This document shows, in pieces, positions 1 to 64,000 of a DNA stretch of 64,000 bases. The translations under genes and the position numbers were made by a program. Location of the stretch: the NCBI RefSeq assembly GCF_000003815.2, contig NC_049981.1, positions 25,563,796 through 25,627,795 on the forward strand. Direction: 5' to 3'. Within the stretch, counting starts at the first letter, position 1. Each line of letters starts with the position of its first letter. The notes under the pieces are model-generated. The model ran no database searches and was not told the DNA's origin. It saw nothing but the letters and a program-made list of their open reading frames with translations. The DNA is from Branchiostoma floridae. Taxonomy: Eukaryota; Chordata; Leptocardii; Amphioxiformes; Branchiostomatidae.

Positions 1-760
1 TAGATATTTGTTCTCTCTTCCTTCCGGTAATGTCCATCTGCAAGGTAATCGTCAATTTAGTACTGACATATATGTGGCAGCAGGCTGATGCGAGACAGAG
101 GTTCACCAGGCCTCCAGCTCAGATTTGTACCCACATGTAACTTAGTGAATCATGATCAACAACTCTGGACAGAATGATTTGAACCACACTGGGCATGATG
201 ATGATGGGAATACCTCTGAAGAGTTTATTTGGGAACACTAAGGAAAGAAATTACGCTGAATTAAAGAAGAAACTAGTATCATAACTTTGATGAAACATAA
301 CAGGTAAAATTGGAATAAACACAACTTACGAGTCTCAGCTACTCTCCAAGAAGGGGTTATGGCGTTTGGACGTTTTATGGGGCTTTCTGTAATAAATATC
401 TTTGTCAGGTTTTCTTTAAAGTTTATCAAGTTTGGAGAGTAGTCTCTTGTTTTCGTTTGTTTGTTTATTTGTTTGTGCCTTTTTTTTTACTAATTTTAGA
501 CTCGAAAGACAACTTCATGCTGTTGTCGTCGTCTATAATTTCGCTAGAAATGGCCTCTCGGAGCTGGGCATCACTTGATTTAGTTTTTGAGCTGATTGTC
601 TCTCTAGCTATCTAACTCTTGGTGTCTAAGTAAGGACCTCCGCCTCCTTGATCTCATCTTCCTTGCACTTCCGATCCGACGCCGGGCCCCCCTCCCCACC
701 GCAAGTGATGGAATTACGGGCGATACGCCACAGCTGGCTACAAAGTAACTTCATCCTTAC
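1..760. other. No confirmed gene at the left edge
   Basis: No long coding exon is recognisable. On the minus strand a short stretch near 332-390 has an acceptor-like TTTATTACAG and a donor GTAAGT, but only one frame is open and it does not join in phase to the candidate exon at 761-802. It may be an exon of a gene running off the left edge, or chance. Confidence 0.3.
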
Positions 761-802
761 CGTCTTCTGCCTCTTGCTGTCTTGCTGAGTATCTTCGGAC
801 AT
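761..802 (-). CDS. Possible first coding exon of a leftward gene, divergent from MINPP1
   Basis: On the minus strand an ATG at 802 opens a 14-codon reading (MSEDTQQDSKRQKT) that ends at a good donor, ACG|GTAAGG. The short charged start resembles the N-terminal exon of a nuclear or cytosolic protein, but no family can be named from 14 residues. It would be transcribed away from MINPP1, so the space between them could be a shared promoter. No in-phase second exon was found inside the window. Tentative. Confidence 0.3.
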
Positions 803-1745
803 TTTTTGTCACGATGTGTTACCAGGAAAGCTGAAAATAGTCGATATTTCACAGTAACGCTGTCTGCACGCGAAAACCGGAAGCTGGGTAGTGTAAACCG
901 GAAATGACACTATGGTGTTTAATTTAGACTAGTCCATTATTCACAGGGACGCCACTGAATTATTCTACTGCACTTGTATCAATTGCAAAAGTACTTTACT
1001 GTATGCAAAGATATATTTGCGTCTAAATTGTACTAATCAATTGAAATTGATAAAAAATATTTCCTAAATTTTGAAGATTTATCCCTATTTCAATTTCTCG
1101 TCAGGGCACCCCTAGGAGGATACGGTTGGGTCCTGCCAGAAACAGTGGATGAAGAGGAAAGAAAGATCTGAGATGCAGAAGGGAAGTGATGACTCACTGA
1201 TGATGCAGAGGAATGATTCCAGACCATGTTAACATTCAGCTGTGAGAACGCTACACAAGGGAAAGGGAAGGGCTTGAAGACAAGCATTGAAAGTCTGACA
1301 TCAAATTGGTGAATCCAACTGGAATGTGATAGCTAGTAGAGATGGTGTGATGCAATGTGCATTGGTGGAAATATATCTACTTGCCATTTTGCATAGACCT
1401 CGAGTAATAGACAATGAAAGGAAGACTGTACTGAAAAGTGTAGTGGAAAAACTATGTTGTAGCATCTGCATAACAACATAACGTCTTAAAGTTAAACAGA
1501 ACCAACAAGCATCGAAGTTAAACCATCATTTTCGTATCAATTGATAATTATCCCTGTGTTGCTCATGCAGATACAGATTCTCTTTGTCTTTAACTGTAAC
1601 ATTTTTCAGAGTTAAGTTTTGAATTCGAATGTTGCTGATTGATAATCTTAATATCTAAGATCTATTTTTGGAATTTATGTCAGGATTTATTTCACCACCT
1701 TGCAAGAGCAGTTGCTATTGTGAAATGTTGTCCTACAGTGCAACA
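803..1745. other. Intergenic region and presumed MINPP1 5' flank
   Basis: No coding exon recognised. The stretch is AT-rich from about 930 onward and has no clear TATA box or repeat. It separates the candidate leftward exon from the MINPP1-like start. Confidence 0.4.
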
Positions 1746-4700
1746 ATGTTTATCAGATTTGGACAGTGCATCAGGGTACAAATCCCGCCTGTTGGGACAT
1801 GCTTTTTGCTGCTCATCCTGGCAAGCTGGGCTTCTACCCAGGACCCACGCAGTTCTGTGAAACGTGACACTTTTGCCACCAAGACGAAATCCGACGCTGC
1901 CTCTCCCTGGCTGGAGAGGACAGAAAGAGACCTGATTCTGACGGAAACATGCCCGCACCTCCGGCAATGCAAACCTGTTCATGTCAGCATGCTGATAAGG
2001 CATGGGACGCGATATCCCAAAAAGAACGGACATCAGCAAAATTGACTACGTTGTCTCATCGATTCGCCACTACGGGGTCGAAGGAAACGGACCTCGTGAA
2101 CGTGATGAGACGGTGGCAGAACTCATTTGAGTGGCAAGATGCAATGATGCTCGCGGAAACAGGCAAATGGGAAATGGAGGAACTCGCGAGTCGCATTGTC
2201 CAACGTTTTCCTGAGGTATTCCATGGTGCAAAACCCGAGAGCTTAAGATTTGTAAGCAGTACAAAGAACAGGACAGTAGACAGTACCTCTGCATTTGTAA
2301 GAGGACTTTGGAATGGGTTGAAGGAAATGAAAGCAGCCGACAGTATAAAGGACCCTCGTAAATTGCAGACCAATGCAGGTCCGCATACAGACACACTCTT
2401 ACTCTTTCTTGAGAACTGCAAGAGGTGGACTGAAGAAGTTGAGCGAAACACAGAGGCCTTACAAGAAGTGTCAAAGTTCTTGGATGGCCCCGAGGTTCGG
2501 AGTGTGTTGAAGAACATTACCTCACAGCTAGGACCTTCAGTGCTGCTGGATTTCTCAGTAGGTAAGTTTCAATTAGATTAATAGTTTGCCTGTACAAGAA
2601 ATGTGAAGTGGGTTTGATGAAATGTATGAAGTGGGTTTAACTTTGTTGCAACACAAAAGAGAAGTCGGTTAGGTCTACTTTAGGTTAACTGAGTACCCAT
2701 GCCTATAGACTGATTATGACTGTCCATCACACTGCTGCTGAACCAATGAGACAATTGCAATTAGCTGTTTGACCAATAAGAGAGTGGCTGCACATTCGGA
2801 AAATATTTTCATTTTTGTGTTGTCATTTTGCATAAATTCTTTGTTTTGATGGACGTGGGTGGGGTAATAAGATCAGTCTATTCGTATTACTCAGTTGTCC
2901 TTTTTGGTTGTTACTGCATATTTTTCTGATATGGACCACATTGAATTTGCAGTTACTTTTCCCTTGTGTTCTTGCTACTGTCTCAACCATAAACTCAAAG
3001 ACACTACAAATTTTGAAGTATAATGAAATTTCAGGCAAAATATCACTAAATGATAAATCTTTTCCCAAGGGGAATCTAATTTGCCAAATCTTGTTTTAGG
3101 GCACACACAGTACATGTATTGTTACTTCTATTGGGCCAAATATATGCCAGGTCTCATCTACCATTTAGAACAAGGATTATGGTGCAGTATTCAGCACCAA
3201 GGACATGCATGACATGCCTTATTAAGGTTCCGGTTCGGAGTTTCTTTTACGATTCGAGGCCGATATGACTGTCTCTGAAAAAAGCACTAGCGCTTCTCAA
3301 AACATCGTTTTTCGGACAATTCGATGTTTCCGATAGAAAAGGGTGCCTTGTCGCTGACCGTCAGACTCATTTGACATTTTCTGTAGAAATGTTATTTTTG
3401 GTAAAAACCATCATTAAAATACAATTTTCACCAAGAAATTGCTAATTTGGAGGCTTTTTTTACAGGCCGCTACACGGAAAAAATGAATTTTCCTGGGATA
3501 ATGACTAATATGGCAATGGAGGTCAAGAGTTCTTCTGTATACTGAGCAAAAAGGAAGAAAAGTTATCCGATACGTTTTCCGCGAGCTCCGATGGCGCTAA
3601 AACACCCAAAACGCGCATAGAACGCACCATCTGGGTAATCAGGCGACGAAACGCTTTACCGCTATCGCGCGCACTAATACCAGGAAGTGTTCGCCGCACG
3701 ATCAAATCTCCGACACCATAAAACGCTACGAACAACAAGCATTTGGGGATGTATAAAAGATTATACATTGCTAAAGCGACAGCCGGAAAATCTAGAGCCA
3801 AAACTATAGAGACAACCTCTAATTTGCGTCTTATTCTTAGGGACTATTTAGATATCTGGACAATTGAAATTCCGAACCGGAACCTTAACTGGGTGCTATT
3901 TCATACAGTGGAATGATTGGTCTCTTTTGTGTTGGTTCATCTAGCACCAGAATTAGAAGTCATAATTTATTGATGGTCACAGTCTGTTAATGTCATTCCA
4001 AATTTAGATCTAGCTCAAGATACATGGAATGTTTGTGTCTACCTTTAGAGTTTATAGCAGGATCTATGGCGACCACAATACTGTAAATCTTTAATTATTG
4101 GCAGTGACTTTATTTTCGTGGTGCCTTGCTACCTTGTATATAATCATGACATTGACACGCATGTACAGCGAATCTGTCTTTTTGTGCTACAGTGTTATTT
4201 CCACTGCAAACTTGATACATGGCAAACCCCCCCCCCACTGAGAAACAAAGGAATGTACAGTAATTACTTAGTATGTAATAGAGTGAGTCAATAGGTCATG
4301 TTCACTGTACTTACTTGAGAAGGTTGTGATGTGTGTAGCTGATTCAGCACCAAGGACAGTCCTGACAACCATCATCATTCAGTGCTACTCATACTACCTT
4401 TTTTAGGTCCTTGAAAGAGGTCAGTGACCTCCTACAGGTGTATTGCTTCTGTCTGAGTATGTTTGTGTGTTTTCAACTATAAGTTAAGGTCTTTTTGATG
4501 GATTTCTTTGAAACATGGCATGCTGGTAGCTACTACCAGTACTAGGTTACTTTGTGGTTCTGTATGGCAGTTTTGGGCATCTTAACAGTATTTTGAGGCA
4601 ATGCAAAATTCCAACTGATACCCCCATCTTGAAATTCGTGTGGTACACTTCATTTAAATCATCTGTTGGTTGCTTGATGGTAGCCAGTACAATACAAGCG

Positions 4701-7170
4701 TTTGCTGTCTGGAGTTATTAACTACTCTCCAAGCAGAGCTTACTGCGTGGTGTTATCATTATAAACAAATATGAATGCATAAATGGAAACACGTTTTGAA
4801 GAGGGCACACCTTAGCCCACACAACTAACAGCGTGATTTCTTCACTGATGCTTTTGTTTTTGCTTTTTGATATTTTGGTACTAGTATGGTTACTAAAATC
4901 ATTTGATTAGATTTGTAACATGCTATAGACAGTAGCTACTTCACTGGAAAAGGAATATCTTTTCAGTATTTTAAATATTTTCAAAATGGATTCCCATCAT
5001 TATTTTTTATAGTTTCTTACATCAGTGCATGTAATGTCCCACAGGGGAGTTGAATGTCTACATACAATGATAAACTTGCATGTTTTGCTGCACAATGGAT
5101 GTGAGATTGCCACATGAATGAATAATGACTCTCCCCCATCCTTTATCATCTTCCTATATCTTTCACAGTATGCTTGTACTGAGGTGTACTAAATAATACA
5201 TCCTGGTTGTGCTGCAAGCTTTTGTAATGGCAACAATATGGAGTTAGTAGCACCAAATAGCACAGTCCATTGAAGTGGCATGCCAAGTTTTATCGATTAT
5301 ATTTTGCCAGCAATGTTATAAACAGCAATGTCAGTAACTGAGAGAGCAGAGGATGGAGGGTAGATTAGTACAACTACACAACCAAATATAGTTTCTGCCT
5401 AGCTAATGTTTCAGCTGCTGCAGTGTGAAGAATGCATACCTGAAATGGTGATGAGGGGTGTTACAAACTCTTCAGACTTCAGCAGCACCTAGCCATCTCA
5501 ATGTGATGTTGTTGTTGTCTCAGCTCACTTGAAGGTGATGTGGACCATCTGTGCAATGGAGACTGCAGTGTACGGAGGCCGGTCTATCTGGTGTGACCTG
5601 TTTAAGACTGAAGACCTACAGGTAAACTTTTTGTTTGTCTTCCTTTTTCCACTAAAAATAAATGAAAGGAGTCTATTGCAATTTGTTAGATTGGTTTATT
5701 ACTAGATTTGCACATATAATTAGAAAGAACTGTAGCAAATAAAAACCTTAAGATATTCATGGACTGTCTTCAACTCCTGGTGAGGGAATATTAACATTTG
5801 GGGGTTTAGTTCTTATCCTGAATGTTGCATGTAATTTTTCAGCCCAGAAAAAAGTGTGAATTTATAATCAGATCTAAGAAATAAGATGAATGATGTAGTA
5901 TGTTGTTCGGATGCCCTGCATACAGGTGCTGGAGTACCTTTCAGACCTGACATCGTACTGGAAGCATGGTTATGGACACAGGCTGAACTACAGACTGGCC
6001 TGTGCCCTGCTGCAGGAGATGCTCAAACCTATGGAGGGTTTCGTCTCAGGAAATGAAAGCAGGTCAGCACCATCCTCTCATGACAGCCACCACTTGTACC
6101 TTATAATTAAAACCCTTGTCCTGCTGGCTATTTTTTGGCCAATTTAACCTCCCAGAGCTGATGGCTTCAGCAGATCAGTAAAACTTGAACTCAGTTCTGT
6201 GCTGCTGATTTACTCATAACACAGCTCAGCATGACAAGGGTTAAATATGTCCATCCCATATGTAAACGGGCTCAGCATGATGAGGGTTAAGCAACAGCCC
6301 TGGTCTGCCAGCCTGGATGCTCCATCCTTCTGCTTTCAAATCCCAGGCTATCCATCATCAGCCAATCATGCTGTTGTAACCTTTCCTCCAACATCTATTG
6401 AGTGCAATTGGCTGACCCTGGCCTGGGCAAACTCTGCAAAAAGCTAACAAACCACCAGGGCCATTGTTAAGACATTTATTCAGGTGACATATGTATAAGT
6501 GACAGGCCTCGCGTTAGAGGATTGTCTTATAGATTCTATGAAGTTCTTTTTCAATAGAACATTCAAGCGATTTGGCATCTGAAGTAAACAGCATATACAG
6601 AATTTCTGAAAGAGCCTCCTGTTGACACTAAGCTAAACTACAGCCCCATGATTTTGGCAGAGCAATTGTTTTTCTCAGCCATTCATATGTCTATTGTAAT
6701 TCATGTAATTCTATTGTCTTCACCCTCTCAGCTTGAGAGGACAGTTCCTGTTTGGCCACACAGAATCACTGGTTCCCTTCTACAGTCTCCTGGGGCTATT
6801 CAAGGACAGGGAGCCTCTAAGGGCGGACAACTTTGCCGAACACAAGAATCGCGTGTTTCGTACGTCCTTCATATCTCCGTTTGGAGCCAACATCGCCCTC
6901 GTGCTGTACAAGTGTGACGGCATCTCACCATGTGACCAATCTGAGAAAGAGAGGTCTGCCCAGGATGCACCACAAGGGCCACATCCTGATGACCCGGCAG
7001 GGTCAAAGTTCAGAGTGATGATGATGGTGAATGAGCGGGTGGAGCAGTTCCCTGGATGGCATCAGGCTTCGTGTCCCTATGAGGTTGTCAGGATGTTGTA
7101 CAAGAATGTTCTTGAACATTGTGAGGATGTGTGTGAGATGAGCAGTGAAAAGAGTCATCCAGAGTTGTAA
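1746..7170 (+). CDS. MINPP1: Multiple inositol polyphosphate phosphatase-like protein, with a frame break in exon 1
   Basis: Histidine phosphatase (clade 2) of the ER lumen or secretory pathway; the family removes phosphates from InsP6 and lower inositol phosphates. Exons: 1746-2561, 5524-5621, 5926-6062, 6732-7170, joined in phase. ATG 1746 is chosen because it is followed by a signal peptide (hydrophobic CFLLLILASWAS). The catalytic RHGTRYP lies at 1995-2015. Exon 2 carries the family WC-D-F motif (IWCDLF). Exon 4 has GHTES where the family usually has HAE. The protein ends in HPEL, a loose match to the KDEL-type retention signal of the vertebrate enzyme (SDEL). Total length is about 496 codons, near the usual 480-490. 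The frame changes between the RHG motif and about 2095, with no intron to explain it, so this copy is either broken or carries sequence errors. Confidence 0.85.
3190..3206 (+). promoter_or_regulatory. Single RE1/NRSE-like motif in MINPP1 intron 1
   Basis: TTCAGCACCAAGGACAT matches the RE1 core (TTCAGCACC, 2-base spacer, GGACAG) except for the last base. A second, perfect core lies at 4343-4359. Function unknown. Confidence 0.4.
3222..3888. mobile_element. Non-autonomous DNA transposon with TTAA ends
   Basis: About 667 bp inside MINPP1 intron 1. The left end TTAAGGTTCCGGTTCGGA at 3222 is repeated in reverse complement at 3871-3888; the repeats continue to about 23 bp with one mismatch. TTAA at both outer ends fits the target site of piggyBac- or Kolobok-type elements. 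A 92-codon minus-strand reading (3523-3801) inside it has no recognisable transposase motif, so it is best called a MITE-like element. Confidence 0.65.
4343..4359 (+). promoter_or_regulatory. Single RE1/NRSE-like motif in MINPP1 intron 1
   Basis: TTCAGCACCAAGGACAG is a perfect match to both RE1 half-sites with the canonical 2-base spacer. It is followed by TCCTG, not the canonical CGCC. It is not in a tandem array, and its flanks differ from the arrays. Confidence 0.5.
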
Positions 7171-8195
7171 ACAAAATACTTTTGAAGAATTAATATTTGT
7201 TTGGTCAATATTTTTGTAGACCATATCTATTACTGTTATCATGTGCAATTTCTATACTTCATGTAGTCTTGGAAAGAGCCAATATCAATCAATAGTGTTT
7301 GTTGCTCTCAGGTAAGAATTTCTGTTCTGTGTCATTCATAAGCTAAGGCCTGATAGTTGACATCCATGAAATGGCAGCAAATTATAAGTCAGAAAGTAAG
7401 AAAGTGTGAGAGCAGACAGTGACAATTTTCTTGAGTTTTTCTTCTGCACAGATTATTTTGAATTGTTGAATACTTGATATAGCCTCTCCAAAGTAGGCTT
7501 ATTCATTCTAATGTTAGATATACATGATGTGACTGTGACTTGGACCGTGGTGTCTATCCTCAGGTAGTCTAGCCTCCTTGCAGCACAGAAGAGGTAAAGC
7601 CTTCAATGTATGCTTCAGCAGATCAGAAAATGTTGTGATCTCCTATCCAACATCTGCTTGTTGGAGATTGTACATGTAGTTATTCTGAGTGGTTGGAAAG
7701 AATGTCGTAATGAAGTAAATGTTGTTTGTATAGAAAATGATGGAGTATATTGTAAAATCAACAACAGCCACACAAGAAAACAGTAATTCTGAAGAAAAAA
7801 AGTACCAATACATGATTGTGTAGTTAGAAGATATTGTGTTACAAAGTTTGCCTACAATGTAGGTGGTGACTTCAGGAATCTGCAAGGGGACACTTAAAGA
7901 TCAATGTTAACAGTTACATTAACTCAAGAAATTGACAATATCATATTGGGGATTTTGTGAAGAGCAGTGTTTTGCTAGGAAATGTTGCATTGTGACAAGT
8001 GTGATACCTCAGCTGCAGTGAACGTTAAAGAACTTTAATGGCTATATGTATACATGGTTCAATGTCTGTTAGTTATCACAGAAGATGTTAGTTTATATTG
8101 TATACTTGATGAAGTATTTGTGCACTTGCGTCAACAAATGCCGCCTATTCAATAAATACTAAGGATTAGATGAAATAAAAGATATCTTGCTGATA
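7171..8195 (+). terminator. MINPP1 3' untranslated region with two poly(A) signals
   Basis: No further exon follows the stop at 7168-7170. AATAAA occurs at 8151-8156 and 8174-8179. A minus-strand AATAAA (TTTATT at 8261-8266) serves the convergent DNase-like gene, so the two transcripts end within roughly 100 bases of each other. Confidence 0.5.
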
Positions 8196-8419
8196 CATGT
8201 TTGTATTATTATTCAAAGTGCAGGTACAAATGTAAATGTGTTCTGCATGTTCAATATTTGTTTATTTCAAGATAAAAATGTCAAATTTTCAAATTATTTT
8301 TAAATTTGTTCACACAATGTCACATCAGGCCACAGGCACTGTATTGCATGAGTTACATCAAACAAATAGATAAAAACTTTTCCCCATCCATTGTTCATCG
8401 TTCAACACCACTGTTACAG

Positions 8420-11400
8420 TTAAACCATACGCGTCGATATGCTTATCTCACAGCCGCCTTCAATGACGTCACACACTAGCATCAACGTCAAGTTCCTATC
8501 CTCCTCGCCAAAGGCTTTCTTGAAGCGCGGTAAGATGTCCGGAGACAAGAAGTGGAGAACTATTTTAAGATCTTTGATCTCCTTCTGGAGCTTGGAGCCG
8601 TCTGGGAAGAACTTGGCTGCTAGGATTTTGCGAAGATTGCCGGTCTCTGTGTATAGCGTCTCGACCTGAGAAATGTCAAATATACTTCAATATCATTCTA
8701 ATTACAGGCTTGAACATGCTACAAATTTAAAATAATTGGATTTTCTTGAAAACCTTTAGATATAAGATAATTTTAAGTATTACAAGATATTCCACTTAAA
8801 AGGGGAATATCTTGTAGCCACAAAACTATCTTGTCACTACCACTATATAGTATCTGTGGGAACAATTGGATGCCCAGGCCAGCTACTTTGCAATAGTTAT
8901 CATCATACTTTCATCATTCTATTGCAATATCTTTTCAGTAAAAAAAAGAAAGTTGACTCACTCGATAGTCCTCGAAAGTTTCGGAAAAAGTTGTCACCAA
9001 ATGTGCCGGATCAGAGACAGAGGCCCGAGCATCGTACAGCTTCAGAGACTGCTCACTCTCCACACCTCTCAGGTTCCAGTGATCTGGAAGGACAAAAACA
9101 TTCTTGCACATGGTCATCAGGTTGGTAGATCACTACTACACTGGTTAACAAAGGTAATACAGATGCATTCGTAATAGAGTAATAGAATGATAACATAGTT
9201 AACAGAGTAATACAGATTAACTAAGATAATAATAGAGTAATAGAATGATAACATAGTTAACAGAGTAATACAGATTAACTAAGATAACAGATTAACTAAG
9301 TTAACAGAGTAATACAGATGCATTCGTTGGATAAAGGTTGAGAAAGAAATATGGATGACTAATATATGAACCAGGATGAGGGGGATAAAAACGCAGTGTC
9401 ATGTCTGGGACCGCATCCTCCACACTGCAGCAGCAACACCAAGCGGCAGTGCGAAGTAGAACGTACCAGTCAGTACTGTCCCTATGAAGCTGACACTCGG
9501 TGGATAACTGTCGGGTATCAACTCCGGTTGGATACAAAGAACTTTGTTAACCGGAAGAGATGCACCGTCATTGGACGGCCTGGGTCAAGAATTAAAGAGG
9601 CTTTGAAGGATCTCGCATAGGCGAAGGTGACGGAGAAGTCAGGAAAGCTTCCATGGAGATGCCGTTGACTGTCGGCAGACATTTGAGTGTCGGAACAATT
9701 AAATACTAGTAATTCACCTCTCAACGCTCAATGATCTTCAAGTTCTTCCGATATTCTGTCAATGATCTTTCAGAAGTAAGCAAGAGGACCTAACGCGCGG
9801 GCATAACAACATTTCATAAACGCTAATGACGCACCTTTCAAACTCCCGGCCGGCTGAATTTGTATCTCAATAGGATAATGGTCGCTGATGTCTTCCACCT
9901 AAACATACATAAGAATAACCGAATTATTCTGGATCCATTTCACAAGAACGCAAACTTATAGTTCCGAACTATGATAAGTATCAATGTCAAATAGTGGCAA
10001 GATTGTGCTGTTATTCTTAGTGGTGTTAAAACGTGATCAATTGTCTAGATCTACATAAAATAGAAAAATTACATTTACTTACACCCCTTTCCACTAGAGG
10101 CTACGGCCTCTGAGTGACAAAAAATGACAGATAACGAATGTAGATATAGATAATGAAATAGGACAATCTTTTTTCGTCTTGTGTTTTTTTGTGTCTTTTG
10201 AATCTTTCACATCATGCAACATCGTCCAATGAAATCAAGGGACAAGCAAATACAATGCATTCTGGTCGGTCAGCAGTTGGTTGCCGATCACCTTCTATAG
10301 CAGAAAGGGAGTCTGGAGTAGGGAAAGGAATTCCTCACCAGGTCTCTGTCTAGGTCGTATGCCGTGTCGTATTCAAAGATTGTGCCGCTGTCCGGTATAA
10401 AGGCCCTTTTCAAATCGTGCCCGGCCAACACGAACCTTATCAGGGGTAGAAGGAAACATAGAGGACTTTCAATATTCGTCCAACGCACTTTGTGGAGATT
10501 GTGTCGATTCCTTTTCATCATAGAGATGATCTTGATAAGAAATTAAAACTAGGCAATCGGGGATAACAGACGTCACTCCTCAGAGGTTTGGCGCACTCTG
10601 GTAGAACATGCACTGTGTATGTAGAAACAATGAGACAGAGAGAAAAACAGAGTCACATTCACTCAGCCTAGCCGCAAGAAATCCTTCAGAAATTTGGGTC
10701 GGAAGTAAAAAGGAACACCTTTGTTGAGCTTGTCTTAAGAATGAGCTGTACCTGTCGTAGGCACAGCCTAATTTGGCAAGAGTTGTGTCTACGTCATCCC
10801 CTATTGGCCAATGGAATTTCGAGTTGGCACGCAGGCGCGATGATTTCAGTTGTTTCCCTGTCACATAGTTGCACCCGGCTCTGAAATTGCCTGCGAACAA
10901 CACGTCCTACAGAACACAGTGACCTGCACATCAATATACGCATTACATACGCATTCAATACCTAACATAGTATAGCAAAAACACCAGGCCTGCCGCATAA
11001 GATTTGAAAAAAAAAGAAAAAAAAAAACACATTCCTGATAATGAGCGAACAAAACACGAAATGAAATGTTTGAATCCAGAAATTATTACGTCAGTATTGC
11101 ATAGGTCATCATTGCAACCATCTACTTCTACCACTGTTAGCTAACGTTGATTATATCTATGCTGTGTCGCACTGTCGTCGTTGCCCACCTTAACACGCCA
11201 CTTTTCGTACACGTCACTATACACGTTCACCAGGTGGTCTATTTCCTGTGCGGTGTCAGTGGCTGAGGCGAACACTGCTACCAAGGCAACGTCATCTAGC
11301 GCTGGAAGAACAAGGCTATCAGTGATGACAAACGTCACCCCACCAAGCAATCAAAGCTTATGACATAATCACCGATATTTTTTACGGTTCGAAAGACGGA

Positions 11401-13180
11401 CACACCTACACGCATGTGGACACTAAACAATACTTCCTTTCCTTTCCTTTGGGAGAGGTAAAACAACGATACAACGTCGAAAAAGTTGCAAAGAAACTAT
11501 GTGAAAGCAACTCACGTGAAAAGACACATACCAAAATGTCTGTCAACATTAGGTGTCTTAGTATTCAGCATTAGTTTTGTATTCTATATATAGTTGAAGC
11601 CACGAAAGTACATACCGGGCAATCCCTTGTCACAGCTTCCTGTATCACACGATGATCCTTGACAAACAATAAACAGAAACTTTCGTTACGGTGAGTCCAA
11701 TAGTTGTGACTGCATTGTTTTACGAGTTGCGTGACACAAAATCTACTTCTTCAATGGCAACTGTTGCTATCTTACAATGCATTTCAGATACATCTGTCAG
11801 GGCCTGGTCACATGAATCGTGCGATCTAACGTCTTGTTAGGTCCTTGTCGGCGGCTGATTCTGATTGAAAATTCTACGGCATCAAAATGGTAAGATGACC
11901 TACTACCACATCGTTACAAGGGTTATCAAGTAGTGCATAATGTCATACTATGCAAAAGTGTGCAGAAAACGAAGCATCTTTTCTTGCTCTTATATATAAG
12001 AGCTGTTCTTATTGTACATACCAAGATCTTGTAATGAAAACCGCACAATGAATGGCGCTCTGTCGAAAACTCTGACATCGCCTTTCAGTTCGTAGTAATA
12101 CGAGTCAGCCATGACCACTCCTTTGTCAACCCTACATAGTAGTGAAAAAAACATTGTTTGTGAGATACGTACTGTCCCATCCCTGTCTTCTTTTTACTTA
12201 GGATACTTTTGCAATAACTAAAAGACTGTCTGCGTGCCAGCTTTCATCTTGTTATGCGTGTTGTAACAATATCTTACATGGGTTTGTGTTTATCATTACG
12301 ACTTCTTTACCTGTATATGAAGGCGAACTGCTCTCTCGGCACTATCCCTACCCTTTTGCTGACGATGATACCATAGACTTCGTCGTCAGACAGATTTCTG
12401 GGAAATAGATAATGTTTGGGTTGTTAGCAGGTATGTTGCAAATCTATGTTCGAGGTCTAAAGATTATGGTGATATCAAAAAATGACAACAATGACGATAG
12501 ATGATAATAGATAAGCTAATCAGTTTTATTTTCAATGACAGAAACTGAGAACGAATAGAGATGCAAGCATTTGATAGAATATATTATTTGGGGTATCTTT
12601 TATATTTTATGATAAATCTGACTGGCGATTATTGGATTGAGGCTTTTATTGATTCACATTCCCCACTGAATCATGATCAAGACAGTTCGTTTATTCGGAT
12701 GTATCATCATAAAGTTTAAAAACCCAGGCTCATTCGATGGTAGACCCTTAATGACATAATCACCTTCGTAAGAAGTTCAGAATTTCGGGTTTGTATGTGC
12801 ATGTTTTTATGCTTGTTTGATTTGACAAGCTGAAGATAGGTCTTAATGATATTTCATGTCAGTAGATGTCGGCATAACGGAGCATAAATTTGATTATATG
12901 GGCTTCCTAGGTATAAACGAAACTTTCCTTACATGGTGATCTTGTCGAAGAGCTCATAGATAGCCTTCCCCGTGTTGTCCATGATGCCCAACAGTAGCAG
13001 GATGTCATACCTCTGGATGAGCTGCAAGTGAGGAGACGGAGCTGAAGACTCGCTTGCCAATGATAGACAGTCACAACATTCAGTCCGATTTAAACAAAAT
13101 ATGAAACAAGCGCCTGAAGAAGCCAATAATAGTGGGACTCCATACACACACACGCAGACAGACAGAAAAACAGACAGACT

Positions 13181-13247
<67 letters not shown>

Positions 13248-13463
13248 CTTGATGAGGATTTGTACTTCAGCGGGCTCCTCCATGGTTGCCCTGCCGAACT
13301 TCTTCAGATGAAACTCGCCGATTCTCAGACGACCTTTGCTTCCAGCGGTCGAGCCGAATTCCCGGTAGGCATTGGTCGCAGGTACAACAGACACAAGGTA
13401 AGCTGTCATGGTTACCACGAAAGTAAATACCCGCAAACGGTTGCGAAAATTTAACTCCGCCAT
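8420..13463 (-). CDS. Secreted DNase I-fold protein, probably inactive, with a novel C-terminal domain
   Basis: Eleven exons (minus): 13248-13463, 12933-13021, 12311-12397, 12022-12131, 11616-11657, 11189-11301, 10752-10906, 10339-10435, 9835-9898, 8962-9083, 8420-8665; 446 codons in one frame. ATG 13463 precedes a signal peptide (FVVTMTAYLVSVVPATNA). The DNase I fold is clear: RIGEFHLKKFG, QRYDILLLLG, ADSYYYELKG, AGNFRAGCNYV, GCAYDR, ISDHYPIEI. Compared with bovine DNase I numbering, Asn7 is His, Glu39 is Gly, His134 is Phe, Asp168 is Asn and Asn170 is Arg; Glu78, Asp212, Asp251 and His252 remain. A small CDTGSC loop could form a disulfide. After the normal end of the family (SDHYP motif plus a few residues), about 125 more residues follow that I do not recognise. 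A secreted binding protein derived from a nuclease is the simplest reading. Confidence 0.85.
9145..9326. repeat. AT-rich minisatellite in the DNase-like gene
   Basis: Three to four imperfect units built from TAACAGAGTAATACAGATTA with a period near 57 bp, in the intron between the 64-nt and 122-nt exons. No coding meaning. Confidence 0.7.
13156..13247. repeat. (GACA)n microsatellite abutting a splice donor
   Basis: An almost pure GACA tract on the plus strand. On the transcribed minus strand it reads GTCT repeated, and it begins exactly at the donor of exon 1 of the DNase-like gene (AAG|GTCTGTCTG). The intron's first bases are therefore the repeat itself. Confidence 0.85.
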
Positions 13464-14202
13464 GTTACAGTATTAAATCTTTTGGTTCGATGATTTACAA
13501 ACTGCTATCCATGGCATTCAACATACATTTTCATAAAATCAGATGTATAAAACTGAATGCAAGATGTACTCTATGAGAGGCCATGCTCGAACGTAAAGGG
13601 ATTCCCAAGGCCTGGTCACATACGCCGTACCATCGTCGTACGATTGTGCTTACATTTCTGGGACCTTCATGCATATGCCACGCGAAATTCAGCTGTTCTG
13701 TTTACGGAAAAGGCGGCTGTCTGAGACCCTTGCCGTCGGTTGGTTCTCTCACAGCCTTGCTGGTCGTGCGACGACCTACAACGAATGAGACAGTCTCGTC
13801 ACGTGTACTCGAGCTGGTAACCAACTAGTCAGTCAGTGGCAGTGACATAGACTGTCGCAAACATTCACTCCCACTCATGTACGATTTCAACCGATAACAA
13901 CAGAGCTAGATCTATTCAGCCATGAGGCAATCTCTCATTTACTTATATGGGGTCAAAAGTCACCGCGGACCGGTATAACTACTTCTGAGTATCTAAACCA
14001 ATATCCAAGCAGATGTTGGGAGGTGACATCGCTGCGTTTGCTTAGCTCCCCATTTCTGTTACATGTACAAGGTTTTGGACACTCAACGGTCAGCTCGTCA
14101 GTAGGGGGGGGGGGTATAATAGAAGAATAATATTATGACGAACTTAAAGACGTACACACACATATGCATACAAAACACGGGGCACGGGAATCTTTCTTGA
14201 GG
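13464..14202. other. Intergenic region between the DNase-like and F-box genes
   Basis: No coding exon is supported. It contains the presumed promoter of the DNase-like gene and a fragment starting GGCCTGGTCACAT at 13606, which also occurs at 11804 in an intron and looks like a dispersed repeat end. A short run of G lies at 14105-14112. Confidence 0.4.
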
Positions 14203-14208
14203 TTTATT
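14203..14208 (-). terminator. Poly(A) signal of the F-box gene
   Basis: TTTATT on the plus strand gives AATAAA on the minus strand, about 50 bases after the stop codon at 14259. Confidence 0.5.
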
Positions 14209-14258
14209 TTATTGTCGATAGCTTTGAGTACAATATCGTTTTAATTGTATTAGTTTGC

Positions 14259-17200
14259 TTATATGAAGTGTTCGACGTTCAGTCGATAGTTTGGGGCCAT
14301 CTTGCTGTGGAGCGCCACTTCAGACGGTTGCTGCAGGTGTGCGGTCACGTGATTCTGCAGCATCTGGATATCGTCTGCACTGAGCAGACGCAGTCTGGTC
14401 GGGTCCGTCTTCACCCTGTCCATCATCCACTGAACAACCAACGTCTTCAACCGTCTCCGTCCCGCTTCGGCGATCCTCGTCACCGTTTCGGCTAAAAGCG
14501 TCGGCTCCACGACCAACTTGGTCAACTTGGTGCATTTTCTGACGATGTCGACGAGGCTATCTTGACAGAACAACCCGCATATTCCGAGTAAGAAGAACGA
14601 CTCAAGCGTCGAACAGTATAAGTCGGGTATCATTGTCATAACAGCCTCGATCTGTAGGCTCGGAAAAACGCTAGGTGTACAAAATCCCAGGTCAGTCACC
14701 GGCAGGTCAGGCCGCAGGAATGGACCAAACTCTTCAGGGGTCATGTGGACATCCAGGAAGAATAGCCCGAGTCGTAACTTCGGTAATCGTCGGAACACGC
14801 CGTCCCAAGTCGGCAGCAGGAAAGGGTTGTATCGTTCCTGCCGAGTCACGATCACGAGCTTCTTCAAATGTGGGAGTCCTCCTTTACTCACTACCTACAA
14901 GAATATAGAAATAGAGTATAGTCCCAGTCACTGTTCTAATTCTAAGGACACAACCACCCGTACGTGCAAATACGTGCTGTCTACGAGCCAAAACGTGTGC
15001 AATCTTTTGGGATCCGTTAGTGGTAAGTACCGTCTCCGTACGAACTCGTAGGGAATCCGACGGATGTTGTGGCATGCAGACACGCCGCAGAACTTTACGT
15101 GCAGGCAAAACTTTGTGTGCTATTGGGCTGCGGATTCGCCCCCCATACGTGCCAGTACGGGCGACGCACCTGCCCTGTACAGCCTGAACGTTTTCAGAAA
15201 TACGCGACGAACGCGGCCTCCCAAAAAAAAACGTACGGAAAAATTGCACGTACGGTGGGTTGTACCCTTAGCTTAGAATATTGCGAGCAGGCAGTTGTAA
15301 TCATATAAATGGAATCAAACTTTCTGAAGTACCTGTAAAAACTGTTCACTGATGTATGTGCTCTGTAACTTCAGTATTTGTATCTGTAGAGGAGAGTCCG
15401 GGAACAGCGTGTCTGGTCTAGACCTTCCGGGCAGGCCTCCTGTGCTAGCCGTTGGGTCGTAATCTTTGGTGTAGTTGAGAGCAAAATGTCGGAGATGTCG
15501 CACGTTGTGTAGGGAAGAGCGGAACAGAGCACACTGCTCTTGTGGGAGGCCATTCACCACCAAGCGCTGGAGGCCCGGGGAACAGGCAAGGACCTTGAAA
15601 ACAAGAAGCGACCTCAACAGAATGTACTCTGTCTGTCAACCTGCATGGGGCTATATTAACAACATAGACTGCAGATAGCGTATGACTGTGATATATCTAA
15701 ATGAAAGAAGTAGTAACACATTTCACGTCTTACTGACCATGTATTATGGTGGGGTAAAGGGGTTACATGTTTCTTTTGTTTTGATCCTCTACTGTAGGAT
15801 GCGCTACTATAGTAGGAACAGCTCCTGAGGAAACAGATGAAAGCCTATTCCAAATGGGACTGACCTCGCGAAGAAATTCCCTCATGGGGAATGTGATGGA
15901 GCGACACCGACGGCTGCCACAAACCGGGTCCTTGTATAACGTGTGTTCAAAGGCGTGCAACTGAGAAAAAGAAAATAATGAAAGAAAAGATCACATGTAC
16001 ATCGTTACCTAATGAAACTATTCATGAAATTTGAAGCAAAGTTGAACTGCAATATTAAAAAGTGACAGAAGTTGGGCTTACCAAATTGTGTTGTAAACTA
16101 CACAAGTGTCATAACAACTTTGCGCCAGAATTATATCTGCTAACACAGATGGAATCTCAAGCTAAAGGACAAATATATATTACAGGTATTGTGATCATAG
16201 GCATAAGAATAACTGTATTAAGTATGTTTAGTCTTAACATATATAAACGTGTATACAAACAAACAACTGTTTTCAGATGTGCAACATTTTATTTTACAAC
16301 CATACGAATCGTTTCCATTCATTTAAACGCTGCATGTCAGTATTTCACTCTCACCCCAATGCATGTACTGACCTCCAAGCTGCTGAGGTGTCCCGCATGC
16401 GCAGCTGCCAGCACTAGAATGCTCACCTCCACCCACGCGATTTTACGCGTGACGTGACGAGACTTGGCGTACGGGCACTCTTCTCGGGGAAGGAAGAGCT
16501 GCGGGTAGAAAATACAAAAAGACATTATGTGGATGATGTATGGTTCCTCTAGCGAGCGTGGTCCAGGGGTGATGAGCTCTGAATACGGACCTCACTGCAT
16601 CTTCTTATCATAATGGCTTGCAATGCGTATTACGTACATGGAGTTGTTACCATGTAGAACGTTGTAGAAATGTTGCCAAAGTCACCATAGATTAATTTTC
16701 TTCATGCTGACCTTGACGTCCCTGATACAGTGCCCGAACGCCTTCAAAACTTTGGTGGTCTCCTCTGTCGGTTTGTAGACAGAATGGTCGGCGCTCAGAC
16801 TGAAGTCAACTGTAACGGTTCTCCCTGTCCACGCGTCGGGCAGATGGGCACATCTGAGCATAAGGGATGATGCCTTGATGGACAAGTTCAATACAAATTT
16901 TTCCATACAAATGTGTGTAGATGGTGTTTAACACCGGGTACAGGTGTATTTGTAAGTGCGTGGATGGTGTTCAGCACCAGGGACAGGTCTATGTGACTGC
17001 GGGTGGATGGTTTTCAGCACCAGGGACAGGTCTGCCTGACTGTGTGTAGATGGTGTTCAGCACCAGGGATAGGTCTGCTTGACTGTGTGTGGATGGTGTT
17101 CAGCACCAGAGACAGGTCTGCCTAACTGTGTGTAGATGGTGTTCAGCACCAGGGACAGGTCTGCTTGACTGTGTGTAGATGGTGTTCAGCACCAGGGACA

Positions 17201-17954
17201 GGTCTGCTTGACTATGCGTGGATGGTGTTCAGCACCAGGGACAGGTCTGCTTGACTGTGTGTAGATGGTGTTAGTGTCACTGTTACCGGGGATATGTATT
17301 TTACCTACGTGTGGATTGTGTTCAGCACCAAGGACAGATGCGTTCACCTGCGTGTATGCTGGTCACTTGTTTAGTATCTTCTTCTTCTTTAGTATCTAAA
17401 TTTATGTGACGGGTCATTGTATTTCACCTGCCATTCTATCGTCTTATCCAGTGCAACAAGAAAAAAATGCCAGAAAATTCACCTGGCTAAACAATAGAAG
17501 TTAGTTCCTACCTGTGCCATTGACTGCAGACACACGCACAGGACAACAAATCGGCCAAGGCTAAATACTTGAAAACACGTGACAACCCGTCATCAGAAAT
17601 CCAGCAGACATCCAGACAGTGATCGCTGGATTTGGCGGGTTTCTCTGAGATGCAATATGTTGGCCTCACCGACATACAGGGTGTCGTTGGGTCTCTTGTA
17701 GCAGCTCTATTGCCATTTTTCTTTGAACGTGAATCTTCTGAAGATAGTATGATCTTCTTCTGGGTTTCGGCAACATTCCCAACTTTATCTGAGTTTTCAA
17801 TACAATCATTGGTGGCTACGCGTGGAAAACAACAAACTTTGGAGCACATTTTGCTCAGAACAACGTTTACCGACAGTACTCGTAACAGCCACGTAAACAC
17901 CAAGAAGAAAGTACGTTTCTGTTTACGAACAGCTTCTCGGTTGTTTTGTTCCAT
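14259..17954 (-). CDS. F-box protein with leucine-rich C-terminal half, FBXO39-like
   Basis: Six exons (minus): 17512-17954, 16712-16853, 16373-16498, 15865-15960, 15333-15593, 14259-14894; 567 codons in one frame. A long N-terminal stretch of low complexity precedes an F-box at about residues 115-160 (ISDDGLSRVFKYLALADLL, then CVCSQWHR across the first splice). The rest carries irregular leucine-rich segments (LQRLVVNGL, LRHFALNY, LPHLKKLVIV, LTKLVVEP), and its layout follows vertebrate FBXO39. F-box proteins dock substrates on the SKP1-CUL1 ubiquitin ligase; the leucine-rich part would select the substrate. The start codon is the first in frame at 17954; a later Met is possible. Intron 1 and the upstream flank hold RE1-like arrays. 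Confidence 0.8.
14942..15271. mobile_element. Small inverted-repeat element in the last F-box intron
   Basis: About 330 bp bounded by 28-bp inverted repeats (14942-14969 and 15244-15271) that match at 24 of 28 positions and contain CCGTACGTGCAA. The interior is rich in ACGT and CGTACG. No open frame or clear target duplication; probably a MITE. Confidence 0.6.
16927..17341 (+). repeat. Array of RE1/NRSE-like motifs, 43-bp period, in F-box intron 1
   Basis: Motif starts at 16927 (degenerate), 16970, 17013, 17056, 17099, 17142, 17185 and 17228 are exactly 43 bp apart. The usual unit core is TTCAGCACCAGGGACAGGTC, matching both RE1 half-sites with a 2-base spacer. After an irregular segment at 17271-17320 a further copy starts at 17321 (TTCAGCACCAAGGACAG). 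Linkers carry TGTGTGTAGATGGTG. The array is antisense to the F-box gene. Confidence 0.9.
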
Positions 17955-18281
17955 CGAACGCTTTGTATCGTCATGGTACCATCTGTCTGTTACGTTTGAT
18001 ACACGGCTCGGAAGTGGCAGTGTCTTAGTGTTATGTTGGTCGAATTTGTTCTTGTTCCCATACTATAGGAGAGCAAGAAGTGAGAAAGGTGCTTTATTGG
18101 ACGATAACTTCGTCTTTAAAAATGGACAAGAACAAGTTGTTTCTACACAGAAAGCCTATGTTTGTTGTTTGTTTTGTTTTGTCTTGTACCTGTTAAGCTT
18201 TTGTGTATGCTATTGTTCCAGAACGAGGGCCAAACCAACAGCAAGAACATATCTCTTTACTTTTGCTATCTGTAGAATGTG

Positions 18282-18590
18282 TTCAGCACCAAGGACAGAT
18301 GATACAGATGGTGTTTTGCGCCTGTGATAGATCTATTTTATGTTCATGGATGGTGTTCAGCACCTGCGACAGATCTATTTGATGTACATGGACGGTGTTT
18401 AGCACCAGGAAAACGCTTGTTTGCATGTGTATAGATAGTGCTCAGCACTAAGAACAGGTCTGTGTCCTAGTATGTGGATAGTGTTCAGCACCAAGGACAG
18501 GTCTGTTTGTCTCTGTGTGGACAGTTTCAGCATCAGGGACTGGGATATTTACTTGCCTTTGCGTGGATAGAGTTCAGCACTAAGGGAATG
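18282..18590 (+). repeat. Second RE1/NRSE-like array, upstream of the F-box gene
   Basis: Units start near 18282, 18314, 18356, 18398, 18441, 18484, 18526 and 18573, mostly 42-43 bp apart. Those at 18282 and 18484 are perfect cores (TTCAGCACCAAGGACAG); the others have one to several changes. It lies 330-640 bases upstream of the F-box start codon and is older or less homogenised than the intron 1 array. Confidence 0.85.
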
Positions 18591-18599
18591 TAACCATGT

Positions 18600-19164
18600 G
18601 CACGGATAGGACTGCTTAAGTGTGGTTACACGTACTTCGCATGGCGGCATTCCTACCGATGAAAAAAGCTAATAAATCAACTTGCAAGTTGAGTTGCCAC
18701 GTAAAACACCTTGCACAAAACCGATAATCATCGCTGAGTATAAAGAAAACTATTATAAAGCATGAAAAATGCCATTGTTTCTATGCTATGTATTGTACAT
18801 ATGTACGGACTATTTGACGCTTGCTTATCTCCAACTGTGGTGAGAAAATGTACATCTGTTGTTTTCTTAGTTTACTGAGCAATCATGAAAAATTGCAGGA
18901 TCCTAATTTAATGTAGATTTATACCTTTTGATGCAGTGTTCTTCAACGAAAATATTTTTACAAGTGCAACATTGCGGTAACCCCCAATAAATGTGTATAA
19001 AGCCTTCATGTTACATCTTTCTCTTGGTGATTAATTGTGTGTATTATAAGTAGCTGCGCATGCGATTGCAACGTGCCCGGAACTGAGTATATCTAAAGCT
19101 ATAAATGCTAACTACTGTGTGGGACCTTCCTGTTCAAGACAAGGGGAAAGAACTTTGTAACAAC
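18600..19164. other. Intergenic region before the LDLa gene
   Basis: No exon recognised. AT-rich, with an AATAAA at 18986-18991 on the plus strand and presumed LDLa promoter sequence at its right end. Confidence 0.35.
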
Positions 19165-20794
19165 ATGGCGGCGATCAAACTGTTTCTGCTCGTCGGCTCT
19201 GTGGCTTTGTTCATCAACAGCGTTTCGGGACAAAACGGTCTGCACCTTCTTTTCCTGTCTATAGAATTAATGATTGTAATAACAAAATACAACAGTATAG
19301 TGTATAACACTATCGTCGACTTTCATACGTGTATGGACTTTACGTTACAGTGTACAGAGGGTCTTGGTTCGCTGTTCTGAATATTTTGCCCTAAACCCCG
19401 GTGTGTAGCTCCCTACTGACTAGTGTGTTTTTGTGTGTGCGTGTGCGGGCTTGTGAGTGGTTTAAGATGTGAACAAGACCAATGCCCGATTGCAATTTTA
19501 TACTATTCTAAACCAGAATACTAGTATACATGTTTGCGCTGAAAGAAGTCACAAAACTCCGCTATAAGCAAATTAACATACATTTTGTAGTGGCTTCCGA
19601 CCCTAGGGCCCTGCAAATGCCAATATAATAACGCTCCTCATCCTTTTATCACTGACTGAGCTATATTTTTCGTCAATGGCCGAGACAATATGTAACGTCA
19701 AGGTTATATTTCAGACTTGTGTGGCACGATGTACTTCCAGTGTGACAACGGCAGGTGCATCTTCCACATGCCACCAGTCATCTCCTGGCTGTGTGACGGG
19801 TTCGATGACTGCGGGGACGGAAGTGACGAGGCAAACTGCGGAAGTGACGTCACCAGACCCCGTGAGCGCTTCAATTTTTACCATTTACAAACATCTCACC
19901 ATACATGAAGAAAGTGCAAATGAAAAAAAAGTTCTATAGTGATTAAACGATGTTAAATAGAAATCTGACTGATTTTAATGATTGTTAGTTACATTATAGT
20001 CATAAAGTGATCTGTAAATTGTTCTGCCTTGTATATCAGTATGTCTGTTGAGTCTCCAATATCAGCACCGCTGAATTCTGAGTCAGTGAAATGTACGTGA
20101 TACATTTGCAAATAAATAAAAACAAATAAATGAAGAAAGTGATTTGTACGTAGATACATGCACAAAACGAAAACATATTCCTTCATTCCGTTTAAATGCA
20201 TAGATGTGAAAAATGTCTGAGGTGCAACAATGCACTTTCGTGACGGCGTACTCGAAATAATTGGTAAACCTGAGTCGGGTACGGAAACAAAGTTTCTGTA
20301 CTTTGCATAAGCTAGCATTGCTTTATTTCTTTTAATGTTCTTTCTCTTACTCACTCACTCATAGCAGGATGTTGTCACTCTCTCTGAGGAACCCCTCCCT
20401 TGAACCACTCCAGACTCTTCTGCATCTTGCAGTCTGTGGCCAGGTGGGGCCTAGGTGTTTCTGCAGGTTGTGTCTCCACCTGGACACGTGCGTGGTCTCC
20501 CTCTGTGTCTCCTCCATTCTCTGGGAGTCCACTCCGTGACCCGTAGCGTCCATCTGTTGTCATGTAGCCTCGCTACGTGTCCTGCCCAGTGGTGTTTAGC
20601 TGTGTTTACTGCTCTTACTAAAATTTTAAGATGTTTCCCACCCAGCGTGTTACACGGGGCTGTGGCAGTGCGATAACGGTGGCTGTATCCCAGAGGAGCG
20701 GCGCTGTGACGGGCTGTACGACTGTCACGACTTCAGCGACGAGAACAACTGTACGAGATCATTTCGTTTTGATGTCATTATCAATTATAGCTAG
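19165..20794 (+). CDS. Small secreted protein with two LDL-receptor class A modules
   Basis: Three exons, 19165-19237, 19715-19861 and 20646-20794, join in phase to 122 codons. ATG 19165 (context AACATGGCGG) opens a signal peptide ([17 protein letters not shown]). Module 1 has six cysteines and the calcium-binding acidic end [16 protein letters not shown]; its middle loop is longer than usual ([10 protein letters not shown]). Module 2 reads [13 protein letters not shown], then [16 protein letters not shown]. Such modules bind Ca2+ and basic ligand surfaces. There is no transmembrane segment or enzyme domain. The third exon could instead splice out at AACT|GTACGA into an exon I cannot see, so the 14-residue tail is uncertain. 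Confidence 0.7.
20340..20600 (-). mobile_element. Decayed 3' end of a LINE retrotransposon
   Basis: In two minus-strand frames the translation gives fragments typical of the last residues of a LINE polyprotein: MTTDGRYG in one frame and [19 protein letters not shown], then RRVW, in the other. The frame break shows decay. The 3' end runs into a TGAGTGAGTGAG tail (plus strand CTCACTCACTCA at 20350-20361), the simple-repeat tail usual for such elements. It lies in intron 2 of the LDLa gene, antisense to it. Confidence 0.6.
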
Positions 20795-23197
20795 GGACTG
20801 TTGAAATAATTGGAATAGGGAGTAGTAAACAATCCAGCCGAGACGTCTTCTACAGAAAATTTAACAAACACAGTTTTGCTAACGTAGTTCATAACGTTAC
20901 ATGGATGGGCAAGAGAACGTTTCGAAATAGACGTCTCCTGGAAGGGAGTTGCTCCATAGTAAATCTTTGCTGACCGTCGTACAATTCCAGTATACAATTG
21001 GTAAGACTACAAACAATATAAGCTTCGTTTCTGACCAAGTTGTACCCTTACGACAGGTCCGACAAACTAGCCGGAAAGACGTTGCCGAACGAACGCGCAT
21101 GCCAGGAGCGGACACGCGGATCTCTTTGTTTTTTGATGATTAAAAGATTATCAACAGTGTCAAGTTTCAAGTTTCATCATTCCTTACTCATTTTGGGAGG
21201 GATTACTATCAGTTCAAGGAAAATTTTGATGAAAAGGCAACGCTCGTAACCTAACGACCGGCCTGGATTCCACAGTCACTCCGTTCCACCCTAGCACCCT
21301 ATAACACATTAGATGTTATAACGTTAATGTTATCTTTTATACACAACAAAAAAGGTTTCGGTGACCGTATGTCACTTACAAACACTGACTGGTTCTACTT
21401 CACATTGGAGCTTGGTGTCCCTACTGCATTGTAAACATACAGCTCCAAACGTGACTGAGTTTGTATCACCCCTCATCGTGGTTCATGACTATACATGTAG
21501 TAAATTGTCTGATCCATCACAGGTAGACACTTATTATGCCAACTGTTAAGTTCTTGATTCGTTTACCAAATAGCTACCGTTATATAGTTCGCGCACATTG
21601 GTGCAGGCATTTATCTTGAATCAAGGTGTAGGGCCAGGTAACGCTGCTAAACTAAGACCTCAGCTAAGTGTCACCTGGATCGACAGCTTTACTTGGCTGT
21701 CTAGTGATTCTCTAACCTGAGCTTTTACAATTTGGTTTGTTGTCCTTTTCCACTAGTCAGTGACAGAAAAGGCTGAGAGATAAGACAGACGCTATGTACA
21801 GTGTCTACTGGTTTATTGCACTCATATCGACAATTAAGACATGGTGACGGCATACTCAAGTCATTAACTTAGTTTTATGCCGCCACCAACAAAAAGACAT
21901 TGATACACACGATACATAATTAACGATAGTTATGCTGTTACAAATTTTAGCGGAATGAACTTTGTTTATAGATAGGGGCCTTATTCTGAAAAAACAGCAA
22001 CTCTCCAAAAATGTTAGCAGATCAGCTCGAGTTGCAGTGAAGATTATAATGCTAGAATTTAATGTAATGTCAACAATGTCAGATATTTGACAGGAAGGGC
22101 CAGAAATAAGAGTTTCTGCATCGATAAACACTTAGAAAACTCGCACAACTAAAGCGTGCCAAAGCCTTTTTATTCCATCAGCTGCAGATGATTATGGTTC
22201 ATGGGGCATCCGAGTTAAGGGCACATTTGGTCAAGGTCAGCTATTTGGTTTGACACGCGATCGCTACCTTGTTATGGCATGGCAGTCTGCACATTGTCAC
22301 TTCATAGTGTCGAGTTAATCAGGCCCTGCTTAGCAATAACGAAGGGAATGTTTGGACAAACAGAGCAGTGAGCATATTCCAGTATGAAGCGTTAATGTCT
22401 ACTTTTGCCCGCAAGTACAAATGAAACTCCCCAACAGAAGAGCTTGTATTTTCTGGCCCCAAGCGAGGTCATCGCCGGTCCGTTCTTTATCATCTCAAGA
22501 TGTTAGTGCAGTCTTAGAACCAAGGGGGAAGCAATGATGTAAAGAAGGTAAGGAACGTGATCTGATCAGAGCTTTGGCCATGCTGACTCGAATCTATGGA
22601 CGACATCCAATCGCCTTTCGTCCTTAAAAAATTTTTTTTAACAATCTGCATCTTACAAAGCAGTAATAAGTGAGTCAGTATGCAGTGAATTGCAAGAAAA
22701 GGTATCTTGGAAATCTTGGATACTAATGTCTCAGAATGCCAAAGTCAAATAAAAAAGAAAGTGTGAAACAACAAATGATGAATCTACTATAAGGTTGACC
22801 ATAACTTGCGTGCTTTATAATAGCAATTTGTTCAACCTTTTTGGCCACTAAAATTTCCGAATGAAAGCAATTTTTTGCCATACTTTCTTTCGCACGCTCG
22901 CATCAGTTTTGAAGTTCCCTTGGACGTCATACATATTATCGAATCAACAAGGCCTAAACAAAGGTAACGGAGAAGATTTCTGCTTCTTAGAGCCTATGTC
23001 AGGGGCGTCTTTATTTCTTCCTTGCGATAAGCTGACAGTTACAAAACGACGTAGGTTTGGGTGGGACGAAGAATCTGGTATGTTATGTCGAAAGGTTATT
23101 TGTTGTGATAAAGACTGATCTAAGACGGAAAGTGTTATACATTTTACCCTCTCGGGGCCCAGGTGCGTTTTAACTTACTAAACTCTAGAAGAAGAAC
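20795..23197. other. Intergenic region between the LDLa and first SLC7 genes
   Basis: No supported exon. The only recognisable item is a dispersed-repeat fragment at 22826-22965. The final 100 bases are presumed promoter and 5' leader of the transporter. Confidence 0.4.
22826..22965 (+). repeat. Fragment of a dispersed element also found in the P450 gene
   Basis: TTCAACCTTTTTGGCCACT, CGCTCGCATCAGTTTTG and the end AATCAACAAGGCCT closely match 44856-44994 in P450 intron 6. Only one end is present here. The short open frame at 22861 falls in this repeat. Confidence 0.6.
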
Positions 23198-26100
23198 ATG
23201 GCGACTTCGCGGAGCGGAGACACCAAGTCGAGCGACGTCGTCGAGCTCAAAAGACACATCGGTCTTTTCAACGGGGTGACGATCATCGTGGGACTGATCA
23301 TCGGGTCGGGGATCTTCATCTCCCCGAAGGGAGTCCTGCTGAACTCCGGTGGTTCTGTCGGGGTGGCGATGATCGTGTGGACGGTGTGCGGCGTTCTCTC
23401 TGTCTGCGGTGCGCTGGGGTACGCGGAGCTCGGTGCCTCCATGTTGAAGTCGGGAGGGGACTACGCTTACCTGTACGAAGCGTTCGGACCGATCCCTGCC
23501 TTCCTGAGGTTGTGGACTTTATTTTTGATGATCAGACCGGCCGTGTTAGCCGTGCTGTGTCTGACGTCAGCCAGGTACGCTCTTCAGCCGTTCTTCCTGG
23601 ACTGTGACGCACCTGAAGCCGCCATCACCTGTCTGGCAGCCGCCATGATACGTGAGTTCTGCGATTTTTCAGACAAGACCAAAATTATGTTCCAGTGTAG
23701 CTGAATGTTTGATATAAGTAAACAGTTGCACACTTCATTTCGGGAAATATAAGTCTGGCTTTTATTGGTCATGCGTGTATAGTACTAGATAAGATTATAA
23801 AATGTTGTAAAAATAGGCATAAGACACTGGTACGGATCCTTACATCTGGTTAGAGGAACGGTTGTACCTGCGACCACAGTCGTTTCATATTCCAAAATAT
23901 TCCCCCTGCAGTATTGCTGACATTTGTGAACTGCTACAGCGTGAAGCTGTCGACCTGGATACAGGACGTGTTCTCTGTAGGGAAGGTCCTGGCCTTGATC
24001 GTCATCATCATCGCTGGGGTCGTGCAAATGGCCAAGGGTAAAATATTTGTTCTCTCTGTCTGACCGCTTGTCGTCTGTCTGTCTGTCTCTGTCTCCCCCT
24101 ACCCCCGCCCACTTACCGAATCTTTCGGGAGGTCCTGGGGTTGATCGTCATCACATTGCTGGATTCGTTGAAATGACAAATTTAGGATTACTTCCAAGTC
24201 TAATGAGCTGTAGCAATGAAGCCAGACTATTTCTAGGGCCAACAAAGGTCAGTTCCTCGGCTCCAGGGTCTTGTATTTGGTTTCAAACTTCCCTGATTTA
24301 AAATACTCTTCAGTGGGCTAAGACAAATTTCGTGACAGGGCTTGTTGGACCTGGAGTGGGGGAGATGTACCTTGTACCCTGCAAACATTTTGGCTTCCAG
24401 CCCTGGAGCCGAGTCGTAGGTCATATGGGCTTGCACCTGGCACTATTTAGGAAATTCTCAAAATGCTTTGTGATGGAATTTCTGTATATTCTCCCTTTTA
24501 TAGCTCCTGTATTATTGCACGGTGAGCAATTGAAAAAAAAAAATCTCAGGTTTGTACCATCTCATGTTGCACTTGTACATATATCCCACAGGACGTACCG
24601 AAAACTTCCAGAACGCTTTTGATACGGCCGACTTGTCTCCAGACGGAATTCCGCTCGCCTTCTACTCCGGGCTGTTTGCCTTTGCCGGCTGGTAGGTGGA
24701 TCTATATATAGGATTCACCAGAAATATTTGTTACTACCTATTTTCACCACTCTTATATACATGATACATAAGATTTTTTATAACATTCATTAGCATGTAT
24801 ACGGATGTATTGTTAGCCTAAAGATCTAGAAGAACAGGAAAAAAATTGAATAGACTTCGCGGTGCTTCCAATCGTCTGGTAAACCTATTCGTAAACTTTC
24901 TGACATAGAGAACGCTAACCCATATGGCCATGTTGAAAATCGCGAATCAACGCTCCCCTCTTAAGATCCTTCACGGACTTTTTGGTGTAAGGGTGCGATA
25001 CCCATATCTCCGTTTCTACAGCCCTTGGGTCACAAAGGTCACTACAGTTCATGGTTACATTCCTGTGGTCTTTCTCCTACAACTCCCGACCTGCCAAATG
25101 TTCAGTCGAACAGCCTACCCCCGAGGCCACTGCATCAGTGGTCGATTGATCATAATGATTGTTTTTCTCTCTACAGGTATGGACTAAATAGCCTGACAGA
25201 AGAGATCAAGAACCCACAAAGGTATCGATTATAGATAATTTTTGATGTCTAGCATGTCAGAAAGAGATATAACGTTAGAGCAATTTCGAAAATGCTCCGC
25301 CTAGCTGCTTTCTAAGGTACTGCCTTTTTTTACATCTCCAGTTTATGACTTGTACTTTTTTGTGCCATAGGAACCTCCCCCTGGCGATCATCATCGCCAT
25401 CCTGCTCGTCATGGTGGTGTACCTCCTCACCAACGTCGCCTACATCACCGTCATGACGTCACAGGAGGTGCTGACGTCCGGCGCAGTGGCCATAGTAAGT
25501 CAAGCTAAGAGCTAACGGATCGACGAAAAAGCGTATCATTTACAGAAAAGCCTTAATGTGCTACACGTGGAGAAAGAAATGGTTGTTTCTTACACATTAT
25601 CATCGCTGAAATAAAGGACGGATAAAACTTGAGGGCCATTGAGGTTGATGTTTTCTAAATTGTGTTCTCTTGCCTTCAGACGTTTGCTGACCGCGTCCTT
25701 GGAGTGATGAGTTGGATCATCCCCGTGTCCGTGTCTGCCTCTTGCTTCAGTTGTGTCAACTGCATGATGTTATCAACTTCACGGTAAGGTTTCCCCCAAA
25801 CAGTGGAGTGACGTGTTGCTTTTTTAATTGTCTGTGTATCCGTCCGTCTGTCTGTCGGTCTCTATTTCAGCACTGCAGTTTCTGTATGTTTTGCCAGAGG
25901 GCACAGGATTAAATCTGTCATCTCTTATCTATTGCCAAGAATGCAAGGATGGTCTTGGAATTTTCATGGGTGTAACGTTACCGACAGCTGTCGCTATTAG
26001 AAGAAAATACGTGCAATGTTTATATTTTTTAAACTCATTTGACGTGTTTCTGTCTGTTCTGTCTGCAGGTGCTTGCCTCCAGGGGTGCTAAGTCTGCCAT

Positions 26101-28620
26101 CTCTGATTATTGCTTGTTATTTTCAGCGTGACGTTTGTCGGTGCCCGTGACGGATATCTCCCCGACCTGCTGGCCATGATTCACGTCAACATGCTCACAC
26201 CCCTACCTGCTGTGGCTTTGCTTGTGAGTCATGTACCTACATAAGTGTAGGTGAAGAAATGTGAAATTTATGTGATTTCACTGGGGAAAAAAACTTCTGA
26301 AAGTAAGATAACCAACATAGTTCGATAACTATGTGAATGCAGTGTATGTGGATGTGATATTGTTCAACCTCACATTTTTGAAATATTCCATTACATGTTC
26401 ACATTCTATTCACACAAACAAGAAGGTAACCACTACTTTGGTTATTACCGGGTTTTCGTAACTTTTCTGTTTTATCCTTGAGTTCATGGGCGCCGCCATG
26501 TTGATTTGTGACGTCATTTGTCGGCCATATTATTACCTCCATGAAATGTCATGGAATGGAGGTTATATTTTCTGTTATGTGTCTCTGTCTGTGTAGATGA
26601 TTACTCAAGAACGGCTGGATGGATTGGTTTCATACTTGTTGTGTTGGTGGGGTGTGATGAAAGCTCGAAACGATGAGATGTTGGGAGCCGTATCTGTCGT
26701 TATAATTGATGTAATAATATCAGAAATCACCCCTATATTTGAGTTATATTGGTACAGGCATCGTGCTTTATGTGTTTGTTAATGGGCTTAGCTGCAAGCA
26801 GATAGTGAGGTGACAGCTGTCTCACATACTGTACTGCTGATTTGAGTGACATGGTGATTAAAATGCCATTAGGTCCTCTCATCTTAGATGGGTTGGGTGT
26901 CAGAAGTTTTATGGGCGATACAGATGTTTTGATTTCGTTGCGATAAGGGACAGTTGTTAGTTGTCTCTAATGGTACTTTTTTAGCAGACGGGATTGGCGC
27001 CAAGTATTCATCTTACAGTTGGTGTAGGGCTGTCAGAGGAAAGTTTGCATCTCGTTTTTGTACCGTGTGAACAGCTGATGTTATGACATATTGGTGGAAA
27101 ATCAAATCACCATCTGACTAAAGTTGGCCACATCCCTTCTTCTTTCTGAGTTTCCCAACTTCCTTCCACCACACCGCTCTGAGGCATATAGTCGAACCTC
27201 AATAATGCTGACAACCTCAGACAGTTTAAATGCCAAACATCAAGCTTAAGGAACACCACGCTACCATATGCCGTCGACCTCTTAAACGCACAGTTCACAA
27301 TATTAAGTGTCACATTTTAATAATTACTAATCAGATGGACATCCTCTGTGTCATTAAATAAATACACCGCTACTTTCCCATAACATTTATAACCATTATT
27401 CTCAAATACAACCGACTATAAACATACATACCATCCACAAAAAAGCAATAAATATTTCATGGAGGTATGAGGTCCCCGAACTCTAGTTTCATTTCTTTTG
27501 TTCCTCGCAGTGTCCTCTAGCCCTTTTGATGTTGAGCACGAGTGACGTGTATCGCCTGATCAACTTCCTGAGCTCCACGCGCTGGTTGTTTATCGGCCTG
27601 ACCACCGCCGCTGTGCCGTACCTGCGCTGGAAGAGACCGGACATGCACAGGCCACTCAAGGTGAATCATTATAATCTCCAAGCAGATGTACGGTTCGGTT
27701 ATTGTACGCATGTTTTTGCGGCATTTTATACATCATCCTGATGTAATCTGGTGTGTTTGTTTGTGTGTGTGTGTGTGTGTGCACGCGCGCGTATGTGTGC
27801 ATGCCTGCATATATATGTGTGTCCGTGTGTGTGTGTCTGTGTGCGTGCGTGCGCACGTGTGTCATACGTGTGTTTGTGTGCGCGCGCGCGTGTGTGAGTG
27901 AGTTTAAGAAGTAAAACGATATAACTTTTTTGTCAGGTACCGCTGGTGTTTCCTGTCACCTTTGCGCTGGCATGCGCAGTAGTCGTGGCCATGTCTCTGT
28001 ACTCCGCCCCGGTGGATGTCGGGATAGGTCTGGCGCTAACCCTGACCGGAGTTCCCGTGTACCTTCTGGCGGTTTGGAGGAACAAGCCGGGATGGCTGAT
28101 CAAGTTTACAGGTAAGTCTCGCCGGCAAACGTTACTCTTCAGTTTTGCATGTAGTAGCTTGTGTAGTCCATTGGTTAGTGCCGCCAAACCTAGAGCTCGG
28201 GAGTTCGAACCCGCCTGTTATCGCTCACCTGATATGCACGCTACTGGAAAGCGTTGCAGTCTGAAGATGCATGTAGCTTTGTTTTTACAAGATTTAGACT
28301 ATTTGTTTTTACAAGATTTAAACTATTTGAAATACCTTCATTTCAGCCGTTGTACAAGTCTTATGTACTTGTAATTTGATACACGTTATGTAGTCACAAT
28401 CAAATATCGGATGTACCAACTTTGCGGTTTTGTAGTGTAACTAGTGTAAGGAAGTTCATGTTACTATTAGCACCATGTATCGAGGCATTTTGTCGATTCA
28501 TGAACCTTCTTTCGGTTTTCTTTTTGTCTTTCAGCTTCTTCGACCAGGACGCTACAGAAGGTCTTGTTAGTAGTACCTCAGACGAGCAAGAAGGGTGAAG
28601 GGGAAAAGTTAAACAAATGA
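23198..28620 (+). CDS. xCT-like amino-acid transporter light chain, copy A
   Basis: Ten exons: 23198-23651, 23912-24037, 24592-24691, 25177-25221, 25371-25494, 25680-25783, 26127-26223, 27511-27660, 27937-28111, 28535-28620; 486 codons. Twelve-helix APC-fold exchanger of the SLC7 light-chain group. TM1 carries [12 protein letters not shown]; the external Cys in [10 protein letters not shown] fits the disulfide to the heavy chain SLC3A2/4F2hc; TM6 has [31 protein letters not shown] and RPDMHRP follow SLC7A11 (cystine/glutamate exchanger) more closely than LAT1, and the two arginines in RP and RWLF suit an anionic substrate. Odd: TM8, usually CFGSxNG, reads CFSCVNC. Start 23198 is the first ATG before the conserved [11 protein letters not shown]. 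Followed by paralogue B in the same direction. Confidence 0.88.
26535..27466. mobile_element. Probable inverted-repeat element in intron 7 of transporter A
   Basis: ACCTCCATGAAAT at 26535 is repeated in reverse complement at 27454-27466, about 930 bp apart. It makes this intron much longer than intron 7 of copy B. No transposase reading and no convincing target duplication, so the boundaries are tentative. Confidence 0.4.
27758..27900. repeat. GT-rich microsatellite in transporter A intron 8
   Basis: Runs of GTGTGTGT mixed with GCGCGC. Long open frames here are products of the repeat. Confidence 0.85.
28150..28265 (+). repeat. tRNA-derived SINE-like copy in the last intron of transporter A
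   Basis: A-box-like TAGTCCATTGG at 28164-28174 and B-box-like GAGTTCGAACCC at 28201-28212 sit about 35 bases apart, the spacing of a Pol III internal promoter. Related copies are at 28650-28800 and 36235-36330. It does not fold as a full tRNA by eye. Confidence 0.55.
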
Positions 28621-28649
28621 TATAGACAAGGTCAAGAAGATGATCTGAG

Positions 28650-28800
28650 ATGACTGAGTAGTCGCTAATGGTTAGTGACCCTGCTGAGGCTGTATCAAGA
28701 CGTCGTGAGTTCAAATCCCGGCGCCGCTGTGTCGATTACACGACAAATGCACACTGCTGAAAAGAGTCGCGGTCCTTAGACAGGACGTCAGGTCGTCTTT
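28650..28800 (+). repeat. tRNA-derived SINE-like copy downstream of transporter A
   Basis: GGTTAGTGACC and B-box-like GAGTTCAAATCCC (28706-28718) match the copy at 28150; the tails after the B box also align (TGCACACTGCTGAAAAG here, GCACGCTACTGGAAAG there). Confidence 0.55.
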
Positions 28801-30694
28801 CATTGTCCATTTTACTTGTTGAAAAGAGTCACGGTCAGTAGAAGAGTAGCTCAGCTGTTCATTGAGTTCATGTTTCGAAATCACTTCATTTTTAGCCGAC
28901 TCTCCGACTCAGACAATCAAAGTTCTGTAATTTCTAAATCATATCATGGTCTTTGCATGTGTCTGGCGGGATATTCTAGCTATGCCCTCACATGAAATCA
29001 GTTTTATTTTATCGTTTTGTCTCAACGCTTTACATTAAACTCTATGAATACATAATGTTAGGCTATTTTGATTGATGCTTGTTTTTCTAGTTGTATTGGA
29101 ATTTAAAACAAAAACTTCTACATATTCCACAAAGTTATTCTAATTAGTATCTTGTATGCATGTATGATGTGTATGTTTGTATTTGTGCGCGTGTACGCGT
29201 ATGTATGCGTATGCACATTTGTGTGTGCTTGCTTGCGTACATATTTGACTGCGTGTGTGTGTGTGCACGCGCTCATGCCTACGTGTGTGTTTGTGTGTGT
29301 CATACCCCTTTTGCACGAGATAGCTGACAAGTCAGCAGTTAATAAATGCGGACATCGTTGACCTGGAAACACAGGCACCAACCCTTTCACATAACCCTGC
29401 CCCATCCCGAGATCATTCCCTTCAAGGCTGGCATGGCCTCCCTGCGGCCCGGGTTTTTGTCCAACAAACTCATTTAAAATGTTCGGCGGCACACAATACG
29501 TTTTCTTCGGTCGCTTACCCTTTCATGTCCACGCCAAACAGTCACGGTTCAACTGTAAAGGTAATCTGGCACGGCAACACACATTATTTGTCAAACTGGA
29601 TGACAAATTCTACCAGCCAACTGGACAACATCCAAGTTTTGAGGCCGTACGCTATGTGCTGACAAAGACCGCAAATTGGATGTTTGATACTGAATATTAC
29701 AGTGACGCCATACATATTCTAAACGGGAATAATGTTGAAGTTGAGCGAACAGCTGAATACAATCAAGTGTCCCAGAATTCCTGGCTGTCTCCGCCTCCCT
29801 TTTCTGTGTTTGTTTGAGTAAATAGTGGGAACTGGATTATATATTCACCAGTCGATTTCATTGTTGCAGAAATGTTATGTTAAATGTTAAATCATTTTTC
29901 GTACGCAGATTCAAACCTGCGCCCTATAACTCCGCTCAGTGAAGCTAGAAAACTTTCTACGACGCAAATTCAGCTCTGCATAGGAAAATGTCTCATATAT
30001 GCTGTGCTTGCCTAGGAAGAAAACAGTGCTTCCCAACAATAGTTGACTCATGCATATATATGTCAAAGTTTAAGCACAATGTCAAATATAGGCATGTACA
30101 CAGTTCATTCAGGGAATCACTTAGGTCTCCAAGGTCATGTTATCACTTAAGCGTAGAATCGCGCCTGACACAATCTCTATACAAAAGGATAATTTCCCTT
30201 TTCTACGGTGCACTTCTAGACCCTGCCAAGAAGCCAGGTATGGAACATTTATCAACTCGAACACGCTTGAACTAAACTCTTATCTGAGAACTACATACTG
30301 ACCTATTGCGGCCCTCCTCCTACCAGGACCCGTTTGAATACGAAAGTTAATGTTTGACAGCACGAGGGCCTGTTCACTCATGCCTGTCTATTTTGTGTTT
30401 CCAAACACAACGTACCTGACAGGCATGTTGGTTCGCCGCAGGTAAAATTTGTTAACGTTAGTTTTTGTGTACAGAACTCCCTGCAATCCAGATTGTTGCC
30501 AGTGTCCACATAGGCAGGTCTTCGGCACAAGCTCTAGAATACCCCAAAGAAATTTGGCTTGGCCCTTAATTCAGGCGGACAATATCACCGGGGCTGGCCA
30601 AGCGGGATAGAAGCTCACAGTTACGCGCGGAGAAAACCCAGCCGACAGCGCTGGGAGAGACAGTCTTAAAGTAGTAACTTTTCTACAGTCAACC
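28801..30694. other. Region between the two transporter genes
   Basis: Contains the 3' flank of copy A, a GT-rich simple stretch at about 29160-29310 and the presumed promoter of copy B (30300-30694). A 112-codon reading at 29479-29817 has no recognisable domain and no splice-site context; it is not accepted as a gene. Confidence 0.4.
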
Positions 30695-31260
30695 ATGGCA
30701 AGCAAGTCGGAAAATGTTACCCCTGCGAAAGACGCTCCCGCACCCGAAGACAAACCTTCCACGGGCGGAGATGTCGTCAAACTGAAGAGACGGATCAACC
30801 TCTTCAACGGGGTAACGATCCTTGTCGGTACGATCATCGGGTCTGGGATATTCGTCTCCCCGAAGGGAGTCCTGCTGAACTCCGGTGGTTCCGTCGGGGT
30901 GGCGATGATCGTGTGGACGGCGTGCGGTATCCTGTCCGCTTTCGGCGCCCTGAGTTTCGTCGAGCTCGGTACCTCTATTACAAAGTCAGGAGGCGACTAC
31001 GCCTACCTGTACGAGGCCTTCGGTCCCATCCCTGCTTTCCTGCGGCTGTGGACGCAGTTTGTGTTGATCCGGCCAGCTGTGATGGCGGTCCTGTCGCTGA
31101 CAGCCGGGAGGTACATCCTTCAGCCTTTCTTCTTGGACTGCGACACGCCCGAGCCCGCCATCAAACTACTGGCTGCGTCGGCGATCCGTAAGTTTATGTT
31201 CAGATATGTAATAACTTCTGGGTACAAGGCAGACAGCACATTCTGACAAACAGACAGACA

Positions 31261-31312
<52 letters not shown>

Positions 31313-34300
31313 GTACACACAGATACGCAGACACAGATACGCAGACACACGCAGACACGCACACACATACCTTTCCTGTGCTTTGTTGTCTTAAAATAAT
31401 TTACATCATGGATCATATTCCAATCATTAAGTAAAAGGTTATACATCTAGAATATTTTCCCATGCGCTTCATTCCCAGTGTACTGTTTACACTCATGTCC
31501 GGGTGTTGGCTTAGTGTGTGTGGTTTTTATCTCATCGCCTGGTAAATGTACCATATGTTTAACCCATGAAGTGGGCATGTCAAATATCCCTTCAGCCAAT
31601 ACTACAGCTGTGTGTCAAGCTGGGCCAAAATGTCATCAAGAAAGACAACGGGGGTGGTGTGGGGGCCGGCCTTAAAGTTGATCTATAGTTCTGTGAGTGC
31701 AAGAACAATCAACTAATGAGTCAATACGAAACACGTCCATGAACCAAATTCCATACAGGTCCCGTCGATCTACAGCTTCTCGATCTATAACGTTGTCCAC
31801 GTGTAACTCAGCCACAACCGGTGCCGACTAGAACAAGGCCATAGCACGTCCAGGACGGACGTTTTGCCGCAATTCTAGGTCGCACATGCGATGGGCGGGG
31901 GTGGTGGGCAAAATCGACCTTGACCTTCGTCTTTATTTTTATTTATTTATTCACATATATTTTGCGAGTATGAGGCGGAAAGCACAAATTGCTTATATTA
32001 AGCCTTCTACTCAAGAAACATACGCATAAGACAAGAATAGTAAACGACATTACATACATAAGTACAAAATGGATAACAGAAAAATAAATTTAAACAAGAC
32101 AAGTTGGTGCTGAATCAATTAGGAGAACCTGCCTGTACAATGGATATAGGTAATGACAAGATCAAAAATGTTACAGTTCTGTTGATGTGAGAGAGATGTT
32201 GATCGTCTTTATAATACTTTTGAACCCCTATTCTCATACTAAATATGATAACAATCCATATATATATATTCAGGTTTTCTTTTATGTTATGATGACCACA
32301 AATATCTAGAAACACTTCGTTAACGCACTAACCGACCGACACGCCAAAAACAAGACCTCCATTTTCATGTAGGTAGTAACATTGTTGCTAGTTAGAATGT
32401 TATGGTAGTCAAACAAGTTACATCACTTCGATCGGAAAAACGACACTATAAGAACAGAACAAACTCATTAAGCTCCGAATAACGTAACGTTTGCGCGCAT
32501 TGCATCAGAATTTCCCAAGCTCGAGGGACGAAGCATTGTTAATGAAAAGAGCCATATATTTCCACACAAAGCGGTGTATATAGTTAGAAATGCTGACCCT
32601 TATGTCTTTTTGCTAAGTCACCATGACTAAATTTAATCAGAGAGAGCAGACTTTACCTCTTAATGCCGAAAAGCGCCCTTTAGCAGACCATATACAAATT
32701 GCAGTTTAGCACACTTGCACACACACACACGCACGTACGAACGCACGCACACACACACACACACACATATACATATATATATATTTATACACCAATAGAT
32801 TAAACAACAAACAAGTCGCATAGTCAAGTTGACGCCCATCGTGGTTAACAGATTGATCATTCCCCTTATCCCAGTTGTGCTGACGTTCATGAACTGCTAC
32901 AGCGTGAAGTTGTCCACCTGGATACAGGACGTCTTTGCTGTGGGGAAGGTGCTCGGACTCGGGGTCATCATAGTCGCAGGAATCGTCCAACTGGCGAACG
33001 GTAAAGATACAATACACATCCGAGACTAGTTCAATAGTGTTGCTAATTTCTTGATTAACAAGTTCGTTATACACAACCATATTACCTATCAACTTTTTGG
33101 TAGTCTTCTACGTTACCCTACTTTTAATAATAATATCTGTATCTTTCTTATATTTTGCATAACACTTACCTCTTCCCTCATGACCTCAAATGCAGATTTA
33201 AGATTCTCGTAAAAAACACAGGTTTATAAACAAACAAACAGACAAACAAACAAACAAACAAGACCGTTTTCGAAGTAATATTTGCTGGTTCTACTTTCTA
33301 CTGCATGGTGCAGTGCTACTTTGAACAACGCGGTCCCAAATGTGGCCATGTCCCAAAGTTTGTATCCCCTTCTTGTCTTATACATGTCGTACTGGTATAT
33401 ACGTTAGAACCCGGTCGCGGTCAACATATGTATGTCAACAAATTATGTTTCCATTTAGGTGCCACTGAAAACTTCCAAAATACGTTTGAAGGGAACACAA
33501 TCTCACCAGAAGGAATTCCTCTTGCCATTTACTCGGGCCTTTTTGCTTTTTCGGGCTGGTAAGGATGCACTTATTCTGTGTAAATGTATGATATCTCAAT
33601 TTCTTACTTAAAAAGAATACTATAAGAAACCGTCCTTCTTGACTATTTCTCGACAATGCTTAATGTTTTCCATCATTTCTTCAGGTTCTACTTGAATACA
33701 TTGACAGAAGAGGTCCAGAATCCAAAAAGGTTCTTAAAACTTTATATCGTCATATCAACAATTATTCATTCTAAATATCAACTTACAATAGACACTTAAG
33801 AGGGGACTTGATTTGAGATCTGCCAATGTCAACAATCCCGTCCAATGCAATAGGGTAGATTTCTAGGCGAAAAGTACGGTAGACTCTCCGAAGGTTTTGA
33901 AATTTGTCGACCCTCTCGCGGTCGCCAAATCCGGCCCACGGTAGTCTCTTTGACAATTGAGTGACACTTCAAGGCGTGAGTATTTTGATAATGGTGTAAC
34001 TTTTTTTCCACATCAGAAACCTTCCTCTGGCTATCTTGATCGGCGTCGCCGTCGTCATGGTGATCTACCTTCTAACTAACATCGCGTACTTCACCACCCT
34101 GACACCACAGGAAGTCCTGACGTCAGATGCCGTGGCAGTGGTTAGAACATGTACACTTTCTAATGACGTCGTCTGTTTTATGGAAGATGACATTTTAGAA
34201 CCTACACCACATTGGCAGCAGCATAGATGCCAATTAGCTGTGACCAAACAGCATAATTAGGAGGGCACTCAGGCCTGCTTGAATGTGCAAACATTTATTA

Positions 34301-35208
34301 TTGTTCTGTTGTGACCAGTGAACAAAAGTCATACAAATAGCCAAATGGGACAAAAAATGTACAACAAATATATTTTAATTTTTTAAGCGTATTATTCGTT
34401 GATAACGTTGATTGTTAAGAACGCTAAAAGACAGTCATGTTAAAATCAACTTTACCATCAAGAAGAGCACCATGTGAAAGTCGCATTAAGCTTTCTAAAT
34501 TCTTTTCAGACCTTCGCCCAGCGCGTGCTCGGTGTGATGGCCTGGGTGGTACCGGTAGCAGTGGCTGTCTCCTGCTTCGGCTCAACTAATGGACTCTTGC
34601 TGTCTGCATCAAGGTATGTACCTGTACTACATGTTCCCTATTTGTCCATTAACTAGAAGTTCGTGACACTTCACGATCGCTAGCTTAGTTTGGAAGTAAC
34701 AGCTTTGGTAGACAGCTACGCAGAACAATGTTTCGCATTCAAAGTATCATTTGTAGGTGGGTTTACGTGCTACGGTTTCTGTATATGCATACATGTTCTG
34801 TCAGAGGGCGCCTTTTCTCAAAGGGGCGAAGTCTGCCATCTCTGATTGCCTTGTTATTTTCAGGGTGACGTTTGTCGGTGCCCGTGACGGATATCTCCCA
34901 GACCTGCTGGCCATGATTCACGTCAACATGCTCACACCTCTGCCTGCAGTGGCGTTGCTGGTGAGTTGGAATGATTTGAGAATTTTACATAATCTCCAAG
35001 AAGATGTAAAGATCCGTCACAGCACACATACATACAAGGAGACACCCAGACCACACCAAACACCCACACAGGATGTAGGTATAAACTTTCTTGTTTTGCG
35101 CAGTGTCCACTGACTCTCCTGACGCTGAGTACTAATGCCATGTACTAAGGCCGATAAACTTCCTCACGAACACAGGCACATAGACGGACAGACAGACAAA
35201 TAAGCACT

Positions 35209-35253
<45 letters not shown>

Positions 35254-35263
35254 GCGCGCACAT

Positions 35264-35299
<36 letters not shown>

Positions 35300-36646
35300 A
35301 AAGTGAAGTACAGTGTGATAACGCAAGTATTGTTTCATTTTGCGTTAGTGTCCAATAGCTCTCCTGATGCTGACCACCAATGACGTGTACAGGCTGATCA
35401 ACTTCCTGAGCGCCGTACGGTGGCTGTTCATCGGCCTGGCCACCGCCACGGTGCCGTACTTACGCTGGAGGAGGCCGGACATGCACCGCCCATGGAAGGT
35501 GACACTAGTAGTCTAGTACCGTATGGAACTTACATATGTTAGTGAGTCATCTTTGCCTATACGTGTCATAGAGTGGAATTCATTATCTGTATCATCAATT
35601 ACAGAAGGGACGTCCTCACCGGGCTTGCGGTTAGATGTGCAAATGTTAGGTGTGACAGGTCGTTCAGTGTAATATAACCAGCTGCTGTGCCGCGAAGCGG
35701 TTATACCGGCTACATAGATACAACTCTGCAACAGACCTACGTCAGCCTACAGATGTGCCTTGTGTTGCAGGGACTGTCATTTTCGTATAGAACTGTTTAG
35801 CCACGGCCGACGCTGTAGGGCTAATATCAATTAGAATAAGTTACCTTGGTCAATATTGACCGAAGGAGGCCATATAAAAGATACAAATACAGAAGCTGGT
35901 GTGTTACTGTACGGGTTATACACTTACAGATATTCTCGTACTTACCTCACTGTTAACGTTGTTTATCTTTATCTCTTTATGATTACGTTTTGTATAATCT
36001 GAAACTTTTTTCCCCAGGTGCCACTGGTGCTGCCCATCATCTTCTCCTTAGTGTGCGTAGTAGTCGTGGCCATGTCTCTTTACTCCGCCCCGGTGGATGT
36101 CGGGATAGGTCTGGCGCTAACCCTGACCGGAGTTCCCGTGTACCTTCTGGCGGTTTGGAGGAACAAGCCGGGATGGCTGATCAAGTTTACAGGTAAGTCT
36201 CACCAACAAGCGCTCAAGTCTTTGAACTAAGAAGTAGCGGTCATAGTCCAGTGGTTAGTGACCGTGCCTCTGTACCCAGAGGGCGAGTGTTTGAACCCCT
36301 TTGCTGTTAATGTTGCCGCTCGGCGACATGATACTGTCGAGGGGTTAATTCACGGTTGATCACGGTTTGGTGTAGTTCTTACGAAATCTTAGCAATTATC
36401 AGACGTTTTAATATTTTATCAATATTCAATTATCAACGATGCTCACGAGTGGCCTACAGTCGTATCAATTATTGAATTTTTTTTCCTACAGCATCAGCTA
36501 CGCGGGCGTTACAGAGTATACTACTCGTTGTTCCACAAGAAGCGCCATCTTCTACCTCTGAGAATCCGCAGGAAACAGCATCTCAGTCATCTCCTACCTC
36601 TAAAACTGAAAAGAAAGACGCAAGCAGTGTCTCCACGTATCTGTAG
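30695..36646 (+). CDS. xCT-like amino-acid transporter light chain, copy B
   Basis: Ten exons: 30695-31187, 32875-33000, 33459-33558, 33685-33729, 34017-34140, 34510-34613, 34864-34960, 35349-35498, 36018-36192, 36492-36646; 522 codons. Exons 2-9 have exactly the lengths of copy A. The family features are all present: [47 protein letters not shown] with the heavy-chain Cys, [17 protein letters not shown] and [13 protein letters not shown]. Here TM8 keeps the standard CFGSTNG that copy A lost, so B looks like the conventional cystine/glutamate-type exchanger. The N terminus is 13 residues longer than in A, and the C-terminal tail is longer and rich in Ser, Thr and Glu. A fossil duplicate of exon 8 lies in intron 7. 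Confidence 0.88.
31258..31312. repeat. (CA)n microsatellite in transporter B intron 1
   Basis: A nearly perfect CA tract of about 50 bases, followed by CACGCAGACA variants. A shorter CA tract with TATATA lies at 32715-32790, before exon 2. Confidence 0.9.
35104..35168 (+). pseudogene. Fossil duplicate of exon 8 in transporter B
   Basis: After an acceptor-like TTTTGCGCAG the sequence reads [14 protein letters not shown], then a stop, GR, another stop. It aligns with the real exon 8 ([19 protein letters not shown]) at 35349. The acceptor region TTTTGCG is duplicated too. The similarity fades after about 65 bases, where CA repeats begin. The copy cannot be used without ending the protein. Confidence 0.75.
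35205..35300. repeat. Compound (CA)n(CG)n(CA)n microsatellite
   Basis: Alternating CA, then about 20 bases of CGCG, then CA again. It separates the fossil and real copies of exon 8. The alternating purine-pyrimidine tract is a textbook Z-DNA-prone sequence. Confidence 0.9.
36235..36330 (+). repeat. tRNA-derived SINE-like copy in the last intron of transporter B
   Basis: A-box-like TAGTCCAGTGG at 36244-36254 and B-box-like TGTTTGAACCCC at 36288-36299. It occupies the same intron (9) and nearly the same distance from exon 9 as the copy in gene A, so it may predate the gene duplication or have been carried by gene conversion. Confidence 0.55.
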
Positions 36647-37101
36647 GACAAAGTCGAGATGGCAGTCTCCTCTCCCTTACTCATGCTGCTTATTAGAAAT
36701 CCCTCCAGTTTGCCACAAGCAAAATTGGCAGCACTGATCCTGAGATACATGGCAATACTGTATTGTCTATACTGGTTATGACAGAAACACAGTCTGGAGC
36801 TTAATGCATGTGCATCTGTTTCTTTATTTGTTACCAGTCTTCTTCTATGTAGTTTCTGACTAGGCCTATGAGTGAAATACATACCGTATACTACCAACAG
36901 TCGTGAAATGACAGTTGATCTATTGAATCATCTCGAAAAGCATAGTGCCAATCAACAGTATCATAGAAGAGCGTCAGGACGGATAAATAGCATAAGTAAA
37001 CATTCATTTAAGTGTATGTTTCCACGTCAGCTGTGCACATTATTTAAGGTTTTCCACTTTAGGTTTCATTCCCACAGATGCCCCAATTTGGGGTACGTAT
37101 T

Positions 37102-37308
37102 TTAAGGCTTATGCCACATTTCCAAACCGGGGCCCGGCCGGGATGTTTAATGAAACGAAAAATTAAAATGTATACCTAGAAATATGCACATATTATGCCC
37201 ATGAATCTTATTTTGACATTTTGTGTATTTTGATGTCTTCTATATGATTCGTTTTGCTCCCGAAAGCTGCCGGCCGGGCCCCGGTTTGGAAATGTGACCT
37301 AAGCCTAA
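37102..37308. mobile_element. Palindromic MITE with 40-bp inverted repeats
   Basis: About 207 bp. The arms at 37102-37141 and 37269-37308 share CACATTTCCAAACCGGGG and GGCCCGGCCGG in inverted orientation with few mismatches. It starts with TTAAGG; the right outer end is CTAA, a possible decayed TTAA. No coding capacity. Confidence 0.75.
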
Positions 37309-37519
37309 CTGGGTGCGTACTTTAATCCAACCTTTCGTTTGGGTCAGAAAGGTACATTAAGAAACAGCATTATTTACTCCTTAACAGATTGTACACTTTA
37401 AGATTGGACGAGGTCAATTCAACAATAAAAGATATCAACCAAGGATAGGTAAAAGAACTACTGTTTCCAAAACACAAAATACCGTGACGAGTTCTATAGA
37501 TAAATACTCATCAAATCTA

Positions 37520-37745
37520 TTAATGCCCGGGTACCCATCATATCATTAGGCGACACTGACATGATCATATGAAACTCATGCATCAATTTTCGCCCGTTTA
37601 AAAAAACGCTTGCGACCTTACAGTTAAGTGTGCAATTGCGCAAGGAAGCTGCATAATGGGCAAATATGCCGTCAATTGAAAACAAAATGGATACAACGTA
37701 CTTTCGTCGTATCATGCCATGCACAAAGAGTACAGTATTGCGCAA
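37520..37745. repeat. Dispersed-repeat fragment related to the element at 44121
   Basis: GCATCAATTTTCGCCCGTTT, then a stretch ending GCATAATGGGCAAATAT, aligns loosely with 44155-44260 (CGCACCAATTTTCGGCCGTTT and GTAAAATGAGCACAAATAT). The terminal repeats are missing here. Confidence 0.45.
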
Positions 37746-38099
37746 AACGTATTTCGAGCCCTGAGCGAAGGGAACACAAAAATAAATGCTCTGTGTGTTC
37801 CATCTTCCGTAAAACCTCCCTGACCAGGCAGATGGCATAACGCCCAACCTCTATTTTTTTCGTCCTCGACTCCAATTGATTTTGGGGTACCAAGATGGTG
37901 ACAACTATGTGATCAAATCAGTATGTCCTAATATCAACGTTTTGGGTCAAAGTACCTCCCTGGGATGAACTTCGTTGGCCCAGGTCAGTGTTTCACAGTG
38001 ACGTATTTTACACAGGGCTCATATATTATAAATGAGATCTTTTGTTCAATTATCTAATTGAAGACATCACCTGAACCAGAGATCGACGACCCTTTAACC

Positions 38100-38480
38100 T
38101 TTACAACTATGATTGCCATAATTTATGCAAATAAGGTCCTCATTTGCATAAATCATGTAAGTTGATCATTTCCACCACCCAAATAACGGACGTACACAAT
38201 CTATATTGAGATAAAAGCTTTAATCACATTTTCTGATAATGCCTTCAAATGAGGTCCTCAAGCATAATTTATGTCCAGTGTTGCTCTCCTGCACATAACT
38301 TCCAACTGGCAAAAGTAAAAAAAAATCCCTCATTTACCACAATGTGATTATAGTATTTTCTCATTAGTTAGTATTATTAATTTGCATAACATTTACCTAC
38401 TAATATTCTTCTTTTTCTCGGCTATTAATGTGAAATGTTGCAATAGTCCTTTGATGGAACATAGCGGGTTTTAAGTATGC
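38100..38480. repeat. AT-rich dispersed repeats with TATGCAAAT motifs
   Basis: TATGCAAAT or its reverse complement appears at about 38125, 38147 and 38477, and again at 40198 and 40687 in P450 intron 1, several times next to GAGGACCT or AGGTCCTC. The shared context suggests one old repeat family and not independent octamer sites. Confidence 0.45.
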
Positions 38481-39570
38481 AAATTGGATTCCGATTTAAA
38501 TGATTGATATTCAATCATATGAAGCATCACTTGAGCTATCTACCAAAAATCATTACGATCCGTCAGCCCCTTCTTTAGATTAATATTCACATTCAAAGGC
38601 TGACACTAAATTTAAACCAGCCCATGCAGTTGCAAAACAAGCCAGTATTTGCCCAAACCTATACCACTTACTGTCGGACCCAACAGCTGTCTACCACTCA
38701 AACATCATACTTAACTTAGCTACAGCATGTCCAAAACTTGAGATATCAAACCCAGAAGTTCGGCTGCAGTACCACAACAAGCCAACCGGGGGCCCAAAAT
38801 CTAATTGATTCCAGGTCTCATCAAGGAGGTTATTCTTGGTCTCATCAAGATCTACCCACATACCTTATATCAGTACAATCCATCCAGGTGTTCTCAACTT
38901 ATGCTGGTATTCTACACACAAACAAACGCTACCCAAAATGTACCTTCTTCAATGGCAAGTGTAAAATATTTAAAGTATAATCTTCTTGGCGAAGGTAAAA
39001 AAGCGATGATGTATCAAAATGTGTCAGTTGGTGATTGGGAACGGTATTGAACCGTTTCGTTCTTTGCCGTAACGTTACAGGTGAAAATAGACGTTAGCTC
39101 ATGATCAGCTGGCCGCACCCGGAAGTGAGCTCATCTGCAAAATGCGTACTTCGCTCTGCCGGTCGTTCACCCTTGGTCAAGTAACTACAGCCGGCTCACA
39201 CAAAAAGGCAGCTGCGCATTGATACACGAACTGAAAAAACCTTTGCAATCCAAATCATACAGTATCAAATTTGACAAAATCATTAACCATACAGTACAGG
39301 TCATATCCGGCTACCTCTAAAATAATGTTTCCCTTTCAGCCTCCAAACATCAATATCAGCACTACTTTATGTATAGCGTCATATACCCGTGGGTCGCGCA
39401 TGAATACTGTGTTCTGCTACCACAAACACAACATATGGGGACTGACCCTCCCACCGTCCTCTTTCCTTCAACTACCTTCATCGAAGCCGGTTCGTTGTGC
39501 AGATCGTGTCAAAATAGTATCGTATCTCTCGCATGGTGGTACTTTTTTCTCCACTAGCTGACCCTCAACT

Positions 39571-42500
39571 ATGGAGTTAGACTTCCTCCCTATCCCGTTG
39601 ACATGGGTTCTACTGGCCGCACTTTCTGTGCTATTTTACCTGTAAGTATTGCATCTGCAATGGCTGCAAATCATTTTTGTTAGCCATGCGATCGTAAGAA
39701 ATTGGTAAACTGTTCAGCACATTCCGTGCCACCGGAATGAAATAAGTACATTCGCCAAGAAGGTTATATTTGGGGTGCCATTTATGAGTGTTTCTGTCTG
39801 TCCGTCTGTCTGTCAACAACATTAAGCTCGAAAAGCCTTGAAAATGGATCCTGATGATATTTGGTAGGTGGGTCACAGTTAGGTGTCAGGAAAGTGAAAA
39901 TCAAATTCGATTAAGGGCCCCCAAGTGGCTTCCTAAGGTACTGCAGTGGAACTTCCATTTGTTTATATCTTTTGTTATGAACATGCTGTGTTCGTTATTT
40001 TTGCAATTAGGTGGTAGATATAGCTCTTTTGGCAGAGAGTAAGTTTGGGCCCCCTAGCAGCTTTTTTAGGTAAAGTAGGCGCCATTTTGGTTCAAGCTTT
40101 GGATGAAAATAAGGTGTTCATGTATCATCATGATTTTTTGTATGGTTAGATAGCCTAAGCGGTGACACACGTGATAAGATATGATAAGATATTAATTATG
40201 CAAATCAACAGCCACTTTGCATTATTAATGAGAAAAGTTTATAAATCCACTGCATTCCCTAGGACTCTCAAACTTGTCATATATGTAAAAGAGAAAGAGA
40301 GGAAAGTTGGTAGATATCAATTTTACTAATGAAGACTTAATTTGCATGATTAATGAGATGGTACTATAATTCTATAGTGCTAAATGATGGAAATTTCATA
40401 CTTGTGGCATCATGAAGCTGGGTGAAGGTGAACAGCATTAGACATAAACCATGCAAATCAGGATCACATGTACATGATTTATGCATGAATAAATGTTACA
40501 ATAGCCTTCTTTGCTAAGATAATATTCTAGCCTGACTAAAATCGCGCCCCTAGCGGCCGGCCCTAAGATTGCCGCCTCCCTAGGAGGGGGTCATTAAGCC
40601 CAGCCGGCGAGAGCTTGTGTAAACACAGGCTAATATTCATTCATACTTCGAACTATTTGTGTTGTTGGTTGGAACAGAAGATTAATTATGCAAATGAGGA
40701 CCTTAATTGCATTATCAACGGGAAATACTCAAAAAGATTAATATCATTTGGCGAAGGTATGAGGTAGTGGGAATCTAGTTTCAAATGAATCTCTACAACA
40801 TGGAAATATGGAAACGTTGGAAGGTTTGTTGGAGTGATCAGAGGTTTATACATTCTTAAATCATTATTTCACATGTACTGCATGTGTGGTGCCAAAATGA
40901 ACTCAACAACCACATGTCTGCTTGGAGATGAACTAACTTGGACCATGCACCTGCTTTGTGCCCATATTTGGGCATAACAGGAGGTTTTGTTGACCTACTA
41001 TACTGCCAGGTCAGATAGAGTTCAGAAAAGTTAGTAGACAATGCCTTAGTCATACATTTGTACACCTGGGGTGGTCTGAGGCCTAGGAAAACCAGTTATC
41101 TGACTGACCCTAACCTTATTTTAGGGGTCTGCTTGGGGGGTCCGGACAACAATTAACGCTGAATTCAGAAGAACCCCCTACGTGTTACGAATCAAGGGAG
41201 GCAATTACGCTAAATTTGGTCGCCTCGCTGCGAATTACGTAGATAAGATGGTTTTCCCTACGAGTTACGGGAAATAAAAATAGGCTGCAATACGGAAAAG
41301 AGCATGCAGACCCTCTATTTTGGGTTGACTGCTTCTGAGGGACACAATTTTTCAAACCGACATCTGAGTGATGAAATTCAAAACAGAATTGCTGTACTCA
41401 AATACACTCATTAAACCTTTGAACAGTTGATATAACGTAAGGCCTGCTTTAGATCTATGATAACTATATAGTCGCATGACTGTTATTATCTATTAACATT
41501 ATCGTTGTGGGTGAAGGAAGGAAGAATTGCAGGATACCTGCGGCACAGTATTCCATGATGTTGATGATCATTTTTGTCATAGCCTGCCTAAAAATTGTAC
41601 ATTCAACTGTTCCTTTTCAGGTATTGCATGAGGCCCATGAATATGCTCAAGAAGATGGGAATCCCCCACCCCAAACCATTGCCAGTCATAGGAAACATGC
41701 ATCAGACTATGAAAACTGTAAGTTCTCAGGCTACTGTAGCTGTTGTCTCCAAGTTTTAAAAAAGATAAGGTATAAAATGGATAGAGTTAGTCGCAAACTT
41801 AAGGCAAAACCTTTTTGAGGCAGCATGGATAAGGGCAGGTGTTTTTTTCTACTTTATCTATGTGGTCTGAGCATAGAAAGGTGGGGCCCAATTACCTCCA
41901 CTTCTACTGCCTAATTGTATGTACTTCCCTAACTTAAGTCGTGTACATTTTTACACATTGGTGGAGTGAGGATAGTCTTGTTATATATTAAACTTTAAAG
42001 TAACTTTCCCAAGGACACAATGTCTAGCCAGGAATTGAACTGGTTGCACCTCAAGTGAATCTTATGTCCGCTAGGCTATCCTGACTCAGCTGATTGATAC
42101 AACTACCACTTTCAAAATGTATCTGAATCAAGTTGATCATCGAAGAAATACAGAATCAACCATCAAGTTGTTGGACAAGATATATCTAAGCAAGATTTAA
42201 AATGGATGCACAAAGTTTCCTTGTTTTGATCTATCATCTCTTTACAGGGAGTATGGAACCCTGACGCACAGGTGGAAAGGATCAACAAGTTTGGTGCAGT
42301 ATATGGGTAGGTTACACGAACACTATGTTGAATTAATTTAGTAACAATTACTAACATAGAATATATCATTTGAAGTGTGAATGTTAAAATCCTCTGAAAT
42401 ATTAACCTGTTGCGTGTGTAACTTGTCCGAGTCACCACATCTCGATCCATTTTCTTGCTCAGATCCTACATGGGGAGGACCGTATACATCACTATCTCTG

Positions 42501-45500
42501 ACCCAGAAATGTTACGAGAAGTCTTCGTCAAGCAGTTTCATAAGTTTACCAATCGCGCAGTGAGTATATGAAAGTGATTTGACTTCAGTATGTGCAATGC
42601 TTGTGTATTACAGCAAAACTTTTAAATTATGATCAAACCACAATTGTTCTAAATTTGCAAATGACAACTAAATAAACTAGATCGCCTGCTCTCTCACACT
42701 TCACGAATGATTTGAAGAAAAGACTTGTAACTGTAGGGACAACCTATACTCGTGACGATAGTTTAAGAATGCACTGATTCCTCTGATGTGACTTGTGTAA
42801 GGTCAGAGTTCCCTGCATCTAATTTATGTTTGATCTGTGCTGAAAATGCCTCGAAAATGGTCCAAATGCCAAATTTGTACATGTTGACTACTAACAGTTC
42901 TTTCTTGTTAATGAGAAAAATACAATTTAAAGATAAAAATCTGAAAAAACCATACAGAGTAGGTAGCTTGATAGCTGATGGCCTGATCATGAGGGACACA
43001 TATGAGGACCAATAACCCAAACAGCCCGGAAATTTGTTGTTGATTGTATTGATTCCAGCCGGATGGTCAGTCCCTGAACATCAAGCCGTCGTGCCGCATG
43101 ATGACCCAGCTGGTGGACGAGGACTGGAAGAACGTACGGAGCACCCTCAGTCCAGCCTTCAGTGGCGGCAAGCTGAAACATGTGCGTCTTAGACTCAACG
43201 TATCTTAGTTTTCGTCTCTTAAGGTAGTATTTCATTGCACTTGGGGCACTGGTGCGGCACTGCGGGGTTTGTTCACTGTGGCACTATTTTTTTTCTGCCA
43301 ATTTTTTTTATAATTTAGATATTTTGTAATACGTAAAAGTATGACTTAGAAGACAACAAAATACGCAAAACATTAGAAAATTTGTTTTTTATCTCTGAAA
43401 TTCGTAGAGTCATCTATGGTGCCCCAAGTGCAGACTCTTCTTGTGTGTAGGAAATAAAAGACAATCCATGACATAATGGGGAGACATCTCATGTATTAGA
43501 AAGTACTAATTACATACCGCAACATCTCACATGTGGTAAGGTACTTCTGCTTTAGTGTGATTCTATGACAGACTTTGATGTTACCTCAATGTTTTAACAG
43601 ATGTCAGAAGCAATGAACACCTGTGCTGACGTGCTGCTCAAAAACCTTGGCAAGTTTGCTGAGAAGGGAGAATCTTTTGACTCTAAGGAGTGAGTACTAG
43701 TATCACATTTGCTAAGAAGGTTAATACCTTGGGTGCCATTTGCCCAGTGTGTTTGTTTGTGGACAGTGCAAGCAGCATGGATAGATCCTAATCTCAAGCA
43801 GATGCAGGGTCTGGTTTATTCCCATTGTTAAGAAAGTTATGTTTTTGGTGCCATTTGTTGTGGATGAGTGGCTCAATGTTGCTAGCAACTTGATAAGCCA
43901 TCAGTGTATCCTTATGATATTTGGTAGGTAGGGTTCGGAAAAACAAAGGTCAAGAGCAATAATTGGCCTCCAAGCAGCTTTCTATTACAGTGCAGTGGAA
44001 CTTCTGGGTTTTTGTATCTCTAGATCTGGGCCTGCTATATAAGGTTAGCAGGGATTTAGGAGGTAGATAGCTCGTGTATTTTCAATATTGATATGAACCT
44101 GAGTTTTCTGTCAGTGAGTTAGGCCATGTTGATTTGATTATATGGATGACATCCGCGCTCGCACCAATTTTCGGCCGTTTCCCAAAAAAAAAAAAGTTTT
44201 CGACCACACAATAAATTGTGCAAAGCAGCTGTAAAATGAGCACAAATATTCCGTAGATTGAAAAAAAAGTATCAGAAAACAGATAACTAATGCCATAGAA
44301 TGCCAAAATAAATCTTAAGTCAAAGAATAAGATGTGAAAGGACAGAAAGAAAAAAATCTATTGTTGGTAGGGGGAGGTACCAGTACAGGAAATTCAGGTG
44401 CAGAGGATCATTTCCAGGTCCGGACCTGAACCTAAACCTTATTGTCCGTGGAAACTTGAGAACTGGCAACACTCAAAACAATGGTAATTGGTCAATTTTG
44501 CTACAAAGGAATCTGTTTGGTGGATTATTGGACTCCCACTGGCATTTTAAAATCCCATCTCCATGTAACTGTCTAACTGTCTCTCTGCACCTTTGACTGT
44601 AGAAACTTGGTACAAATGACTATAAACTCTACTTGACTTCGCTCTTGTTGTCTTCTTGGCCCCCGGTAAGACCCCAAATGCCTGCCGACATGTAGTGTAG
44701 TGTGTCCATTTGGCGAAACCTGTTCCTCTGATTTTTTTCAGGTCTGTTTTTTTTTCAGATTGGTCCAAGAAGAAAAAAAAATGTTTTTCACTCGTATGAT
44801 GTACTGGTCCCTACACCTAACTGTTGGTATACCATATTATGTGTGTTAAGTCCTATGTTCAACCTTCCTGGCCACTTTGATTTCATACTGAAGGCAACTT
44901 TTTTTTTTGGCCAAACTGTTTTTTTATTCGCTCGCTCGCATCAGTTTTGGAGTTCCCAGAGGATGTCATCCATATAATCAAATCAACATGGCCTTAATGC
45001 TAATGTGAGAAAACAAGCACGGGGAAAGAATTGCCTAACAGTCATTCCTTGATTCCAGCCTGACGAGCGGATTCACCACAGACGTCATTGCTCGCACGGC
45101 GTTTGGTTTGGAGGTTGATTCACAGGGGAACCCCGAGGATCCATTTGTGGTGTACACGAGGAAGCCTTTTGCTGTTGCCTTTAGGAACCCATTGTTCTGG
45201 CTCTTCTGTGGGTACAATTTAGATATTCTAAAGATATCAATTATCCTTGCTGTATACAACACAATACAAATGTTTTAAAAACCTGTGTCAGGTCTAAGGT
45301 TTTGATACCACATTAAGACATTAATGATATACCAGGCATTGAATATAAAGCACCAAATGGATAGAAATTACAACTTAAAGGTCTTAACTGTAATTTGCAA
45401 ATGACAATGTACATGAAAGTAAAATAAAAATAAAAACTGCAATCATTATCTATTGTCATGACACACATGTACATATATTTCACTGTAAAAGCATATTGTC

Positions 45501-48500
45501 AGAAGTTCCTATTCTGTTCATTACCGACAAAACCTTTAAAGAAGTCTCAGCATGTCATTGAATGATTTTCACTTTCCTGCCTTGCGGCATTTCTTTTCTG
45601 CAGTCCTGTTTCCCAAGATCATGAAACCCATTCTGGAGTTCTTTGAGTACAGTTTCTTGGACAAAGATGTTTCTAGCTTCTTCTACAATGTAGTTGACCA
45701 GGTGATGGGAATGAGGCAGACAGAAGACAAAGCACATGTAGGTATCTGAGTCTCCTAGTTTATTGTCATATCTGATATCAAACCCATGATACAGACTTTA
45801 TTTGTAAAGTCATAACTGAATGCTTATTGCGAGTGAAGAACTCAAATCACCTATCATGATATCAGATAATGCAAAGATGAGAAAAAAAGGAAAGGGTGTA
45901 CTGTGCTAGAAAGACTGTAAATGCAGAAATGTTCGTGGTGGTTTTATGTTCGCGGCTCTCACAAAGCAGTCTTACTGCGAACTTAAAACTACTGCGAACT
46001 TTTTTCCATTACAGCATGTGACTACAGTGTGTGGTACTACCGCAACCTTAAAACCACCGCAAACTCTCCTCTTTCCCACTAACATGAAATTAAACCCCCA
46101 CGACCTTAAATGCATTTACAGTAAGACATAGTGACAATTGTCATGCATGTTGTTGTTAATTAATAACCCTGCATGTGCCTTTGCAGAGACATGTGGACTT
46201 TATGCAGCTGATGATGAATGCTCACAAGGAAGATGATGACGATGACAACAAGGAAGAAGGCACTCAAGTGCAAGGAACTAAACAACGTACTATGTTTGTT
46301 TGTTTGTCATTTACTTGGGGTGTAACACAACAGTTTTGTACAGTAGGTACATGCTGCATAAGACTGAACTGTAAGGTTTGATGACTCACACCAGAAGGCA
46401 CCCCTATATGTGAGATCTTAACATGCTTGATGTGTGGCTCTCCTCCTGTAGACACAGTAGAGTAACCCCGGTTTTATGTCCCATCCAAGAGGACCAAACC
46501 AAACAGAGCTCAGTACTCATTTTCATCTGAGTCAAGGTAGGAAATAGGTGTTTGAAGCTAAGAAGGGCACAACATTGAGACCAAAACTGTTGGAATAGCC
46601 TTGAAGTCGTTTATTGACTTTAAACCATCATATCATGATTCTGATTGCAGCTCTCACCAGGGACGATATTGTGGCAAATGGTTTCCTTTTCTTCATTGCG
46701 GGTTACGAGACAACGGCAACGACGATGGGGTTCCTGTTGTACAACCTGGCCCTACATCAGGAGGCACAGGACAAGGCTAGGGAGGAGATCAACCAAGTCA
46801 TGGAGGGCCGGGTACGCTCTTAGAATTATTGTTACCCTTTAAGGCTGAAATCCAGTCACACAATGTATTTAGCTCTAGCTGCCTACCGACTGGTACAAAA
46901 TGTAGGTGGCAATGGCCTGGTGCAATGGCCTACCCTGGGAGTAGAGCATTTGCCTTGCGTTTGGAATGTTTGGGCTTAAATCCCATCTGAGTCATACCAA
47001 ATATTTGAAAAATAGTTAAACTGCTTTCTTTGCTTAGGTCTCATTAGTAAGAAAGAGTATGGGAGTTAATCACATTCTACTACCAGTAGACTAAGTGCCC
47101 TACTGCAGTGACCTGTGTGGCCCAAGGGCTATAATGATGGAGATAGGCACTGACCCTATACACTGAAAGTTGTAAGAAGAATATCAGAAAAAATGCATAA
47201 AGTACCTGACAGAAAGACAGCAATATTCCCTGGTTTCTTGTTAGAGCTTTTAACGACTAACTTAGATACGCCTGGTCTGTAGGAACTGGTGGACTACGAG
47301 GCTGTCAACAAGATGTCGTACCTGGAAATGTGTATCCATGAGACTCTCCGCATGTACTCTCCAGCCTCTGGGTAAATCATCACACTAATGATATAATATA
47401 TTGTTACGTAAGTTACTACAGTAGAGTTTTCATCGTGTATTAGTTACGTAACCGAAACGTAGCATAAGGTTCAGGTACAGAGGTATAGAGGTTTACTATA
47501 GGTATTGTTGGAGGCCAGTATCAATACCTGAACTAGTACTCAAAAAACCCATGGCTTTGATGGCAAAACATAAATAGATGGTCCAGGTATCTCTAATACA
47601 GAGAACCCTGAGGTACATTCAAGTCTATAGACATTCAGATAAATGACTACTGTACATGTGGTCCAGTTATTTTAACTCATACCTAAATTATCTTCACAGT
47701 ACTGTACCAGCACCATAAGGCAAAGATGCCTCTTGGTCATGACGTATTTTAGTTCAGATTACGGAAATTGATTTTTTTTCAGTGTTGTCCGTGTTGTTGG
47801 TGACGAGGTGAAGATGAAGTGGTTGACTCTCAAGAAGGGGATGAATGTCATGATTCCTATTCTCGGAATCCACAATGACCCAAAACGCTGGCCCGAGCCA
47901 AAAAAGTTCATTCCAGAAAGGTACATATGATATAGTTGAACTCTCACATTTACCCAGGCTGAGGCATGCTTAAGACCGCCACATCAAACAATGATGGTAT
48001 ATTATTTTGAAGCCTTCTAAAAGATGTCTAAAGATATCTTAAATTGCACATACTTTGAATTTGAAGACGTTTTTTCCAGAGGCGGCGGCAGCAAATTTCG
48101 TCTGGGGGGGCGAACTTTACTGACAGAATTTTGCAGCACATGTAGCGCCGAACAATCCTAGGGGGGTCCGGGGGCTTGCTCCCCCGGGAAAATTTGAAAT
48201 CTTGACCCTCTAAAACGCCATTTCCTGCGTTTTGACGGGCAAATTTTGCTGCCAGACTAAGCTAAATTTGATGGCAACTCTGTAAGAAAGACACATGGTT
48301 TTAAATAGCGAGGGCGATGCCCCCAAAATATTTTCGTGATTTCGAGTACCGAAGGTGCGAGCTGTCGCAAGGTTGGTCTGGGGAAATTTCAAAATCTGCA
48401 CCCTCTGAAATGCCATTTTCTGTATTATTAGGGACAAATTTTGCTGGCACACTATGCTAAATCTAATGCCATTTTTGTCAAAGAAAGAAATCGTTTGAGG

Positions 48501-50093
48501 GCGATGACCCACACAAATTTTTACCATGTCGTTATATGAGCGCCCGAGGCGCAAGTTATCGCTAGGGAGGTCCGGAGAAAATTTTGAAATCTTGACCGTC
48601 TGAAACGTAATTTCCTGCATTTTGGGGCCACAGTCTTCACAGCTTCTAAACTAGGCTAAGTACGATAGTTAAATTCAGTTTAAAAGATTTTTGAGAGCGA
48701 CACTCCCGCAACATATTGTGCGGGGCCGAAGACGCGGGCCGTCAAAAGGGAGGTCTGGCGAAATTTTGAAATCGGGATTCTCTGAAACGCAATTTCTTGC
48801 ATTTTCGGGGGTAAATTTTGCCGTTAGACTTAAGCTTGATTTAATGAAATTTCCATCATCCAAAAAATACACAAGGTTTCAGCTTGCTTTTCTGGGGGGG
48901 GCGACGCCCCCCAACATATTTTCCGGGGGGGCAGCCGCCCCCCCTGCCCCCCCGGTACCGCCGCCACTGTTTTCATGATACAATGTTCAAAAACAGGAAA
49001 AAGTTGTATGTTTTGCACAAAGTTTTACATGCATGCATGTTGATTGAATAATGCTGTTTTTGTTGAACATAATCAAAAGCTGGATTTTGTTCTCCTACAG
49101 TCCTTAACATTTAGCATAGCTTGCATGGTCCAGTCATCAGTAGCCTCTGGACCAAATAGTAATGGATTTGATACCTGGCTATTGTTGCTCACCCATAGAC
49201 ATTAGTCCAGAGTCTTGTACTTGTACTTCGTGTCAAACAGAATTTCCCTGGTACAATGAACCTGTAACAATGCATAGCATGTTACAGTCTGTCCTCTGTC
49301 ATGACCAGTGGAAGAGTAGCTCTTCAGTGAACTTGATTGAGGTGACTTCCACTTACGTAGTATAATCTCATTTTCCACTGCAGGTTCACTAAGGAAGAAA
49401 GAGAGAAGAGGGATCAGTACGACTGGCTGCCGTTCGGGGCGGGGCCGAGGAACTGCATCGGGATGAGGCTGGCTCTGATGGAGCTGAAGGTGGGCGTGGC
49501 CAGGGTGCTGAGGAAGTACCGCATCGTGCCCGGACCTGACACCGACGTACGTTCAACAATACCTAGGGGGGTTGGCCCTAGCCCAGACATGTTGTGAGGG
49601 ATTGCATTTGTCAATTTAAATGACATAAAGCCAGCAGCCTTGTGTATGGATAGCTTTATGCATCAGTCACAGGCACACTGCTCTTTGCACATGAAAGAAC
49701 CAAACGTATTACATTTGAATTACAATTGAAACTTTCCCCTGACGAGTGTCTGATCTGCATGGAACCAAAACAACCCCCTTTCTCCAGAATCACTCCCTCA
49801 TATCCGGAATAAAACAAATTTTACATTTACTTTAAATACATCAAAGTCCTCATGGCTGTATTTTGGCTTCATCTTTTCCACCCTTTATGAAAGAAAAACA
49901 CTGAACATTGGAATTATTTATTGCAGCATAGTGAAATCCTTTGTCATCTATTTGATAGTCATCATAGTATTTTGTTTGTTGGGTTCAATTGTTTACTTTG
50001 ATGTGTTTTCTTCAGATTCCATTGAAGATCATGAAGTGGAAGCAGTTCCCCACCCCTGAGAATGGGATTAAGCTGAGGGTGGAGCTCCTGTAG
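39571..50093 (+). CDS. Cytochrome P450, CYP3 clan
   Basis: Fourteen exons: 39571-39641, 41621-41717, 42248-42306, 42463-42559, 43059-43181, 43601-43689, 45059-45207, 45604-45737, 46187-46286, 46651-46811, 47283-47371, 47783-47920, 49384-49546, 50016-50093; 515 codons, the usual length. The N-terminal anchor is PLTWVLLAALSVLFYL (ER membrane), then the proline hinge GIPHPKPLPVIG. The C-helix WxxxR is WKNVR; the I-helix oxygen-activation motif is AGYETT; ExxR is ETLR; the PERF-type motif is PERF; the heme loop is FGAGPRNCIGMRLA with the axial Cys. SPAFSGGKLKHM and RPFAL-region spacing resemble CYP3A and thromboxane synthase (CYP5). The family oxidises lipophilic substrates using NADPH-P450 reductase; the substrate cannot be told from sequence. 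Intron 12 contains a transposon at 48077-48969. Confidence 0.9.
39734..39985 (+). repeat. Dispersed repeat in P450 intron 1, also in intron 6
   Basis: CAAGAAGGTTATATTTGGGGTGCC, split here for length as CAAGAAGGTT and TTTGGGGTGCC, then ATGATATTTGGTAGGT and GCAGTGGAACTTC recur in the same order at about 43700-44010. The period and the CTGTCTGT run suggest one repeat family. No coding content. Confidence 0.55.
40528..40632. mobile_element. Very small TAGCCTG-ended element with target duplication
   Basis: TAGCCTG at 40528 and CAGGCTA at 40626-40632 bound 105 bp. ATATTC flanks both sides directly (40522-40527 and 40633-40638); the match can be read as up to 8 bp (TAATATTC) if the last two element bases are counted. 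The interior is GC-rich. Confidence 0.6.
42010..42090 (-). repeat. tRNA-derived SINE-like copy in P450 intron 2
   Basis: On the minus strand, A box TAGCCTAGCGG (42069-42079) and B box AGTTCAATTCC (42031-42041) are good matches to the Pol III consensus. It is a different family from the copies near the transporters. Confidence 0.55.
44121..44994. mobile_element. DNA element with perfect 34-bp inverted repeats in P450 intron 6
   Basis: 44121-44154 and 44961-44994 are exact inverted copies (AGGCCATGTTGATTTGATTA and onward). The outer bases are TTA on the left and TTAA on the right, hinting at a TTAA-type target site. No transposase reading. One end of a relative is at 22826-22965. Confidence 0.7.
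48077..48969. mobile_element. GGCGGCGGC-ended transposon with internal tandem units, P450 intron 12
   Basis: 893 bp, begins CAGAGGCGGCGGC and ends GCCGCCACTG after GGTACC, with a 5-bp direct repeat TTTTC on both sides (48072-48076, 48970-48974). Inside are four units of about 180-196 bp, each with a CTCTGAAACGCCATTTCCTG-like core (near 48198, 48390, 48586 and 48766). No transposase. The 5-bp duplication and CAG..CTG ends would suit a hAT5-type element; that is inference. Confidence 0.8.
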
Positions 50094-50171
50094 ACTGACA
50101 GGGACTCAAACCCTATGTTTACCAAAAAGCAGTTGGATATGATTTTTGAAACAGTCAGCAGATCAGACAAG

Positions 50172-50421
50172 CAACTGGATATGATTTTGGAAACGGTCAG
50201 CCATTTCAGACAGCATCCACTGTCTTTTGTCAGTGACACTGGGGAAGGCTGGTTGAAGAGCACTCCTGGTTTTTATATCTATGAATTGGTATTCAAAGGA
50301 GATTTAAACAATTTTGGAAAGTCCAATAGAAGGCAAAAGAAAGACAAAGTTAAGACAAGGTTGATGCAAATGAGTCAATTAGCTCCTGTTGTTTGAACAT
50401 TTCCAAAATCATATCCAGTTG
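50172..50421. repeat. 22-bp perfect inverted repeat in the P450 3' UTR
   Basis: CAACTGGATATGATTTTGGA plus two bases at 50172-50193 is repeated in exact reverse complement at 50400-50421. A second, less exact copy of the left arm is at about 50131. Transcribed RNA could form a long-loop stem. Confidence 0.7.
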
Positions 50422-51151
50422 TTTGTGAATGTCAGAGTAACTGATTTTTGGCATCTCTTATCACCTGGATGTGTAACTTTTGACTGAACCCTTTTGGGTA
50501 AAGAACGGACACAACTTTTAGAAGTTGAAATTTTTCACAGACAGTACCGTGACAATCATGTACTAACAAGTGAACATGTGAGCAAGTGGGTGAGTTAGTG
50601 TGTGAGCATTTGAGTGAGTCACTAAGTGTGAGCGAGAGTCAGTGAATCAGTGAGTGAGTGAACGAGTCAAGTCAGATAATGTGTAATGGGACCACGCTGT
50701 TTCAATGTAGAGTTTAATCAGTTGGTGGTTGAATATAAGGTTAATCATGTTTCTGAATCTATAGAAATATGTGTATGGAGAATTATGCATAATCTGTAGT
50801 GCACTTTTGCTTTCAGTCATTCATCATAAGAAGCTATAATTATTATCAGGACAGACTACACTAAGCATGTGTATGTTTTAATTTCTGTCCAGAGCAGAGT
50901 AGAGCAAAGCAGAGTAGTAGACATTTGATAATATTTTCATTTAATTTACTTTACATTGTACAAATTGGGAAATATATCAAAGAATGTTTATACCTTAGAA
51001 CCAATGGTGTAAATGATACTCTAGACTCATCATGTTGATATATTGATACTTATTCATAGAGATTCATGCAGGTGGGTGATCGTATAAACCTGTTTGTTCA
51101 GATATATAGTTGTAGTAGACCTTACAAAAGTCGCTGTTCTTTTGTTGTATC

Positions 51152-51157
51152 AATAAA
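51152..51157 (+). terminator. Likely P450 poly(A) signal
   Basis: AATAAA about 1.06 kb after the stop codon; a second AATAAA is at 51234-51239. Confidence 0.5.
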
Positions 51158-51676
51158 GATCATCATGATTAATCTAGAGAGCAGATCCTTCTTGTCTTGG
51201 TCCAATACCGTATCATTGCTTTATTTCAAATACAATAAATGTTGTATCTGTCTAGCCGCTGGTTACAACTATAGCTTACAATTACAATACATGTACATGT
51301 ACCTAATTACGGCTCTTGTGAATGTATTTAGTATATGATTCTGAACAGAATCTTAAAATCCAATTTTACCATGTTTAATACTGCATATAGTTACTTGTTG
51401 AGTCCAACGAGGCCCACGTGGTAGTAATGATTCATAAATGTTCTTTTAAATGTACATAATGGGGCATCGGTTCAGTTCTACTCTTAAATACAAGGTCGAA
51501 AGGACAATATAAAGCTATGTAAAATCAAGATTATTCTTTATATTATTGAACGCTCTTCCCTTAACTGAGGCCATTGCACTGGTGGTTCACTGTAGTATAG
51601 AGTTAGTAAGACTGCAGTACAGGTGTAGTATCTTCACACGTTACACTGACGGCTGGAAAGTTCATCTCATCCGACA

Positions 51677-54600
51677 TCAGGCGATGAACGTCTTCTGGAC
51701 GCGCTGGATGCGGGCCCGGCACATGGGGCACCTCCCTCCGCGCGCGCGCAGCATCTGCACGCAGTTCTCACAGCAGCACATGTGTCCGCACGGGATGAGC
51801 ACCATGCACGCGCTCTCGTCCATGCAGATCTTACACGTGCGCTCCTCAAGCAGCTGCTGCAGCTGCCGCTGGAGGCTGCTGACGTCAGAGGGGGCCGGGT
51901 TCTCCTCAACACCTGTGGTACACGAGTGTGCAGGCGCAATGTATTATAATCATTAGAAATAGTTTCGTCTGTTCTATTAAAACCGAGTGGCCAGGTACAT
52001 TGCAGAAGTTTGACTTTTACGGACACATGAACTAGAGACTCCGGTATCAAATTTGTGAACTTAGAACAAGCAATGGAGTCAAATATGTACTAGCCTGGTC
52101 CCGACCTCCAGGTCCAAACACATACCACAATGTATTATGTATAATATAGCAATTAGAGAAAAAAAGATCTAATACAAACGTTATAATAGCCTGATATCCA
52201 TCCAATTCTAGCAATTGTATATATACTACGACAATATCGTGACACAAACATGTAGCTAGGCAATAAGATGAATCAGGGACTTTGTTAGGCGGATCGCTCA
52301 GTTAGTCAACAATGGTTGCCAGGGTACTAGGATATGTTGGCAACTTTTCTATCGACGTATTGCTTACCTTGTGCGGCAAGTTGTGCCTCACTTGGGTCCG
52401 GTGGGGCCTGTGCTCCGGACACAGGTGGACTCTCCTGTGTGGTTTGAGTCTTTGCCTCAGCCGCGTTCTTCTTGTCCTCATCCTCGGAGCCATTCTGACC
52501 CTCCCCGTGAGCTAGGAGAGCCTCTACAATGTCTGTCATCTTCGCGAACGGTCTCCCGTGCCTCCTCAGTTGCTTATGGACGATGTTTTCCACCTGTTGA
52601 CGCTCGAAGCCCATCTCGAGAGCGCTCTGGATCAGACGTGAGTCCATGGCTTCCTGAAACATGGCGTGGTACGGTGTCTCCGTCTGTGGGTTCTGTACGC
52701 CGGCCTGTTGAGACCCAATGGTGACTGCGCCACTGGACACGAAGGCTTGGTTGAACGTCTCTTCCTCCTGACGAACCTAACACATTGAGGACCAAACAAG
52801 CAAGCTCTGGATGACGTTTTTTAAACATAATATACATTGTAATGTTCAACAATTCCATGTTCACTATAAATAATGTAATGGAGCTATATCACATTCCCCG
52901 TGCGCAGGTCCAAAGATCGAGACGATGAAATCACAGAGACCTGAAAGTGTATCAAAGCGACTCTCTATTTTGATTGAAATGGCATCGTCAACGTGACAAC
53001 TATAGCCATTTTGATTTTATCCCATGTATCTATCGTCTATTGGATCTTTCTTTTGCTAGTGTGAAGGCACTAGACTAAGCTTCTTTTCGTGAACTAACCC
53101 TGTCAAATAGAACACACCTGTCCCAGCACTGGATGGCGCCGTTTGACTTCTTGGATAAAGCTGAGGGTTTTCTGGCGCAGAACAAAGTCACACTCTTCCC
53201 CGTACCAGCGCGCATGCTCCGTCCATGGGTCATCCCCCGCCTGCCAGTCCTTCAGGCCGCCATCGCACCAAAAACACCTCACCTGGTCATCCATATCTGG
53301 AGAGGGAGCCAGGGAGAAACGTTACGGTTCTTTCTATCTGCTGAACACCATATGAATCCACGCACATCTGTCCTTGGTGCTGAACGCAACCCGCCCACAA
53401 ACGCACTTGGTAATTGGTACTGAACACCTTCCACTCTTAGATCCCAACAAACTCCACAAACACACAAACATACCTGTCCTTGGTGCTGAACACCACACAA
53501 GTATACCTGTCCTTGGTGCTGAACAACATCCACAAAGATATACGCAGTGAAAACAAACACACACAAACGCTGAACAAGGTTACCGTATAATTTTCAAATA
53601 CAACAGGGACCAGTATTGAATTTAAAAAAAAACTGGATAAACTATATATCAAAAGCAACATATTATATAAGCTGAAGAAGTAACAATTTCCACTACTTAC
53701 ATGTGTAATAGAACCCAGCCTGTGCCAGTTTCCGCGGTGCAATAGGACTGTACAGCGGCCATCTCAAGAACGTGGAGACTCGCAGTTCTTCGGACGACAG
53801 ATCGGGGCGTTTTGGGCCCTTTTTATTCTCTGTTTGAGGTCGTTTTTCTGTCTCATGTGAGTAGCGACTCTGCTGTTGACACTGTGAGCTCAATGTTGCT
53901 GACTGAGGTAAACTAGATTGTCGAATAAAGGGCGATAACTTTGCAGTGCCGTTCGTATCCTCATGCGACGTAGTAGGCTGTCTGGTAGATTCTAGCGGGA
54001 CGTTTGCGGTTGCGTACCCCCGAATGAAAGGACAGTGGGAGTAATGTCGTTCGTGTTCGACTTTGGGATCATCTCCTTGCTCCCACTGGTGTAGAACCCC
54101 GCCACAAAACGCACACTCTACTTTATCTCGTACACCAAGATAGAAGAAGCCCAGTTTTGCCAACTGTTCTGGAGATACGGGCGTGTCCATCGGCCATCCG
54201 TACCCGTAGTACGTGTGTAAGCGGTGGAGTTCGGTATTCAGGTCTTTTGGGCACAAGCTGCTGCACGATCGTACGTCGTTCACAACAGTTTTCTTTGAAT
54301 TCGAAGCACCTGCATCTGTCGAATCGATCTTACTTTCATATTTAAGACTCGACAGCGGTCTTTGTGTCTTGCATTCTCCATTGAAACGATGGCCACTTCC
54401 TCCATCTGGAACATCTAACGCTTTCGAGTTTGAACATTGTGGATATAGTCGGTTGTGTTTTCCTATTGGCTCGTTGTGATCTGTCCAACTTTCTATATCT
54501 ATCGCCCCATTACACCGGTAACAGACAAGTTTGTTTCCAGTCCCTGGATAGTATAGCCCAGCATTGGCTAGTTTACGGACATTCATTGACAATAGCAAAT

Positions 54601-54787
54601 TATTTAAAAGAGCAAAAGATGCCATCCTGTTAATGGCCACAGAGAGGCAAATTTCCGACTGAGGAAGGTTTTCTTGTTGACCGTTTTCCCTTGCTGTTGG
54701 CAGTGTTGCCTCCGCTCGTCCGAGTCTTGCCATGTCTCTCACCAAATCAGGTTCGTCCTGTCCTTTGGTGCCGTATCCTTGGGCCAT
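51677..54787 (-). CDS. Inhibitor of apoptosis protein, three BIR domains, UBA and RING (copy 1)
   Basis: Four exons (minus): 53701-54787, 53118-53296, 52368-52776, 51677-51912; 636 codons, XIAP-like layout. BIR1 (CYRCNGAIDIESW to H..C) is divergent: it lacks the usual GGL-W form. BIR2 is canonical (FYLGVRDKVECAFCGGVLHQW). BIR3 is split by intron 1 after GFYYT and continues VRCFWCDGGLKDW, DDPWTEHARWY, the groove that binds Smac-type N-termini in known IAPs. Exon 3 carries a UBA domain (ALEMGFERQQV to IVEALLA). The last exon is a C-terminal RING: CKICMDESACMVLIPCGHMC, then CPMCRARI. The RING would act as a ubiquitin ligase, and the BIRs would restrain caspases or join immune signalling. No CARD is present. 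The partner paralogue is at 60362. Confidence 0.9.
53368..53523 (-). repeat. Third group of RE1/NRSE-like motifs, in IAP copy 1 intron 1
   Basis: On the minus strand TTCAGCACCAAGGACAG occurs at 53368-53384, 53474-53490 and 53507-53523, all perfect cores, with a degenerate copy at about 53406-53424. Here the motif lies in the sense direction of the host gene. Spacings are irregular (33 to 106 bp). Confidence 0.85.
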
Positions 54788-56755
54788 GTTTGCTTTTAAT
54801 TGTGAATATTTCTCCCTTTTTCTTTTTGTTTGCTTTGAATATCACTTAGGATCTCTGTTTTAATTGGATAGAATCCGCTGTCTTCTCGATCGCCTTGCAT
54901 GTGTCTTTCGCTGCAAAGGTTTTACAAAATATACATTGGTACACTGTCATGTCAAGCACCCCAGTCAACACTTCTTTGAAACTGCTTCTTTTACATGGTA
55001 ACATGCAACTTGACGTATTCAAAGCTGGTAAAGCTAAAAGATCTCTAAAACTCGGCTGGATTTTAAATCTGTATCTACCTTTATACTGCAGCTACATGCA
55101 TGTACTTCCTCAGGTCGAAGAAAACAATCCATTTCATCGATTTTGATCACCTTTTACACACACCCAAACTGTACAAACACATTCGTGCATACATAGGTGT
55201 ACTGACTTGAGTGTAACAGCTATTTGTTTAATAAGCTATAAGTAATTATTTTGTAAGTCTAGGCGACCGCTAGCCGTTGCGACTGACTACATTTAAGAGG
55301 AAGCAGACAACAGTGGCCACGGCTAGGCGGCCGTGAATGTAGCATTGATACGTGGAACACCTGGTTTTGTCAGCTAACCAACACAAAACTTTAAAGTGGG
55401 TATTTGCGTGACATAAAACAAACGGTAGACTAAACAAAGCTAAAGTGCAGGCAACCGGATGCTCCCCTGCCATTTTAGTAACAAGTCAAGTAAAAGTCTG
55501 TTTTTGGGACTAAAATACGCCAGTAGACGTTGCAATATAAACTGAAAGGCACATTGAATGACGCAGCGAAACTAGACGCACAACGTATCTATACATAGGC
55601 TCCAGACTGAGTTTTGAAACACTCGAAACAACAGGTAAATTTCCCAGAAGGCTTAGCGAAGGCCTGTGGATTTTCTGACTGCGTCACACCCAGTCCTAAG
55701 CAAAGGCAAAATCTAGCACAATAAAGGAAACCCTTTGACTTAATATTGCTTCACCTGTGAACTTTGAGCCTTTAGCCCTCAATACATCACAATGGTTAGA
55801 GTCAGCTGACAGACCAGGCAGATGGATGATGTATGTTGACGTTGGCGACATGTAGGCACCTTCCTCTTACTGCTGACCGTGACCATGACGTCACGCACAA
55901 TACAGGTGGAAAGTTTTATGAGGTCATAGTCTAAACATAGACCATGCAACTCTCGCGTGACATCACCGGCCAAAATATAACTTCTGTTAAAATAACGATC
56001 TTATCCTTACGCTCACTTCAAAAGTATAGTTCCTCTTTTCATCAGAAAAGGCCCCCTGCCATTGAATATCAACACGCCTGAGTTCCTGTTTCAGGGATGT
56101 CGAAAAGAGGAACTGTCCAGAGCGAAAGGTTTCGATAGTATTGGGTACTAAAAGAGGAAGTATTGTTCACACTAGAACGCGAAGCCGAAATGCTGAAGAT
56201 ATGCTGAATATGACGGCGTTATCAGAAATGTTAAGCATATGTTCGGTATGTTCTGGTGGTGCTGTGACAAAGCTACGATACATGTTTACCTGGACGAGTC
56301 TATTCAGCCTATGGGTGAGATGAATATTGAATAAATAATGATACTCACTTGGACAGAAGTCTCAACAAATACATCCCATGCTCGCTCGTACCCGACTGAA
56401 GGGGATCAAAATGAGGCTCACGGACTCGACCTTTGGCATTTCAGTCGGTTGTTATTCGTTTTGGAATGACAAAAACCCGTCTCGCGAGAACACGTACACA
56501 ATCTCCACTTGTTATAGGCGCGGCAGTCATTGGAGGGCTTCTTTGGCATGTAGTTTTATACTTTATAGCCCTATGTTGAGAAGGCTAATCTATAAGACTA
56601 CTGCAAAAGAAGCCCTCCAACAGTTACCGTGGCTACGCTAATAGATAAATTGTGAAAGACAGCAATGAAAAACACCCTGAGCACGAAAATATCCAGAACC
56701 AACAGAACTTATTAATATGTCTCAACAATTGTGTTGAAACTTGTATGTCTCTTAA
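54788..56755. other. Upstream region of IAP copy 1
   Basis: No coding exon supported. Presumed promoter of IAP copy 1 lies at 54788-55000. A foldback sequence is at 56530-56620. The remaining sequence is unremarkable. Confidence 0.4.
56530..56620. repeat. Short foldback sequence
   Basis: TTGGAGGGCTTCTTT at 56530-56544 and its exact reverse complement at 56606-56620, with weaker pairing outside the core. Possibly a small MITE of about 130 bp (56513-56645). Confidence 0.5.
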
Positions 56756-56764
56756 CCGTACTGT

Positions 56765-56838
56765 TAGCCTGGATACCATACCCCAACCTCAAAATATATC
56801 TTTACTTGAGATCGGGCTGGGGTTTGGTAACCAGGCTA
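56765..56838. mobile_element. 74-bp foldback element with a perfect 9-bp target duplication
   Basis: Arms TAGCCTGGATACCA and TGGTAACCAGGCTA pair over about 24 bases with three mismatches. CCGTACTGT flanks it directly on both sides (56756-56764 and 56839-56847). Nine-base duplications are typical of Mutator-like elements. Confidence 0.75.
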
Positions 56839-56929
56839 CCGTACTGTTTGAATTTGAGCCTTTTTGGAGCCCCAAAATTGCATCGCTAGGTTAAGGCCTA
56901 AATTCGATATTTTACGCGTTGGTGGCATA

Positions 56930-58856
56930 GGGTTCGCTTAAAATGCTGGGCTGTCTACCAGGCCAGGCTACCTGGCCTGGCTATGACGTCAGGCTTCTCA
57001 GATCCCCCCATTCATAGCCCCATCATGTGGCACTCAGCCAAAATAGCTGATTGACAGGCATAGCAATTGCTAATTTCAAACCCTGCCAGTGACCTGAGGT
57101 TGGCCTGTCCACTGGCTGGACCCTTCGGGAATGTGTCTGCAGAGGCGGCGGCACCATTTTTTAGTTGTGGGGGCGAAAATTTCTCATATCACTAAATCGA
57201 GGGCCGAAGGCCCGAGGTGTCGCGCCGGAGGCGCGACCCTTCTAGGGGGGTCCGGGGGCATGCACCCCCGGAAAAATTTCAAATCTAAACCCTCTGAAAC
57301 GCTATTTCCTGTATTTTGAGGGGCAAATTTTGCTGCCAGACTAAGCTAACTTCAATGACATTTCTATCAAAAATACACATAGTTTTAGCTTTAGTTATTG
57401 AGGGCGACACCCCCAACATATTTTCACCATCTCGAGCAGCGAAGGTACGAGCCGTTGCAAGGTAGGTTCTGGAAATTTTTGATATCTAGACCCTCTGAAA
57501 CGCCATTTCCTGTATTTTGAGGAAGAAATTTTGCAGACAGACTAAGCTGAATTTAATTAAAATTCTAGTAGAGAAAACGATTTTTGAGGGCGACGACCCA
57601 CGCACCAGCATATTTTGCACTACGTCGTCGTGAGCCCCGAAGACGCAAGCCGCCGCAAGGGAGTTTTGGAGAAATTTTTAAATCAGGACACTTTGAATGC
57701 CATTTCCTGCATTTGAGGGAAACATTTTGCTTGTAAACAAATCTAAGTTTGATAATGAAATTTCTACTAGAAAAAGGTCGTGGGGGACGACGCTCTGGTA
57801 GCATTTCCCCACCATGTCCAGTGCCGACGGCGCGAATCCTCACAAGGGAGGTCCTTTGAAATTTTGAAATCTGGACCCTCTGAAACGTCATTTCCTGCAT
57901 TTTCAGGGCCAAATTTTGCCAGTAGACTAGCGAGATTTGATGAAATTTCCATTAGTGAAAATATACACTAAGCTTCAGCTTGATTTTATGTGTTTCAGCT
58001 TATTTTATCGTGGGGGCATTTTTTGTGGGGGCAGCCGCCCCCACTGCCCCCATGGTGCCGCCGCCACTGGTCTGGGAGGCCTTCCTTTATGGTGTGTCAG
58101 GAACACATTCAAGTGCTGTACCAGCACTGTGTTCGGTACATGCTTTAGGTTGTTAGACCTAGAAAACAGAGGTCCTGGGTTCAAATCTTTTGACATGTCA
58201 CAAAATCTGTGCTGATTACAGTACTTTCCCCACTCCAACTTGTACAAGGGGGTTGGAGAGAGGATTGGGCTCTGTCCTGGACACAAAAATTGTACAGTGG
58301 ATAACAATCCACAGCCTCAAAAAGGCTATGTGACTACCGAGATTGTATATGTCAACATGGCATACTAGCATAGAGAACAAGGAGGTACATGTAATGATAC
58401 CCCCCTTGGTCAGTACAAGTTTAGCTTTACAATGATTTATGCTCTTCCTTCTTGTTGCACAAGCTGAGATAGTTTCTGTTCTAGAAGACAGATATTCAAT
58501 AAAGAAACGAATTTCTGTTGCTGGCAAGCCCATTCTTACACACAAACACACACACATTCACACACACACAAACATACACCCACACAGTACTGGTACTTGT
58601 GTTCCTGACACGCTGCAAGCAAGGCCTCCCTTAGACACATCCCAAAGGACCCAGCCAGTGGTGGACAGGCCAGCATCAGGTCACTGGTAGGGTTTGAGAT
58701 TAGCAATTACTATGCCTGTCAATCAGCTATTTTGGCTGAGTGCCATATGATGGGGCTATGAATGGGGGGATCTGAGCAGCCTGACGTGATAGCCAGGCCA
58801 GGTAGACAGGCCAGGTAGCCTGGCCTGGTAGACAGCCCAGCCTTTTAAGCGAACCC
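56930..58856. mobile_element. Mutator-like foldback element with long arms
   Basis: Ends in GGGTTCGCTTAAAA at 56930 and its inverse at 58843-58856. The inverted arms are over 200 bp and more than 90 percent alike by eye (left 56930-57139 plus 58075-58132, right 58584-58856). GGTGGCATA is duplicated at 56921-56929 and 58857-58865. Long inverted repeats with a 9-bp duplication fit the Mutator superfamily. No transposase gene. The left arm is interrupted by another element. Confidence 0.8.
57140..58069. mobile_element. GGCGGCGGC-ended transposon nested in the foldback element
   Basis: 930 bp, begins CAGAGGCGGCGGCACC and ends GGTGCCGCCGCCACTG, with a 5-bp duplication GTCTG on each side (57135-57139, 58070-58074). 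Same family and internal unit structure as the copy at 48077-48969. It splits the left arm of the foldback element; the right arm shows the uninterrupted site. Confidence 0.85.
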
Positions 58857-58865
58857 GGTGGCATA

Positions 58866-60341
58866 GTGGGTTTAATATGTAAAGTTTATTAGTACATGAT
58901 GTAAAGACATTGTCGGTTGCCATTCTTGTGAATACGTCAGCCAATGCCACCGGCCCACTATTTCTGGACTTTTCACTTTAGCTAACTGGCGTGGTCATCT
59001 CACAACTGACCAATACGATCCGTGTGGATGTAATGCACATTCTCGGTACAGAAACCGTTGCAGTTTCACAGTAAACACACAATAAGGGGTCTTGTGAGTC
59101 AAAATGGCGGTTGCTGCCGTTCACATTTTGGCACAGAGCCAATGTGTGCACGCACTGTTCACATGCACACAGGGGAATCCCCCTCCAACGGTTTTGGGGC
59201 GTTTCGCATGCGCAGTCGTTCGTTTTTCAAATTTAAGGTTTCAACGGACCGAACGACAGCGTTTAGTTGTGTTGACCTGCGTCATACGTCAACCGCGGGA
59301 AGTAAGGTGTTCTGCCACTTGCAACAGAAGACCAAGGGACTATAGAAGGAAGCCATCCACAGGTGTAGTCTGGAAGTACATTGACTGCGTCAGTTGTTAA
59401 GGTACTTCTTTCTAACGTTTCTTTCATGAAATCAACAATGTAAATCTGGAAACTGTTCATTTGATAAGTGTTGCACATTTGTTAAGATCGCTGGGTCAGG
59501 TGCCCCTATTCCGACAGGGCTGCTTGTGGTCTAGAATTCAGACGTTCTTGAAATGTTTTACAATACTGCGAGGTTTTATGACTCACTTTTATCATAACGT
59601 TCGTGCGTTTTCACATTTGTATGAAGGGAATTCGGGACGCAATTGAAAAGGGCTGTGTTCATGTCGAGGTTTTGTTATGTTGTGCGCCCATGTCCGCTTC
59701 GTGGTAACGTTATAGATAAGCATTCACAGTGGATGTCGTCCATAGCTAGCTATGGCGTGGCATAGTTGATTAATATAACATTGCTAGTACCGGTGGCAAG
59801 GAACATTTTCATTAACCCTTCTTCGCTTTGAGTCATTGGGAATGGTTTTCATGCCACTTTTGAGTAGGAAAATGTCTCCCAGGGTTTCTTTGTGTAGGAC
59901 GGGAGAACATCGCTTCACTGTGACGTAATTCCTACCCTTGTGACTTGGCTGATTGAAAAACACACCACGAGTCGCACATTTTCAATGGAAGGGGGATGCT
60001 GTTCGGAGAACACCATTTTATAGCAAACTTAAAACGTTGATGGAACAGATTGTGGTCGGCTAGCATATACGAGCGTTCCCGTCTAAGACTACAGTAATTT
60101 GTAACTGCTTTTTATACTACTACTACTAATATTACTACTGGAACACAATTTACTACTACTACTACTACTTCTATTACTTCTGCAACGAAACAAAATTCTA
60201 AACTACAATGTCTACATACACAATTCTAACTGGAAAGTTGTACAACAGATATGGACCTGAAAATCTGAGTTTCTCAATAAAGAGATTCTAACTTGGTTCC
60301 TATTAGAACTGAACATACAGACTGATATTGTGTAGATACGT
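58866..60341. other. Intergenic region between the IAP genes
   Basis: No confirmed gene. An ATG in good context (AAAATGGCGG at about 59102) opens a 98-codon reading of unknown kind. A (TAC)n tract lies at 60116-60180. The region otherwise shows no known feature. Confidence 0.4.
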
Positions 60342-60347
60342 TTTATT
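60342..60347 (-). terminator. Possible poly(A) signal of IAP copy 2
   Basis: TTTATT on the plus strand gives AATAAA on the minus strand only 15 bases beyond the stop at 60362, which would make an unusually short 3' UTR. Confidence 0.4.
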
Positions 60348-60361
60348 TTTCATGTGTCTCT

Positions 60362-63300
60362 TTAAGCGAGGAAAGCACGCTGGACTTTCAGGATGCGTGC
60401 TCTGCATATTGGGCACTTTCTCCCTCTTGATCTCATAGTGTGAGCACAGCCCTCACAACAGCACAGGTGGCCACATGGAATGAACACCATGGTGGCATCA
60501 TTAGTCATGCAAATTTTACACATGCGCTCTTCTTTCATTCGTTGAAGCCTCCGTTGAAGTTCCTCCATTGAAGCAGGTGTTTCTGCAAGAAAAACAATCA
60601 CGATATCAAAACCAAATGTCCAAGAAATTTTTACCACATCTTCTTAGTAAACTTTGTATTTGAAAAATGTGTCAAAAGCTAATTCATCATTTATAAACTC
60701 TAAGTGGCAACAGATTTTTCTCTGGAGTTACAGCGTATCTATATGCTTTCTGTTCACCTAAACCATATATTCAAAATGTACAAATTGATACAGTAGATAG
60801 TGCTTGAGTCAAATTTACCATCTTCAGGCTCTTCCATCTGCTCTACAGCTGGCTCCTGGTTTCCAGTTGGTGTTGGCCCCACCGCATTTCTGTCCTCCTC
60901 ATCTTCTGTGTAGGGATCTTCTGCTGGTTCTTCGTTGTCATCCATTGCTAGCAATGCTTCAACAAGGTCTGTCATGGTTGTGAAAGGTCCTCTACGTGCA
61001 CGGAGCCTCCTGCGTACGACAATCTCTACGTTCTGCTGGCCGAAGCCCATTTCTACAACGTTCCTTACTACTCTAGAGTCCATGGCATCTAAGACGCGTT
61101 CCTCAAACTCATCTTCCGGGTCCCCCTCCCCTACTTGGACTGTGACATTTGCAGCACCTACTATGAAGTCCTGAACAAAGTCCTGCTGTGAGTAGTGATG
61201 TGCAACCTGGAAATGATGAAAACACAACAGGTTTAGATCTTCAAATTATGCAGTTCAACTGTTGTCAAAAACTGTGCCAATTTAGTACTTAATTTATACC
61301 AAAATTTGGTGACAGCAAGCATCTAGCTTCATGCTTTCTATTATTAATTAACTGTTTCTCTGGTTGTTGATATAATGGTTCTATCCATCATGATGATTGG
61401 CAAACTCGTGCATTTTCTCTGATACTCATCCATGGCCCTTGGACTATGCATTCCTGTCTATGAAATGACATTTTAATTATGATATTTAGGTTTTATATGT
61501 TTGAGATAACATAATTGGATACCTTTACCTATTTGTTACATCGGCAGGCACACTATTGTAAGCCATCTTTCAAAATCTAAATCTCATGACTACTTACCTG
61601 TACGAGTGAAGGAAAGGTGTTCTTTATCTGACGGACATAGCCAATGCCTCGTTCTCGTAGCACAAAGCCACACTCCTCCCCGTACCAGCGCGCATGTTCT
61701 GTCCAAGGGTCGTCCCCTGCCTGCCAGTCCTTCAGGCCTCCCTCACACCAGTAGCACTTGACTTGGTCATCAATATCTGGAAATAAGTGCAGGAAATTTT
61801 CCCGGTTAGAAGATCCAAATACAAGCCTGTCCAAGAATACATCCATGCTATGAAGCCCAAGCATGTCCACAGAATCCCTGCATATATTTTATTGGGAGAA
61901 CACTCACATGTATAATAAAACCCAGCCTGTGCAAGCTTGCGTGGTGATATAGGACTGTAAAGTGGCCAGCGGAAGAATGTTGACAGTCGGTCTTCTTCTG
62001 ATGACAGCTCTGGATGTTTGGGATGGTCGGTTCCACCAGGCGGTGGAGGTGGTTCACTCTCTATGTGCCCACGCCTTTAGAAAAAAAAAGATAGAAAAAG
62101 ATACATCTTAGAAATATATTAGGTGTAGACTGTGCATGCAAAATAAGACCAGTAACTGGAAGCAAAAAAGGTGTGTGCTATAGCTGATTAGAAAATACTG
62201 TTATGTATGTTTATGCAAGCAACATGAAATTATACAATATTTGAAGATATGCTCTTAGACACAGAACATAACTTCAGTAACTGGAACTAGTAGTACATCT
62301 GTGAGCAGCATACAGTACTTAAATATATACAGGAAAGCAGACAGCGATGATACCTCTCAGATTGTTGTTGTTCGACCGTTGAATCCTGCTGGGCAAAGTT
62401 CCTCCACTGTCCACTTGACTGTTGCTCTGTACAGCTGTCAGGGCTGTCTTGGGGAACATTAGGGGTTGCAGGGTTGTCCAGTGGAACGTTAGAGGTTGCA
62501 CAGTTCCGTATGAAGGGACAGTGTGGGTAATGTCGCTGATGTTCCGTCTTTGGATCGTCCCCCTCCTCCCATTGGTGGAGAACACCTCCACAGAATGCGC
62601 ACTCAACTTTGTCTCGGACCCCGAGATAGAAGAAACCAAGCTTTGCCAACCGTTCTGGGCGAACTGGTGTTCCTTCTGGCCAGCCAAAGAAAGTGTGGAC
62701 TCTATGAAGCTCTGTGTTCAAGTCTTTTGGACAGTGTTCACTGCAATTTTTTAGATTTCTTGGAGAGTCAACAGTGTCATATGCATAAAAGTCAGAAGCT
62801 GCGCATGCGTTACTTGCAGCATTTATGGATAATGTTTGCATTGGTTGAATACATGAATCAGGAGCATCGTTTCCCGGGCTAGAAGAAGATTGATGTCCAC
62901 CAATGTTTAATGCGGCAGATGTAGCATTGTCTGGTACGTCCACACCACTAGGTGCTGAAGAAATGCTGCTATGAGATCGTAGGGGTGCATTGTCTCTCAA
63001 AAAAAGTTCTCTTGCAAATTGACAGTCTGGGTTCTCTTGGTAATGTTTTTGAAGGGGTACATCCCCCTCCATCCATCCACTAAATGTTCTACCACATTGA
63101 AAGCATTGTACTGTATCACCTTGTCCTGTGAAGAACAGTCCAGCCTTTGCCATCTTGCGGGGTTTTATATTTGCATTCCTGTCTGGCCAAATTGCAAATG
63201 ATCCAAGCCTTATAATTTCACTTGAATATTTTGGATCTACGTCCAGGCCTACTTGAGCCTCTGCACCATACACTAGGGAGCAAGCACTACTACATTCTGG

Positions 63301-63522
63301 GTTTGAGCCTTCTACAGCAGAAGCTTCTGTGCTAGGAATTAGCAGTGCTGGATCCCCAACACACGTAGGCGTGGCAGTATCCTCGGCATTTGCATGGTCT
63401 GTTTGCCAAGGATGCTGCCCACGCCCTGGTGCAGAGGCTGAAGTAGGACCTTGTGATGCCGACATGCTGCATCTGCTGTTGAGATTTTCTCTACCATGAT
63501 TTTGAACACCGATAAGACTCAT
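60362..63522 (-). CDS. Inhibitor of apoptosis protein, three BIR domains, UBA and RING (copy 2)
   Basis: Exons (minus): 62354-63522 (the exon itself begins at 63580), 61908-62074, 61598-61776, 60819-61206, 60362-60582; 707 codons from the Met at 63522. BIR1 is canonical here (LGSFAIWP, CFQCGRTFSGW, H..C). BIR2 is nearly the same as in copy 1 (FYLGVRDKVECAFCGGVLHQW). BIR3 is split at the same place (GFYYT then VKCYWCEGGLKDW). UBA: VVEMGFGQQNVEIVV to LVEALLAMDD. C-terminal RING: CKICMTNDATMVFIPCGHLC, then CPICRARI. The 179-nt BIR3 exon has the same length in both copies. Unlike copy 1, an intron (62075-62353) lies between BIR2 and BIR3. Both copies are minus-strand, a tandem pair. The frame stays open 5' of the chosen Met, so the N terminus may be longer. 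Confidence 0.88.
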
Positions 63523-63823
63523 TGTTACAAATTCTGGAATGCAATGCACTTGAACTTGTAGCAGGGGTTTTGATGTTGACCTGGGGAATGCAAAAGAACA
63601 ATGCATGAAATACAATTGCAACTTGCAAATAATGGTATCAAATGGTTTTCTGGTTACCGGTAGACCATTGTATTGGCATCTGCCAATAGAGCATAAGGTA
63701 CAAAACGTATTTGAGATGATTAAGAAATGCTGTATGAAGAATTAGAAGAAGCAGGAATTTTTCTACCTTGATACCTCCAGTGGTTTTGTCGGTCACTCAG
63801 TCCTACTTCAGCCTCTGCACCAG
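63426..63823. repeat. 24-bp perfect inverted repeat at the 5' end of IAP copy 2
   Basis: CTGGTGCAGAGGCTGAAGTA plus four bases at 63426-63449 occurs in exact reverse complement at 63800-63823. A related version in the second orientation lies near 63250-63270. One arm is in the coding exon, the other in a candidate upstream exon. Confidence 0.7.
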
Positions 63824-63831
63824 TAATCAGA
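63767..63831 (-). CDS. Candidate upstream coding exon of IAP copy 2
   Basis: Bounded by acceptor TTTTCCAG and donor CAAG|GTAGAA, 65 nt. Read in the frame that joins to the exon at 63580 it gives LITGAEAEVGLSDRQNHWRYQ, shown as LITGAEAEVGL and SDRQNHWRYQ, and stays open into the main exon. GAEAEVGL resembles GAEAQVGL inside copy 2 itself, hinting at an internal duplication. If real, the gene begins beyond the right edge. Confidence 0.4.
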
Positions 63832-64000
63832 CTGGAAAATACAAAACATTAGAAAAATTTAATATTGAACAAGCAAAATCATGCAATTGACCTTCCATAA
63901 TGTCTGTACCAGAATTTAGGTCTTTGGGATCACATAAAATATCCATCTTCATCTATTTCAAAATCAAAGATTACAAGGAGTAGTATATCATCACTATATG

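Follow-up and report, generated by a model that had tools for sequence, protein, structure and literature searches.

Two arrays of a short repeated core flank the putative first coding exon of an F-box gene within a 64-kb stretch of Branchiostoma floridae DNA (the window), and they are ordinary members of a dispersed minisatellite family. We give a probability of roughly 55% to a fuller reading in which each array is a copy of a cephalochordate minisatellite dispersed through the genome, with a core that is a putative bipartite, RE1-like site for a multi-zinc-finger protein, and in which the arrays formed through duplication and homogenisation. The 17-bp core, TTCAGCACC-NN-GGACAG, sits inside a cephalochordate minisatellite that has been filed as mir-2060. 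RE1 (NRSE), the site of vertebrate REST/NRSF, has the consensus half-sites TTCAGCACC and GGACAG. Judged by its letters and distribution, the amphioxus core has the look of an RE1-type binding site in a non-vertebrate, and the specificity of the protein that would bind it should resemble that of REST for the RE1 core. Tandem duplication around such sites would yield arrays, which would then be homogenised.

Core arrays in the window

3190..3206, plus strand: isolated core with one mismatch (core scan)
4343..4359, plus strand: isolated exact core (core scan)
16912..17272, plus strand: 43-bp minisatellite of 8.4 copies with core TTCAGCACCAGGGACAG (TRF, core scan, Rfam mir-2060)
17321..17337, plus strand: detached exact core with AA spacer, a 93-bp step from the last array unit (core scan)
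17512..17954, minus strand: putative first coding exon of the F-box gene, between both arrays (ATG at 17954, GT donor at 17511)
18282..18298, plus strand: exact core with AA spacer at the proximal edge of the upstream array (core scan)
18307..18589, plus strand: diverged upstream array whose cores carry 0-4 mismatches, with a very degenerate unit near 18314 (TRF, core scan, Rfam mir-2060)
53368..53384, minus strand: exact core about 90 bp off the 33-bp array (core scan)
53459..53540, minus strand: 33-bp array with the identical exact core (TRF; cores at 53474 and 53507; Rfam mir-2060)

Sites were scored with the consensus core TTCAGCACC-NN-GGACAG. The core scan bore out the exact 43-bp period described in the first-pass annotation, with cores starting at 16927 (three mismatches), 16970, 17013, 17056, 17099, 17142, 17185 and 17228 and the detached core at 17321 following after its longer step. 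TRF assigned period 43, 8.4 copies and 87% match to 16912-17272, and the units lie head to tail within the 10-100 bp range of a minisatellite. The second, more diverged array reported upstream of the start codon was also recovered, about 328-636 bp from the ATG at 17954. Its units start at 18282, about 18314, 18356, 18398, 18441, 18484, 18526 and 18573, and from 18314 onward they follow one another at 42-47 bp; the very degenerate unit near 18314 was located by eye and the remaining ones by core scan, while TRF returned the rows 18307-18406 and 18434-18540. The likeness first noticed, to both RE1 half-sites with a 2-bp spacer, is a real match.

The window holds 12 exact cores, 8 of them within 16927-18590, together with 4 cores with one mismatch, 1 with two and 3 with three. 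By contrast, a first-order Markov model of the window, simulated ten times, produced in total no site with two or fewer mismatches and 11 with three. The window cores are not chance matches.

The F-box open reading frame, on the minus strand at 17508-18062, matches Pfam F-box-like at 4.1e-6 over positions 9-33 of the 47 in the profile. Given the GT donor at 17511, the first array falls within the inferred intron 1, antisense to the gene, and with these inferred exon limits the arrays do flank the first exon as described. Cores were also seen outside the interval first reported, namely the 33-bp array at 53459-53540, the exact core at 53368 and the isolated cores at 3190 and 4343.

Isolated cores across the genome

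A host-genome search for the motif, also proposed at the outset, found the exact core 7,427 times in 513 Mb, and the reversed pattern used as a control once. Copies with exactly one mismatch number 9,301. On this count the half-sites diverge by about 0.083 and the spacer by 0.19-0.28, a contrast in which the half-site figure comes from all sites and the spacer figure from single cores. The 2-bp spacer is strongly preferred (7,427 copies versus 212 summed over spacers of 3-20, for which the control gave 3). Among the first 100 listed of these 212, 81 also have either a second core or a right half close to the canonical one, and 19 are independent, 7 of the 19 with a spacer of 7-9. RE1 also has a non-canonical spacing class with a longer spacer.

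Joining exact cores within 1 kb of each other reduced the 100 places at the head of the list (C1, 0.4-8.7 Mb) to 44 clusters, 35 with a single core and 9 with several copies. Ten different spacers occur at the 35 singles (AA 18, AG 5, AC 4, TT 2 and six others once each), and the bias to AA and AG is alike in singles and clusters. The spacer is not free, with A at its two positions in 25 and 20 of 32 singles. The flanks of 32 of the 35 singles hold little information at columns −14 to +32 outside the core, the most informative columns reaching 0.60 bit at −11, 0.43 at −1 and 0.34 at −14, and in 23 of the 32 a second site with up to three mismatches is absent within 617 bp. Blastn alignments among the 32 are mostly 18-36 bp long and span the core; the singles found to be alike beyond it are L045/L046, L031/L032 and L036/L043/L050, and L051 has 11 near copies.

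The right-half extension of vertebrate sites, CGCC or CRCC, occurs in no window core and leaves no signal at columns 18-21 of the 32 singles. Genome-wide, a core with a CRCC tail is found in 58 copies (control 0), compared with 34 expected if all 7,427 copies were random at this place (P 1.5e-4); for about 2,600 singles alone, about 12 would be expected. Both the tail and the singles estimates use assumed base frequencies and extend what was seen at the first 100 places of a single contig. Two of ten canonical sites that were fetched have another core within 55 bp, indicating that not all of them are isolated. In the 4-kb stretches around the ten sites, 20 open reading frames from 9 loci gave three Pfam hits (P450 twice and GH47 once), and there was no neural gene among these three.

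Genome-wide, the core behaves as a binding site would: many copies stand alone, the flanks sampled are for the most part unrelated, the spacing is strict and the spacer varies more than the half-sites do. That the core stands at thousands of places, often isolated, suggests that it may be a real protein-binding site. The RE1 reading is upheld in part: the half-sites, the spacer and the genome-wide behavior agree with it. A local silencer, conservation of the half-sites in the window array, helical phasing and a REST ortholog among the candidates scored, each taken up below, find no support.

Origin of the arrays and rival readings

Linkers were compared among 27 core clusters drawn from the window, L001, L006, L009-L028, L062, L064 and L065. 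With 351 pairs judged at p < 0.01, where a few chance links are expected, 21 of the 27 clusters join one group by single linkage; there are 7 linker groups altogether, and five arrays and one two-copy pair have unrelated linkers. Array periods, in the window and elsewhere, range from 33 to 61 bp.

Within the window array, identity is 0.881 in the half-sites and 0.868 in the linkers, and purifying selection on the half-sites is not seen there. The stronger conservation of half-sites over linkers, by which the first-pass annotation proposed to judge the RE1 reading, thus failed to appear in this array. When 20 array segments from 14 loci are taken together, divergence is 0.061 in the core and 0.090 in the linkers, a modest difference, and in 4 of these segments the linkers are the better conserved part.

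If the core were simply the most faithfully copied part of a neutral or selfish short repeat, its similarity to RE1 would be a historical accident. The large dispersed family with linkers common to 21 of 27 clusters, the weak contrast of core and linkers within arrays and the spacer bias common to singles and clusters fit such a repeat. However, there is little alignable flank at most of the 32 singles, the spacer varies more than the half-sites, the five arrays and one pair have linkers of their own, and the vertebrate-type CRCC tail is in excess. We consider this reading unlikely, if still worth weighing. It is also rather improbable, in our estimate, that a bound core provokes local tandem duplication as a fork barrier or break hotspot and that arrays are a by-product of binding, a proposal compatible with duplication and homogenisation around a bound core. 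Several copies in 9 of the 44 clusters from the first 8.7 Mb of C1 and the several unrelated linkers among the 27 clusters speak for such a hotspot; the sampled loci, however, had been selected for the core.

A dedicated array that represses the F-box gene in some tissues via a REST-like protein is very unlikely. Arrays flanking the putative exon 1 at a distance of about 1 kb or less, and 8 exact cores across the interval, would suit it, but the same family lies near other open reading frames (the 53-kb array) and at many further places, the window array lacks selective conservation, and the upstream units have decayed. Silencing of the F-box gene by the arrays, the special arrangement first proposed, is unsupported; these arrays belong to a minisatellite family that is dispersed in the genome and has matches to Rfam mir-2060. 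If arrays are made by duplication and homogenisation, copies near any gene, including this one, need have no function there. The proposal that a 43-bp step would set all sites on one face of the DNA was ruled out, since at 10.5 bp per turn a 43-bp unit makes 4.1 turns and so drifts by about 34 degrees, and since the range of array periods removes the helical argument.

The Rfam family mir-2060 (RF03662; gathering score 54.5) matches four places in the window, at 16909-16998 (63.0 bits), 17077-17170 (79.3 bits), 18419-18512 (72.4 bits) and 53462-53543 (57.6 bits), and many core arrays elsewhere score below gathering. PMC5650284 lists bbe-miR-2060c-3p (gttcagcaccaaggacaggc), which contains the core letter for letter; in the main text of PMC2728532, on amphioxus microRNAs, '2060' is absent. 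The model, 94 nt in length, covers about two tandem minisatellite units. No stable precursor hairpin was found in the two window copies that were folded, with z against shuffles of 0.26 for 17077-17170 and 0.14 for 18419-18512 on the hit strand and 0.41 for the opposite strand of 17077-17170, and these values give no support to a microRNA hairpin there. That the arrays are a mir-2060 gene cluster, as Rfam and the small-RNA literature would have it, is hardly credible despite the matches above gathering, the listed microRNA and a copy at L024 that folds better than shuffles (z −2.78), because the model spans two tandem units, the folded window copies do no better than shuffles, the core is present in thousands of copies and the matched strand is antisense to the F-box gene.

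Known systems and a candidate protein

To our knowledge, REST and RE1 are regarded as a largely vertebrate system, and the main invertebrate counterpart is Charlatan of flies. A full-text literature search (open-licence papers; titles and abstract starts) found no report of RE1 sites in amphioxus, and in PMC2206037 NRSF occurs in the reference list only. Tentatively, the RE1 code might predate vertebrates, with isolated sites numbering some two to three thousand (an extrapolation from the 100 places listed first) read by a REST-like zinc-finger protein, perhaps the product of a gene at G000:C4:20.25 Mb; binding there would repeatedly seed minisatellites, one of which was filed as a microRNA family. 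If so, whether the site or the protein came first could be asked in an invertebrate chordate with thousands of exact RE1 cores, as could the role of the network before vertebrate brains. It would further suggest that a catalogued microRNA family is a minisatellite fragment, and the arrays would offer a natural experiment on the seeding of tandem repeats by bound proteins.

Among 2,000 NRSEs characterised in mammals, about 80% have a 21-bp motif made up of 9 and 10 bp with a 2-bp linker, according to PMC4777549. The amphioxus core shares both half-sites, the exact 2-bp spacer, variable spacer letters and thousands of dispersed sites with RE1/NRSE; it differs in a right-half tail that is mostly not CGCC, and never CGCC in the window, and in being multi-copy in 9 of the 44 sampled clusters. 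The same paper presents Charlatan as the NRSF counterpart in diptera and compares the charlatan binding element with RE1, an invertebrate precedent for an RE1-type system. Amphioxus minisatellites with length instability ('mirages') are described in Adh3 and globin genes in PMC3087553. Like the present arrays they are tandem repeats within amphioxus genes, but they duplicate exon-intron boundaries and have gene-specific units, whereas the present core is common genome-wide.

The first-pass annotation had asked for a REST-like protein in the host. Queries with human REST fingers 2-8 and 2-4 match many C2H2 genes, and no REST ortholog was recognised among the 150 of 4,248 and 150 of 5,720 candidates scored. 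L072, L073 and L077 were discarded as generic finger arrays when read, Pfam PF24540 proved unspecific (21 matches), and no chain named REST was among the best 60 of 213 PDB matches. A contact-residue scan of 245 fingers in L066-L083, which took in the six loci from the second protein search, yielded one adjacent pair, in L079, with 4 of 5 contacts like those of REST fingers 4-5. As a lead only, the gene at G000:C4:20.25 Mb may be considered a candidate reader of the core. Its last finger resembles ZF9, the corepressor-binding finger of REST; its contact residues differ from those of REST fingers 4 and 5. Compared with REST, its finger region reaches 118 bits, less than the 155 bits of generic amphioxus genes in a different search, and one of its fingers passes PF24540 at 30.5 bits (cut-off 27).

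RE1-like cores across the amphioxus genome

The 17-bp core, TTCAGCACC-NN-GGACAG, resembles the vertebrate RE1/NRSE bound by REST, and it is this core rather than the array that is noteworthy, occurring as it does in thousands of copies, many of them isolated, in an invertebrate chordate genome. We infer that it is an RE1-type bipartite site, which would be bound by a protein of its own and serve a role. In the 513-Mb assembly (431 contigs), the exact 15-letter core occurred 7,427 times (3,462 + 3,965), compared with one occurrence of the reversed-pattern control (about one expected by simple arithmetic). Allowing up to one mismatch gave 16,728 sites (control 22), including 9,301 with exactly one mismatch (1.25 per exact site), and half-site divergence was about 0.083 per position under neutral decay. 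Spacer divergence implied at singles (isolated core sites) was 0.19 (AA and AG taken as original) to 0.28, suggesting that the spacer is freer than the half-sites, with figures drawn from different subsets (singles versus all sites).

With cores up to 1 kb apart joined, the first 100 places listed (contig C1, 0.4-8.7 Mb) fell into 44 clusters, and 35 of these contained a single site, with ten kinds of spacer (AA 18, AG 5, AC 4, TT 2, and GC, CA, GA, AT, GT and TG 1 each). Among the 32 singles in our flank table (those in L009, L010 and L013 were left out), the flanking positions from -14 to +32 held little information, the most informative reaching 0.60 bit at -11, 0.43 at -1 and 0.34 at -14. 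The spacer was biased to A at its first (25/32) and second (20/32) positions. Another site at <=3 mismatches within 617 bp was absent from 23 of these 32; the single of L051 had 11 such near copies. All-against-all blastn among singles returned 141 alignments, mostly 18-36 bp across the core, with longer exceptions (L045/L046, L031/L032, L036/L043/L050) and matches away from the core (L030/L050, L029/L037). Isolated sites not selected for the core also appeared in the 286 kb fetched: three exact (window 4343, L017:4164 and, at a stretch edge, L028:56), two one-mismatch and one two-mismatch.

Spacers and the vertebrate-type tail

Spacers of 3-20 bp summed to 212 sites (control 3). Of the first 100, 19 were independent, and the remaining 81 had a second core or a right half close to canonical as well; seven of the 19, a small number, had spacers of 7-9, the range of non-canonical vertebrate RE1. 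The core with the vertebrate-type tail, TTCAGCACCNNGGACAGCRCC, occurred 58 times genome-wide (control 0; endings CACC 49, CGCC 9) at 52 places, 47 single-copy and five with 2 or 3 copies, and with varied spacers. Assuming base frequencies, 34 tailed sites would be expected were tails random at every one of the 7,427 cores (P 1.5e-4), and about 12 counting only the roughly 2,600 singles. The tail was absent from every window core, and two of ten tailed sites fetched (L086, L087) had another core within 55 bp. Near ten canonical tailed sites, in small 4-kb stretches, 20 ORFs from nine of the loci (none from L087) were scanned, and three had a Pfam hit (P450 twice, GH47 once), none of these hits being neural. 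Positions 1-1277 of L087 are open in all six frames for >410 aa and are probably masked or N-filled.

Arrays in the window and the mir-2060 family

TRF and the core scan recovered the arrays on both sides of the F-box ORF where the first-pass annotation had placed them, and one more at 53 kb:

16912-17272: tandem array, period 43, 8.4 copies (TRF)
17954 (ATG) and 17511 (GT donor), minus strand: start codon and donor of the F-box ORF, between both arrays
18307-18406: short array (TRF)
18434-18540: short array (TRF)
53459-53540, minus strand: 33-bp array with an identical core (TRF and core scan)

Its exact 43-bp step was likewise borne out by all eight core starts of the first array (16927, 16970, 17013, 17056, 17099, 17142, 17185, 17228), beyond which a further core starts at 17321. 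Upstream-array cores start at 18282, 18356, 18398, 18441, 18484, 18526 and 18573 (core scan), and a strongly degenerate unit was read by eye near 18314. Cores in the window were exact in 12 cases and departed from the consensus at one position in 4, at two in 1 and at three in 3, and the match also stood out from randomised sequence, as ten pooled Markov simulations of the window gave 0 sites at <=2 mismatches and 11 at 3. Other cores lie at 3190, 4343 and 53368, the first two isolated and downstream of a histidine-phosphatase (His_Phos_2) ORF (1868-2581). The 33-bp array adjoins a BIR-domain (IAP) ORF (53693-54841), and two perfect 58-bp copies at 9172-9312 (inner periodicity 17-28 bp) are unrelated to the core. 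Nothing was found linking the arrays to the F-box gene.

The 43-bp step had been taken to set all sites on one helical face, a reading undone by the roughly 34 degrees through which each 43-bp unit drifts. Periods of 33, 35, 37, 40, 41, 42, 43, 44, 51 and 61 bp all occur among the arrays, and with this variation the 43-bp step carries no message. The first-pass annotation had made better conservation of half-sites than of linkers its criterion, and by it the window array (identity 0.881 core vs 0.868 linkers) counts against that reading. Pooled divergence over 20 array segments (14 loci) was 0.061 in the core vs 0.090 in linkers, with units seeded on adjacent core hits and then extended on linker identity alone, a bias favouring linkers; the core was less conserved in 4/20 segments.

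The arrays are of a known kind, a minisatellite filed as mir-2060 (RF03662; gathering score 54.5 bits), which matched the window as follows:

17077-17170: mir-2060 match, 79.3 bits
18419-18512: mir-2060 match, 72.4 bits
16909-16998: mir-2060 match, 63.0 bits
53462-53543: mir-2060 match, 57.6 bits

The family also matched 8 of 20 other loci scanned (L012, L019, L024, L025, L026, L027, L028, L065) and was unmatched in 12 (L001, L006, L011, L014-L016, L017, L018, L022, L023, L062, L064). Its 94-nt model is about two tandem units long and appears to cover two minisatellite units, so that its microRNA status needs review. The Branchiostoma belcheri small RNA bbe-miR-2060c-3p includes the core letter for letter (PMC5650284), which together with the mir-2060 matches indicates an amphioxus source. 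Folding of two window stretches on the hit strand gave z of 0.26 and 0.14, and their microRNA status is unconvincing; one copy outside the window folded at z -2.78. By single linkage of linkers, 21 of 27 core clusters, the three of the window among them, fell into one group when the threshold was p < 0.01, and 19 when it was p < 0.002; six joined nothing at p < 0.01 (arrays of L001, L014, L016, L018 and L022, and the L009 two-copy pair), proportions that are no genome-wide sample, most loci having been picked for TTCAGCACCAGGGACAGG on contig C1.

Candidates for a REST-like protein

Human REST fingers 2-8 and 2-4 served as queries (150 candidates scored for each), with exon breaks a handicap to such a search. 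They matched many C2H2 genes (best 155 and 61 bits among the matches listed). Three candidate loci from the fingers 2-8 query proved on reading to be generic finger arrays. In vertebrates the ninth finger of REST recruits CoREST (PMC10605157). The ninth-finger sequence had a sole match, at G000:C4:20253612, to which it is 48% identical across 31 residues (30.3 bits, E 2.6e-4); the match forms the extreme C-terminus of an ORF, giving one further feature:

G000:C4:20250635-20253704 (L094/L095): multi-exon C2H2 gene, C-terminal finger like REST finger 9

In the inferred gene model, the exons before that ORF hold six complete fingers and as many as three others that are either split or incomplete. 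The finger region scored 118 bits against REST, below generic C2H2 genes, and the contact residues of REST fingers 4 and 5 were not repeated in the seven fingers read. This gene may serve as a lead, not as a REST ortholog. One adjacent finger pair in L079 (G000:C10:2076970) has 4/5 DNA contacts like REST fingers 4-5, and contigs C10, C16, C158, C200 and C323 carry many C2H2 matches, as in large gene clusters.
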